Positions 1-64,000 of a stretch of DNA of 64,000 nt are shown here, piece by piece. The notes beneath the pieces were generated by a model. The model ran no database searches and was not told the DNA's origin. It saw nothing but the letters and a program-made list of their open reading frames with translations. How positions within the stretch are numbered: position 1 is the stretch's first letter; each line of letters opens with the position of its first letter. This DNA comes from Lutjanus erythropterus. Taxonomy: Eukaryota; Chordata; Actinopteri; Lutjaniformes; Lutjanidae. The position numbers and the translations under genes were made by a program. The stretch lies in NCBI GenBank assembly GCA_020091685.1, contig CM034601.1, forward strand, positions 10,542,419-10,606,418, written 5' to 3'.

Positions 1-439
1 TATGTAAGGTATTATTTTAAGTTTCTCATTGTTTTGAGATACTTAGTTTTTATTTTGAGAAACTAAGTCATTTTTAAATGACTAAGTCAATATTTAAAGA
101 AAATTTCAAATTTTCTTGAGATATACAGTTATTATTTCAAGACAAGCAAGTCATTGTTTTGTGAGTTTCTCGTTGTTTTGAGACACTAAATAATTATTTT
201 GAGATACTAACATTATTTTTAATAATTATTATTTACTTGACATGAGTAAGCCATTATTTTGAGGAAGCTTTTCATTATTTTGAGATACAAAGTCACTCTT
301 TTGAGATAAGCAAGTCATCATTTTGAGTGTTTCTCACTATTTTGAGAAATCAAGATAGTATTTTAAGATACTAACTCGTTAGTTTGAGAAACTAAGTCAA
401 TATTTTGATTGCCAATTCATTATTTTGATAGTTTCTCAT
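1..439. repeat. T-rich degenerate tandem array
   Basis: Imperfect repeats of about 20-35 bases built from tattttgagatactaagtca and gagaaactaagtcat variants run from the left edge to the hAT element at 440. The array continues off the window. Confidence 0.8.
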
Positions 440-1151
440 CAGTGTTGTTTTCGTTAACGATGACGATGATGAAATGATTTTGTTAACTCACCTTTTTTTC
501 GTGACTAAAACAAGACGGTGACGAGCTAAACATAGCGCTTTGATGACGAAAGTATGATGAGACATATCTGTTGTTTTCGTTGACAAGAGGAGACGAGACG
601 AAAATGTTAGTAGCTTGACCATAGGACTATCAAAATGCATGGCATTTCCTCCAACTGTGCGTGCAATCTGTCTGCCAAATGCTGATGATATCAACAATGC
701 ACCTGCATCCCGTCCTTGTTTGGTCACGCCCACCGCCGGGCATGCACAGTGCACACCGTGCCAGTCGCAGACACAGTTAATGGACGTCAGCACAAGGGCG
801 GAAAAGACTTGATGATTTATGGATATACTTTACACATAATCCAGCAGAAAATAAAACGGATTGGAAAGTCAAGGCTATCACTATCAAACTGGTAAGGAAT
901 CTGGTTATTATACAAAAGTGTTAAGAGAGTTAACTGTTGCTTTATGAATTGCACACAACCTGTCAACCTCAATTACAATTTCCTGTATCTGTATTGGCCT
1001 AAAACTGAACTAAAACCCTTTTTAGCTTTCGTCGACTAAAACTAGACTAAAACTATCAAGGATAGAAATGACTAAAATGTGACTAAACCTAATAAGTTTT
1101 TCGTCCAAAAGACTAAAACAAAATCAAAAATGGCTGCCAAAAACAACACTG
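440..1151. mobile_element. Non-autonomous hAT-like element with target duplication
   Basis: Termini CAGTGTTGTTTT (from 440) and AAAACAACACTG (to 1151) are inverted repeats. They are flanked by 8-bp direct repeats TTTCTCAT (432-439) and TTTTTCAT (1152-1159), differing at one base. Length and 8-bp duplication are typical of hAT MITEs. No transposase is visible. Confidence 0.85.
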
Positions 1152-2888
1152 TTTTTCATTATAATGACTTGCAGGATCTTTTTTTGTCTCGTCCTGTTGG
1201 CAGAAATGGGTTTCCATAAAACAGAGACATTAAATGTGTGTCAAATTTCAGGGTGCGAACGTGGTCTTTAGAGGACTGGCAGCTTGTTTCAGCTGAACCT
1301 GCAGCTCCTCCGTCAATGAGACGGCGTACTGAGAATTCACCTCGGGGTCACACTGAGTGAAGGATACGCTGGTTATCATCTAAATTACAGGGGAAAAGGG
1401 GGGCAGGGGACTGAGCTTGTTGAATCTCACAGGCTTTTGGTGACATTATAGTGTTTTCGGCCCAAATATTAATACTTTGAGGGAGTCGGCTCCTCAAATG
1501 GGACACAGCCGCTGTGTATAGTCAACCCTGCTCTGTCTGGATACAGTCTGACTGTCTGTGTCGTGTACAGTTGAGGTTTAAGTGAGAGGTTTATCAGAGG
1601 AGGTCATCAAGTTTACAGTTGATGTGGGTCAGACTCTGCTCTGAACATTTCCTGCGTTTTACCTTTTATATTATAAGAAAACTGATTTTTTTTTTTTTTT
1701 TAAATGCAGACGAGAGCAGAACAAAGAGGGCAAGACACAAGACGAGCAGTTAAGTGTTTGCATCTCTCCTGGAGGCCAATTAGGCGCCTGGCAGGCTGCG
1801 CGTCTCCTGCTGCTGCTGTCAGGAGATGTGGCGTGATAACATGCCTGCACTGTAGCATTGGCTGGTTCCTTTAACCCTGCAGGCTCCACATGGGAGCCTG
1901 TTTCTTCACAAACAGGTGCCAAAGAGGGGGGCGTCGGTATGAGCTTGACTACGAGCCGACAGATGTGGATTAATTCCAGATGTTGTCCCCACTACAGCTT
2001 ATAAACTATGAAAGTTTAAAAAAATGCATCTAGCATTGCTCTGTAGAGATAAGCAACAAAGATTTTTTTCTTCTTACAAATGAGATGTGAGATGGCACCT
2101 CATTTAACATATTATATATTTATAAAGAGCAGGATAATCTTAAACTGCTTAATAGAATCCACCAGAACAAACAATATTAATAAAATCATCCAAAAATCAG
2201 GTGTTACTGACTCTACAATCCCAATGCAAGGCTTGTTCAAGTCCCAGAGAGCATTTCTCAGCTGAAGAGACATTTACAAAACGACTGGTCACAGGTGAAA
2301 ACGATTTCAAAAAAGGCTCAGTAGTGACAGTTTAAAGTCTAAAATTGAACCTTAAGATTTAAACCAAATATCACCAGGATTTGCAACATTTTCTATTTTC
2401 TACAATGTACAAACAATAGCCTGTTGTCGCTTTGGAGCCTAACCAAGAAACGCCAGCCAGAAAAAATGTCCTCACACACGACTCAAATCTCAGGCTGTTC
2501 TCATTCCCAACGTGTCACACACCAGTGTTTTGTCACTGCCAAACTGCTGAATTTATTATGTCGATTCTATCCATTACCTCACACTGATGGACTCCATTAT
2601 ATCGTGCTGTTTTGTATAGTTCTGTGGATGTTGTTTTTATTTTACATTTTAAAATCAAGAACGATGTAGCCTCGTCTCACAGCAGCAGGCAGCAGCTAAT
2701 CTTAGAGTCAAGTGTCCTCTATAAAAAAAAGCTTCACTAGGTGTAAATTTCACCATTATTTTGTCTTTGAAGAGGAACAACATCATAGAACATTGACAGT
2801 TCTGACTTTAGCTGTGAAAATATTGTCATCATCCAAGAACTCAACATCTAATTTAAAGAAACACTTACAGGTAAGACAAAACGCTAAC
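1152..2888. other. Non-coding 5' flank, nothing recognised
   Basis: Only short open frames and a poly-T run near 1686-1701. No splice-framed coding segment or named repeat could be supported. Confidence 0.5.
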
Positions 2889-3190
2889 TTTAGTTACACC
2901 GCCCATCTGCTGACATTAGCTACACAGACCAACCGCTAACATTAGCTACACAGACCAACCGCTAACATTAGCTACACAGACCAACCGCTAACATTAGCTA
3001 CACAAACCAACCGCTGACATTAGCTACAAAGACCAATTTACTAACATTAGCTACACAGACTGACTGATATACTAGCCGCTAACATTAGTTACACAGACCG
3101 ACTGATATTATTAGCCACACAGACCAACCGCTGACATTAGCTACAAAGACCAACTGATATCATTAGCTACAAAGACCAACCGCTAATGTT
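2889..3190. repeat. Minisatellite, unit about 26 bp
   Basis: About eleven copies of a unit like ctaacattagctacacagac plus caaccg, near-perfect in 2925-3005 and diverging toward 3190. Confidence 0.9.
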
Positions 3191-4834
3191 ACGTAATGTA
3201 ACGTGATTTTTGTTTTGTGAGTCGCTTCAGAGATGTCACGTGACATGCACCATATAATATACTTATTGTAACCCCAAACATGGTCCCATCCTAAACCTAC
3301 CCAAATAGTATTTGTCCCTAAACCAACCCAAACTGTGTCCATTTCGCAGCGTTATTCGAGTGTTAAACAGGCTTTCTGGCAGCATCTGTTTCAGCCGAAT
3401 GGTGGTGATAAAACATCAGTATGTGATGAGTTGGGATGAGAGCAGGCTGCAGACCCCAGCTGCTTGGATGAAATTACTGTGTTTTCCCCATTCATCCGTC
3501 ATATCTTCCTGCATATACGGACTTAGTCACTTATTTATAATACATCTCTGACACCCTAAAGTCTTTCTGCCAGAAAGTTGAAAGATCTGAAGACTGACTT
3601 CTCCCAGTGCTGCATGTCTCAAAACCTCTCCAGTTACAATGTCCTAGAAACCTGTTGTTAGCAGCACACAGCCTATACGGTTTCTTATTTATGAAATATG
3701 TTGAAATATGTCTTTGTGTTGACAAGATTTCATCTACCAGTGAAATATGACTTTGGAGAAATACCTTCACACTAATCAACACCATCTCTTTTTCAGCCTA
3801 CAACTGAACAAATTATCAGAATGATTAAACAAGTGTGTGTTTTGTGTAATCACATTTTAGCTGGTTGAAAAGGGACAAATATCACCCAGTTTTCAACCAG
3901 GAAACAACGTTGACAACCCTGTTGTTGCTCACTGGGGTGTTTGTGTCGGCACACAACAACTGACACGTCGGAAAATAATCTTTTTTACTCCTTCAAGCCA
4001 AACCCAGCCTCCTGTATCCCAGCTATCTACACACAGCGGTGTCAGTGGGTTATGAAGTCTGTCTATATTTAGAGCTGGTTGAGTGCTGTTTTTCCTCCTC
4101 TGCCTCCCTTTATCAAACGCCAGCCATTACACTGTGGCTCCGTCCTCCCTGCAGCCAGGCCACACGAGTCATTGAACCCCACACAAAGGCACATGCAGGG
4201 AGCTACGTCATATCTATGTCATCCACGCGGCCCTTGTCAGATCGAAGCATTCCCACCGTGGTGCATCAGCGTTCATGAAGAACATCTGAACTTTGATTAC
4301 AAAATCAGTCGCGCATGCAGGCTGTCATATTCACTAATAACACAGATCCTTTGAAGTTTCATCTCAGCTTGGATGTGAAAGCTATTTTATTAAAATCCAG
4401 CTGCAACTGAAAATTTGGAAACTTTGAGTCAGTGTGTCTCTTCAGGCAGTCCTTCCAAGAAGTTGCGATGATCACAACAGTTAATGCAAATTCAATCAAT
4501 CTCCATGAATTCTTCACAATCTTGCAATTTCTTCCAATCACTGCAACTTTTCCGCAAAGCTGACCAATCATCGTTGCTTCCCATGAGTTCCACCAATCAT
4601 AGCAGTCCTCAACACAAACGTCATACATGAATGTCTCATTGAACTGACTCAGTGTTTTATTTCTTACAATTTTTTGTGCTATTATTGATTTATTTTGTCC
4701 AAAAAGAACATAAGGTTTGCAGCTGTTATTTACATTTATCAATGCTCTGTGCACTTTTATGTTTTATAATGTTGTGCTGAGTTTAGTTCTTTTTGGAGTA
4801 TCACCCAGGTGCACTTCTTCATTTACAAATAAAG
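3191..4834. other. Non-coding 5' flank; old repeat DNA near 4360-4760
   Basis: No coding exon recognised. The stretch about 4430-4640 (accaatcat and ccaatcac phrases) looks like a common fish dispersed repeat from memory; no ends were located. Confidence 0.35.
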
Positions 4835-5023
4835 TAAGGCTGCACAAGTAATCACATTATTATCAAAATCACAAAATGTCCAAGTGCAATATCCAAAATG
4901 CAGAACTGTGCAATTTTTTGATAAAAGTGTAATGTGTGACTAAACAGCATTATAATGAAGTAAAGTAGTGCTGCAGAGATGCCCCGGCAATTTCAGTCTT
5001 TTTTACCATATTTTGCAGCCCTA
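4835..5023. mobile_element. Short hAT-like MITE
   Basis: It begins aaggctgcacaagtaatcac and ends attttgcagccct, an inverted GGCTGCA/TGCAGCC pair seen in common fish elements. Target duplication not resolved. Confidence 0.5.
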
Positions 5024-5828
5024 AAATAAAGCAGAATTTGCTTGAATTTTGAGCTTTTTTGGTCAGATTATTTTGGACATTCAGACTGTGGGTTTATTCT
5101 CCTTGGAACAGGTTGCCATAGAAAAGAAAATTACAACATGCGTCACATTGTTTCTCAGAAAACCTGCCATGAAATCAGGCATTTTAGGCCTCAGCAATCT
5201 CATTAAAAAATATATCTGCACATCTGTGGAAAAAGTTTGACCTTCAAAGGAGAAATATTTAATATATTTACTGAAATGAATCATAAAATGACCCTGATAC
5301 GTCATCAGAGATCAAGGAAACATATCAGTTGAAATTCTTGTTTCTCTGAGATAAATGCTGCAACCAAAAATGAAATGAAATCTCTATTGCAGGCTCCAAC
5401 TCACACTTTGGACTGCCGTGCTCGTTTTTTGCACAGGCAATTCCTACATATTTCTATTTGAATTATAGAAACCCTATTAGGCAAATAATTTATATAACTA
5501 TCTTAGTGGTTATCTGTAGTCTCGTTGTATTTCCATTAAACATAGAAACCTCATAATCATCTCAAAAATGACTATGGTGAAGATTAAATGCGTTTATCAT
5601 CAGGCAGCACAGCCAGAATCTACCATCAGATCTTTTGTGGGATGCAGTCCATGGTCACTCCACAGTTGTAGAACGAGTCAGATCACTGTTTCTGTATCAG
5701 ATGAGGTGAACGATGGTGCTTTTGTTGACGCTGGCCCGTGAAGAGAAGTTTTGTTTGCTTGTTTTTCTATGACACGCTCCAGCGGTTTCGTGTCATGATG
5801 GCACGACACAGACATGGAAATGATCTCA

Positions 5829-5862
<34 letters not shown>

Positions 5863-6081
5863 GTGCTGTCTGCCTGCCTGGCACTTTGTCATTGATCTTC
5901 CTATCACAACTGCTGAGATACATCTGCTGTAAATATGGAACAATACTATATGAGGTGCAGGATATGTGCTGTAATGTGGAAAATGAAGCGTATGATAGGA
6001 TAACATCCGCTTGCTCTGTGCAAAGCAAATTAAATCTGAATGTCAGCTGTATTTTTGGCTTAGAAAAAAAACACAACCACA
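5024..6081. repeat. Non-coding flank with a (TG)n run at 5831-5861
   Basis: The stretch shows no exon. The dinucleotide run of about 15 units explains the His/Thr and Cys/Val open frames around it. Confidence 0.6.
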
Positions 6082-6200
6082 TTAAAGGGATAGTCTGAGT
6101 TTTTTGCATGCCGGCACACCTCAGTTTGGAGAAGCAGCAGGAGGAAACTAAAGAATGCACTGCTGTGGACAGGGTCAACAGCAAAACAAAACCTTACGCT
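6082..6200 (+). mobile_element. Foldback family A, copy 1 (truncated)
   Basis: It starts TTAAAGGGATAGTCTGAG and contains gtttggagaagcagcaggag and ctgctgtggacagggtca, shared with the copies at 8526, 12000, 31993 and 47628. The right part is missing. Confidence 0.7.
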
Positions 6201-6642
6201 AAAAAATGGACGCAGCCACGAAAATTGAAATTTCACGAATATTATTTTGTCTTTTTAAACATCTCAACGCATCAGATTCTTTTTTGTGTTTGTCTAAGAA
6301 ATGAGTTCGTCAAGAAAAGAAAACTAGAAACTTCCATATTTTAAAGATATAATCAAGTAATCTGGTTAAATAAGTTCAATTACTACCAAACCATGCATAT
6401 TCATTGAGGTTATTTAAAAATTAAGTTATAGTGCATTGCTATTTTATTTATTTTTCACATACAGTGGTGTGCATCCTTAAACATTTGAAGAAATTTGCTT
6501 ATTTACTTTTATATCCAAGAGTTAGATGATTGGATCGATATCAATCCCATATCGCTGGAGTCAGGATGTAGTTAGCTTAGCTTAGCAAAAAAAAAAAAAA
6601 AGGAAACTGGGATACAGCTAGCTTGGCTCTGTTCACTGTAAA

Positions 6643-6673
<31 letters not shown>

Positions 6674-6957
6674 TCTGCCCAACAAGTCCAAGACTAATCA
6701 ATGCATTTTATGCTTGATTTCACCCAAACATATACAGACATGTAGACTTTTAAAGGGAGACACTGCACTGAAGTACTGAGCGCATTGATAGAGTTATATA
6801 GACTTCTATAGATGCTGTAGGACTCATGTTTGGCTGAGGCTGCAGCACAAGGGGCAACAAAAACAGCACAGTTGGCTTTGGACACACCTTGACCTTTTTT
6901 TGCACTTCTGATATAGAAGAATTAAATAAAATTACATTATGAGATGTGTGATATAAG

Positions 6958-7631
6958 CAGTGGTGGACGGTAACTAGGTTACTTGAGTACTGTACTTAAG
7001 TATATTTTTTAAGTATCTGTACTTTACTTGAGTATTTTTTTTTTTTTTTTTGGAAACTTATGACTTTCACTCCACTACATTTCAAAGACAAATATTGTAC
7101 TTTTGACACCACTACATTTCTATGAAGGTTGTCGTTACTTGTTACTTTTAGGCTAAGCAGAGCTTTGAAGTCAGCTGTTGCTGTTTTTTCTTTTCTAAAA
7201 TGCGACTGGCCACACGCTGTGTTCCTCACAGAAGGAAGCCAGAAAGAACCCTCAGGTATTTAACAGACTTGGAGAACTCCTTACAGTTGGCTTCAATCTA
7301 ATTTTATGTGATGATTTTAATACAGTTACAGAAAATGACAGTAGCTGTCCTTTTTGTTTTTGATTGCATTTCTATGCTGAAGTTTTAATAGGTGTTTCTA
7401 TAGGCTTTGTGTAGCAGAGCGGTTCTACAAATAAGTCAGAAATGTATTGATATTAGAAAATGTACTTTGTAATTTGTACTTTTGAATACTGAAGTATTTT
7501 TAAAAGTAAGTACTCTAGCACTTTAACTCAAGCAAAATTTTGACTGTATATATAATATACAGGAGTATATTTGACCAGGAGTATCTAGACTTTGACTCAA
7601 GTACTGGGGTTGAGTACTTTGTCCACCACTG
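6958..7631. mobile_element. Non-autonomous hAT-like element with target duplication
   Basis: Termini CAGTGGTGGAC (from 6958) and GTCCACCACTG (to 7631) are perfect inverted repeats over 11 bp. They are flanked by GATATAAG (6950-6957) and GATATAAT (7632-7639). The interior is the familiar 'ttgagtactgtacttaagta' fish repeat. Confidence 0.9.
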
Positions 7632-8525
7632 GATATAATATTCTGTTCTTTAGATGTTTAACTTCACTTTTCAGATGTTTTGCTGTCAAGAAAGTTTCTC
7701 AGAGCTCTCAATCTATTCTACATACTTGAATCTGTGCCAATTCATGTCTTTGTGGTCATTAAATTTAATTGACCCCAGTTATGCCCAGTGGGAGACTTAA
7801 TGTACTCAACGGGGCAGGAAATTTTATCCTGGAATAACCTTGACACTCTGTTTCTACATCCAAACACGTGGCAATGAACAGCGTTTTTTTTTGCCCAGAA
7901 CCGTCATCAGATGGTTTGTATTTACTACCATGCTCATCGTGCAACAATTCCCAGCAGTTGGGCAGCTCTGAACCCCTAACAACATTACTGAAACTGCAGC
8001 ACAAAAAGGGGACAACAGAAAAGGGAAATATCTGATTGATGCAGATACGAAAAGAGAAGCAGGGAGTCCTGCGGTATTCTAGAGGCAGTTCTGTTTTCAG
8101 ACACATCAGAGGGATCCCTGAAGCTGTGGTTTTTCAGTTACAGATGGTAGTTTCTATCTGAACAGAAACTCAAGTTAAGTTGAATTAAGAGGATTCGAGC
8201 CTGAGAAGATTTTGGGAAAGCAGCGTCAGGGAATTCACTGTTACAGCTCAAGGTACTGTGCTTCTGCCTTGAACCAAATTAGGCGATGAGTAATAGCTGT
8301 GTTACACTTTACAAATGACTGTTGCTTCTTGCTGACTGCATGCATGTGTGCGTGCGTGTGTGTGTGTGCGTGTGTGTGTAAGAACACTTAAGTAATAGCG
8401 TGTGGGCTTTGTGGTGATGCCAAAAGATGAGTGAATTAGTCAGTTTTGACCATAAATAAAGAAATAAACTTGTAAATAAATATGTTAATATTTTCAAATC
8501 ATAATAAAGAAACTTTTTATTTCTG
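7632..8525. other. Non-coding 5' flank
   Basis: No gene recognised. A GT-rich microsatellite lies at about 8342-8378. Confidence 0.45.
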
Positions 8526-8840
8526 TTAAATGAATAGTCTGCATTATTTGAAGTGAGGTTATATGAGGTTTTTATCCATCACTGTATTACCTACAACAGA
8601 TGCAGGTCTGCACACCTCCAGTTTAGCTGACAGCACAGAAGCTTAGAAATGAACTGCTATGGACAGAGTCAGCAAGAAAATATATTTCATCCAAAAAAAT
8701 CAATATCAGTATAAGCATATGGTTATATTTAGAATATTTTCATCTCTCTGCCTTGCCACCGGACAGCTATTTCCTACAGGAAACTGCTGTTATTTTTAGC
8801 CAAATATTGCTCTCTCCAAAGCCACCAGAGTCCTTAAAGT
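8526..8840 (+). mobile_element. Foldback family A, copy 2 (left half)
   Basis: Eroded start TTAAATGAATAGTCTGC, then ttatttgaagtgaggttata and tatggacagagtcagc, colinear with the copy at 31993. The right half is absent. Confidence 0.7.
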
Positions 8841-9030
8841 TGATATTAAAGGTGTTTTTATCACATATATATTTCACTATACGTCATATATACGCCAGCA
8901 TCTGACCCAACTGGAAAAGTTTGTAGATACTGAGGAGTATTTTTAATGGTATTTCAGAGTTTTACTAAATTTGTGTCCAATGAAACGCTTTCTTGTTGTT
9001 TTTTTTTGTTTTTTGTTTTTGCTATCAGTT

Positions 9031-9300
9031 GTTTTTATGCCTCCAGGCCGGCGACAGCCATGGCTGGAGGTGTTATTTTTTAGAGTTGCCTCTCCACCCA
9101 TCCGTCCCGTCGTCCGTATGCACATTCATCCAGCCGTTCTTGTGAACCCAATATCTGAAGAAAGCCTTCAAATTCTTCACCGTGACCTTGAGCGTCCGTC
9201 TCGTTCTTGGACAGAGTTTTGAGGTCAAAGGTCACTGTGACCTCAAGTCCCAATCATGTGAACATGATATCTCTTTAATTTGAGATTATGTCTTCCAACT
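9031..9300 (+). repeat. Teleost dispersed repeat (tatgcctccaggccggcgac)
   Basis: The phrase gcgacagccatggctggagg and the run ending caaaggtcactgtgacctca match, from memory, a repeat seen widely in fish genomes. Class not determined. Confidence 0.5.
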
Positions 9301-11999
9301 ACAAAAGCAGTTTATTACCCACATGATGTGCTGTTATCCACAACAACATGTATCATCAGGTCCTTTAGCAAGAACATATGGAATAAGGGTGCTTATTTCC
9401 TATAGATTCTTTTATTATAAGTATTTAAACCCATTGATACTTGTCTAAGAATGCTAACTTCACATAAGACATGAAGCACTGTAAGTGAGACAATGCATGT
9501 ATGCTATAATGACCTAAAAATGTTCTTAGAGTTCTTCAGATCATTTCCGGTGGTGTGCTTACTGTAAATTTGAGTCATAAAAAATACTAAGCCAAAAAAA
9601 AAAACCTTGCCAACGCAGGTTTTGAGAGGAAAGTTTGTAACGTAAGCACCAGTGATCTGTAAATCTCATGTTTATTTATAACTGATGGCACCTACTTAAC
9701 AATTTGTGATTTCCCTCGTATAATGCAGCACAAATGAGGATTTAGTCAGGAATATCCAAGGACCAAAAGTGAAAAGCAAATCATTTGGAAGATGAGATCA
9801 TGGTGAGTTCACGTCATTTTCGTAAATCAACCTTGTTTCGATGTGGCTGGAGGAAAGTTTACTCACTTGTGTCTCCTAAAAGTTCCCCTTTTTCCTTCAA
9901 AACGCTTCCAGGTTAGAAGCGGTGTGACCTTCGACAGCTGAGCTCCTTAATGTTGCTATGGTTGCTATGGCTACAAGTTGGGTAGCAGATGAATTTCAAA
10001 CGGTGATTTGAGCCAAACTATGTGTGCATTAAGCGGTTTTAATGCACATCTGCCAGGCAGTGAGAAAAGAGTTTTCACCCTGACGCACACTTGAAGTGAC
10101 GTTGATATTTTTGGAGGTGGACTTTCTTTTAAATGTCTAAAGTACATTTTGCTGCTAAGCCCGTCCACAGCAGCTCTTTGCTTAGCTCAGGTGATCCTCT
10201 CTGCTGCATGTGGGCTTCCTCAAATGTGTTGTCACTCGTGTGTTACTTCATATGATTTGGCTTCCGTTTTAAAAAGTAGTTATAGTGCTTCAGCGCAAAA
10301 TAACAGGTGAATGAGGAAGTCAGTGTTCCCACGGCCTCAGATATTTATACCTATCAGCCTCGCTGTCTGTGGCTTGTGTGTGTGTGTAGGAGATAAAGAG
10401 AGAGTGTTAACAGACAGGAAGTGATTCTGATTGGCCGTGAGCTGCAGCAGTGCCCCAACGCCATTCGTTCAGTCAGGTGGTGCTGTCTGTGACTCATTTC
10501 CCAGGGGGAGGGAAGGAAACCCTCCAGTCAGCGCTGCAGCTCCAGCCTCCCCCAGATAAATTATGCATCTCATACTGTGTGTGTGTGTGTGTGTGCATGA
10601 CAGACACTGAGCTTTAATGAACACTGTGTGTGACACACGTGTGTTTTTTTTCTACTCTCTAGTCCCACCACTTCTCAATGCTGTAGTGTAGATGATTTAT
10701 TCTGAGCTGCTTTTACAGTAAGAGCAGGAATGTGGGGGACGACCCCGCAGTCAACCGTTTTTGAAGCGTAAATGATGTGTTTAAGGTCACAGGGTCTGGA
10801 TGGAGGAGCAGGGAGGTCAGATTTATCCATTAAACACCATAATCAGACTGGCTCAGAGTGGTTTAAACATGACCCTGAGAAGTTTGTAGGAGGGTCTTGT
10901 TTTGGTTGTGTCTGTATTTGGTCAAGCCCACTCACGTATCTCTCTTTTTTTGTCATTTGAACCTCCAAAATGCAACTTTGCTTTAAAAATACTCTGTGTG
11001 GGTTTCTTCCTGCACTGCGAAAACACGCAGGTCAGACAAACTGAAAAACCACTGCTGAGACCTGTAGGTGTGTCGTATGTCATCAGCTCTCAGAACTGAA
11101 TATATTTCACTCATTCTTGAAAATTAGGACAAAACTCTAATTTTTTTTTTGGAGGGTTTGATTTTTACTCTGAAATAATGCTGGGAAAATATGTTTTAAA
11201 ATATCAGCCCCTTACAATGTTTGATAGCTGAGAGTCTAACTTCCAAGCGAATCAGTTTTTTTAATAAATGTTTATGACTTACAGGTTGATAAAATGTTAT
11301 TTTTTCATTTCACAGTGTAGCTGTAGTGAGTTTTTTAACATTATAAAGCGTTTTCTTAATGCTAATCAAACCAAAAACAAAACATTTAATAAATTACATA
11401 TATTTCATATATATAAAGCCCTAAAAATACATTTCATCCAAAAATTGGAATTAGAGTGTGGGTATTAATATTTTTTTGTCCCAATGTTTTTGTTGTTTGT
11501 TTTTTTTTGGGGGGAAATTTTTTATGTTTATTGTCTAGAGTAAAAGACAACAAAAATACTCAAATTAACTGAGAAACAAAAACAAACAGCCATGGTTAAA
11601 CGTGTCGATTATCAAAGAAGGGCATGTACATATCCTGCATCTTGAAATATATTATTTTTAATTATTTTTCTATTATTTATTCTATATTTTATTATTTAAA
11701 CTTTTCAGTTTTGTCTGAATGTTAACAAATTACTTTTTTACATTTACTAACTCTAGGTTAGCAGATAGGTCATTGGTGCCATCATATAAATGTCTGTCAT
11801 GATTTCTGTGCATTGTTCTATAGTGCTTCGGACAGGCCTGTTCAACTGGTGGCAAGTGGGTCAAATTCGGCTCTTAAATGGCCTCTGGCTGTTTGATCAT
11901 TTATAGATATGAATAAAAAGCATAAATATATAAATTCTTCACATAAGAAAGTTGTTAAATATGAATATACAGACCAGCACATAAGCTAAACATTGTACT
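9301..11999. other. Non-coding 5' flank of acsl6
   Basis: Contains a minus-strand fragment of foldback family A at about 10120-10200, a GC-richer patch at 10430-10560 with an ATTGG box, a (GT)n run at about 10577-10595 and AT-rich DNA after 11100. A 5' UTR exon of acsl6 may lie here, but none can be demonstrated. Confidence 0.45.
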
Positions 12000-12505
12000 G
12001 ATGTTAAAAGGGTTGGCAAATAAATAATAAATATCACTCTCTCTTGCTCAACCAAACCCCATTGGTGAAACTGGTCATTTAACCTCGATGAACAGATCAG
12101 TTGCTGGTCTACTGCTGCCTCGTTCAGTCAGTTAGTTAGTTTTATCGTATGACTTTGTGAATCTGAACTAACATTTTAAAACACCAAAGTCACACAGCAA
12201 CAGAAACAAACTGACAGATTGAGGCAGCAGTAGACCAGCAGCTCCTGTGTTCTGTGAGATAAAATTGCCAATTTTGTGAGTGGGGTTTGGTCGAGCAAAA
12301 GAGAGCAATATTTAGGTTTGATTTCTAGGTGGCTAAAATACATTTTGCTGCTGACTCTGTCCACAGCAGGACACTGCTTAGCTTCCTACACCAGTACTCT
12401 TCTCTGCTTCACCAAACTAGACCACCATCTGCTGTAGGTAATATGAAAACTATGGATAAGTACCTCATACAACCCCACTTCAAATACTCTGAATGATCCC
12501 TTTAA
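12000..12505 (-). mobile_element. Foldback family A, copy 4
   Basis: Two arms (about 12040-12165 and 12185-12300) are inverted copies around a centre near 12175. The right end, gatcccTTTAA, carries the TTAA-side terminus at 12502-12505. It sits about 310 bp before acsl6 coding exon 1. Confidence 0.75.
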
Positions 12506-12817
12506 TACACTGACAGGATCACTTACTCTACTCTAACAAATATTGATTTGAAACCCTTTCTAAGCAAAGTTAAACTCTGAATGAAAATAGTGTTTTGGAA
12601 TTTGAAAACTTTGATTATTACATATACATACACTAACAAAAATTGGGAAAAACCCAAACATTTAGACTTTTTTATATTTCACGTGCTCGCCACTGTATCA
12701 AAGTAATTTTCAGGTTTGGGCTGTAATAACAAAGCTACTACTGTTTACACATGCACAAAAACCCCACCAAATCTACTTTTAGAAGTCATGTGTCAAAATG
12801 TGCCTTCTGTCCCGCAG

Positions 12818-13038
12818 AGCTGAGTTCCACCCTGATGGAAAAGATGCAGGCCCAGGAGATGATGAGCGGCCTGAGGATACCGGAGATGGACGATCTCGGA
12901 CAGTTCTTTCGCTCCCTGCCGACCTCCACGCTGGTGGGCATTGGTGCTCTGACCGCCGTGCTGGCGTACTGGCTCGCCACCAGACCCCGTCCCATCAAGC
13001 CTCCCTGCAGCCTGCTGCACCAGTCTGAGGAGGTGCCG
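12818..13038 (+). CDS. acsl6: acsl6 coding exon 1 (start and membrane anchor)
   Basis: The acceptor cccgcag ends at 12817 and the donor ccg|gtaaga ends the exon at 13038 in phase 0. Coding starts at 12835 (MEK...) or 12844 (MQAQ...). The human protein has an isoform that reads through the matching EKMQ from an upstream exon, so the part before 12835 may also be coding. It encodes the hydrophobic anchor [17 protein letters not shown] followed by a basic TRPRP stop-transfer segment. Confidence 0.93.
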
Positions 13039-16000
13039 GTAAGATGGAGCACACACCCAGACAGATTAACAGATGCAGGGTCAGTGATGAGTGAGTATAT
13101 TATTATCTGTATCTGTATCCGTTTAACCAGCTAAATTATCTGTATTATCTTCTGTACTCATGATGGGCAGGGATTAAAGTTTATCATTTAAGCCTTTAAT
13201 TGATATGAGCTGATTAGAAGTTGCTATATTGATTATTTAGTTTTAAAGAGATACAGAACAGCAGCAGAATTGAGCTTCTCATTACAAAAAAAAATGAACA
13301 AACTTAAGTGAATGAATGAACACAACACATGCAGTATTAGCTACCCACTGAGGATTTTCCTTCATCATAAGATTGGATGGTGACAAATTTCACTCTGATT
13401 TTACTCTGATGAATCTTAAAAAGTACATTATACATACTGGATACTTGTTTCAGCTGAGTAATCACTCAACATTAGTCAGGGTCTGGGTCACAAATGCTGT
13501 AAATATTTGGGAAAACTTTCATAAATATGCCAAAAGGATAATATGTGTCTCACTTTTTTAAAATATTATTTGTTAAAGTGCCTAAATCTGGATGAGAGAA
13601 GTCAGAGTTGAAAAAAAAAATGCTGATAAGCTCATTTAGGTCACCTTCAGTTGTTTTCATGCACTCACAGCATTAAGCTTCATGAGCAGGATAGAAGTGC
13701 TTTGTGATGTGTTTTTTTTTTTCGCCCTGGGTTTTACCTGTCAGGTTACATACATGCTGCTCCAACCATCTGAACAACTTGACAGCAGCCAGCTGACTCT
13801 GCTGTGATCTCCTCTGTATGTACTTTGTGAGGGTTCAAGGTTAATGTTTTTCTACTTTGCCCAAAGCCCATTTTTACGAGCTCCTGTTCAAATTTGTTTT
13901 ATTAATTAGCTGTTATCAAATGATGACAAGAACTAAGCTTAATTGCCATGTTTAAGTTAGAGCTGCAGCATCTATAAAATGTCAAAAAAGTGAAAAATAT
14001 CTTGTGTTCAAAACATATTTGAGAGGCATTTACCAACGATTCAGTTCGATACGATTGAGCTGTGTCATGATACGATATGATGCAACACAAGACAATGCAG
14101 TGTGTGAATCTTTTACATTTTGATTCAATTAATGTTGCATTTGTAGAGCGCTACTAGTGGCCAAAAGGAATCCTGATAGTTTTACCAAATATAGTTACAG
14201 GAGAGACAGAAAGGAGACAGTTTTTGCAGTAAGATGACATTCTACTCTGTTTCATGTGAAGAGTGCTGTGGTTTTGATTAGTGTGGAGGAACAGTGATGC
14301 TCTGTGTTACCTGCTCTCACACTGACGTGACACAGACTCATATCTCTGTCCTCTGCTGTCTGACACGTTTTGCATGAATGATTTGCAGCAGCGTTTCTCA
14401 TCTTCCTTATAAAATCCCAAACTTATTCTACACTTGCGTGTTATGAAAGTTTGGTGGTGCGACGCGGTACGATGTCACTCCTGTCGCTGTTTCCAGCGCG
14501 GCCTGTTTTGAGTAAATGAACGGGAGACGCTGGAGAGGGAGGAGAAAGCGCTTGTTTTTGCGTGAGGGCGGCAGCAGGCGTCCAGCGAGAGCGGTGCAGG
14601 CAGAGAGAGAAGAGAGAAAACGGAGGAAAGTTACAGCAGCAGCTTCTTGATGCTAAAAATGAAACATATGCACGTCCTAATGAGATGTACCAATACACTA
14701 ATGTTGCATCGATCATCAATCATTACACCCCTAATACCTTCAATTTATAATGTTTGCTCACTGATATTAATAATGATACTTTCCTTTAACAGCGTCACAG
14801 ATATTTACTTTAGAGTTATATAATTATGTATAACCAAAGGACTGTTAGCCACTATTCTGTGTCTACAAAAGCTTGTTTTGACTTCATTTAATGCCCTCGA
14901 TTACAGCTGCCCTGGTTTACCATAACCACCATCCCAACTAAACCAAACACACGCTGTTTGTCGCTCAAACACACCACAGCCCCGTCCCTGACAGGTGAGG
15001 CTGGCAGCGTTTGTAGACAATGTGAGACTCCTTTGAAAAGCTTTCTGTGGCTCCGAGGTTCTGTGTTTTTTTTTTGGTAACCTGAGAAGGTGTTTGAATC
15101 TGTGATAGTACAATCTAACAGATGGACACGACGGCTTGTGTACCTGACAAGCACACACATGCGTGCAAAGACACACACATACACCCATGGGTTTCATACA
15201 TACCGGGCTCCGTAATCTTTACAACTTAAATGACTCGTTTCCAAAAAAGGAATTTGCTTCGGTCGCTCTCCGTCTTTATGAGCTTGAACTCTAATGACCC
15301 AGAATGCATCGGTGATGTTCACGACAGAGAAGGAAACAAAGCTCAGTTTATCTCAGCAGCTCAGATATTTTTACATGCATTAGTGAGCTAACAGAAGTGA
15401 TCATTTGGAGAACAAAGAAAACAATTTTATTCTTACTCTCCCTCAGGCTTTGGTATCTATTGATAATAAAGAAGAATTAGTTCTTGCTTTTGCAAATTTT
15501 ATTTTTAATGACACTGACACACCAAGGCTGTGTTGCATTACCAAGGATTTGTTTTTAAACCCGATTAAATCATGTTTTAACTTTAAATTATGCTGCACCA
15601 GACATTTAAACTAGCCATAGCTATAAAGCCGTAAAAGCCCATAAAAAAAGTATTTAAAACTCTAAAACTGCTAAACTCTAATTAGAACCTATCTTAGATT
15701 AAATTAGTCCTTGCTGGTGCAACAGTCCTGATTTACACTGTCTTTCTCTCTTTGTCTCCCTCTGTCTCGCAGCATGAAGGTGGAGGTCGCAGGTCCATGA
15801 TGGGCGACAGCTCCAAGCTGCTGACTCATTACCATGACGACGCCAAGACCATGTACGAGGTCTTCCAGAGAGGCCTCCATATATCTGGTGGGTATGACGT
15901 GAGGTGGGAAAAATAGGCAGTGGTGACTCACACATACAGTATACAGATACAGACAGATGTTCGCAGTCTGACTCTGCATAATGAGAGCTGACGCCTGCTG

Positions 16001-19000
16001 ACTTGTCAAGTTAGCCACCGTCTTTTTCTTTCTCCACGAAGAGATTTTTCAACTTTTTCTTTCTTTCATCCTAAAAAATATAAGATATTTGAGTTTTCTG
16101 TCCATATTATAGGTTTAATATTATATCTACAGGTCAGTATATGCAAGTCTGTTTTTAGTTATTATTCTGTTGCTTCCCTGTAGTGCTCCTCAATTTATTC
16201 AAACTCAAACATTCAGATTTTGGTCGAAGTACGTAGCATTAGATTGTATTTTCCAAGACCCTCTAAAAGCCTTCTCCCACCTGACCTGACGTAGTTTCCT
16301 GCATGATGATGTCGTTACATATAAACCATCGAGGTTGAGGGAGGAAGAGCATCAGCACTGTGACCTACATCACGGCTCTCTGCAAACAGCTGGGTGGGCC
16401 CTTTGAAAAACCCACAAGAGATCACAGATGGAGACGCCCTTTAATCAATAATGTTAATTACTCCTTGTGCTGATCAAGATAAATACTGGTCAATAGATAG
16501 TACTGAGATCATACAGGTTATAAAAACGGCCACTTAAATTCAGATAAACTGGGAGCAGAGTAATCAAGAATCAACAAAACTTACTGTCTTAATGAGATTA
16601 AAGAAAAACTTTCATGTGTCAGAATCAGAACCAGAATCAGAAATATTTTATTGATCCCTAGGGGGAAATTGGATCATGTTGCAGTTACTCCCATTCTACA
16701 GCAGAAATATATACAAGCACAGAAAGATTAGAAGAAAATAGAAAATAAGAAAGTATGGGGAAAAAAGTGTGAATTATACTACAAATATAGAATAAAATTA
16801 TATTAAATATATACCAAAATAAGAAGAATGAAATAACAAAAATAATAAAGCAATAATAATATATTAAAAAATATAACAAAATATTTAAAAATATGTGCTT
16901 TCTGCTACAATGTACAAGAAAATAATAATATAACAAATAAAGATAACAAAATAATAAGTATTTAAAAATATGTGCATTATTCTAGATAAAGACAAAATAA
17001 TATATACAAATCATAATATAGCAAAAATTGTATGATGCAATAAGAAATGTTTAAAAATATGTGCATTATACTACAATATGTAATACCAATATATATACAA
17101 AAAAATGAAACTAGAAAATAATAAAATAAGTTCAGTGTCAGTGTTAATAAGTGTATCATAAATTACAGTAATAAAAATCGGCACCTTGTTGATTTAAACA
17201 AGACAAAATAATGATTTGTGTTAATAAAATGCTAATGAAAGTAACAACTACAACTCCCATGAGTCTTTGCTGTAGATGCACTGTCTAACCCTCCCCATGG
17301 GAGCATTCAGTTACTGAGACTGAATTAATTGCTGACAATGTTGTCGCTGTTTTAACTTGATTAAAATGACAATGTGGGCAAATTTTACTGCCCCAGTACA
17401 TTAGTGGATTTCCATTTAGCTTATGGACAAAACCCCAGTATCATGTTGCAGCTTTGCAGAAACACTGATGGAGGAAACGATCAATCGAGAACAGATTATA
17501 AGTCATTTCTAAAAATGTAAAATATTATAAGGGATACCAAAAGTCTAAAGTGAGGCAGGATTTACACAGCACACATTTACACCACTGAGCCTCTTTTATC
17601 ATCACACAGAAGTTTTCAGACTCCTAGATGGACAGTAAAAGAGTACACACACACACACATACACTCACACACTCACACACACACACACACTACAATACTG
17701 TACCATCCTGTGGACAAAATTACACACCCGAGCAACCCTGCAGACACAAATAGCACACAGTCTGACAAAGCTGTGGTGTGACCAAAAAACATCCAATCAC
17801 ATCTTTTATTTCCAGAGATAAAATGAGCCTCCCGATTTCCAAGGTAATGGCCAGCGCTGCCAACAGTAACAGTGTCAGGAAGTTGTAGTGACTACATGAC
17901 TGACTCACGGACAACACTCAAACACACCTGCATCTTCAGAAGTGACTCACGTATTATAGTTTACTGGAGTTGATAGCTTGTTTAGAATCGCCGTACCAGT
18001 GCAAATTAAAATTTTATTTTATAAAAAAGTGACAGATGGAAGTGAAGGGTTACTTAAGCTAGAGGAGAGCAGAGGTGTTATGATATATACTGGTAGTGAC
18101 GATAACCATGATATGTAAAAAATGTAAAAATTCTATCAAGTTAATAATATGCGTATCATAATAATGTGTAAATAATCCAGTGCCTCTTAAACGCACTGTG
18201 TTTTCTAAATAAATTCTATTTTCCTTCATTATCACTCCAGCTTCAGCTAATAATTTTCCATTATAGTCACTCGCTAGTTGCTAACTGTGTCTGTCTGCTG
18301 CAGGAAGTGTACAGTAGGTTTTTAAAGGTTTATGCTTTTATGCAGGCTACAGTGACAACACTGAATGAAAACACTAAAGTTTCAGGCTGTACAGCTAAAC
18401 AACGAGCTGAAACTCACAGTAAAGCTCTTTCCATCATGTAGGTTCTTTTTAATATTTCGTTCAGGCCTTAATTTGATGTCTCGCTGCATGTTTTTCCACA
18501 GGCGACGGACCTTGCTTAGGCTCGCGGCTCCCCAACCAGCCTTACAAATGGATGTCCTACAAAGAGGTCAGTGCCATTCAGGTCATGTCTTTTTCGGAAG
18601 AGGGTGAACTGTGTCCAGCATGTAAAAACAATCACACACAAGAGCTACAAAATGCTTTCTGGAGGCGAAATCAAGCAGAATTTACAGTTTAAAATGACTT
18701 GTTAACAATATAATCTTATTTCTCTTCACAGTATCATACATCTTTGCTGTGGTAGAGATATTAAAATATAAATGTAGTACACAGTGTCTGTTAAAGACAC
18801 AAATAGCATTTCCCACATCCTAGAAATGTTAGCCTATGATGAGTTATAATCTCCCATCCCAGCCCAATGAAAGTAACTGTAAGTCAACACCCAGGTCTAG
18901 TTTACCATCTGTGCACCACAGAGGCTTTGTGTCGCGAAACCTGCCTGGCAACCAAGTCTCGTCAAGTCATTGCTGTAAATATAGATAACCATCAGACTAA

Positions 19001-22000
19001 AAAAATGCTGCAGTGTGAGTGTACATGAGGTGTGAACGTTTATTAGAAAAAGAAAGTTACCAGGTTATTGAGAAGTGAAACCTTTTCTGGTTGGCGTGTC
19101 ATAATAATAATTTTTACTGATATTATCTTAATGTAAGGAGGGCTGCAAATAATTATTTTGAGTATTAATTAGTATTTTTGTTGAAAAACTGATGCAGAAA
19201 ATAGTGGAATATACATTCACAATTTCCTAAAGGTAATACTAATTAGTTATCAAAACCTGTTAATCAGTTGATCAACTAATCGTTATGGTAAGTAATCAAT
19301 CAGTTGTGGTAAGAAACGTGCAGGAAATCATCAGCTCCAGGTCACAAGGCAGTGTTGATGAGTTATCCTATTTTTGGAAAGTAATTCTGAATGTGTCACC
19401 TTCCCTTTAACTACCCAGCCTTGTGCATGTATCACAGCGGAAAACTTCCAGCCTCCCTTGAAGCAGTTTCAGGTTCCAACAGATCCCCGAACTTGGAAGA
19501 TAATCCGCTGACATGTTTTGGAAACTCGTTGTAGTGCTGGCAGTTTGGGGGGAACTTCATTGAGACGAGAGATGTAGAAATCTGAATTAAAGCGATGCCG
19601 ACGGCACTATTATGCAACCTTCAACATTCATCAGTGACATCATGTTATTTTACAAGAGAATCGTGGGTGGAAGGTGATTGTCTGTGTTCATTCATTTGAC
19701 TGTAATTCCCAGGAAAAGCCATATATGTCCGGATTGGAAAGTTATGTTCAAGCCCTCTGCTGGAATGGGCATGCAAAATTTGTTGTGCAACTTAATTTGC
19801 TGTCTACACACAATCTTAATCTCGGTTCACTGATGTCTTTCACAATCACGGCAATTTGACGACCTTTGGTTATTAATGTGTTTCATGACTCAATAAACAC
19901 AGATATGGATTTCTCTTTCGTCCGAGTTATTGCCAGAAGTCTTTATTCAAACTCACTAAGCCAAACACCAAACACTAAGAAGCATTCCTGCTTGCTGTAA
20001 ACGGTTTCCCAAGAAATTGAAAAGCTGAAATGAGTTGGAAAAAAATGTGTGTGTAGATTTGGGAGTGAAGTCATTGCTAAGATCGAGTTAGTCACAGGTC
20101 AGGTCATATGAAATCCTGATGATCCCCAGTCTCCACAATTAAGACTGAAGAGCTAAGTGTTATTTTCAACATGAACTAAAACTGTTGCAGCCTGCTTGTA
20201 CCTTAGAAATATCACTGATATTTGACATGTGGCACTCAGTAACAAGCCTCTCTCTGGTGGTTCGCCCGGATACGCTCAAGGTTTCTGCCTGTTAAAAGGG
20301 AGTTTTTCCTCGCCGCGGTCGCCTCGGTACTTGCTCTTGTTGGGATCAGTTGGGCTTATAAAGAGAGCGGTGAGTTTAAAGGCAAAGGTCAACTTTACTG
20401 TGATCATACAAACATACAGAGTGCAGTTATACAGTCAAATTCGGTCTCTGCATTTAACTGGAGAACTGACCTAGCGTACACAGTTTTAATGGAAGAAGTG
20501 TCCGAACCCGGATTTGAACCAACAACCTACTTGGTGTGAGGCAAAAATGTTTGCACAGCAGCTTGGGAAGATGAATTGGGACTTAGGGCTCTGTAAAATA
20601 CACTAATGCGTTTTTTTAGATATTTGCAGAGGCAGGGTTCTCCTTACACATGAGGTGGCACTATCTGTTGTTAATGTGGTATGTTTGGCGATGAAATGTC
20701 TCACTAGCTCAGCATTTGTTTGCTGCTGTCCCGTCTTCCCACTCCACAGGTGACGGCCCGGGCTGAACACCTGGGCTCGGGTCTTCTGCACCAGGGCTGC
20801 CAGCCCAACCCCAACCAGTTCATAGGAGTGTTCGCCCAGAACAGGCCAGAGGTGACTCTCGCTGTTTGTCTCGATCTCTATCTCTCATCTGCTGGTGTTG
20901 TTTCTCTCGCTCTGACTCGCTGCTTCTCACAGTCTCTCTGCTTCACACCAACTGGCTCAGATAAGATACACACAAAACCATTCTACAAGCGGTTTCATTC
21001 ATATAACCCACTGATGTAAACATGAACACATGCGCACTCACACACTATTAGCAACTGCACATAGTGATGCTCTCTTGTTTTTACAGATTTAACCTTTTCT
21101 TTGTTAAAAAATGTAAAATGTACTGTTTTAAAGTGGAATTAGTAGGTGTATGCATGGTTTAAAATGTTTGTGTTTGATCTTTGGCCCCTGGTTTGTGTGT
21201 GATTTTAGTGGATCATCTCAGAACTAGCCTGCTACACCTACTCCATGGTGGTGGTTCCCCTTTATGACACACTGGGCCCAGACGCCATACGGTTCATCAT
21301 CAACACTGGTAACCACTGTTACACACTCACAGCAGTATTCAGGGTTAATAATCTCCTCTAACCCTGCTAATTTTTGAGCATGAGATGTAAATTAGGAATG
21401 AGCTGACTGATTCTGCACAATACTTTGATATTTGCAATTATAACAATTACTAAAATATTATTCAATTATAAGTAAAACTACTGGCATTAAAAAAAAAGAG
21501 TGTGAATAAAAGTACAAAGTGTTCTTGTCTAAAACTAATCAGAGTATTAGTTACTTTTTAGACAGTGATGTTTAATGAAGTATTTGTAATGAGTTATTTC
21601 CACCTCTACCTGAATCACATGACTGTGGAAACCCGTGAGACATGAGAACGGTCACACACCTCTGCATCAAACTTGTGAGAGTGCGGCAGAAAGGAAACGT
21701 GGCGTGGTTTGGTGCTTATAAAAATACAGCAAGTTGCATTGTGTGTGACAAGAAGGTGCTGCACAGCAGCAACGCAAGTCATTTCCTCAGATACTTAAAA
21801 TACATATGCAAGCTGAACAAAATGTCATTTTATCATAGTATCTCTGTGAAATAATAGACTATATTTTACACTCAGTAGCACAAATAATTCTTTTTAATTG
21901 TGCTAATTGTATATTTACATTTGTAATACATTTCTTAATTAATTGATGTGTATTAATGTGCGTGTGTCGGGATTTTCTAATTTTCTTTAATAAAAATGAC

Positions 22001-25000
22001 AAGTATATTGAAAAGTCATATGCACATTTAAGAAATGATCAGTATCAGATTTGGTATCAGTAAAATTATAACAAAAAGTGTCATTATCATGTCAAATTAA
22101 AAAAAAAAAAAGTTTGGTATCACCCATCCTTAATGTAAACATGACAAGCAATTATCTCCTCATGGAAGCAATAAACCACGAAGGCTGCAGATAAATAACT
22201 TTATCAGTTTTTATGACTGCAGATACATTCAGTCAGCAACATAATTTTAGCAGTGGAGCTCCCCTCACTGGTGTCTGAGAGCACTGTTGTCATGAGTTAC
22301 TTCCTGGATAAAATCTTGTTTAAAGACTGAAATGTGATCATTCTGCTGCAAATAGGTGGCTGCTGAGTAATTGGCCTTATAAACACTGCTTAAAGAGGCA
22401 GAGTTTTGTAATAAACCTAATTGTTTGAGTCAGAAATGGATTGAAATGGAAATGGACTCACTCTTCAAAGCACCACAGTGGTGTGAGCTGCAGCTGCTTA
22501 GACTAGAAGAAAAAACTGAATGAGCTGCATAGTCATTTACTAATCAGAAATAAGTCCCCCCCCAAAGTTAAAACACAACTTTGATGCTTTGGAGCTCTAA
22601 AATCCCTCTCTAAAATCAGAATTTTGATCAAATCTCCGTATGTTTTGTTCCCTTTGGTTTTTTTAATTCTGCTGATATTCACACAAGGGTGCGTGTGCTC
22701 TTGTGTGCTTGTGTCTTTTCAGCGGACATCTCCACGGTCATCTGTGACAAAGTAGACAAAGCTCAGGTGCTCCTGGAAAACGTGGAGCGGAAGGAGACTC
22801 CGGGCCTGCGAAGAATCATCCTGATGGATGCATTTGACTCTGCTCTCGTGGAGCACGGCAAGAGCTGCGGCGTCGACGTGCAGGCCATGCATGAAATCGA
22901 GGTACAGTATGACGTGACGGGGGAAAAAACAGCTATAGAGGGTCTGGTGGGGGGCGATGTTACTGTTATTTTCACGTCTTCCTTGTGGATTTTTTTTTCT
23001 CAGAAAGTTGATACCATCAGTTTGCTGACTGTGATTAACCTAAATATTTATGACTTGATTGTCAGTGAAACTGCGTTTGATCTACACTAATGACCACAGC
23101 GGCGCCATGCTTTTTTCTGATCTGGTCAAAGTTGAGTGTCTCGAATATGCACAAACTGAAATTCTACAACAGCCAGTCAAAACAAAACTGATTTAATCAG
23201 CAAGATATCTGAAAAATGAGTCATCTGCCAGGCATGTTAGGTGAGATCTTTATCTACTCTACTCTGGTTGCACAAAATCTGACAAATGTGGCATTACGCA
23301 CGCACAGAATCACACACAGACAACAGAAGGTGCGCCTCTACGTCTGAAGTGGGCATTTACAGTAACTGCACTGCTCTTTCAATTCCTGTAACTGTTAATG
23401 CTTCATTAGCAGAATCACACCAAACAGACATGTGAAACTGGTCCAGCAGATCACAGCTAATTTAAGAAACATGCAGATATTTTTCCCTTTTCCTCTGGCT
23501 CCATCACAAAGACAATGTGTGTGAGAAGGGAAAATAAAACATTTTGTGTGTTTGAATAAAATAGATGAGGGATTTATAGCACACTGAGGATGCTCGAGTG
23601 ATTTTCAGAAACCCAAGACAATGGCAGGAAAGCAGCCAGCAGTCACGTGTACATATCTGTCATTCTTCTTTGATGAAAACCCTTAATAGAAGTGTCTGCA
23701 CTGTGTCAGTGAGGTAAACGCCCCAGTTCAGCTGGTTTACCACGTGTCTTCAAAGAAATGAGATGAGGATTTATTGTAAGTGCTGTTAAACACTGACCTA
23801 CAATCACAAAGTCAGCAGTAAAGTGTGCACAAATGCGGGGGGCTCTGCAATTTTTATTTATTTTACTTTGAAGAGATGCCCTTCTGAGCTCGTTTGCTTA
23901 TCATCAACGTAGAACCCCAAAAGTTGGCAACCAGTTGAATCACACATTCTCTGGAGAACTTAGACCTGTACTGTCCTTGGTTTTAGAAAATTTACTGACA
24001 GAACTCACAAGACCCTCACTATTCAAGGAGTCATAGGAAATAACACTAAAGCTGTGTTTAATCATACTATTTCATATCAAGTGTCAAGTCCAGTGGTAAC
24101 AGTTATTTTCATGTTGTTTTTTTCTTCCAGGCTCTGGGCAGAGAGCACCACAGAAACCCCATAGTAAGTACTACTTCAAAATCCCACTATATGTACATAT
24201 GGAAAGATGCACCGTGTTTAGTAATGTTGGTGTGTCAGTGAATATATCTCAACTCTTATTAAATGTATTATCATGAAGTTTTGTGCAAACCATTACTCTA
24301 CTCTGTTTAATGCTTATTAGGAAATGAAATTAAAAAGCAATAATTTAGATTTTTTTTAAAACCTGCTTAAAGTTGAGAAAAGTAAACATTTCAAGGCAAC
24401 TTGGTTCAATAGATTTTTGAGTTCTGAGTCCGACTACTACCAACAAATAATGTTTTGTTGAGATAATTTACTTTAGATACATTTGAATCTTTGAATTTTG
24501 GAATCACCCACCAAAAATTGCGTTCCAAACAATCAAGATTAATAGATTAAATAAAGATTAACGTTTATCTAAAGAAGGAAAGGAAATTATCTAAACAAAA
24601 GATTATAGGTCGGCAAAACTTTGTTTATTCATTTCAAAATGTAAAGTTGAGTTTAATTAAAAACTCAAAAATCTAGAGGAGGCAGTTGCCTTTAAATTAT
24701 GAGAATTCTCAGCTTTTGTGGTGTGGCCTCCCAGAGCCGCTAGCACAGTCTTGCTTTGACTGTAAATCAGGATGAAACACTTCTTTTTGGTGTTAATATG
24801 AACTCAGTCTAACAGCACATGTATTTGAACTTGTTTAGAGCCTGTTAATCTGGTCCTAATAATGTGACATTCTCTTATAAATAGATAAAAACATTTATCT
24901 GTAACGTGACAGATATTTTAGCTTCACTTACTTGTTGCTCTTGTTTACTAATAAATCACTCAACACTGACAACTTAGCCCTCCGGCTGTTGGGTATTAGC

Positions 25001-28000
25001 CAGCTAAGCTGGTATTTACTACTCAGAAAATCAGAGAGATTTACTTTAAACAGCCCAAGTGACACATTTTTGGCAAGTTACACCTGAAGACCGCGTGTAC
25101 TACTGCTGGTACAATACAACTATAAATACAGCTGTTCTACATATGTAAACAAATGTTAATCTATACTAACATGTGATGGTGCAAGTCAGTGCCAAGCAGA
25201 AGTTACATGTCAATCTCATGCTTGGACTGGTACCATTATTTCTCCACAGCCACCAGTACCAGACGACCTTTCCATTGTGTGTTTCACCAGTGGAACCACA
25301 GGTAAGAATTGTGTGAAGTAAATGCTTATATTTGTGTTTTGTTCTGAGAAATTCACAACTACAAGTCATTTATTTATTTTTATTCCAGTCATTTTAACAT
25401 TAATGTTAACCACACATGTTCTTTTAATTAAAAAAAAAATAAAATAAGAGAAGACAATTAATGATATGCTAAGAAAATTGAATGCAATGTTAGGTTTGGT
25501 GCATTAAGTATCTAAAAATGCACAGCGTAGGTGATAATCTTTATTTTTTCCATTGTTAAACTCCTTCTTTGTTAGTATCTGTGTGCAACCCCATGCAAAA
25601 TGGTAAATACTGCATGATGCCAAAACTCCAACATGTTCAGTATGCCCCAATATAATTAGCCAACAACCACACCTTTAACAAAGTTTCTCACGCTGACGTC
25701 AGTCCGAACGATGTTTTCGTCCTCTTACCGGCTGCACTACACTGACCCGATACTACTCCCTTAAATTCTGGTAAAGCAATAAAGCGGTCGCTGACTCATG
25801 ATCGAATACTCTTTGTTCTCCTTGTTGTTTATGAGTTTACAAGTTATAAAACAAAGTTGTCCAAGATTTTGTCAATACAAATAAAGCAGCTGCAGAGGTC
25901 AGACGTCTCAACAGGTAACTCTGAGTTCAACTAAAGTAACACACCAGGAAAATGAGATTTATGACTGATCTGCATTATGAAACAAGTTGGACAGGAGAAC
26001 CTGCTGATGACACACATAATATTGTCAACAACGTTCCTCTCCGAGTTAAATTAGTGACGATGCAGCTGCTGGTCAAACATAACACATGCTTTCATTATAA
26101 TTTTCTATTAAGAAGCCTGGCAAGAGTCCATGCTGGGACAGTAACGAAGTTATTCACTAATAAAACTGTGGCGTGGCTGCAACATCAGTCAACACCTTTT
26201 TGCTTTTTATTGTACCTGTTGATCCCATGTGAGTCAGTGGACACAGCTTTCCCAGTTTAAACTGGGATTACCCATGACCACCCTCTCATGGCGATGCCGG
26301 GTGCTGCCAGTGAATTAAATTAAATTAGATATAAACAAGCAGCTCAAGGCATTTTTGACACTTGATATGCACTTAAAAAAATAATTCAGTGATTGAATAC
26401 AGTGACTGCGCAGCGATAAATGTATGCTTTAAAAAGCATTTGGGATCTTCTGAGTAAATGCAAGTGTTCACAGTTCAAAATTAGAAATGAAGCAAAATAA
26501 CAATAACTGGTTGAGTTAAAGAACATTTATTCAAATACATTTACTAGTGTGAAAAAAATATTTTGTCCTTAATGATATTAATCACTACACTTGTCAGCCA
26601 GAGTCTGACATGAGAAAGTCATTTCAACCCCTGTTTTATTATTGTGGTTCTCTGTTTTATACATGGATTTTAAATAAATAGATAAATGCCATCACGTCCT
26701 CTTAAACCTACAAACTATAATCTTGTCAGCTTCCTCATGTAGATGATCACCCCACTTTTTACAGCTCATCTTTTGGAGCGGTGGGACAATTATTTACCCG
26801 GCAGTGCTTCCTACATATTATTTAGCCAGTTTCCTCTATTTATATTCTGAATACAGAATGTGCACAGAAAGGTATGGCACAGTGCAAGGGTGCAGTGACA
26901 TGAATGAGATTTGCTCTGAAATGCCGGAGATTGATGAAGAAAATAAACCCAGAAAAACTATATATTTTTTTTTTTTGGTTAGCTCCAGGGTTCCCAAACT
27001 TTTTCATGTCAAGGAGCCCCACAGTAGATGCATATTTGACCATGGACCTCCAGTTTTGAGAGGATTTTGTTTCATGGAGTCCCCTCACATTTACAGTAAA
27101 TGGATCCAGTTTCTTCACAGCAGCAGCAGTGACATAATCACTCCCTTTGCGAGCCCAGAAATGCTCGAGGGCAGCGCGTTCATGTGAGTGAGGAGGCACC
27201 GCTGCCTTTTTTTTTTTTTTTTTAGGGAGGTCTTATCCCACAGTCAGCGCCAACCTCTGAACAGACACGGAAACAAACGCAAGGTCGTATCAGGACACAC
27301 TGGTGTCGGTTTACAAGTGACACAGCTCGCCACGCTTACCCAGAGTCCACTGAGAACGCCGCCACCTGCTGGCTGCAGCCACGCCAACACGGGGTGAAGT
27401 TTTCCACAAATCAGTTTGCATTTCTCGAGAATTCCCTCCGTCTCTGTTGCGACATCTCCCCGGCCCTGAAGCTCAAACATTGCTCATAGCTGTGGGAGTC
27501 AGCTGACTCGTCTGGAAAGAGGAACACTGTGTTTAAGACACATTGCTTCATGTAGAAGACTGCTGTGTGGTTAAAAAAGGGCCTGAGCAATGACATTACA
27601 GTAACTGGGAACAAAATATGGTAAATTTAGTCTGTTGTAGGAATTCACACACACACACACACTGGGAAAGAGCTATTTTAAATTGTGACACAATAGATTT
27701 CTCTCTTTTCTTTGTCATAATAGTTGCAACATGGCTTTTAAAACACAGTCTGGTAATTTAAGTGAAATATTTATTTACAGATTTTAGAGGTAAGGTAACT
27801 GGAAAAATAAGAGAAATATTCCAACACAGGGCTGAACACTATATCAATATTTTAGTGATATTGTGATGTGAGACTAGATCTCATCTTAGAGTTTAGATAT
27901 CGTTTTATCTTGATTTGGCATCAGTGTTGTCTTTTCTTTGTTTAAAAAGCTGCATTACAAGTAAAGCTGTTCTATTACTTACTTAGTCATCATGTCCAAC

Positions 28001-28842
28001 CATTTCCCATGACAAAATAGTTTACTGTACAATATTGTTGCGTGATCAATTCAAGGTATTTGATCAGTAATATTTTGATTTTTGATTTTGTCCATATTGT
28101 TGAGTTCTACTGCCAGTGTTTAACTTTATTATATATGATGTTTATGTTATAATATTACGGCTGGATTCATGTGCATGTTCCATTTTACTGATATTTAAGG
28201 TTACACTCATTTATGCTGTTGGTTATTTTACACTGCTGTATATCAATTAATTATTTTCTTCAAGATCAATATGTTTATTATTTGAGAATTTGCAGTGTGT
28301 AATTAACCAGAAAATGTTGAGATATATATTCTATATTGTGTCAGAGCCTAAAAATATTTAGGTATTTATTATAAGCCATATCAACCAGCACACCGAATTT
28401 TAAAATTTTGATTTATCACAGGATTAAATTATTAAATGCAGGTGAGTTTTGGAAAAATAATTTAGAGTGTATTATATTTTAAAAAGTTTTTTTTTTTTTT
28501 AACGGTTATACAGTGCATGTGCACAGACCGCAGGATTTAAAGTCTTCACATGACAAAAGAATTAAACAAGATGAAACACTTTGTCTCACTTTGGTTTGCA
28601 AACCCGCACGCCAGCACTCCAGTACCAGAACCAACCTGCTACCCGCATGTATCTACAGTGAAATCTGGTCCAGTAAAAACCCGTTTATACAAGTCCTGCA
28701 ACCTGATCTGTGATTAAACACAGGCTATACCGTCACTCATCACTCAAGTGTTCTTGGGAAAATATGCGCGCTCTCTCCGCCAACAAACAGAAATCAGCAA
28801 ACCAGGTACTCACTTTGGTAACGGCCACCTTAAATATGGTCT

Positions 28843-28876
<34 letters not shown>

Positions 28877-30489
28877 GAAAACAGTGTCATGAGTTTGTGT
28901 TTAATTCAGCACCAATCAGCATGTGTTTCACTGAGAAATCTTATTTGTGGAACAGTTTGCCTTTCATCACCACCGTCCTCTGTCACTTAAATAGAAAAGC
29001 TGGTAGCGAGTTGAAGTTTGCACAGAAATGCAGTTTATCTTTATCGATACCGACATATGACGCCTTTTATCTTGTGTTTCTAGAGTTATGTGTTTTCCAG
29101 ATGTGTGAGGAATTGTCATATTTCTTAAAGGGAGTTTGGCGTAATACTTTCCCTGGAAAGCGCAGGGAACTATACTTAACTCAATGTGGTAATGTGTATA
29201 TTTTTTTAACTTTTTGTCACCACGGCAGAAAAAAAATCTTGCACCCCACTGTAATTATAATCTAGACACCCATGCCTGCAGCTGTCAGTGTACTTCATCG
29301 GCAGCAATGTGGCTATCGGAAGGTAATACTTTTTAAAAACTTTTTACCAGCAGCAAAGTCACCGATAACATTATTCTCACAGTCTTTGATCACTCCAAAT
29401 TTTGTCCCAAAACGCCAGACTTGGCCTTCGACAATGTATTGTCCACAATTAGATATTCTCCACTGGCTAATTTTGCCATTTTGATGTACGAGCTGATGAT
29501 GTGCTGAGAGATGTCCTGGAGTTGGGACAGATGTGAATTTAGGGGTCAAAGAAATCCTGGCAATTGATCAGTCTTGATAATATTAGCTGGTTTAGAAGAA
29601 AAAAAAAACATTTATTAATTACCCAAGGTTGGTTCAGGACTATTATTGAATGAAATCCTCTGATATATTTTGCTCCCCACACCCCCTCTATGAGTGCGAG
29701 CCCCATAATAGCTCTTTTGTTAACACATATCACCGTCATCCTTGTGTTGCAAGGTATTACATGCACGTGAAGTTCAGAGGAAAGCCTTGTAAAACCCAGG
29801 CTTGTTTTTCCATGTCAGATTTCTTTTGTCCTCCCGTTGGATGAGTGCGTGATCCTCGAGTCGGGCAGGTGCAGGTGTGTTTCACCTCTGTGATTTTTGG
29901 CTGTGTTCTGTGCCTGCTTCCACAGGGAACCCAAAGGGAGTCATGCTCACCCATGGGAACGTGGTGGCAGATTTCTCAGGCTTCCTCAAAGTAACAGATG
30001 TGAGTGACCCGCTCATGATGATCTTTTGAAGACATTGTAATTCATCCGTTTAGTTTTACCGAGTTAGTTCTCTCTTCTCTGCAACTTCTGGTTTTCATTA
30101 AGTTGCAAGATCCTTTTTTTTAATGTAAACTGATTGTTTCCTTATTTATATCTCCTGCAGAAAGTCATTTTCCCTAACCAAGATGATTGCCTCATTTCCT
30201 TCCTGCCACTGGCTCACATGTTCGAGAGACTCATTGAGGTAAATGGGCTGAACCGAGATATATCTGACCACAGGAATGTGATAGTTATGAGTTTCAAGAT
30301 GTTAAGCAGCAGGGGAAGGAGGGTGGGCGTTAATTTGAGATTATTTCGTGTGTGGGAGGGAGACAGGAAGGGAAAGAGGGAGGGACTTGCCTTTCCTCTG
30401 TTTTTCTTTGGTTTTGCTTTCCAACTCTGACAGTGACTTCCATACCTGCCTCTTAGAGCCACTGGCTGGGATGTTGCATCATTTCCTAT

Positions 30490-30561
<72 letters not shown>

Positions 30562-33500
30562 CACATATATGTATGTGACTGTAAATGTATCAGAACTTTC
30601 AATCTCGCACACAAGAAACCATGTTCTTTAGAGAAATCAGGTAAAGGTGTGAAATCTGATTTGTTGTAAATCTGTTTTCCTGCAGCTGCTCCCTAATCAC
30701 ATTTAACCCGTGCGCTCATAGAAATAAAGGTGCTAACTAGAACCATAAAGAGTTCTACAGCTTATCCCCATAGCAGAACCCTTTTTGGTTCCTGGTAAAA
30801 AATCTTTTATCTACTTTGAATCCTTTTGGAGAGTTCTACTGAGAACCCAATGTAAAAGGGTTATACCTAAAACCTTCTGTGAAAGGTTTCACCTAAAACC
30901 CCCTAAGAAAGGTTCTACAGAGAACCCCTCTACGGTTTAATGATTCCACCTGGAACCCTCTTTGGAGGTTCTGTACAGAACCTTTCCAACTTCTAAAAGG
31001 TACTGACAAGAACCACTTTATATTCCAAGTGTTTTATCTAGAATCCACTCAGAGGGGTCTACCAAGAACCTTTATATTCAAAGGGTTTTATCTAGAATTC
31101 ACCCACAAGGTTCTACCAAGAACTCTTTTATACTCAAAGGGTTTTATCTAGAACCCACCCATGCAACTCTACAAAGAAATGTTTTATTTTTCTACCAAGA
31201 AACCTTTCACATTATGTTACAAAAACCCTTGACGAAAGAGTTCTTCAAGCATTTCGACAATCACCGAGGAACTCTTTCTTCTAAAAAGGGTTCTTATAAA
31301 AAAAAAAAAAAACCCTCAGAGGAACCTTGTCTCCAAAAAAATGGTTGTTCAGAAGCACATTGTTCTGGGTAGAACCTCTGCCCTGCAGGAAGACCCCTTC
31401 AGGAACCCTTATTTCTAAGAGTGTACTTTACCTCCTCTCTTATATTTGAACCACATCTGTCATATTTAAGTGTATCGTGCTGCTCAGTTTTAGTCGTCAG
31501 ATTCGGGCTGATGGGTACAGTAGTGTAATGACAACGTGCACCATGTCCTTACAGTCCTTACAGTGCTAAAATTTTACAAAGAGTCTACTGTTCCACGGTG
31601 GAAAACAACTTGATTTTTAAGTTTCAATTTTAGTCAGAAAGGAAAGTTATCCCCTTCATCCCACACTGCTGCCAAAGGGACACTTTCCCCGTTCCAAGTC
31701 TCAGCCCAGTAACAAACCTGTTTACATGTTTGAGATATTAGGTCGTTCCGGCCCGCCAGACCCATTGAATGACTGAGATTGTTCTATAAACCCTCATCAT
31801 TCCCCACTGCATTTCCAAAACCAGCCATTAAATGACTGAAGTATGAAAAAATGCCCTCACGTTGGAGGATTTTCCCTGGCGTTTCTGCCTGGACAAGGAC
31901 AATGGTTCCCCTGAGACACAAGAAAGCACACGCGCATGCACAGTGGTGCCAACATCAAGTAGAAACAAACAGTAGAGGTTGCATAAGATTATTTAAAGGG
32001 ATAGTTCGGGTTATTTGAAGTGTATTTATATGAGGTACTTATACATAGTCAGTGTATTATGTACAATAGATGAAGGTCAGCATTGAACCCAGTTTGGAGA
32101 AGCAGCAGGAGTACCAGCGTAGGAAGCTAAGCAATGCCCTGCTGTGGACAGAGTCAGCAGCAAAAATATCAGTTTAAGTGCACGCTATATTTTGAATATT
32201 TTAACTACTTTACCTTGCCACTAGACAGCCTTTTCCAATAGAAAAATGCCATTATATGTTTTAAATATTTCTCTCTCCAAACCAACCAGACTCCATTGGC
32301 AAAAACGATAATTTTACCTCACAGGTCAAAGGAGTCGCTGGTCGATCCCTCCCTCAGTGGGTTAGTTTCTTTGTGTGACGTCTGTGTTTTAAAAGGTTAG
32401 TTTGGATTCACCAAAGTCACACAATAACAAAAACAATCTAACAGATCAAGGCAGCAGTAGACAAGCAAAACGATAAAATTAGTGATTTTGCAAAAGGAGT
32501 CTGGTTGAACGAAAGAAAGAGAGATGGCGTTTTACTGATGGAAAAAGCTGTCTGATGGCAATATGAAGCTGATATTTATGTTTGACCATGTAATATACTG
32601 ACAGTCCCTTTCGTGGACCCATGCTGTGTGTGTGTGTGCGTGTCAGCATGGTCATCTGTCAAAACCGTGTCTTAAAATAACACCCGAACAACAATACCCA
32701 ATCACGCTGCACACGGGAAACATCAGCTTCTCTGTTAACACCCCTGCAGGGCACACGTTCCTGTCGTTTGTCATCACAAACAGGTGCACTGGTAGTTTGA
32801 TCAGCTTGAAGCGGTGGCCATTTTTCTCCGTCTTATTCAAAAGATTTTACTTTTCCATTTTAAGAGGAGAAAATGTGTTCCTTGACGTTCATGGTTGAAT
32901 GATTCACAAACAGAGCTGATTACATAAGCTAAAATGTTTCGGTATCAGTAAATCTTGGTATTGGTCTCTTGAGCCCCAGCTATTCACCCACTGAGTGGGG
33001 TAGTTTCAGCTTAGTTGCAGTTTCCATCCAGGTTTCTACAAAATGTTGACAACAAAGACAACAAACCTGAGACAGATTTGTGGAGGTTGTTTTTACTGAG
33101 AAGCTGTGAAGACAAACCCTGTCAATCAGAGGCTCCAGGTGCTCGCTTTGAGAGCTTTTCATCGCTGATTCAGTCATAAAATGAGACATCAAACAACAAA
33201 CAGCTGAGACAGCATTTTATATCTCCCTCAATAAGCCCTGCTGAGCCTTTTTATCGCTCTGTAAATCTTTGGTATCATTACTTAACTAAGGCTGCGTTCC
33301 ACCAACATGGATGGATTTGAAACCCAGATTACATCATAGTTTAACTTTCATTTATGCTGCACCAAACTTAAAAACTAGCTTAAAATAAAGAAAAAAAATG
33401 ATCTCTCATTAAACCTCAAGATAGTTTTTTTTTTCTCTAAATTTTCTATCTAATTCCGTTAGACCCAAAGACTTTAAACAGGAGGTTTAACTTTTAAAAT

Positions 33501-36500
33501 GGCTGCCTTTTGAGGTGAATTGAGTAAAATAATGAAGTTACATGAAGAATCCTCAGGGACAGGACAGGTCCCTTCTGTCTTTTATCAGTTGATCCATAAC
33601 AACAGTCTGCCAGTTGCTGCCAAGTCGTCTCGTTGTTCTTAATGTGCCTTAATGTGTCCATTTTTTAAATTATTTGCTTTTATTCTTTTTTTTTTTTTTA
33701 GAATTTAGCTATAGTATTCTTCCATTATTTGGGCCAAGAAAGGCTTAGAAATTAGAGCGTCAGGGCTAACTGGGCTAACTACCTTTTTAGCTAGCTAGCA
33801 AACCATATGTGTAGTTAGCTTTTTAGCTAGATAACAAACAATGAAACGTTCTGTTAACTTTAGCTAGCTAGCCAGCAGTGTAATGTTTTGTTGACTATTT
33901 AGCTAGCTAGCAAACACCGTAATGGTTTGTTGACATTTTAGCTAGCTAGCAAACAATGTAATGTTTTGTTGACATTTTAGCTAGCTAGCAAACAGTGCTG
34001 TTAACTTTTTAGCTAGCTAAACAATGCAAACAATGTAAGATTTTGTTAAGGAATATAGAGCAGCCATAATGGTTTTCCCCCATCTTTTATAGGCGAGTTA
34101 GAAGGTCCCAGCAGCACTTGAATTACTTATTTATTAATTTTATCAATACTGAAATTGCTAAACTCTGGTTAGAACTAAATAATATAATCCATATAAGTAC
34201 ATATAAGTGTGTCTACACATCTGGGTGTTGTGTGTCATGTATGTACCATGCACCCAGCTGGTTCCATCAGGTTGAACCAGCCTGGTTTGTCTGCCTGCAG
34301 CACTGCTGTCAGCAGCGTGAGACTCAGACACAGGAAACCACCTAACTTCCCCAGAAAGCTGCGCATCAGGTCGCACAATAGAAGCAGGTTCAAGAGTCTC
34401 ACACACAAACACACACGCACGCGCACGTGCACACGCACACACAAGCTCAGCAGTCTGTATCTCATGCAGGTGATGATATCTCAACCAAAGAGAAGAAAAG
34501 AGGGTGGACCTTGTGCTTCAGCATGTCCTCAGACACCCTCAGAAACAGGAAGAGGGTTGACAACAATAGGATGTGAGCTGAGTTAATCTCCAGGTCACAT
34601 TCAGGCTGTGGAAGTGTGTCACAAGCTGCAGATCATCTATAAAGGGTTGTGTAGTGGTGATGTGTGTGTGTGTGGAGGGGGGGGGGGGACACAAATAGGC
34701 CAACTGAACATGCAGTAATTCGCAGTTAAAGTATTTTGTGTATTTGCACCTCTCAGTTTGTACAAGAATTCCTAAGAGACTCCTGCAGCAACAATTTGCA
34801 AACTGCACGTCAGTTTTCTTGGTTTCCTGATTTGTCGGTTGTTGATTTGAGTCAGAACTGTTAAAACATAATCAGCAGCAGGGTCCAAATGAGTGTCAGC
34901 AGTCAGAAGTTAATAGATGAGTCACTTCTTCTGCTGTTAACGTGAGATAATCCTCTGTCAGCGCTGGTATTTTCACTCTTGTGTGAGTGTCCTGCCTCAA
35001 CATAGACAGTAGAGAGCCTCGTTACAAAACAAAGAGTAAGTTAATTTCAGTTCATATTAACACCCAAAGAGAAAATCTGTCCACCTCTCACCTAAATACT
35101 TTAGTTGATGGAAGGATAATATCAGAGGTGCGACCAAGTCATTGTTTTGCAAGTCACAAATGAGTCTCAAGTCTTTGCACTCAAGTCCCAAGTCAAGTCC
35201 TAAAGTTTGACTTTTCAGCCTCATTGACTTGCAGTTATTTAGTTTTTAAACTAACATTCGCCAAGTATTTGTTTGCTAGCTTTGTTAATATTAGCCTTGA
35301 TTTACTGTTCTTTCTGAAACTGAAATGTTGCCTCGTTGCATTCATTCTGCATGCTGCAGTTTGTTTTTTTGTTGACCACCTTGTAGTTTTTGTTTGCAAA
35401 CTAAACTATGTTTGATATTGTTTTTTCTAGCCAAAACTCAGTAACTTATCATTAGTTGTTCATGTTTTTCTCCTGCAGTGAGGCTGGATGCTGTTGCATT
35501 GATTCAGACAAAGTGGAAGTGGGGAATTAAGTGTCGACTTGCTGAGAATGAATTGTGTTAATGTTAGCTGATTCAAGAAATGTAGGGAAATTAATTTATT
35601 CTTAGCAATTTTTGAATAACACGCTTATTGATCTTTGGGCTTATAGGAAAGTATTTTTAGGACAAAAGGCTGAAGTCCAAGTGGAGTCACAAGTCATTGG
35701 CCTTTTTTGATTTTGTCAAGTCGAGTCTAAAGTCATCAGATTTGTGACTCAAATCTGACTCGATATAATTGATCATGTCATAATTAGAAACCAGTGATGG
35801 AAAGTAACTATGTACATTTAATGAACTACAGTAATATTTTGAGTTTCTTGTACTCAAGTGTTTACATTTGAAGCCATTTTCTTCTTGTACTTCATTCTAC
35901 TTCGACAGGAACTATTGTATCTTTTACGTAACTTAAATTTATCTGACAGCTGGAGTTACCAGTTCAGATTAAAATGTTCTTAAAGATTTTGGCCATGTAC
36001 AAAAAAAAACAGTTGAGTTACCAATATTTCACAGAAACAGCAAAGGTTAGGGAAAAGCTAAACTTTGTTTTACTTCCTTCCTCTTGTTTCTTTTGGGATC
36101 CACTGAATTGAAACACCTAATTGTAAATAATGTAGTTAAATCAAGCCCCATTTTGACCAGTTACAACAACAAAATTCTGCTTATGCAGACAACAACAGTC
36201 ATATATAGTAAATTAGTCACTGGGGCCATTTTTCTGCAGAACAAATACTTTCTGTAAATTTTTCTGATGAGAGTTATGTACTTTTACTCAAGAAGGGTTG
36301 CAAAGCAGTCTCTATTTTTAATTGTCGAGTGTGTTTATTACGTGACCTTTTGCTACAAACTGTGAGAAGTGGAAAATAGGTCAGTTTTTTAGCCCCACTT
36401 CCTGTGTTACTTTATGCTGTTTACAAGATTCGTTATTAGAAGGTAGGTCAGCTCAATGTGTGTGAATTCTTCACGTGAAACGTGCTCCCTTCAGTCTTTC

Positions 36501-39500
36501 AAGTGGACACAGTTACAGAAAAATTACAGAAATCTGTAATATATTAACTGTAATAAATCAAAAAATTACCATGGTTTGTTGCAACAAATTGGGGAAACCA
36601 AGCTGAAATACTTGCCACTCTGACAACAAAGCTACAGCCATGTTGTCCTCCTCTGAAATTTCCATTCTGGGCCAGAATAACTGTCATCGTTTGTTTGTTA
36701 CACATTAATTAGAGTTCAAATTAATGCCAAATGTTCACAGAATGAGTAAGTCGTAAGAAATCATTAATCTCTTTTAAAAGAAATAGATGTTTATAACAGT
36801 TAAATTGAGCAATATGTTAATGGAGTCAGTAACTGAACTGTGTATTTCAGAGCATTGGGTTTTTAACAGGCTTCACTTTACATTGACAGACAATTGACAG
36901 TTATAAACAGCTGATCAACTTAGGAATATAGGAATTATTACTTACTACTTATTATTGTAAAAATTGCAGTTGTTGGGCTCGCCTTGCACTCCTGCGGCCT
37001 GCCTGAGCTTTCTCGAGTCTGGTTTGGAAGGAAATCTCTTCAACAATAGACTGTATATTAAATAAGATTCCAACCTACTCAATACTGTCTGTTGCTCCAA
37101 CTGGATATTTGGACTCATTTTTGGACACACAGCTGTTTCATATTGTTCCTGTAAACTAAACTCCATTATATAAGCATCTCTTTTCAGGTAGCATCATGTT
37201 TTTCCCAGTAAAAACTTACACCATCACTAAGACTCTTTTCTGATTTACTTGGATCTACAGTGACAATCAGCACGCCACACGTCATTTACTCCGTGACATC
37301 ATTAATTCACCTGTGATGAAATGTTTGCTACAGACTTAAATGCCAAAGCTCTTCTTCTCTATTTCTAAATCATTTACATAATTGACAAAGACCACATTAC
37401 TGGAGCAATTTCTGATACATCGCAATGTAAAACAGTGAAAGACTGCATGCAGTACAAGTTGAGTTCCTCTTTTTCTTAAAAAACACGAGGTTAGAGAGCG
37501 TGGGATTGAAAAACCCTGACCTTTTACGACAAGTATGATGACTGAGAGATAAACTGGTATTTCACATAAATGTCCAACAAATGCTCGTAAGTTTGCCAGT
37601 AATTCACCTGTTTGTGACATATCTCTTACTCAGTTTGGTACTAAAACATAGCCTTTCTTTATTCTCTTTATTTCTCCCTAATTGTTTCATTAAACATGTA
37701 TTAATTGATTATAATTAATTCATATTTAGTCAGTAGTCTTGAAATGGCATTAATTGTGCCTCACTTGATGTTGTTTTGTCTGGTGGAGCCATTCATTGGC
37801 TAAGGAAACTTAAAATTAAACTTACAAGGAATAAAACGAAAAAATGTGAGAAAAAATGTGTTGTATATTTTATCAATTATTACTGATTAATCAATTGTAA
37901 GCATTTTCAACTATCAGTTAAAGAAAAAGTAAAAATTCTACTTACAGGCAGGTGACAGATTTTGAAACCTTAAACTTTCTGTCACAAAACATAATTTTGG
38001 TTGACAATAGCACAATGGCATCCGATTTAATGTGATGAAGAGGTGAAATTATCATTTTGTATATAAATATGTCATTTAGCACAGCTGTAAGGTGCTGGAA
38101 AAGCTTGAAAATGCTTGAAAAGTGCTTGAATTTGACTTTGGAAAAGGTGTGTAAACCCTGAAACTGTGATTTTAGTTTACATGTGTAAATCTGATTTTGA
38201 GGGCCTCAGAGCAGGCAAAGTCTTGGGGACCCCCTGTGATTTCTGGCACCTCCCTAAGGGGGCACACAGACCCCAGGTTGGGAACCAGTGAGATAGCTAA
38301 TAACAGCGTTCATTGTTCGTGTGTGTGTCTCCGCAGTCTGTGGTGTACTGCCATGGAGGACGGATCGGGTTCTATCAGGGCGATATCCGTCTGCTCCCAG
38401 ATGACATGAAGGCCCTGCGGCCGACCATTTTCCCTGTGGTGCCTCGACTGCTCAACCGCATGTACGACAAGGTGAGATCAACAGATAGATAAAAGGGCTT
38501 TTAAAGAAACTTTTACACGCTTGTTCTTGTAGCGATGAAGCCATTTGTCTTGTTTTAAAAAAAAGTCAGCTGTGAAAATAGGTACTGTTTTGGGAGACTG
38601 ACTGTGATTTGTGGTTTACTCTGCCTTTATGAGTTATGTTGAGATGGCAGTAGGCGTAGCTATTGTTTATGGACAGAGTGAAGTACTTATTATGAGCAAT
38701 GATTAATGCTTTTTGAGCCTGCTTTCCTAAGAAATGCAGGCTGTGTGATTGTCCATGTCTGGGTGAAAACCCAATGCATTTTTTTCCTGCAGGGTCCAGT
38801 AACTCCTGATACCTACTGGGAAGTTCCAGCGAAACTGTCGGTTCTCTGTTCTAAATTAATGCAGTGGAATGCGTAACCGTAGCAACAGGGACAAACTCAA
38901 AGCCTCTTTTTACAATGTATTGCAACATGTTAACCAGCCAATTACAAAAAAAACCTGTGCTGCAATTGATATCAGCTGGCTGGAGACTGTGTGTGTCTGT
39001 CTGTATGTTTGTCCTTCAGTGTTTTTTGATTACCTTTTATTAGATCAACTTCACACTTGGTGGGCGTATTGCTGAGGACCCAACAGAGTGCAGTGTCACG
39101 TTTGGTGCAATTTGGCCACATGTCTGCGCTATAATAATTAATTTTTATGTTTGGGCCTGCAGCTTTCAAACTGTAAGTCTCAGAAGCACAATTCTCATTT
39201 TATTCTGACCTCTGTGGGTCCAGACAAATCCATCCTTATAGTCACGCCCAGTTGTATCGAGATTGATTTTCTAACTTTTATCTCCTTTGTGTTATTCCAG
39301 CCACAGTTGGTGGATACGTGGGAATTTTCCCTTAGCACCAAGATAAACCTTCTCTTCTTAATCTTGACTGATGAGTATGCAGAGGAGCAGAGAGAAAGAT
39401 ATTTTTTTTAAAAGCCTCTTTGGTTTGAAGTTTAGCCGCTCTTCTGTGTCGCTATTTACTTGTTTTTACAGGTTGAATGAGAGGGGACTGTCCCCAACCA

Positions 39501-42500
39501 AAAAAAAAAACAGTGTTTATTCTATCTTTGTCTCCCGTGCAGATCTTCAGCCAGGCCAACAGCCCGTTGAAGCGTTGGCTGCTCAACTTCGCTGCCAAGA
39601 GAAAAGGTGCTGAGGTCAGCAGTGGGATCATTCGCAGTGACAGCATCTGGGACAAAATCTTCTTCAGTAAGATTCAGGTAAGGAGTGTTTCCTCTCCCTG
39701 AGTTAAATGTTCCACCATGAGTGTCACCACGGCTATTTTTATTCATTTCTGTGCATTTTTATAACATTTTGATGACGTTAAAGGAAATGCATCTCCTGTA
39801 CTCCAGGCAACTGTCTGGCCTTAAAAGTCCCACCTGTTGATGCTGCACCATTTTGGTATCAAAAAGTTATTTTTTATGTATTGTTTTATAGATTTTCTGA
39901 AAAGAGCAGATTACACGCTTGAATGCACCATGCAAGACACTGTTCACTGTAATTTTATAGTAAGGTGGGTCCAAATAAAATGCTTATGGTAATTGTGAAG
40001 AGACAATCTAATTTTTGCATTGGCCATTCTTTAACTTTCAATATAAACAAGCTTATTTAAGAGAAAAGCTTTTTTTTCCGTGGACAATACACTTTGATCA
40101 ACATCACCCGAATGTGCCAGTATAAACCAAAAGACTAATCCTCAACCGCTGTCCCCTGGCCAGATGTTAAACTAGTCATTTAACTCTTTGACACTCATGG
40201 TGATCTTCCAGGTGACCTCTTTGTGACTGTGGACCAAGAGGCCCTGAAAACTTGGCATTATGAAATGTTAATGACCAAAAAAGCCAGGCTTAAAACCATA
40301 GCTTTAGGTATTATTTGCTAAACTGTTAACTGCTCTCCCAGGAGTGCGTGGGTGCAGTTTGTTTAGATTTCAGCGAAACAACCACATAAATCTGCCAACT
40401 GTCAGACTGACTACTTAGAAATACGTGACATCATATTTTCCCAGGCAGGCCTCACCCACTTCAAACCAGTAAGAAGAACAAAAATGCTTGTAATAATAAA
40501 CAACACAGTTCAAACATTGGCAGAAATTGTGCATTTGTGTTGGACTCCATCACTCATAGTAACTCTAGGAGAAACCGAGAATAAAGACCTGTCTGTATTG
40601 ATGTTGATGGTGTAATGATAAGGTGTTTCCTGTGTGAACAGGCCAGCCTGGGAGGAAGGTTGAGGATGATTATAACAGGAGCAGCTCCTACCTCGCCCAG
40701 TGTCCTGGGATTCCTCAGAGCAGCTCTGGGATGCCAGGTGAGACACACACACACACACACATCATGATGGTCTCCTGTATTAAAATCATCCCTATAATCT
40801 TGGCCACCGTCCTGGTGACTAGCAGATACAGATGAAAACTGTTTGGTCAAACTCTGCTTAAATTTGCAGGTGTATTTAGATTATGTAGGTGGAACGCCAT
40901 CCTGCCCTGACATTTTGACATCTGGTCTGTCTGCCTGCACAGAGAGCAGCTGTGCACACGCCCTTTGGGTTGTGGGTTGCCAGTGTGGTAACAGATGGGC
41001 TAAAATGAAGTATGCAGTGTGTAGACAGTGTTTCATAGACAACCTGGTGTCATCAAACAAACACACAAAACTTAAGAATCCGTGGATGACGAGTGTTCGT
41101 AATTAAGTGTGAGGGCCATGCAAATTATGCGACAGAAATAATAAAATGGGAGAGTGCTAGTAGATTTCCTTTAAATATGGTGGAAAGACAGGTGGGTTGT
41201 CAGATGTGACGCACACAAAAACACGCAGACATTTATACTTCTATTCTGAGAAGAGCCTCTTCACATGATGAATTCTCTTGGCTCTAACCCTAACTTAACC
41301 ATCGCAATTACGTGCCTAACCCAAACCCGGACCCTGCCCTTATCTAAACCTAGTTCTAGTATATTTTTGTACTGATGATGTATCAAACGACAACGTGTAA
41401 ACAGTGTGACACTGCCTGCTGTAGTTTCAGCTCATGTCTTTACTGTATTGGTTCACTCTCACTGGTCTCATGGTGTCATTTTTGGCCACTGCAGGCAACT
41501 GTTCATAACAAAAAAAAGGTAAAACCTACTGTATGCTACCTGCGCGGCACCAAACAGCAGATAGACACAGTTAGTGACTAGCTGGTCAACATAAGCCACA
41601 TTTCCACCGCAAAGTTCCAAGCGAGCTACTCAATACTAAAAGATGACATGCAGACTACTGACTACCGGGAGTTACTACACAAACCCAGCATTTTTAAATA
41701 TCCAAGCTAACATCAAATACAGACCACAGTTTTTTTTTTTTATTCATGCAAAAATGGCAGCCCGCAAAACCACACCGAGGTCTCCTGGCAAAGTGCAGAT
41801 GTATAAAGAACATCCACCCTTCATAATCTCTCTTCTAAGAGTAGCGTAGCCCCTTTCTGTGTGTGTAGTGAGCATGTGGTTGAGGGAGAGAGAGCTACAG
41901 TGGAGCATTTATCAGCTGAAAAGCCAGGTGTTTTTTTCTGAGGTGTTGGTGGAGAACAAAAACAGAGCTTAAACTCATCAGGTTACCAGAAGCACAAAAC
42001 TAAACGAATGACAGTGTTGCTCCGTAACTGTCGGATGTATAAAAAAATCAACTGTTTGTTGACGACTTTGCCATATCAACTTAACATGTGATGATATGTC
42101 AGTAGAGTCGTTCATGATGATCCCGGCCCTGGCTGATCAATGAGCTGACGGGCTCTGATTGGCACCACGTGTTGTACAAAATCCTAATTTTATGTGTTAT
42201 TGTAATGTTTGACACTAGTCTGATGTTGTGCAATGAAGGCTTAACCTGTTAACAGACATATCTCTGTGATAATAATAACAAATTATATTTATGTAAGAGG
42301 ATCAAAACAAATAGTGACTGCACCTTTTGGTCACCACCTCCTGCTGCGGCTGCCTGATCTCATCCAGGCGAGGTGCAGTTCATCTGAAACATACCTGATG
42401 TTTTGTTCACAAATTCTTTGACTGATGCCCCCTAGTGGCCAAGTCTGAATATTCAAACAGCAGCTATACAAAGTGGGTGTGGATGGATTACTGAATGGGC

Positions 42501-45500
42501 CAAAAAGGCACAGTCCGATGTCTCATAATTCACCCAAGGAAGTGGGGATCAGACAAAATGTCCTCCCTCTCAAGCTGTAAAATTAGAACTGGTCCTCATA
42601 AAGATAGGAACAAACTACAACCAGCGTACAGATCATGCCTCTAAGAGCACAATCACACACACATTTAGCATGTGAGTGCACTCACGCACCCCTCTTCTAA
42701 ATGTCTCTGTTTGTTTGTAGGTGTACGAGGCGTACGGCCAGACAGAGTGCACAGCTGGCTGCACCTTCACCACACCTGGAGACTGGACCCCAGGTAAGCG
42801 TTTATGCAACTGACCTAGAAAACGGAGACATACTGTATCTTATCTCTGCCCAGCTCTGTGAACTTGTTTACTTGACCCGAGGCTCGGTTCAAAGGTCTGC
42901 AAGTGATGCGGTTGAGTCATGATTTTAAGGAATAAACATCTCCACTGTTAGAACGGTGTTTAATTGTCACGGCGGAGCCACAGCCGCCCAGATACTGACG
43001 CAGCCGGCCTTATCAGCTCTGCAACCGGTGAACGTTTTATAGATCACGCTCGGTGGAAAAAAAGCAGGGCGAGAGTGAGGAGCTCAAGAGGGGAAGAAAA
43101 AGGAGCGGCCTTGAAGGATGAGACAGGTGGAAGAAAGAGCTGTTAAGTGGCATTATTAACGCACATAATGCGCGCTCAGAAGAGAGCCAACGTCAACACA
43201 CAGGTATAAAAGGCGAGTAGCTGCCCTAACTGCCTGTATATACCCTCTAATGTGCTGTATTGTTGTTTAAACCTCCTGGCATTGATGGTAAATTTCCAAG
43301 TGACCTCAGTGCAATTACACAGACTTAAAACCTGTGTTATAATTGGCTGCTGGATTTATTGTCAAGTGTTTCTTTCTCTAATGACAGTCAACAAAATAGT
43401 TTAATCAAAGTAAATCAGTACATTTTAATACATCACATTTATTTCTGATTTTAGGTGTACATGCAAAATCAATTAAACCTGTCTTTTGAAGTTAGATATA
43501 TAAAACATGAAATATATTACTAAAATCAAAACTTTATTATCATGTGCACAGTTAAAAGCAAGTTTCCTGGACAATGAAATGCTTTCCTTACATTTCACTC
43601 TGAATGCTGTTAAATAATGTAACACACGTATAAAGAGTGAAGAAAAATCTAAAAATAAAAGAAATAAAGAGAAAAGGGTCATCAAAACGGTAACCAAGGA
43701 ACACAATGTGCAGGTACAGTTGGAGTTGGGTAGTAATGGATAACATGTGAATGGGATTATGTAATCAGATTACAAAAAATAAATAACTATAATCAGACCA
43801 GATTACATCTGAAAAAAGTGTAACAAGATTATAGTTACATCAGGATAACTTGATTAATTTTTTGATTATATTTTCGTAATATGACACTTTTTAAAAATTA
43901 TGACACTTTTTTAAAATGATAAATACTACTCTATTACTCATGAAAAGTATGTCTGACATACAGGGTTTTTTGGACAACTGCTCCACAAAAAAGAACCACA
44001 GGCAAAAATGCATTTTATTTGCATCAAAAAATATTTTGAGATGTTTAAAAAGAAAAGAAGGAATGTTTGTAGAGCTCTTTATTTTTTTATGTATTTTTTT
44101 TATTTTTTTATTATTATTTATTATTTTTTCTTTATTCATTTGTTTGTTTTTGTAATCCAAAAATTGCCATGTAATTTGTATTCAACTGTAAATAACTACA
44201 TTTCAAACTAATCTGACCCGACCCTGTTTACAATTTACAGTATCAAAATTCTGTGCAAAATGTAAAAGTCAATCAAGCACACATCATACCACATAAACTA
44301 ATACCTAATACCCACAATTCATTAAACGTTTGAGCTAATTGCATCTACTTTTGTGCCATTTAAACACAATCACACACAATGGGTACTGCAATCTACAGAA
44401 TATGACACAAAAATATATTAATTATAAAGTCTCCTATAAATATAAAAAAATAAAAATTCAAAATGAAATGCCAGAATTTCTTGGAGTTTCCCTTGTCAAG
44501 CGGCAAAAATCTGTCAAATGTGGCAGAGAAAATTCAGTTCTGGAGTCTTTCCACTGAAATAAATAAAAGTTGATCACACAGCATTGTACACCAAAGAGCT
44601 CCACACTCTGAGCCCAAAAACACCGGAGCGTTTGACACCAAAATCACAAGAAATCAAAGCTCAGTGCTGTGAACCTGCTCTCACCTGTTCAGTTACATCA
44701 GTTTAGTCTGTGTGGACAGAACGTGAAGACTTTGTCTTGTTAGATTCACTCAATAAATCCTCTTAATCCCTGAGGGGAAGGTAGAGATGAAAGACGTGAG
44801 TCTGTAATCTTGAAAGTCAACATATGAATCCCTCACAGTGCGAAGGATTCTTTGACTCTTCTTTGTCTTTTTGTTTGCATGGGTATTCTTTTTTTTTTTA
44901 CACTGTATGACCTCATGGTAAAAAGCAACAGCAGCAGCAGCAGCAGCAGCAACAGCTTTATGAAATGAAGCTAAATGACTTAAAAGTTTGTCAGCTGCAT
45001 TGTTTATGCAGAATTGCATCATTCTTATTCTAAAATATTCCCAGTAGGCAACTCTTAATGTGGAGTGTAATTCCCATTCGTGAACTCTGACCTTTACAGC
45101 ACAAAGCAGCTGGAGAGCAGAAGAGACTGTGTGGTTTTTATGAGACAGATTCATTTTTGTACTCATATTTGAATTATTTTTTTTGTTTGAACTGGTAAAA
45201 AAGAAAAGACAAATATTTATACTCTACATTCAGAAACTGTGCAGCCAGAAACTGAGTTCAAATACTGTTGATTTACTGCAGTTTAACTGGAGTGGAAAAA
45301 AATGCACTTTAGTAAAAATCTGTTAAAGTAAAAGTAAAATGCCCCTAATTTTTAAAAAAAAATCTTTAGAATAGTTACTGATATACTTTTGAAAAGAACA
45401 ACATTATTGCATTTGAGCTTTCCCAAATGACCAGAACCCGGTAAATAAAGGAGATAAGATACTAGATTTCTTTGAGTTTGAATTGTTAAACATTATTCCT

Positions 45501-48500
45501 CTGATGTCAAACATTGTAAAATAAAATACAGCAGCTGAAAGGACAAGAACACTAAGAAGCTACCACATCACATTAACAGGAGTAAATGCATTTAATTTCA
45601 TTGACCCTTGAATTTAATATCAGTCCACATATTTTTTTTTTTTTACAAATTAAGATTGGCAGAACAAACACAGAGAGAACCACAAAATGACCAGTACAAT
45701 GTATGTGCTTCAGCCTGCTGTGCAGCTTGTCACAGGGGCTGTAATTAAAAGATTAGCCAATAAAAACAGCATCAAACTGTAGTGTAACATCACCCCCTGC
45801 TGCTCACTCCTGATACTCCAAGAGAGATCTATTTTTCTATGAAAAGCATGATGATTAATCTTTCTTCTTTCCTTTCTGTTGTTTGAAAGTTTGAAATTGG
45901 TTTTAATCAAAGTAGCCAAATGTGTGCAAGTGAAAAGATCTCCTTTCTCCTCACATATTTGGTTTTATATAAACATCAGGTGAATCCATTTAGCAGTGGA
46001 CAGTGTTAGCAGTGTCAAAGGCCATAGTATTGGGGTCGATGGACAGATAAAGTTCAAATACAGAGGTTATTTTGTTGAGTTTTTAATTATTTTGCTTGTC
46101 CTGACCCTTGAAAAGGTCACGTCGGGGCCCCGCTGCCATGTAACCTCATCAGACTGGTGGATGTTCCTGAGAAGAACTACTTTGCCTCCAAGGGAGAGGG
46201 AGAGGTGAGCAACGAGAGAGCTAACGTAAAGCTTATTTAAAATGTTTCAAAGCTGCTTTTTAACCTAATGACAAAATAAAGACACAAAGCCCAGATGTGA
46301 GATATGTAAAACGCATACAACATTTGAAAATTATTACTAGTGAGATAAGTTTTTTTTTTTATCTACAGTAGAAGTTGACATCCAGAATATGCATTTAATA
46401 CAACAGAATACAGGAGAATACAAACCTTTTCAGACTGTGTAAATGTCTGTTGTAAACATACAGAAATGGCGCATGTCCATTGTGTTTCCTACATTGTTTT
46501 TCACCATTTGAGGTTTGACTGGCGCTCTTCTAATTGCCTTATCTTGTTGCGCCCTCTTCCTGGCACCACCTACTGCTTAATTAACGCAAAACAGCAGTGG
46601 GTGGAAGCAAGCATTCAGCTGCATTATTTTCCTCTGATTTACTCAAAATTCGGTTCCGCTTTTCTCACCTCCCACACAGGTTTGCGTGAAAGGACCAAAC
46701 GTGTTTAAGGGCTACCTCAAAGACCCGGAGAGGACGGCCGAGACGCTGGACGCAGACGGCTGGCTTCACACCGGAGACATCGGCAAATGGTTACCTGTAC
46801 GTACACACACATCACATCAGACTGCATTACTTGGGCATTTACTTTAAGCAATGCATTGTTTTTATGCGGGTTTCTTCTTCTCATGATTTCCTGCAGAATG
46901 GCACACTGAAGATCATTGACAGGAAGAAGCACATCTTCAAGTTGGCGCAGGGCGAGTACATCTCCCCTGAGAAGATCGAGAACATCTACATCAGGAGTGA
47001 ACCCGTGGCACAGCTGTACGTTCATGGAGATAGCCTGCAGGTACGAATACTAACACACACTCAGCATTTTAATGTGTGGCATGCCTTAATTGATGTGATT
47101 GTCAGCTGCCTTTGTTAGTGTCAGGAATGACTGGAATTAGCCTGAGTGTATGTCCGTGGCTCCTGTGCTCTGTTTCAAGTCAGGACAAATAAAATCAATA
47201 CACAGTCTTTTTAACTCTTCCCTCTTATGTTTGTGTTTCCAGTCCTGTTTGGTGGGAATTGTGGTTCCTGACCCTGAAGTCATGCCTGAATGGGCCAAGA
47301 AAAAAGGCATCATAGGCACCTACAAGGACCTCTGTAAAAACACGGTAGGTGACACATAACTAAACCACTTCAAAATACTGATGATAATACGTGCTGAACA
47401 TACTGAAGTAACTTCTGTAACTTTTATCGACAGGAATTAAAGAAGGCGATCCTTGAAGATTTGGTGCGTCTGGGCAAGGCCAGTGGCCTCCACTCTTTTG
47501 AACAGGTAGGTGACAGTTATTATTGTGGCTAATAGTGTGTCTGACCTTTGTTGTAACGGTTATTTTAACTTTGTTCTGAAGGGGATTGTTTTATCTGAGA
47601 TACTTAATCAATAGCATTTTACCTTCTGTAGATGGCGGGAGTACTGCTGTGGACAAGGTCAGCAGGAAAAAATATTAAAAAAAAAAAAAAAAAAATCAGT
47701 TTAACTGTAATTTATATTTAGAATATTTTTATTGTTCTACCTTGCCGCCAAACAGCCTTTTCCGATGGGAGAATGAAGTTAAATAGCTTGTTAAATCACT
47801 TTCTCCCCGCCACCAGACTCCCTTTGAAAAAATGAGTAATTTTACCTTGTGGAACACAGGAGCTGCTGGTCTACGGCTGCCTTGATCATTTATTTTGTTT
47901 GTGTTATTGTGTGACTTCTGAGCCAGTTCAGATTCTCTGAAGTCACACAATAACACAAACTAACTAATCAACCAGAGCAGCAGTAGACTGGCAGCTCCTG
48001 TGTTCTGCAAGATAAAATTGATGTTTTTGTCAATGGAGTTTGGTTGGTTTGGACAGAGTGATATTTGGTTTATAACTGCGGGTTCCCAACAGAAAAGACT
48101 GTCTGATCTCAAGGTAAAATTGTGAAAATATTGTAAATATAGCAGATACTTAAACTGATATTGATTTTTTTTAGACAGGCCTTGTTTTAGGGGGGTAAAA
48201 TACAGTTTGTTGCTGACCCTGTCCACAGCTGTACATTGCTTAGCTTCTGACGCTTGAATTCCTGCTTCTTTTCCGAACTGGGGCTGTGCCAACTGTCAAT
48301 CTACTGTAGGTAATACGCTGATTATGGATAAGTACCTCAGAAAATCCAAATTATTCCAGTGCCAGTGGTATCTCAAGTAAGGTCTGTTTTATTAAGTTTA
48401 ATGTCTTTATAGGGTCTTTGAGTGATGCAGCTGTCCACAAATCGCTCCAGTAGAACTACTAAGTAACATATTTATACTGCATCAGTTTACTGTGTTTATT

Positions 48501-48981
48501 GCAAATTGTAAACATCATTATCCTCATCATCATAAATATGAAAGACAATGTTTGGCAAATTGTGTTTAGCAGATCTTTTCCCATGATATTAAAAACAGCT
48601 ATATTACAGAGTTATTGACATAGCTGCTTGTTCCCTTATATAAGCAAAGCTTCAGTAGCAAAACACTGTGTATTACAGGTCTTACGCTTTAACTTGTGTT
48701 ATCTATCACAGTAATTGGTTAAAATTTCACTGTTTTTAAAGTGTTATAACCAAGGAAGCTTGCAATAAATTCGGGGACACTCTGAAGAATCTTGTTCTCA
48801 TTCAACATATTTTCTTGTCCGTTCCTTTGTCCTTCTCAAGGTGAAGAACATCTACATCCACAACGAGATGTTTTCCATTGAAAATGGGCTCCTGACGCCG
48901 ACACTAAAGGCCAAGAGGCCGGAGCTGAAGGAGTTCTTCAAGAAGAAGATCGACCAGCTCTACAGCAGTATCTCCATGTGA
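12835..48981 (+). CDS. acsl6: Long-chain acyl-CoA synthetase 6 (20 coding exons)
   Basis: The enzyme ligates long-chain and polyunsaturated fatty acids to CoA using ATP, on ER or mitochondrial outer membranes; the mammalian protein is enriched in brain. Twenty exons join without a frame break into 698 aa from the ATG at 12844, or 701 aa from the ATG at 12835; human ACSL6 is about 697 aa. Visible in order: an N-terminal hydrophobic anchor (residues about 27-45), the ATP/AMP P-loop TSGTTGNPKG (276-285), the gate segment [13 protein letters not shown] (316-328), YGQTEC (458-463), the FACS signature [14 protein letters not shown] (533-546) and [14 protein letters not shown] after it. The start MQAQEMM and the phrase DLGQFFRSL match ACSL6 better than ACSL1 or ACSL5 as I remember them. 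Upstream 5' UTR exons probably exist but I could not place them. The next gene, meikin, begins about 6 kb downstream on the same strand, as expected for this syntenic block. Confidence 0.97.
13990..14740 (-). mobile_element. Eroded hAT-like repeat in acsl6 intron 1
   Basis: The right end, catcaatcattacacccctaa, is the reverse of the TAGGGGTGTAA terminus of common fish hAT elements, and the left side contains gttcgatacgattgagc and gatacgatatgatgc. A CpG-rich interior (14450-14620) stands out from the AT-rich intron. The left end is not defined. Confidence 0.5.
15773..15887 (+). CDS. acsl6: acsl6 coding exon 2
   Basis: Acceptor ctcgcag, donor tctg|gtgggt; 115 nt, leaving one base to complete Gly104. 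It encodes residues 66-103, including [14 protein letters not shown], a well conserved ACSL segment. Confidence 0.95.
16618..17170 (-). repeat. LINE-like 3' tail and AT-rich DNA in acsl6 intron 2
   Basis: Reading the minus strand, ccaatttccccctagggatc then aataaaatatttctgattctg is the 3' tail of a common fish non-LTR-type repeat ending in short tgattc repeats. The 500 bases beyond it (+ strand 16700-17160) are about 80 % A+T with imperfect repeats. Confidence 0.55.
17645..17691. repeat. (CA)n microsatellite
   Basis: Interrupted acacac/actcac run in acsl6 intron 2. Confidence 0.85.
18502..18566 (+). CDS. acsl6: acsl6 coding exon 3
   Basis: Acceptor ttccacag, donor gag|gtcagt; 65 nt. It encodes residues 104-125 with [19 protein letters not shown], the usual ACSL substrate-side segment. 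Confidence 0.95.
19138..19295 (+). repeat. Fragment of the 'gggctgcaa' hAT-like repeat
   Basis: It begins agggctgcaaataattattt and contains ttaatcagttgatcaactaa, a common fish motif; the far end is degraded. Intron 3 of acsl6 otherwise shows nothing except the SINE-like unit further right. Confidence 0.5.
20225..20545 (-). repeat. SINE-like repeat with tRNA-type B box
   Basis: The left part contains the teleost-wide phrase ggtttctgcctgttaaaagg followed by gagtttttcctcgccgc. Near the right end the minus strand reads GGTTCAAATCC (20509-20519), a perfect tRNA/SINE B box, within gttgttggttcaaatccggg. No full tRNA fold is present. Whether this is one element or two adjacent ones is unclear. Confidence 0.5.
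20750..20851 (+). CDS. acsl6: acsl6 coding exon 4
   Basis: Acceptor ctccacag, donor gag|gtgact; 102 nt, phase 0. It encodes residues 126-159, ending in [11 protein letters not shown], a hallmark of the ACSL family. Confidence 0.96.
21209..21308 (+). CDS. acsl6: acsl6 coding exon 5
   Basis: Acceptor gattttag, donor actg|gtaacc; 100 nt, leaving one base for Ala193. It encodes [20 protein letters not shown] (160-179) and [13 protein letters not shown]. Confidence 0.96.
21393..22132 (+). mobile_element. Degenerate hAT element with a BED-finger-like remnant
   Basis: Termini TAGGAATGAGCTG and its imperfect inverse CACCCATCCTTA are flanked by ATGTAAAT (21385-21392) and ATGTAAAC (22133-22140), an 8-bp duplication with one change. 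Inside, a frame at 21642-21854 reads [20 protein letters not shown] then HFLRYLK: the W-FG...C..C spacing of a BED zinc finger, without its final His. It lies in acsl6 intron 5. Confidence 0.65.
22723..22901 (+). CDS. acsl6: acsl6 coding exon 6
   Basis: Acceptor cttttcag, donor gag|gtacag; 179 nt. It encodes residues 193-252. The stretch [18 protein letters not shown] followed by [15 protein letters not shown] is especially close to ACSL6 and differs from ACSL5. Confidence 0.96.
22902..25249. other. acsl6 introns 6 and 7, nothing recognised
   Basis: Apart from microexon 7 (24131-24163), no repeat family or other exon could be supported in these two introns. Confidence 0.45.
24131..24163 (+). 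CDS. acsl6: acsl6 coding exon 7 (11-codon microexon)
   Basis: A 33-nt exon with acceptor tcttccag and donor ata|gtaagt, encoding [11 protein letters not shown] (253-263). It corresponds to the variable loop before the PDDLSIVCF strand and is needed to keep length and phase. Confidence 0.93.
25250..25301 (+). CDS. acsl6: acsl6 coding exon 8 (first half of the ATP P-loop)
   Basis: Acceptor ctccacag, donor acag|gtaaga; 52 nt. It encodes [17 protein letters not shown] (264-280). The nucleotide-binding motif is split between this exon and exon 9 by a 4.6-kb intron. Confidence 0.96.
26985..27065 (+). repeat. Fragment of the 'ggttcccaaactttttcatg' repeat
   Basis: A common fish phrase (cagggttcccaaactttttc then aaggagcccc). 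It lies in acsl6 intron 8; no ends found. Related fragments are at 38190-38292 (minus) and 54025-54115. Confidence 0.5.
27825..28346. mobile_element. hAT-like element in acsl6 intron 8
   Basis: It starts CAGGGCTGAACACTATATCA; the other end, tattgtgtcagagccta, is an imperfect inverse of it. The interior has the 'gatattgtgatgtgagacta' fish repeat. Target duplication not clear. Confidence 0.5.
28843..28870. repeat. (CA)14 microsatellite
   Basis: Uninterrupted dinucleotide run in acsl6 intron 8. Confidence 0.95.
29926..29999 (+). CDS. acsl6: acsl6 coding exon 9 (second half of the ATP P-loop)
   Basis: Acceptor ttccacag, donor gat|gtgagt; 74 nt. It completes Gly281 and continues [19 protein letters not shown], matching the ACSL6 version of this region. 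Confidence 0.96.
30161..30238 (+). CDS. acsl6: acsl6 coding exon 10 (fatty-acid gate exon, F type)
   Basis: Acceptor ctcctgcag, donor gag|gtaaat; 78 nt, phase 0 at both ends. It encodes [20 protein letters not shown] and FERLIE (306-331). This is the exon that in mammals has two mutually exclusive versions (a Phe or a Tyr in the gate). Here the gate residue is Phe319. Confidence 0.95.
30493..30559. repeat. (AC)33 microsatellite
   Basis: The longest pure dinucleotide run in the window, 254 bp after acsl6 exon 10. Confidence 0.97.
30712..31425. mobile_element. TIR element built of GGTTCTAC/GAACC repeats
   Basis: The left end cgctcatagaaataaaggtg and right end cccttatttctaagagtg are inverted versions of one another. 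The interior is a run of roughly a dozen 40-60-bp units, each containing ggttctac...gaacc or its reverse (for example 30896-30930, 31050-31110), so short hairpins recur throughout. Confidence 0.7.
31993..32613 (+). mobile_element. Foldback family A, copy 5 (most complete)
   Basis: It starts TTAAAGGGATAGTTCGGG and ends gacagtcccTTTCG, so the right TTAA is mutated. The two halves are inverted copies (left cagactccattggcaaaaac, right gcaaaaggagtctggttg). TTAA flanks suggest a piggyBac-like mobiliser; this is inference. Confidence 0.75.
33776..34045. repeat. Minisatellite with GCTAGCTAGC core
   Basis: About seven units of some 40 bases containing ttttagctagctagcaaaca and atgttttgttgac. The core is itself palindromic. 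Confidence 0.88.
34390..34443. repeat. Alternating purine-pyrimidine CA/CG run
   Basis: acacacaaacacacacgcac followed by gcgcacgtgcacacgcacac. In acsl6 intron 10. Confidence 0.85.
35123..35765 (+). mobile_element. hAT-like repeat (cagaggtgcgaccaagtcat)
   Basis: It starts CAGAGGTGCGACCAAGTC, with internal aagtcaagtcctaaagt and a mirrored agtcgagtctaaagtcatc near the right end. The right terminus is eroded. Confidence 0.55.
35795..35945 (+). repeat. hAT-like fragment (cagtgatggaaagtaacta)
   Basis: Starts CCAGTGATGGAAAGTAACTA with the 'tgtactcaagtg' phrase of common fish elements. The right boundary is not defined. Confidence 0.5.
36100..38080. other. Right part of acsl6 intron 10, nothing recognised
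   Basis: I looked here and in the rest of intron 10 for a second gate exon with an [13 protein letters not shown] reading and found none. No repeat family was assigned before the fragments at 38085-38292. Confidence 0.45.
38085..38292. repeat. Two dispersed-repeat fragments before acsl6 exon 11
   Basis: 38085-38160 holds the 'gaaaagtgcttgaatttgac' phrase. 38205-38292 is a minus-strand copy ending ccccaggttgggaaccagtg. The second stops about 45 bp before the exon-11 acceptor. Confidence 0.5.
38337..38471 (+). CDS. acsl6: acsl6 coding exon 11
   Basis: Acceptor ctccgcag, donor aag|gtgaga; 135 nt, phase 0. It encodes [20 protein letters not shown] (332-351) and [17 protein letters not shown]. 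Confidence 0.97.
39543..39677 (+). CDS. acsl6: acsl6 coding exon 12
   Basis: Acceptor cccgtgcag, donor cag|gtaagg; 135 nt. It encodes [20 protein letters not shown] (377-396) and [25 protein letters not shown]...LKRWLL is the ACSL6/ACSL1 form, not that of ACSL5. Confidence 0.97.
40642..40737 (+). CDS. acsl6: acsl6 coding exon 13
   Basis: Acceptor tgtgaacag (short, weak pyrimidine tract), donor cag|gtgaga; 96 nt. It encodes [20 protein letters not shown] and [12 protein letters not shown] (422-453), which contains the ITGAAP core strand of adenylate-forming enzymes. Confidence 0.95.
42721..42793 (+). CDS. acsl6: acsl6 coding exon 14 (YGQTE motif)
   Basis: Acceptor tttgtag, donor ccag|gtaagc; 73 nt. 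It encodes [20 protein letters not shown] and DWTP (454-477). YGQTE is the conserved A5-type motif that contacts the adenylate. Confidence 0.97.
43516..43610. repeat. Dispersed repeat fragment (tttattatcatgtgcacag)
   Basis: The phrase with gcaagtttcctggacaatga is familiar from fish genomes. Ends not defined; acsl6 intron 14. Confidence 0.4.
43733..44225 (+). repeat. hAT-like repeat (gggtagtaatggataacatg)
   Basis: Left part gggtagtaatggataaca and gtaatcagattacaaaaaat. The right end has gtaatccaaaaattgccatg. The middle is an AT-rich, poly-T-bearing stretch (44060-44150). Confidence 0.5.
44929..44949. repeat. (CAG)7 triplet repeat
   Basis: Seven pure units inside acsl6 intron 14. It explains the poly-Ala in the antisense open frame and is not coding. 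Confidence 0.95.
46116..46204 (+). CDS. acsl6: acsl6 coding exon 15
   Basis: Acceptor tgaaaag (purine-rich at its end), donor gag|gtgagc; 89 nt. It encodes [20 protein letters not shown] and YFASKGEGE (479-507). Confidence 0.95.
46680..46796 (+). CDS. acsl6: acsl6 coding exon 16 (FACS signature)
   Basis: Acceptor cacacag, donor cct|gtacgt; 117 nt. It encodes [20 protein letters not shown] and [14 protein letters not shown]. It carries the Asp of the TGD motif, which binds the ATP ribose in this superfamily. Confidence 0.97.
46897..47040 (+). CDS. acsl6: acsl6 coding exon 17 (hinge and catalytic Lys region)
   Basis: Acceptor tcctgcag, donor cag|gtacga; 144 nt. It encodes [20 protein letters not shown] (547-566) and [20 protein letters not shown]. 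The DRKK hinge marks the start of the mobile C-terminal domain. Confidence 0.97.
47243..47344 (+). CDS. acsl6: acsl6 coding exon 18
   Basis: Acceptor gtttccag, donor acg|gtaggt; 102 nt. It encodes [20 protein letters not shown] and [14 protein letters not shown] (595-628). [11 protein letters not shown] is closest to ACSL6. Confidence 0.95.
47434..47505 (+). CDS. acsl6: acsl6 coding exon 19
   Basis: Acceptor atcgacag, donor cag|gtaggt; 72 nt. It encodes [24 protein letters not shown] (629-652). Confidence 0.96.
47628..48357. mobile_element. Foldback family A, copy 6, filling acsl6 intron 19
   Basis: Two arms meet near 47935: ttgtgtgacttctgagccag and ctgaagtcacacaataacac are inverted around the centre. 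Outer markers ctgctgtggacaaggtcagc (left) and gctgaccctgtccacagc (right) pair as well. It takes up over half of the 1.3-kb intron; both outermost ends are eroded. Confidence 0.75.
48841..48981 (+). CDS. acsl6: acsl6 coding exon 20 (C-terminus and stop)
   Basis: Acceptor ttctcaag, stop TGA at 48979-48981. It encodes [15 protein letters not shown] and the terminus DQLYSSISM; the human ACSL6 terminus is also ...YSISM, which helps separate it from ACSL1 and ACSL5. Confidence 0.97.
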   Translation: MKNIYIHNEMFSIENGLLTPTLKAKRPELKEFFKKKIDQLYSSISM

Positions 48982-49170
48982 AGGCTGGCAGTCGACCTAA
49001 TTTCCCTCCAAGCATTTTAACGCTAAGATCTGCTTTGACCACTGACCTGCAGTGGGACAAAGATGTGACACCTTAGGCTTAACATGCTTTTGGGAAAGAA
49101 AGCCAAATCTGGCCCATCTATGGATGGAAGATGTAAAATGCCCAAATAAAAACAAAGCAAAGAAATAAAG
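48982..49170 (+). terminator. acsl6: acsl6 3' UTR with two polyadenylation signals
   Basis: Two AATAAA hexamers at 49145-49150 and 49164-49169 follow the stop codon by about 170-190 bases. They are the first such signals, so cleavage shortly after 49180 is expected. This would make an unusually short 3' UTR for an ACSL gene; longer alternative ends cannot be excluded. Confidence 0.7.
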
Positions 49171-50399
49171 TGGAATACATACACATCATTATGTGTATTT
49201 CCTTTTTACTGCATGTATGCATTTATTGTGTCATAATTACGTGAAAGCATATGTTAAAAGGACAGTGATTTAGTGTTGTGCATGAATTGAAACAAATCAA
49301 AATTAAAATCAAATGTTGCATTTCAGTTTTGTCCAGCAACATAGAGCTGCCGATAATAAATACAAGGCACTGTCATTAGTTTTGATGCAGCTATGCAGGA
49401 GAGCTTTTCCTTTTTTGAAATCGAAACACATTGTCAATCCCAAAATGAAAAACAATCAACTGTCCAGATAATGTTAGGGGCGGGGCTGTGGGTGGAGCTT
49501 AGCATTTGCTGTCAGCTACCCAGCCAAAGGAACACTATTGACTGTACATGTGGTTACATTAATGAGTGACAGTTGGCCGTATGACAGTATGCAAAGACAC
49601 TTAGAGCCTGTTCATCCTGCCGCTGTCTGCCAAGAGATACAGAAGTATCCACTGTCGTACCATCAGATTACAGTTTCTTCCTCCAGAGACTTTAAAGACT
49701 TAAAAAATTTACTTGACTTTAAAATGACTTTAAAATTCATCCCACTCAACAGTTTTTTGCTGTTTTCTCTGTGTTGTTTCTGTGTTTTTAGCATAAATGG
49801 ACATACATACGTAAATTTTATTTGTCTTTTAAAATGATCATTAAATGAACTCTTGACCCTCTTGGGCCAGTTCTTGTTTAGTGTTGACAGTAAGCCTGCA
49901 TTAGCTTACAATAAACACTGAATGAGTGGTTTAATGGAGGAGTATAAACTAAAGCTAACAGAAACAACTTAACTTTATTTACAACAAAGTTGTACAAACT
50001 CACTTTGTACTGATTAGCTAATGCTAAGAGACAGCCACAAGGCGGATAACTCAAACTGCCTGACAGGCTGAAGGTATATTGCAGTGCCTAACGTTACATC
50101 TTCTGACAGTCATCTCTCATTGTCACATTTCTTCTGACAGCACAAATTTCAGAAAATGACTGTACAGTGTGACCTAATGTGTACAAGCTGCTCTCTGCTG
50201 GACAATACGCAAATGCAATATCTCACTTTGTTTTCTGTGATGTGATTTGATTTTAATGTGGCATTAGAAAATTCATGTAGCAATGAAAAACAATTCTGTT
50301 ATTAAAGACAAAAAGCTAAATAATTGACCAAAACCTTGGCCAACTTCCTCCTTTCCTGTTTCCTGTACTTAGCTATGCTTGTCTATGTTGAAAACAAGA
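49171..50399. other. Intergenic DNA after acsl6
   Basis: No exon or named repeat could be supported here. Confidence 0.45.
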
Positions 50400-50825
50400 C
50401 AACTTTTGAAGATGGTTAAAAGATGTTGCTCAGGGACCTGTAAATGCTCCATATATGTAGTCTCATTTAAAGCCAATGTCAGCAGAATACTAGCTAACTG
50501 GCTAGCTCATCCACATCAACTGTTGTCATTACACCTGCCTTACACAGTTGAAAATTAGCCAAGGTGGCTAAACTGGCACATTTAGAGAAATATTTTTTGA
50601 TGTTCACTGTCCCTGTAACTTTGAACTGTATGCATATAATTAATTGTTAGCTAGCTAGGCACATCTGATGGCTAACTGCTAGCACACCAGCTAGCTTATC
50701 CACATCAATTGTTAACTATCTAGTTAGCTAACATTTTGCTAATATTAGTTAACTTAAAATGTGACTATATATTACTTTTACAGGTCACTCAGCAACATCT
50801 TTTAAACAACCTCAAAATGTGGTTT
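50400..50825. repeat. Inverted repeat 1 in the acsl6-meikin interval
   Basis: Left arm 50402-50480 (gttaaaagatgttgctcagg, gacctgtaaatg) is the reverse complement of right arm about 50755-50825 (ttacaggtcactcagcaaca, tcttttaaacaac). The centre is rich in GCTAGCT. Confidence 0.7.
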
Positions 50826-51544
50826 ACTTTTTAGTGTACTGATTGAGGTACCAAGCTAGCTCAACTATTACTGTCACAGAACGATAAGGGGCGGGTTTAG
50901 GGAAGGTCAGTTGTTATTTTAACATGTTTTTCATTTGACTAGGACACACTAAATGCATACAGAAAAGGAAAATGCATGTAACAATGTGTATTGTGTGTTA
51001 TGCTATTTCTATGTTTGATATGTTTTAATTTAGACATTTTAAATCTCTCATACATTGCTACCTGCTATCCACCCAAACAAACCATTAAATGCTCTGTCCC
51101 CAGCACCAGAAACTCATTGTCACTTTTACGTTGAGCAATCCATTCCTTTTTCCAGTCAATCGGCTCTCTTCTCCCCTCCATCAGTTTTAAACCTACCAGC
51201 CGAACATGACCTAAAATCCACGGTTGTACGACAGCAAGTGTGATGTCTTTGTGTATAGTGTAGCTCAAGGAGATGTCTAGATAATCTGTGATAATGCTCA
51301 CACCATGTGGGACAGAAATTAACTTTATCCTCAGTGGAAACCAGTAGATTTTCATTTGATTGAACAAGTTGCTGACAGCACTGCCATTATGCAGGGCCTG
51401 ATGAATCTCCCCTGATCTGACACAAGGACAAGGACTTATGTTCAACCCGAACATTGTGCAATTCGCCATATTTACACAATGGCCATTTTCCTCTAACGTC
51501 ACACAGGCTGCTGCGGTTCAGGCTTCAAGTCGTTTAAACATAGA

Positions 51545-52497
51545 GAATCTGGCAATTTGTCATCAGTTCACTGCTTCCCGATTGATCAGCAGCTGAAAAG
51601 ACGATGGAAAGTTAAAATCTGGAGGAACATCACACCATATTTCAACCTAAATAACATATTTGACTCCCCATTAGCTACGTTCGGACAACAACTAACGTTA
51701 GCGTTCAACCACATCCTAGCAAACATTACTGTTTGATAGTGTTACACAATTCAAATTAATTAAGAAATAAATTTAATTAATTCTGAAATATTGAGCAAAT
51801 TTTTTCAAGCCTGGAATTTAAACACGCTAGAAAAAAAAGGAAAGTTAAAATCAAGCCATACTGCAAGATGAATATAACCCACGAGACAATAGCTAACGTT
51901 AGCATTCAACCACTTCCTAACTAATGTTACTGTTGGGTAGTTACAAAATTATTATGTTTACTTAAACCTGGAAGTTAAACACACTGAATGTAATCAAATT
52001 TGTCCAAATCTTGTCCAAATATGTGAGCTAAGCAGCTAAAACAGGGTTAGCCTACTGGTATGTTAGCTTAGAACAACATAACAGTCTAATCTTACATTTT
52101 TATGCAACATTTTTGTGTTTGTTGTCATCTGAATGAACACTGCACAGAAATTTATGTTCCCAAAATGTCACGTTATTGACAGCCTCAACATTTCTGAGGC
52201 TAACTTTAACGATGGGCTACTTTTCAAGCTTGATACATGCAGTGTGTTTTATATCCAGGGTTAGCGTTAAATAAAGGTGTCCTAGATGTGCCCTGATATT
52301 TGCAACGCTTTCAAATGATAATGTTAGCTAGGATATGGTTGAATGCTAACGTTAGCTGTTGTCTCATGGTAGCTAATGGGTTATCAAATATGTTATTTTA
52401 GCCTGAAATATGGTCCAGTGTCCTCCAGATTTTCGTTTCAGTTCCTGATCAATCAGGAAGTGGTGCAATGATATGATTTGTCAAATTTTCAACGTTT
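51545..52497. mobile_element. Inverted repeat 2, foldback-like element
   Basis: The left arm (51545-51740) and right arm (52315-52497) are inverted copies of about 185 bp: tcccgattgatcagcagctg pairs with gttcctgatcaatcaggaag, and taacgttagcgttcaaccac with ggttgaatgctaacgttagc. A third copy of part of the arm (51841-51945) lies between them in the left orientation. Confidence 0.75.
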
Positions 52498-54709
52498 ATA
52501 CGACATTTGAGCTTCCCACTCTGAGCATGATGTCACAGGAATATGGTGAATTAGACCAAAAACACGTCCTCCTGTTTGAGGTCTAAATTAAGACGGTAAG
52601 GTCGGGAGAGTAGCAGCTCCTGCCTCAGAAATCATTGCTGTCCACACTGTTTTTATGTGGAGCATCTGAATGTTTGAGCCACATCCAAATCACAGTTCCT
52701 GTCATGTATTCACTCAATCTGTACGTCATCTCTACACGGCTGTGATCAGCGTTTAAGCATGCATGCTCCTTGTTTATATGAAGGACTGGCCCACTGAAAC
52801 AATCATCAAGGTTTAATCACAACTTCCTTTACATCCATCTTTGCACAAAGAGTATGTCAGGTAAAAGAGAAAAAAAAAAAAAGAAATAATGCAAAACCAG
52901 GGCTCAGGGCAATGCATGCAGTTTGCCCTGCAATGCTGGGACCATTAGCATTTGACTTGAAAAAGACGAGTATTTCTTTGTGGCCATTAATAGCAGGTTG
53001 TATGCAGCTGCCCACAGCCACTGCTGCTAGTGCAAGGCTTTGTAACGTAGGCAAAGCTGATGAATTCAACTCACAGTGAAGGAACGTAGAACAGCCGTCA
53101 ACTTTTGAACAAAATAAAACACGTTTTTTTTCTTGGAGGGTTACACATAGAAGTAATGTATAGGCTTTTTAAGTTGATTATTTGTCCCAAAGCATAAACA
53201 ATGTGGATGTACATAAACGAGGACAGCTAGATGTAAGCATATTTATTAAATCAATGGTTTGAATGGATTTTTTTTTTTCTCTTTTTGCGTGTAGTGAGAT
53301 GAATTGTACTTATTTATTTATCTATTCTGCTGTAAACTGGAATCAGCACCATATCCTTGTAATGATTGAGTGCAGCAATAGGGATGAGGGAGGGCTGGGA
53401 ATCGGACACGGGCAATGAAATAAAAGATATTCTGGAATGATTTTAAACAAGGGTCTTGTTTTTCTTTTTTTCATGGTGTATTTAATGCTGTTTGTCTAAA
53501 TGTTTTATTTTGAAAGGTGTCTCTGAAAGTACTAGCATCTGCCTTGTTGCTGGTATGAAAAACTAAGATAATTTGCTTAAGTAAAAGTACCAGTACTTAA
53601 GAGTCATAATGTAAAAATACTCCATTGCAAGTAATGATTAGTAAGTAAAAGTACAGATATAATACCAGCTAAATGTATTGAAAACATCAAAAATAAAAAA
53701 TTGTCTTCCTTTAAAAATGACTTGAAACACTGTGAAGGGTGATTACTTATACCAAATTAGTTATTTGACTTAAAATATTAATTCAAAAATGATTTAATTG
53801 ATTTCACTTAATTTAACTTTTCCACCAGAACATAAGAAAGCTAGTAGATCTTGTTATGAATACAATTATACAGTTACAAGTTTTGATATCAATGTTGTCA
53901 TTTGTAATAATTGCCCAAATTTTGATTTACACTTAACTTTTAAAATTGATATATAAACTTTAAATGTTGTAATTGCTGATAAAGACCACTAGGTGGCAGT
54001 GAGTACTCTTCATACACAGTGTCAGAGGCTCTCAATTTTTTTTTTCTCAGCCAAGGACCCCTTACAAGACAGAAAATAATCTAGGGACCCCCTCATGAAT
54101 GTCCTTTGGAATAATTTGACTTGGCCTATTTTTTTTTTTTTTTTCACTTCTACTTAGTTTTGTGGCAAAACAACACAAGATAAATGTATTAGAAATATAT
54201 TATGTACCAAAATATTTGCACCATATCAACACAGAATATCTATAACATACATAGTCACACTTGCAGAGAGACACCTAAAAAAAAATCCAAATCCAGATTA
54301 GTTTAAATAACATACAATAAAAATATAAAGATAATATAAAATAGGTCGACTAAAAACATAAAAAGGACTTGGGTATGACAGGCCTATAAAATGTGGAAAT
54401 TAAATACTTTGTGTAAAAAATAAATAAATGACATTTTAAGATAAGATGAAACAACAATAACAAAGCATCAAATATAAGTGAAATCTAAAACAAGTCGTGT
54501 ATAAGGAGTAGATGCAGAAACAGTGCCTTATAGGTAAGTAATACTGCACAAATTAAAAACTGTATATTATAGAAAAGTAATATTGCACAAAACTTGAAAA
54601 ACGTGATAGATAATTTAGTGTCACAGACCCACTGGTGTATGTTATGCACTCATGACACCTGTTATGTCCTTTATTTTGAAAGTCCTCCGCTGCAGAATTT
54701 TAAACTTAC
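52498..54709. other. Intergenic DNA before meikin, repeat fragments
   Basis: A fragment with aagtaaaagtaccagtactt at 53578-53665 and a 'ccaaggaccccttac' fragment at 54025-54115 are common fish repeats. No exon recognised; poly-T runs near 53265 and 54130. Confidence 0.45.
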
Positions 54710-54958
54710 AGGCCAATAACCGCTCCTTTGTCATCAGCAGCTGATTGGTTGATTGGCTCCGCGGGTGTGATCGATCGGTTGCTAGGCGCCGCTCTGAGAA
54801 CGAAGAGGACGAGTTTGAGTGTTTTTAGCATCCGAGTCCTGATTTGTAACCGGTAGCTACTTTCTTAGTTTTTACGATAATATCACACACTTATTAGTTT
54901 GTTTGTTTTTTAGATAATATTACACACTTGACATCAAACGCGTCAGTTTAATGGGAAA
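54710..54958 (+). promoter_or_regulatory. Probable meikin promoter and 5' UTR
   Basis: In the 250 bases before the meikin ATG there is one CCAAT (54713-54717), two ATTGG inverted CCAAT boxes 8 bp apart (54744-54748, 54752-54756), and GGTTGCTAGG (54777-54786), which resembles half of an RFX X-box. The stretch is more GC- and CpG-rich than its surroundings and has no obvious TATA box. An in-frame TGA at 54929 closes the frame upstream of the chosen start. The transcription start is not determined. Confidence 0.5.
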
Positions 54959-55055
54959 ATGAATCGATTCAAGTGTCGAGTCAAACTGAGTCGTGGCAGC
55001 GGATTGTCAAACAAACAAGACACACCAGTGAAGACAACACTGAGCAGACGAGACA
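54959..55055 (+). CDS. meikin: meikin exon 1
   Basis: ATG at 54959, donor acgagaca|gtaaga; 97 nt. It encodes a short basic N-terminus, MNRFKCRVKLSRGSGLSNKQ and DTPVKTTLSRRD. A stop 30 bases upstream in frame supports this start. Confidence 0.85.
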
Positions 55056-58000
55056 GTAAGAAATACACGTCCAAACACACACATCAGCTTTAACACACAC
55101 CGAAAGTAATGTATGTTTCTTTTGGCTAAACAAAATCACCTCATGGTATTCACACCGCTTTGGTTGGGATCAGCTTCGGTTATCAAACTGTAAAATAACT
55201 GATGAGCTTCACTTTATTTGTTAAATCTGTCAAATAATCATAGTATGATTTTTTTTTTTCCCATATCGTGCAGCCCCAGTAATGTTATTTACTGTATCAG
55301 ATAAAATGAATGAACCTTAAAAGCCCATAACTTATCTTTCTTTGAAATTCTTTATTTTCATATTAACTGACTTAAATTAATTAAATCAACTAGAGCTGCA
55401 ACGGTTACTTCATTATTAATCGACTATTAAAATAATTGTAAACTATTTTTGATAATCAGTTAATTGTTTGCCATCATTTTTTAAAAATAAGAATGTCCAA
55501 ATTCTCTGATTTCAGCTTCTTCAATGTGAATATGTTTTTTAAATAGGTTTCTTTACTCCTCTCTGACAGTAATCTGAATATTTCTGGGTTGCAGACAAAA
55601 CAAGACATTTGAGGACGTCATCTTGGGCCTCAGCAAACAGTGATCAACATTTAACTGTTAATCAATTAATCAAGAAGAATAATTGTCAGATAAGATGATC
55701 CTAAATAGCCCTAAAATTAACTTGGTACAAGGACTGACCATTGGCCTAAATAGCAGATAAGGCCGGTATTTTACTGCAGTTAATAAATGACAGATATGTC
55801 AGTTTTGCATGATGGGATAAATTTATTTTAATTGTTAAGCACAAAATGGTCAGAGGTCACCTGCAACAGTGTCAAGCTGAGTATGACTGTATTAATGTAT
55901 CAATGTCCTGTTAAATTCAGGTGAATTGATTAGTTGCAACTTGCTTTACATTCCTTTATCAAAACCTTTCAGAGTGCAGGAGATTTTTGCCCAAGAAGCT
56001 TTATGAAGCTCTTCCAGAGGAGCCTGAGCTGGAGGATACTAAAGTCTACACTGTCAAACCAAGCAACCCAGTGGCGGTGTGTATTCTGACTAGTAAATAT
56101 ATGTTTTAGATGTGTGGATAAGAAATTGTGACATCGATTCTCTTCATGGTAATAATAATAATATTGGCATGCTTTATGCATGTCCTTTACAGACTTGCAT
56201 TAAGCCTGTCCGCTGCAAATCTGCATTACGCTTGAGCAGCCCTGCGTTCGCTGAAAACTCCAGAGGCAAAGCCGTCTCGCCTGCCACACCAGCTAATAAA
56301 AAATCTACCAACCGAGTGTCACCAGCAGGTCAACCAACCATTCAGACGACTTCCAACGCAGATACTTTTAAAGGCTTTAAAGAAGAACAGGGAAACTTGT
56401 CATCGTCTCCAGAAAGCCTCATATCCTCCAGCATGGGGTCAGACACAATTTTCAGCTCTGACAACGATGATGATGATGATGAAGATTGTTCCTTCTCTGC
56501 CTCTGCAGCTTCCAGCAGTCTTTCCTCCCCAGAGATCTTCAGAAAAGACAACTATGGTGTGTGTTTGTGCATTGTTTTCTATATCCACAACCAGAATATA
56601 AGGTTATTCTTTCCTAGTTTTTTTTTTATTTCTTCTTTTCACAGTGGAAACATTGACTTTCCCCGTCGAGGACGAGCTGCTGGGTCTCCATCTTCCCATT
56701 AAAAACTCCACCTTACTGGATGTAAGCCATGCTAAAAGCATCCACATGCATCACCCCCCCAACCTTTCTATCATCATCGGTAAGAGAGCATCCCACATGC
56801 GTCTAGTAGTTTAAAGGGACAGTTCATCACCAAATCCAAAAAATATTTTTCCTCAGGGCCTATAGTGCTATTTATCTGTCCAGATTGTTTTGGTGTCAGT
56901 TGCGGAGTTTTGGAGATATCAGCCGTAGAGATGCCTGCCTTCTCTTGAATATTGTGGAACTAAATGGCAGTCTAACCAGACACGTCAGATAGGTTGTTAC
57001 ACACAACCACCAAGGGGCAGGCACTTAAAAAAAACCAAAACAAAAAAAACCCACATGGCATCTTTTGTTTGAGACAAGTCGCTTCCCACTGTCGTCACAC
57101 CTAAAACCACGCCTGTAGCTGCCAGTAGTCCCTCCTAGGATGCTCATTGGCTGCACACGCAAATGACTTGAACCCTGGCAGGATGGACTCTTGCGTGATC
57201 TTGCAAATTCAGCTGCTTCATAACGTAAATGGCATTCGACTTGTGGTGCTCAAAGTGCCAAAAAAAAATACATTTGGAAGATTTAAAACCAATGTCTCTT
57301 TCTAGAAATTATGACCTGGTTTCTCACGATAATCCACAGACCTTGTTGTGAGCAGAGAACTACACCTACCATCCGTACAACCACGCAAAAGGAAGCACGC
57401 ATCTACTCATGGACTAGAGGTTACAGCTCGGCCATGGAGGACGCCGTCAATGTTTACATTTTGCCCCGTCACAAGCCATTCATCCATGAGTAGATGCATG
57501 CTTCCTTTTACCCAGTGATACAGTTAAAGGTTGTGGTTGGATAGAAAGAAAATAGTTCCTACATGAAACTGCTCGCAACGAGGTCTGTGGATTATCTTTG
57601 TAACCAATTTATGATGTCTGGAAAGAGACACTGGTGTTGAGTTTTTCAAATGATTTTTTTTTTTTTTTTTTTGGTGCTTTGAGCACCACAAGCTGAGCAC
57701 CATCTAGTTCCATTATATTCAAGAGAAGGCAGCAATCACTACAGCTGATGTTTCCAAAACTCAACAACTCACACCAAAAATATCTAGATGGATAAGTAGC
57801 ACTACAGGGAAGAGGAAAAATATGTACTTGTAATATGTGTAAACTGACATTCTGCAGGGACAAATTGTTTCCCTAACAAGTAAAAACTGAGTATAATATA
57901 ATTTGAGGTGTGAATGTTGTGTACTCCAAACAGTCTGGCAATTGTCTGATAAGAACATAACCTCTGCCTGCAGATGCCTCTACGATTCTTGCTGATGATA

Positions 58001-58824
58001 TCAAGTGAGTTTGATCCAGTGTTCGGTCATATTGATGTTGAGCATACAGCTACTCTGTATCTTATGTTATGCATGTTCAATTTTATCTGGCAATCACTAT
58101 CTTTTCTCTTTGAAGCCAACACAGTGAAGATACGAACAAAATACATATGGACTCATTTAAATCAGGTGAAGACTCATTAATTTAGATCTTGAATAAATTG
58201 TATGATCTCATAATGAACTAAATAATAATCTTAACGTGAGTCATCCATTACCGTGACAAATTCCTAATCAGTAATTTTGGGTTCTTTTGATTCCTCAATC
58301 CGTAGACAAAGCCTTAAAGGGGAAAACCACACCAAATGTAAGAAAATCATCCAGCTATCTATTATGTGTCTAAAATATGATGTGTATTTTTGTCTAAATC
58401 AAAAATAAGAGGGGTTATTGTCATGGTCATGGTATTTGTGCTGTCTCAGTTCACCAACAGAAAGCCCATTTCATACAACAAGAAAGTATGGTTCAAAAGC
58501 CCCATGACTACCGAGACCTTTGAAGCAAAACACACCCCAGCCACCAAATTAACTGCTCACAACACCAGCGAGTTGGTCCGAACGTGCAGCCTGGCTGAGC
58601 AGAGGAAGCCTGAGACAAACACATCCAGAGCAGGTGAGATCAGTTCCGAAGAAGAGACCGGACGACTGAGGCCGAGGCCTGCAGAAAGTAGGCCGGAGAA
58701 AGCCAAGTTCTTCGACTTTATCGACGACGGTGATAGGGACATGTTCTTTCAGAGGATGAGCGAAAGGTGTGTTAGACTCAGAAATGTTCCCTTGCTTCCT
58801 CTCATGGCTGATAAGCACATATAA
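54959..58824 (+). CDS. meikin: Meikin, meiosis I kinetochore factor (8 exons)
   Basis: Meikin is known in mammals to bind CENP-C and Polo-like kinase 1 at meiosis I kinetochores, where it promotes mono-orientation of sister kinetochores and protects centromeric cohesin; separase cleaves it at anaphase I. Eight exons join in phase to 395 aa (human about 370). Visible here: a basic N-terminus (1-32), a Ser-rich linker with three S-S-P motifs (82-84, 138-140, 178-180), an acidic run (159-165), a separase-type ExxR (EIFR, 181-184), then DELLGLHLPIKNSTLLD and a C-terminal block with KKVWFKSP, AKFFDF and FFQRMSERCVRLR. Identification rests on these features and on its position between acsl6 and fnip1, as in human. 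The protein evolves fast and I cannot align it here, so the name is strong inference rather than proof. An unrelated protein at this position is the main alternative. Confidence 0.82.
55390..55690 (+). repeat. hAT-like 'agagctgcaacggttac' repeat in meikin intron 1
   Basis: It opens agagctgcaacggttacttc. The right part has caagacatttgaggacgtca and tcaattaatcaagaagaata, familiar from a very common fish MITE. Confidence 0.6.
55973..56076 (+). CDS. meikin: meikin exon 2
   Basis: Acceptor acctttcag, donor gcg|gtgtgt; 104 nt. It encodes CRRFLPKKLYEALPEEPELE and DTKVYTVKPSNPVA (34-67). It joins exon 1 at a split Lys codon. Confidence 0.82.
56193..56556 (+). CDS. meikin: meikin exon 3 (Ser-rich, acidic, ExxR)
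   Basis: Acceptor cctttacag, donor tatg|gtgtgt; 364 nt, the largest exon (residues 68-188). Low-complexity Ser/Asp content is typical of a disordered, phosphorylated linker. It contains all three S-S-P motifs and the EIFR site at 181-184. Confidence 0.88.
56645..56779 (+). CDS. meikin: meikin exon 4
   Basis: Acceptor ttttcacag, donor atcg|gtaaga; 135 nt. It encodes ETLTFPVEDELLGLHLPIKN and LDVSHAKSIHMHHPPNLSII. An internal GT (56722, atgtaagcc) could be an alternative donor, but the frame stays open to 56779 and joins the next exon in phase. Confidence 0.82.
56811..57857. mobile_element. Foldback element in meikin intron 4
   Basis: It starts TTAAAGGGACAGTTCATC. Left-arm segments (atatttttcctc at 56851, ttctcttgaatattgtggaa, cttgtggtgctcaaagtgcc, tttctcacgataatccacag) reappear inverted on the right (ctgtggattatctttgtaac, ggtgctttgagcaccacaag, ttccattatattcaagagaa, gaggaaaaatatg). 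The centre is a tight palindrome around tactcatgga/tccatgagta (57404-57495). The right end is eroded. Confidence 0.8.
56970..57225. mobile_element. 256-bp insertion nested in the foldback left arm
   Basis: It interrupts the left arm exactly where the right arm is continuous. It is flanked by identical 9-bp direct repeats, TAAATGGCA at 56961-56969 and 57226-57234. No terminal inverted repeats are obvious, so its class is open. Confidence 0.7.
57974..58004 (+). CDS. meikin: meikin exon 5 (31 nt)
   Basis: Acceptor cctgcag, donor tcaa|gtgagt. It encodes DASTILADDI and starts right after a 1.2-kb intron filled with transposon DNA. Small, but its phase fits both neighbours. Confidence 0.75.
58116..58165 (+). 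CDS. meikin: meikin exon 6 (50 nt)
   Basis: Acceptor ctttgaag, donor tcag|gtgaag. It encodes NQHSEDTNKIHMDSFKS. Only this reading keeps the frame between exons 5 and 7. Confidence 0.72.
58306..58337 (+). CDS. meikin: meikin exon 7 (32 nt)
   Basis: Acceptor atccgtag, donor aaat|gtaaga. It encodes DKALKGKTTPN. Short; accepted because both splice sites are good and it links exon 6 to exon 8 in phase. Confidence 0.72.
58450..58824 (+). CDS. meikin: meikin exon 8 (C-terminal block and stop)
   Basis: Acceptor ctgtctcag, TAA stop at 58822-58824; 124 codons (residues 272-395). It begins FTNRKPISYNKKVWFKSPM and ends with a compact charged/aromatic block, AKFFDFIDDGDRDMFFQRM then SERCVRLR. In mammals the C-terminal part of Meikin carries the CENP-C-binding function, so this exon is the probable kinetochore-targeting region. 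Confidence 0.85.
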   Translation, partial: FTNRKPISYNKKVWFKSPMTTETFEAKHTPATKLTAHNTSELVRTCSLAEQRKPETNTSRAGEISSEEETGRLRPRPAESRPEKAKFFDFIDDGDRDMFFQRMSERCVRLRNVPLLPLMADKHI

Positions 58825-58910
58825 ACCTCTGTCCTCTGACATCTGGAGTTGCTTGAGATGTCTGCGTGTGAAATATCATGCAAACATAGTGTAAGGAACC
58901 TTTCAACTTA

Positions 58911-59303
58911 CACTGATCAGCCACAACATCAAAACCACTAACAGGCAAAGTGAATATGTACGTTTGTTTGTTTGTTTAGACACCCCAGAGAATTTGTAGG
59001 AAAATAAATCATCTCAACAAAACATTATTAGTTGGCAAAACTTTCAAAATTAGGACTTTGAGTTTTGCTCAAAACTTAGAAAAAATCTATTGAAATAAGA
59101 TGCTTGGAAACTAAGAGTTTTCTCAACTTTTTTGGTTTTACAGTGAGGATCTGTTCCTAATGTCTTGGTGCAGATACCCCAGGACACATTCAGAAGTCTT
59201 TTGGACTCCATACCTCAGCAGATCAGAGCTTTGTAGCATCAAGGGGGACCTGTACACTATTGCAGTATTAGTCAGGTGGTTTTAATGTTATGGCTGATCA
59301 GTG
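58911..59303 (+). mobile_element. Internally deleted Tc1-like transposon
   Basis: It opens with CACTGATCAGCCACAACAT and closes with ATGTTATGGCTGATCAGTG, an inverted terminal pair flanked by TA on both sides. The 3' part (about 59151-59270: tcttggtgcagatacc ... gggggacctgtacac) resembles, from memory, the transposase C-terminal region of fish Tc1 elements. The middle, including most of the transposase, is gone. It sits 86 bp after the meikin stop codon, in the expected 3' UTR. Confidence 0.85.
59003..59008 (+). terminator. First AATAAA after meikin, inside the Tc1 relic
   Basis: No AATAAA occurs between the meikin stop (58824) and the transposon. The first hexamer lies within the element. Another cluster follows at about 59790-59830. 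Confidence 0.45.
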
Positions 59304-60004
59304 TACAATGCTTTTCAACCTGGTCCTTATGGTTCCAACATAAACTGTGGTGCATGTGCAATATAGCTTAACTGAACCTTTGAATGCATTGTTTTATGAA
59401 AAAGCACTTTTCGATGTCCTGTTTCCATCCTCTGTAAGCCCTCAAAGCAACCCCTGATTTCCTGATGCAGAAGTGTTATCAAACAAGTGTTAGATGCAAA
59501 ATGACCACTAGATGTCACACCTGTATTTCCTTTGCATAACCATCTTTTCTCTGATTATTTTTCTATTTTACATGTGATATATACATGTTTGTGTTTGTTT
59601 ATCTGCGTTTGTATTGACTCTTTTGGCACATGGGAGTGCCAGAAGATCTTAATCTTAAAGCTGAATGTAATCTAAATGTGAAGTCATAACGTAAGTTTAG
59701 TTTTGGTGTCACTTTGTGGTTTTCTATATCTGTGATTTATCTGTCTTTCTCCAAACTTAGACGTTTCTGAGCGTCATATTAAATGTTCCAAATAAATAAC
59801 TAAATAATGAATAAATAAATATATAAATAAACCATTGTTATGTTTTGTTTAGCACAGTCCTGATTTTTCCCCACTTAACTCTTCTCTCATTTTTGTCTTT
59901 TTAAATGTGTCTTACAAGCAGCTCAGACGTCTCACTAGTACGATTTCAGTGAATAAATTTCATGCTGTCACGATTCCCGACAAAACATCAACACAGCGAA
60001 TCCT

Positions 60005-60227
60005 CTGACCACGTGGTACCGGGCCAAAAATAACAGCCAATCAGGTAATTTGTAGTAGCAGCAGCGTCCCGTCAGCCAATCAGAAAAATGTAGTGGGTTA
60101 CCAAGCAGCTCCCGTGACTAATGCCTGTCATATGACTGTGACACCCATGGAGACAGTTACAAGGAACAAGATTTGCTCTTGGATTTGAGAAGAAAAGAGA
60201 CCTTCTGTACCTTTATTTTGGTACAAA
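60005..60227 (+). promoter_or_regulatory. Probable fnip1 promoter and 5' UTR
   Basis: Upstream of the fnip1 ATG lie a palindromic E-box, ACCACGTGGT (core CACGTG 60010-60015), and two CCAAT boxes (60037-60041 and 60076-60080), with raised CpG content around them. CACGTG within a longer palindrome is the class of site used by bHLH-Zip factors such as TFEB/TFE3, USF and MYC. The transcription start is not visible. Confidence 0.55.
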
Positions 60228-60319
60228 ATGCCTCCGACTCTCTTCCAGAAACTTTTCAACAAGAAAAATGCGTTTTCGTCGCCACCCCCGAGATGCAGCA
60301 AAGAGGACCCAGCTTTCAG
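60228..60319 (+). CDS. fnip1: Folliculin-interacting protein 1, first coding exon (partial gene)
   Basis: FNIP1 partners folliculin (FLCN) as the GAP complex for RagC/D on lysosomes and also binds AMPK. Thirty codons, MPPTLFQKLFNKKNAFSSPP then PRCSKEDPAF, plus two bases end at the donor ttcag|gtacct. The human protein starts MAPTLFQKLF and has ...GFSWPLPEF, so the split AG-C/T Ser at the junction fits exactly. The longin and DENN-type domains are in later exons, not found before the right edge, so intron 1 is longer than 3.6 kb. The position after meikin matches human gene order. FNIP2 starts similarly but sits elsewhere in vertebrates. Confidence 0.92.
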
Positions 60320-60632
60320 GTACCTATTTTGTGTGTGTGTATGTGTGTGTGTGCGCCCGTGTGAGTGTTTTTTCTGGTTTGTGTGTAGCGTTTTGCGTGT
60401 GCAGGCTAACGTTATTTATGACTTTCGCTGTAGTGTCTGAAGGCATGACAGAGTTTCGCTGTGGCGTGTACTTTGAAATTGCAAACACATAAGTAATTAA
60501 AGCTGTATAGTTCTGTTAATTTGAAACTGGTGTAGCCAAGTGCAGAGACGTGGGATACGTGTTGTGTTGTCTGTTGGTGAGGTTAGCTAAAATGCTAATG
60601 CTAGCTACCAGACTGTAGTCTGGTCATATGTA

Positions 60633-60855
60633 GAAGGGAATCCTTGATTCGCGATAAATCTCGCGAGAATTACTACTTTAACATAAATAATTATCTCTTC
60701 TTTACCTTAATAAAGTATTTTCTGCATCTAATCATATTCAGATCACAACTATAAAGTTGTCAAATTGTAATAATTACAAGTTTATAAAAAAATGTACTAT
60801 GAACAGACAACGCGTTCAAATCTCACGAGAGTTCCGCATATCTAGGATTCCCTTC
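60633..60855. mobile_element. Short MITE carrying TCTCGCGAGA palindromes
   Basis: Ends GAAGGGAATCC and GGATTCCCTTC are perfect inverted repeats. Inside each arm is a TCTCGCGAGA-type palindrome (perfect at 60659-60668; TCTCACGAGA at 60821-60830). The 223-bp unit lies 314 bp into fnip1 intron 1. Confidence 0.7.
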
Positions 60856-62224
60856 AAGACACGACCCGATAGCGCGGTTGCTGCACGCGTTCTCTTGTTG
60901 GGACTCGGCTTGCCTCATTAGCCAGCACTTTTTGCTCGTTTAGACAACTATTTCAGCTCGTCTGCTGTTGATAATAAAGTAATAATAAGTTTATAATAAA
61001 CGCTCTCTCCCTCCCTGAAGTATGGTACAGAAGTTGCAGCGGCAGTGTCCTGCTTTCTCCTTTGTCTTCCCCATACCTCTCTTTGTGTTTCTGTGGTAAC
61101 AGCAGCTAAGCAAGAAAACAACCAGACGTGACAGTACAGTCGCTTATCTTTAGTTATAATAACCCCGATAACTTGGGGCAAAGTACAGCTGGCTTCTCTC
61201 ACTCCTGCGACGGTACTGTACTCTTCACCAGTGCCGTCAGACAGCAGAGGAGGACACAGTGTGCTCTGTGTGGAGCACATGTGATCGCTTCAGTCGGTCA
61301 CTGATGACTGACAGATCCACGGCAAACCGGGCTGCAGCCTCTGCAGACAGACTGTAGTGTCTGGAGATGCAAACAACATTTTCTGTTTATCGCTTGTGTT
61401 AAAGCGACCGATACGGATTTTTTCAGGTTTATAGAAATGCCATCATATGTCTAGTTTATACGAGTGAGGGAAAGTCAAGATCGTATGCTCTGATCATAGT
61501 GCTTTCCACTGCCCTATTTGCAGGTTTCTTGCATCCACTAAAGCGGATGAATTACTTAAGTGTGAAATGTAAATATCAGGAGCAAATATCATATGATAAA
61601 ATTATAAGATATCTGATTATAATATCTGGTTTGCTTGATTATGTCAAAGCATTTCTTTTTAATTCTTGGGCAAAATGCTTTATAAAAGCCAAAATATATG
61701 TCTGATTTTTTGAAATAGAAAAACTAGATTTTTCAGAAGTCAAAACTGTTTTTGTTGCAATAGTAATGTCAGATTTGGTTAGATCAGAGCTATGTAAGTG
61801 ATAATTTACAGTGAGTGGGCTATTATTGCAAAATAAACCCTGATAGGCTGATGCAGGACTTGAATCATGCTGAAGGAGTTTGTTTTAGGTTTATTCTAAA
61901 CACTGTAAATTTTCCTGCTTATTACAGTTACTGACAAAAATCAGTTATTTTACACAAAATATTAATTTTCAAATGATTGTATTGCTCCTCCAAAGTCTAT
62001 GATGATCATAACTACGTCCATAGCAACCGTCTGTTCTTCATAGCAACGGTCTACTCTACATAGCAACAGTCTGCTACACAGGAAAGACAGACCTTAGAAT
62101 ACAGTAATCGATTAAGTATTTAACAAAGCCATGTAAAACCTTAGCTTGTGACACCTTTGCCTTTCTCACCCTCAGGTGTGCATAAACTACAGGTTATGAA
62201 CTTATTTTTAAAATACAAAAATGT

Positions 62225-62880
62225 AGGAATGCACAGTGTTTAATTTTTGCCTATATCTGATATGCCAATATTTTCCAACTCATTTTGACTGGTTGCTGAT
62301 ACCAATATATGCACGTATGTTTTTTTCTATCTAACTGCAGAGAGCCTCAAGTCTCTCCTGTTGTGGAATTTTAACGTGTTATCATACCTACCGTTATCAT
62401 GATGGACTAACGGCAGATGCAGACATAAAATACATTGCTTTAAAGGGCAAAGTAAGAACGCTGCTATTGACAGAATTTTGTTTCTTTTTGTTCCTCACAA
62501 ATTCGTCGTAATGATAGGGTTGACTTGTCTTGAGATGGGAAACTTAATTTGTAGGGTTAAAGGAATATGATTTAGCTCCTCCTTGCATTAGCAAGGCTGA
62601 GCAGTAATTGCAAATAGCGACTTTGATATCCGTTTCAGACACTTCAAAAAATCCCAATGCTGCTGACATACGTGCTTCATGCATGCATAAATAAAGCGTT
62701 GTCTTATTGGCCTGTCACATCGGCAGAAATATTGACATTTTAAGTCTATTCTTTATCTGCTGATTCAGTGATTGCTGATAATATTGTGAAGCCCTACAAA
62801 AGAATGAAATTATCAGTTATCTTATTGGCATCGGCCGTAAGAAGCAGGTCATTATCAGTAAATCTATATCCTGCATCATG
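62225..62880 (+). repeat. hAT-like relic in fnip1 intron 1
   Basis: It begins aggaatgcacagtgtttaat; the right end (ttggcatcggccgtaagaag, then ctatatcctgcatcatga) is a familiar fish repeat phrase. Ends are eroded and no target duplication was found. Confidence 0.45.
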
Positions 62881-64000
62881 ATTGCAGGTGCATGCTGCAA
62901 AGTAGACATTCCCAATACTGACAATCTTACCATGTTATTGTACATCTGTAACAGAGTAGTAGATTACGTGGAGAATTGTCTAAAATTGTTTTTATTTTAT
63001 TTTGTTCAGAATGTATATCAATGCAGGTAAAGCATGACATAATGTCACTATAAGCACTATAAATACTTGTTATTAAAAAACAAACAAACTCCAAAGCAGA
63101 TTTCAACCTGCCTGAGCAATACATCAGTGAGCTGGCCAGTAGGATACTTTATACTCCCTGAGTTGATTTGCAGTTTCCCTGTGCATGTTCCTACACACAT
63201 TCTGGGTCAGGGTCAGGTCTGCCACCAAGGGGAAAGTGCTCTTTTTAGTTTTAAATACACTTGTGTTGGAAAATGTTGCTCTGGGCCAGTCACCCATGGT
63301 GGATATATTTACCAATGGACCAGAAACCTCACCTCCTTGTGGTGTTACTTGCACTTTGGCCCATATCTTTGCCAACGCACGTTCCATTGCCATAAAGGTG
63401 CCCTGCGCTCAATGATATAAATGCTTTGTATGCGTGTGTGTGGTTGGCTGGCTTCAGTCCGAGAGCAAACAGGCAGACAGCAGGCGTTTCTGTTAACTCC
63501 GTGGTCAGCTGTGCTCTTCTTACCTCTGGCATGAGCTCCCCATTCATCAGGCATGAATTGCTCTGGAGAGGGCAGAACTGTGAGAAGACAAAGGCAAGGA
63601 GAGATGGATGGAGAGGACACTTGGGTGGTAGCAGGATTAGGCTAGAATACATTGAGAAGGTTTGTTTGAAAAGAGAGGAAGAGAATATCTGATAGAGGGT
63701 GTAAAAGTGGGATAGGGTGAGTGGATCCAGTTAGAAGAAAAGAAGAGCTCTAAGAGGTGTGAATTACAGAATTCATTGATGGCCTTGGTTGATTAGGTTT
63801 GGTGGTTAAGCAGGCGAACTTTGAGGCTGGACAGAAGAGAGGCTAAGGTATAATTGGAGACCAAACAAAGAGGTAAACTTAGGAGATGACGTTCACGGTA
63901 TTCTGATATTCAGCTCAGAGTAAATATTAAAACTGCAGCTGACCTACATGCCTTGTATTTGTTTGCACTCAGGAGTGTTTGTGAAAGAGAGCTGACAGTA

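Follow-up and report, generated by a model that had tools for sequence, protein, structure and literature searches.

What is encoded in the interval between an acyl-CoA synthetase gene and fnip1 in Lutjanus erythropterus, and does it provide fish with a counterpart of MEIKIN, the protein that in mammals makes meiosis I differ from an ordinary division? We have addressed this question in a stretch of 64,000 nucleotides, termed the window (positions 10542419-10606418, in a genome of 938 Mb distributed over 444 contigs), for which a preliminary description had proposed a fast-evolving meikin gene assembled from small exons. On the forward strand, eight exons between positions 54959 and 58824 can be joined in frame to a coding sequence of 1188 nucleotides, which specifies a protein of 395 residues without internal stop (Table 1). 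All seven introns are of the GT...AG type, and the peptides of the 31-, 50- and 32-nucleotide exons align with the corresponding segments of related proteins. The proposed in-phase assembly, including these three very short exons, could thus be reproduced in full. Two repeats are found in the vicinity of the coding segments. A nested inverted repeat in intron 4 (56859-57808), whose outer arms of 109 nucleotides are 83% complementary and 732 nucleotides apart, is perhaps a mobile element, and a segment directly 3' of the stop codon (58909-59305), bounded by 30-nucleotide terminal inverted repeats of 93% complementarity, resembles a small DNA transposon.

Table 1. Features of the candidate gene and its neighbours, in window coordinates.
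Feature	Position	Strand	Length (nt)	Residues	Remarks
Acyl-CoA synthetase, last coding exons (upstream neighbour)	46690..48981	+			start approximate, exons partly traced
Exon 1	54959..55055	+	97	1-33	start codon, GT donor; ATG aligned with the start of relatives
Exon 2	55973..56076	+	104	33-67	AG/GT borders, in phase
Exon 3	56193..56556	+	364	68-189	SPEIFR (179-184), preceded by an acidic and Ser-rich stretch
Exon 4	56645..56779	+	135	189-234	KNSTLLD (208-214), NLSIIID (228-234); invariant columns
Exon 5	57974..58004	+	31	234-244
Exon 6	58116..58165	+	50	244-261
Exon 7	58306..58337	+	32	261-271
Exon 8, including stop	58450..58824	+	375	272-395	RVxF-type KKVWF (282-286)
C-terminal island	in exon 8, FFDF onward			about 356-381	helix in a relative
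fnip1, first coding exon (downstream neighbour)	60228..60319	+			resembles FNIP N termini; weak match by itself (E 0.35)

Relatives of this protein were identified in three sequence searches. A phmmer search with the 395-residue query retrieved 82 proteins at E <= 1 among 7846 candidates, a profile built from 26 rows retrieved 93 at the same threshold and a profile of a conserved block in 11 rows retrieved 238 at E <= 10, the best 120 of which were listed; pooled, the listed matches comprise 138 distinct proteins. The top phmmer match, a protein from Morone saxatilis, covers 99% of the query with an E-value of 6.6e-126 and shows 62% identity to the window protein in our alignment A1. The phmmer list includes stickleback and Nothobranchius furzeri, and no zebrafish protein was noted among the matches listed. 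Profile matches extend to salmon, carp, catfish, eels, bonytongues and the bowfin, and the species given for the 138 listed proteins are, as judged by name, ray-finned fish, with percomorphs, Anguilla, Arapaima, mormyrids and Amia among them. For certain contigs of about 1.2-1.7 kb, labelled 'lgn', the reading frame is nearly whole, as in P0051 with 384 residues on 1553 bases, and if introns in these species resemble those of the window gene, such contigs would represent spliced transcripts. The locus is therefore a real gene with an intact multi-exon model that is conserved across ray-finned fish. The small size of the exons and the low identity seen everywhere but in exon 4 might be taken as signs of a chance assembly of exons or of a pseudogene decaying in L. 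erythropterus, but with regular borders in every intron, 395 uninterrupted codons, a full-length match to the Morone protein and conserved islands that are intact in the window protein, we consider such an origin barely credible.

The family diverges quickly, as had been proposed, although this description is fair only outside of short islands. Judged by percent identity, the mean conservation relative to 18 relatives, taken from the 25 other rows in A1, amounts to 71% in exon 4 and to 41-52% in each of the seven other exons. The related suggestion that such a gene would easily be missed by automatic annotation holds in part: the gene goes unnamed or is occasionally misnamed, but models of it are already contained in the public annotation of many fish. 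Most names of the 138 listed proteins read uncharacterized or hypothetical, and 'meikin' appears in none of the names shown, some of which are abbreviated and some rows nameless. Four proteins (P0066, P0099, P0109 and P0138) are listed publicly under other names, namely nucleolin, RRP15-like, slc22a21 and cyclin-dependent kinase inhibitor. Entries of fish described as 'uncharacterized protein' with the precomputed Pfam assignment PF27928 belong to the same family as the window protein and are without assigned function. In a local Pfam search, the query remained without a match, as did seven relatives and 19 open reading frames of the window when the cut-off was applied, and searches of PDB sequences with either the query or the block profile found nothing meaningful.

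The position of the gene offers the first indication of its identity. The candidate is located between an acyl-CoA synthetase gene, which we take to be type 6 (acsl6), and fnip1, with all three on the same strand. Two of the upstream exons match enzymes of the ANL family in a PDB search, and the stop codon of the C-terminal exon ends at 48981. Although recognised in this manner, the joined exons show no Pfam match above cut-off, indicating that Pfam misses this short piece. On the downstream side, the assignment of fnip1 is strengthened by matches to FNIP_N located 17 and 22 kb past the end of the window on the strand of its first exon, and by a piece of 34 residues, also past the window end, which scores 54.0 bits with FNIP1 compared to 43.8 bits with FNIP2. 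The syntenic placement claimed in the preliminary description is thus borne out. In human, chr5:131.25-131.28 Mb presumably lies between FNIP1 and ACSL6, with all three genes on one strand. This is the interval where, in the passages of a study of human MEIKIN variants, these variants are located (PMC13218795), and excerpts describing intervals in dog and sheep name ACSL6, FNIP1 and MEIKIN together in unordered lists (PMC9897549, PMC11161479).

A second indication is provided by the anatomy of the protein, which is predicted to be mostly disordered with a few conserved short islands. In AlphaFold models, the Morone relative shows a mean pLDDT of 52.7 with the C-terminal helix of the FFDF island as sole confident part (pLDDT about 93), and that of an eel relative is of low quality (mean pLDDT 50.1). 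The following motif counts refer to 137 proteins, namely the 138 listed and the window protein minus P0090 and P0130, which lack the NSTL core; chance levels were derived from shuffles only, and the fractions overstate independent events because the sequences share ancestry and include isoforms of single genes. The pattern F[FV][DHI]F occurs C-terminal to the core in 107 of these proteins, and 94 retain the order of cleavage site, RVxF motif and F[FV][DHI]F. Certain lineages extend at the C terminus by an additional block of about 70 residues, encountered in 7 of the 138 proteins (P0089, P0099, P0100, P0124, P0128, P0133 and P0136, from two Anguilla species, Albula, two mormyrids and Arapaima) and lacking in the window protein. 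A tblastn search for this block in the window gave a best E-value of 0.15 far from the gene, which we regard as noise. In the moray Gymnothorax (P0131), the model ends where the block would begin, and the eel C terminus shows no Pfam match above cut-off and no meaningful match in the PDB.

Upstream of the core, the island SPEIFR matches a separase motif with a phosphorylatable residue at P6 and would thus constitute a putative cleavage site. Separase is described, in the passages of the cited study, to cleave at [D/E/S]PhiExxR, with GPEIMR as its first autocleavage site; phosphorylation at P6 is said there to promote cleavage, with human Meikin likely included, and ExxR by itself is considered common, with further docking being required (PMC12609080). 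The fish sequence resembles this human autocleavage site. Of the 137 proteins, 126 contain a motif of the form [SD]xExxR within the 70 residues that precede the NSTL core, compared to 5.7% of shuffled segments. The forms encountered most often are SPEIFR (71), SIEEFR (18) and SPEVFR (14), with either Pro or Ile at P5, and in 79 proteins the island contains P-S-P rather than S-S-P. The site is absent in 11 proteins, which include eight from catfish (seven species) and one from salmon with a Cys at P1, and two models truncated at the N terminus. Among nine presumed catfish proteins with a core, Cys replaces the P1 arginine in eight (P0092, P0094, P0095, P0096, P0105, P0107, P0120 and P0122), and the protein of Trichomycterus (P0098) keeps Arg. 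As read from the sequences, this substitution possibly reflects a natural loss of separase cleavage.

Within exon 4, the residues N-S-T-L of the KNSTLLD island are invariant in the 26 aligned rows, with the second leucine being nearly so. Its S-T-L segment fits the polo-box core S-[pS/pT], and the island could thus be a candidate dock for a Polo kinase. In the source passages, self-priming by Plk1 is described to favour Asn at position -2, Leu at -3 and the absence of Pro at +1. The island agrees with this preference in its asparagine and in the absent proline, but not in the lysine at -3. MEIKIN contains a Polo-binding motif of the form S-T-P, which in contrast is absent from the window protein, where we find three S-S-P sites instead.

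How do these features compare to MEIKIN? The C-terminal part of MEIKIN, a meiosis-specific kinetochore protein, binds CENP-C, and the mammalian protein shares with the fish family its gene neighbourhood, poor conservation, mostly disordered character and a conserved C-terminal element. The likeness extends to a separase-type ExxR motif upstream of the parts assigned to Polo and kinetochore binding, and to a candidate Polo-box island. Reviews report that Meikin directly binds CENP-C (PMC7614391), that separase cleaves it at an ExxR motif (PMC10003635) and that the resulting C-terminal fragment still interacts with Plk1 (PMC8844990) and kinetochores (PMC7614391), with a review cautioning that cleavage was demonstrated in mitotic cells with ectopic and in oocytes with exogenous Meikin (PMC7617577). 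Since this fragment keeps both binding activities, the order of cleavage site, S-T island and helix is required, and the order found in fish agrees. The fish gene can also be compared with the meiosis-I regulators Moa1 of fission yeast and Spo13 of budding yeast, the MOKIR group; to our knowledge, no sequence similarity is to be expected between the fish gene and either Moa1 or Spo13. The regulators of this group are said to have only a small Polo-binding motif in common, according to the passages of one report (PMC7614391).

Short motifs alone are weak evidence, and it could be argued that an unrelated fish gene occupies the interval between acsl6 and fnip1, with MEIKIN residing elsewhere or being lost in fish and the encoded protein fulfilling another role in the cell cycle. 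No tetrapod protein is found among the 138 listed (for the block profile the best 120 of 238), and the listed matches thus contain no sequence link to tetrapod MEIKIN; the local Pfam search, in which neither the query nor, at the cut-off, any of four relatives was matched, would equally agree with an unrelated gene. Against this, the gene agrees with what is known of MEIKIN in its position, orientation and fast evolution, and the protein in its disordered architecture, its S-T island and its separase-type site with a P6 residue open to phosphorylation, and no profile match among those listed suggests a known unrelated family, so that we regard this explanation as quite unlikely. Instead, the gene at 54959-58824 is very probably the teleost orthologue of MEIKIN, an assignment that rests on position and anatomy because tetrapod MEIKIN entered the comparison by description rather than as a sequence. 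For the same reason we refrain from stronger confidence, and the mechanism outlined below is inferred. The name given in the preliminary description is thereby supported by synteny and the matching order of conserved motifs, and it likewise remains inferred.

Two further motifs of the fish family resemble docking sites of phosphatases and define its novel element as putative phosphatase docking. A K-V-x-F sequence of the RVxF type is located C-terminal to the core in 124 of 137 proteins, compared to 7% of shuffles, and reads KVWF in the window protein; of the 13 proteins without it, 7 end within 133 residues of the core, and in the other 6 the core is followed by 169-353 residues. Right after the NSTL core, LSxIx[E/D] is present with Glu in 46 and with Asp in 52 of the 137 proteins, and a looser form of it in 114, compared to 1.7% of shuffles; the window protein, with LSIIID, exhibits the Asp form. 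The sequence LxxIxE is a motif for binding of PP2A-B56. RVxF, in turn, is described in part of a published account as main PP1 docking motif of Spc105 (PMC13065327). In the passages of the literature cited here, neither an RVxF-type nor an LxxIx[ED]-like motif is mentioned for MEIKIN. No title among those listed in our searches of open-access papers concerned PP1 docking by Meikin or meikin of fish, and the passages retrieved from two texts naming both meikin and zebrafish do not treat a fish meikin.

Taken together, these features suggest a sequence of events in which the gene would be expressed in germ cells, and its C-terminal helix would help to recruit the protein to CENP-C at the meiosis-I kinetochore. 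There, the S-T island, in L. erythropterus together with the S-S-P sites, might dock Polo-like kinase 1, and the docked kinase would promote mono-orientation and the protection of centromeric cohesin. At anaphase I, separase would cut after Arg184 of SPEIFR, leaving a C-terminal fragment with the parts for Polo and kinetochore binding that may persist for meiosis II. That fish Meikin would in addition serve as a scaffold for Plk1, PP1 (via its RVxF-type motif) and PP2A-B56 (via its LxxIx[E/D]-like motif), one that would directly link mono-orientation to cohesin protection and would be uncleavable in most catfish, is an extension that we advance tentatively and consider doubtful.

Naming this family would place MEIKIN in experimentally accessible fish, together with natural variants that may show which of its short motifs matter. 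In particular, the separase-type site, which has apparently been lost in most of the catfish seen, would offer a natural comparison on the purpose of Meikin cleavage.
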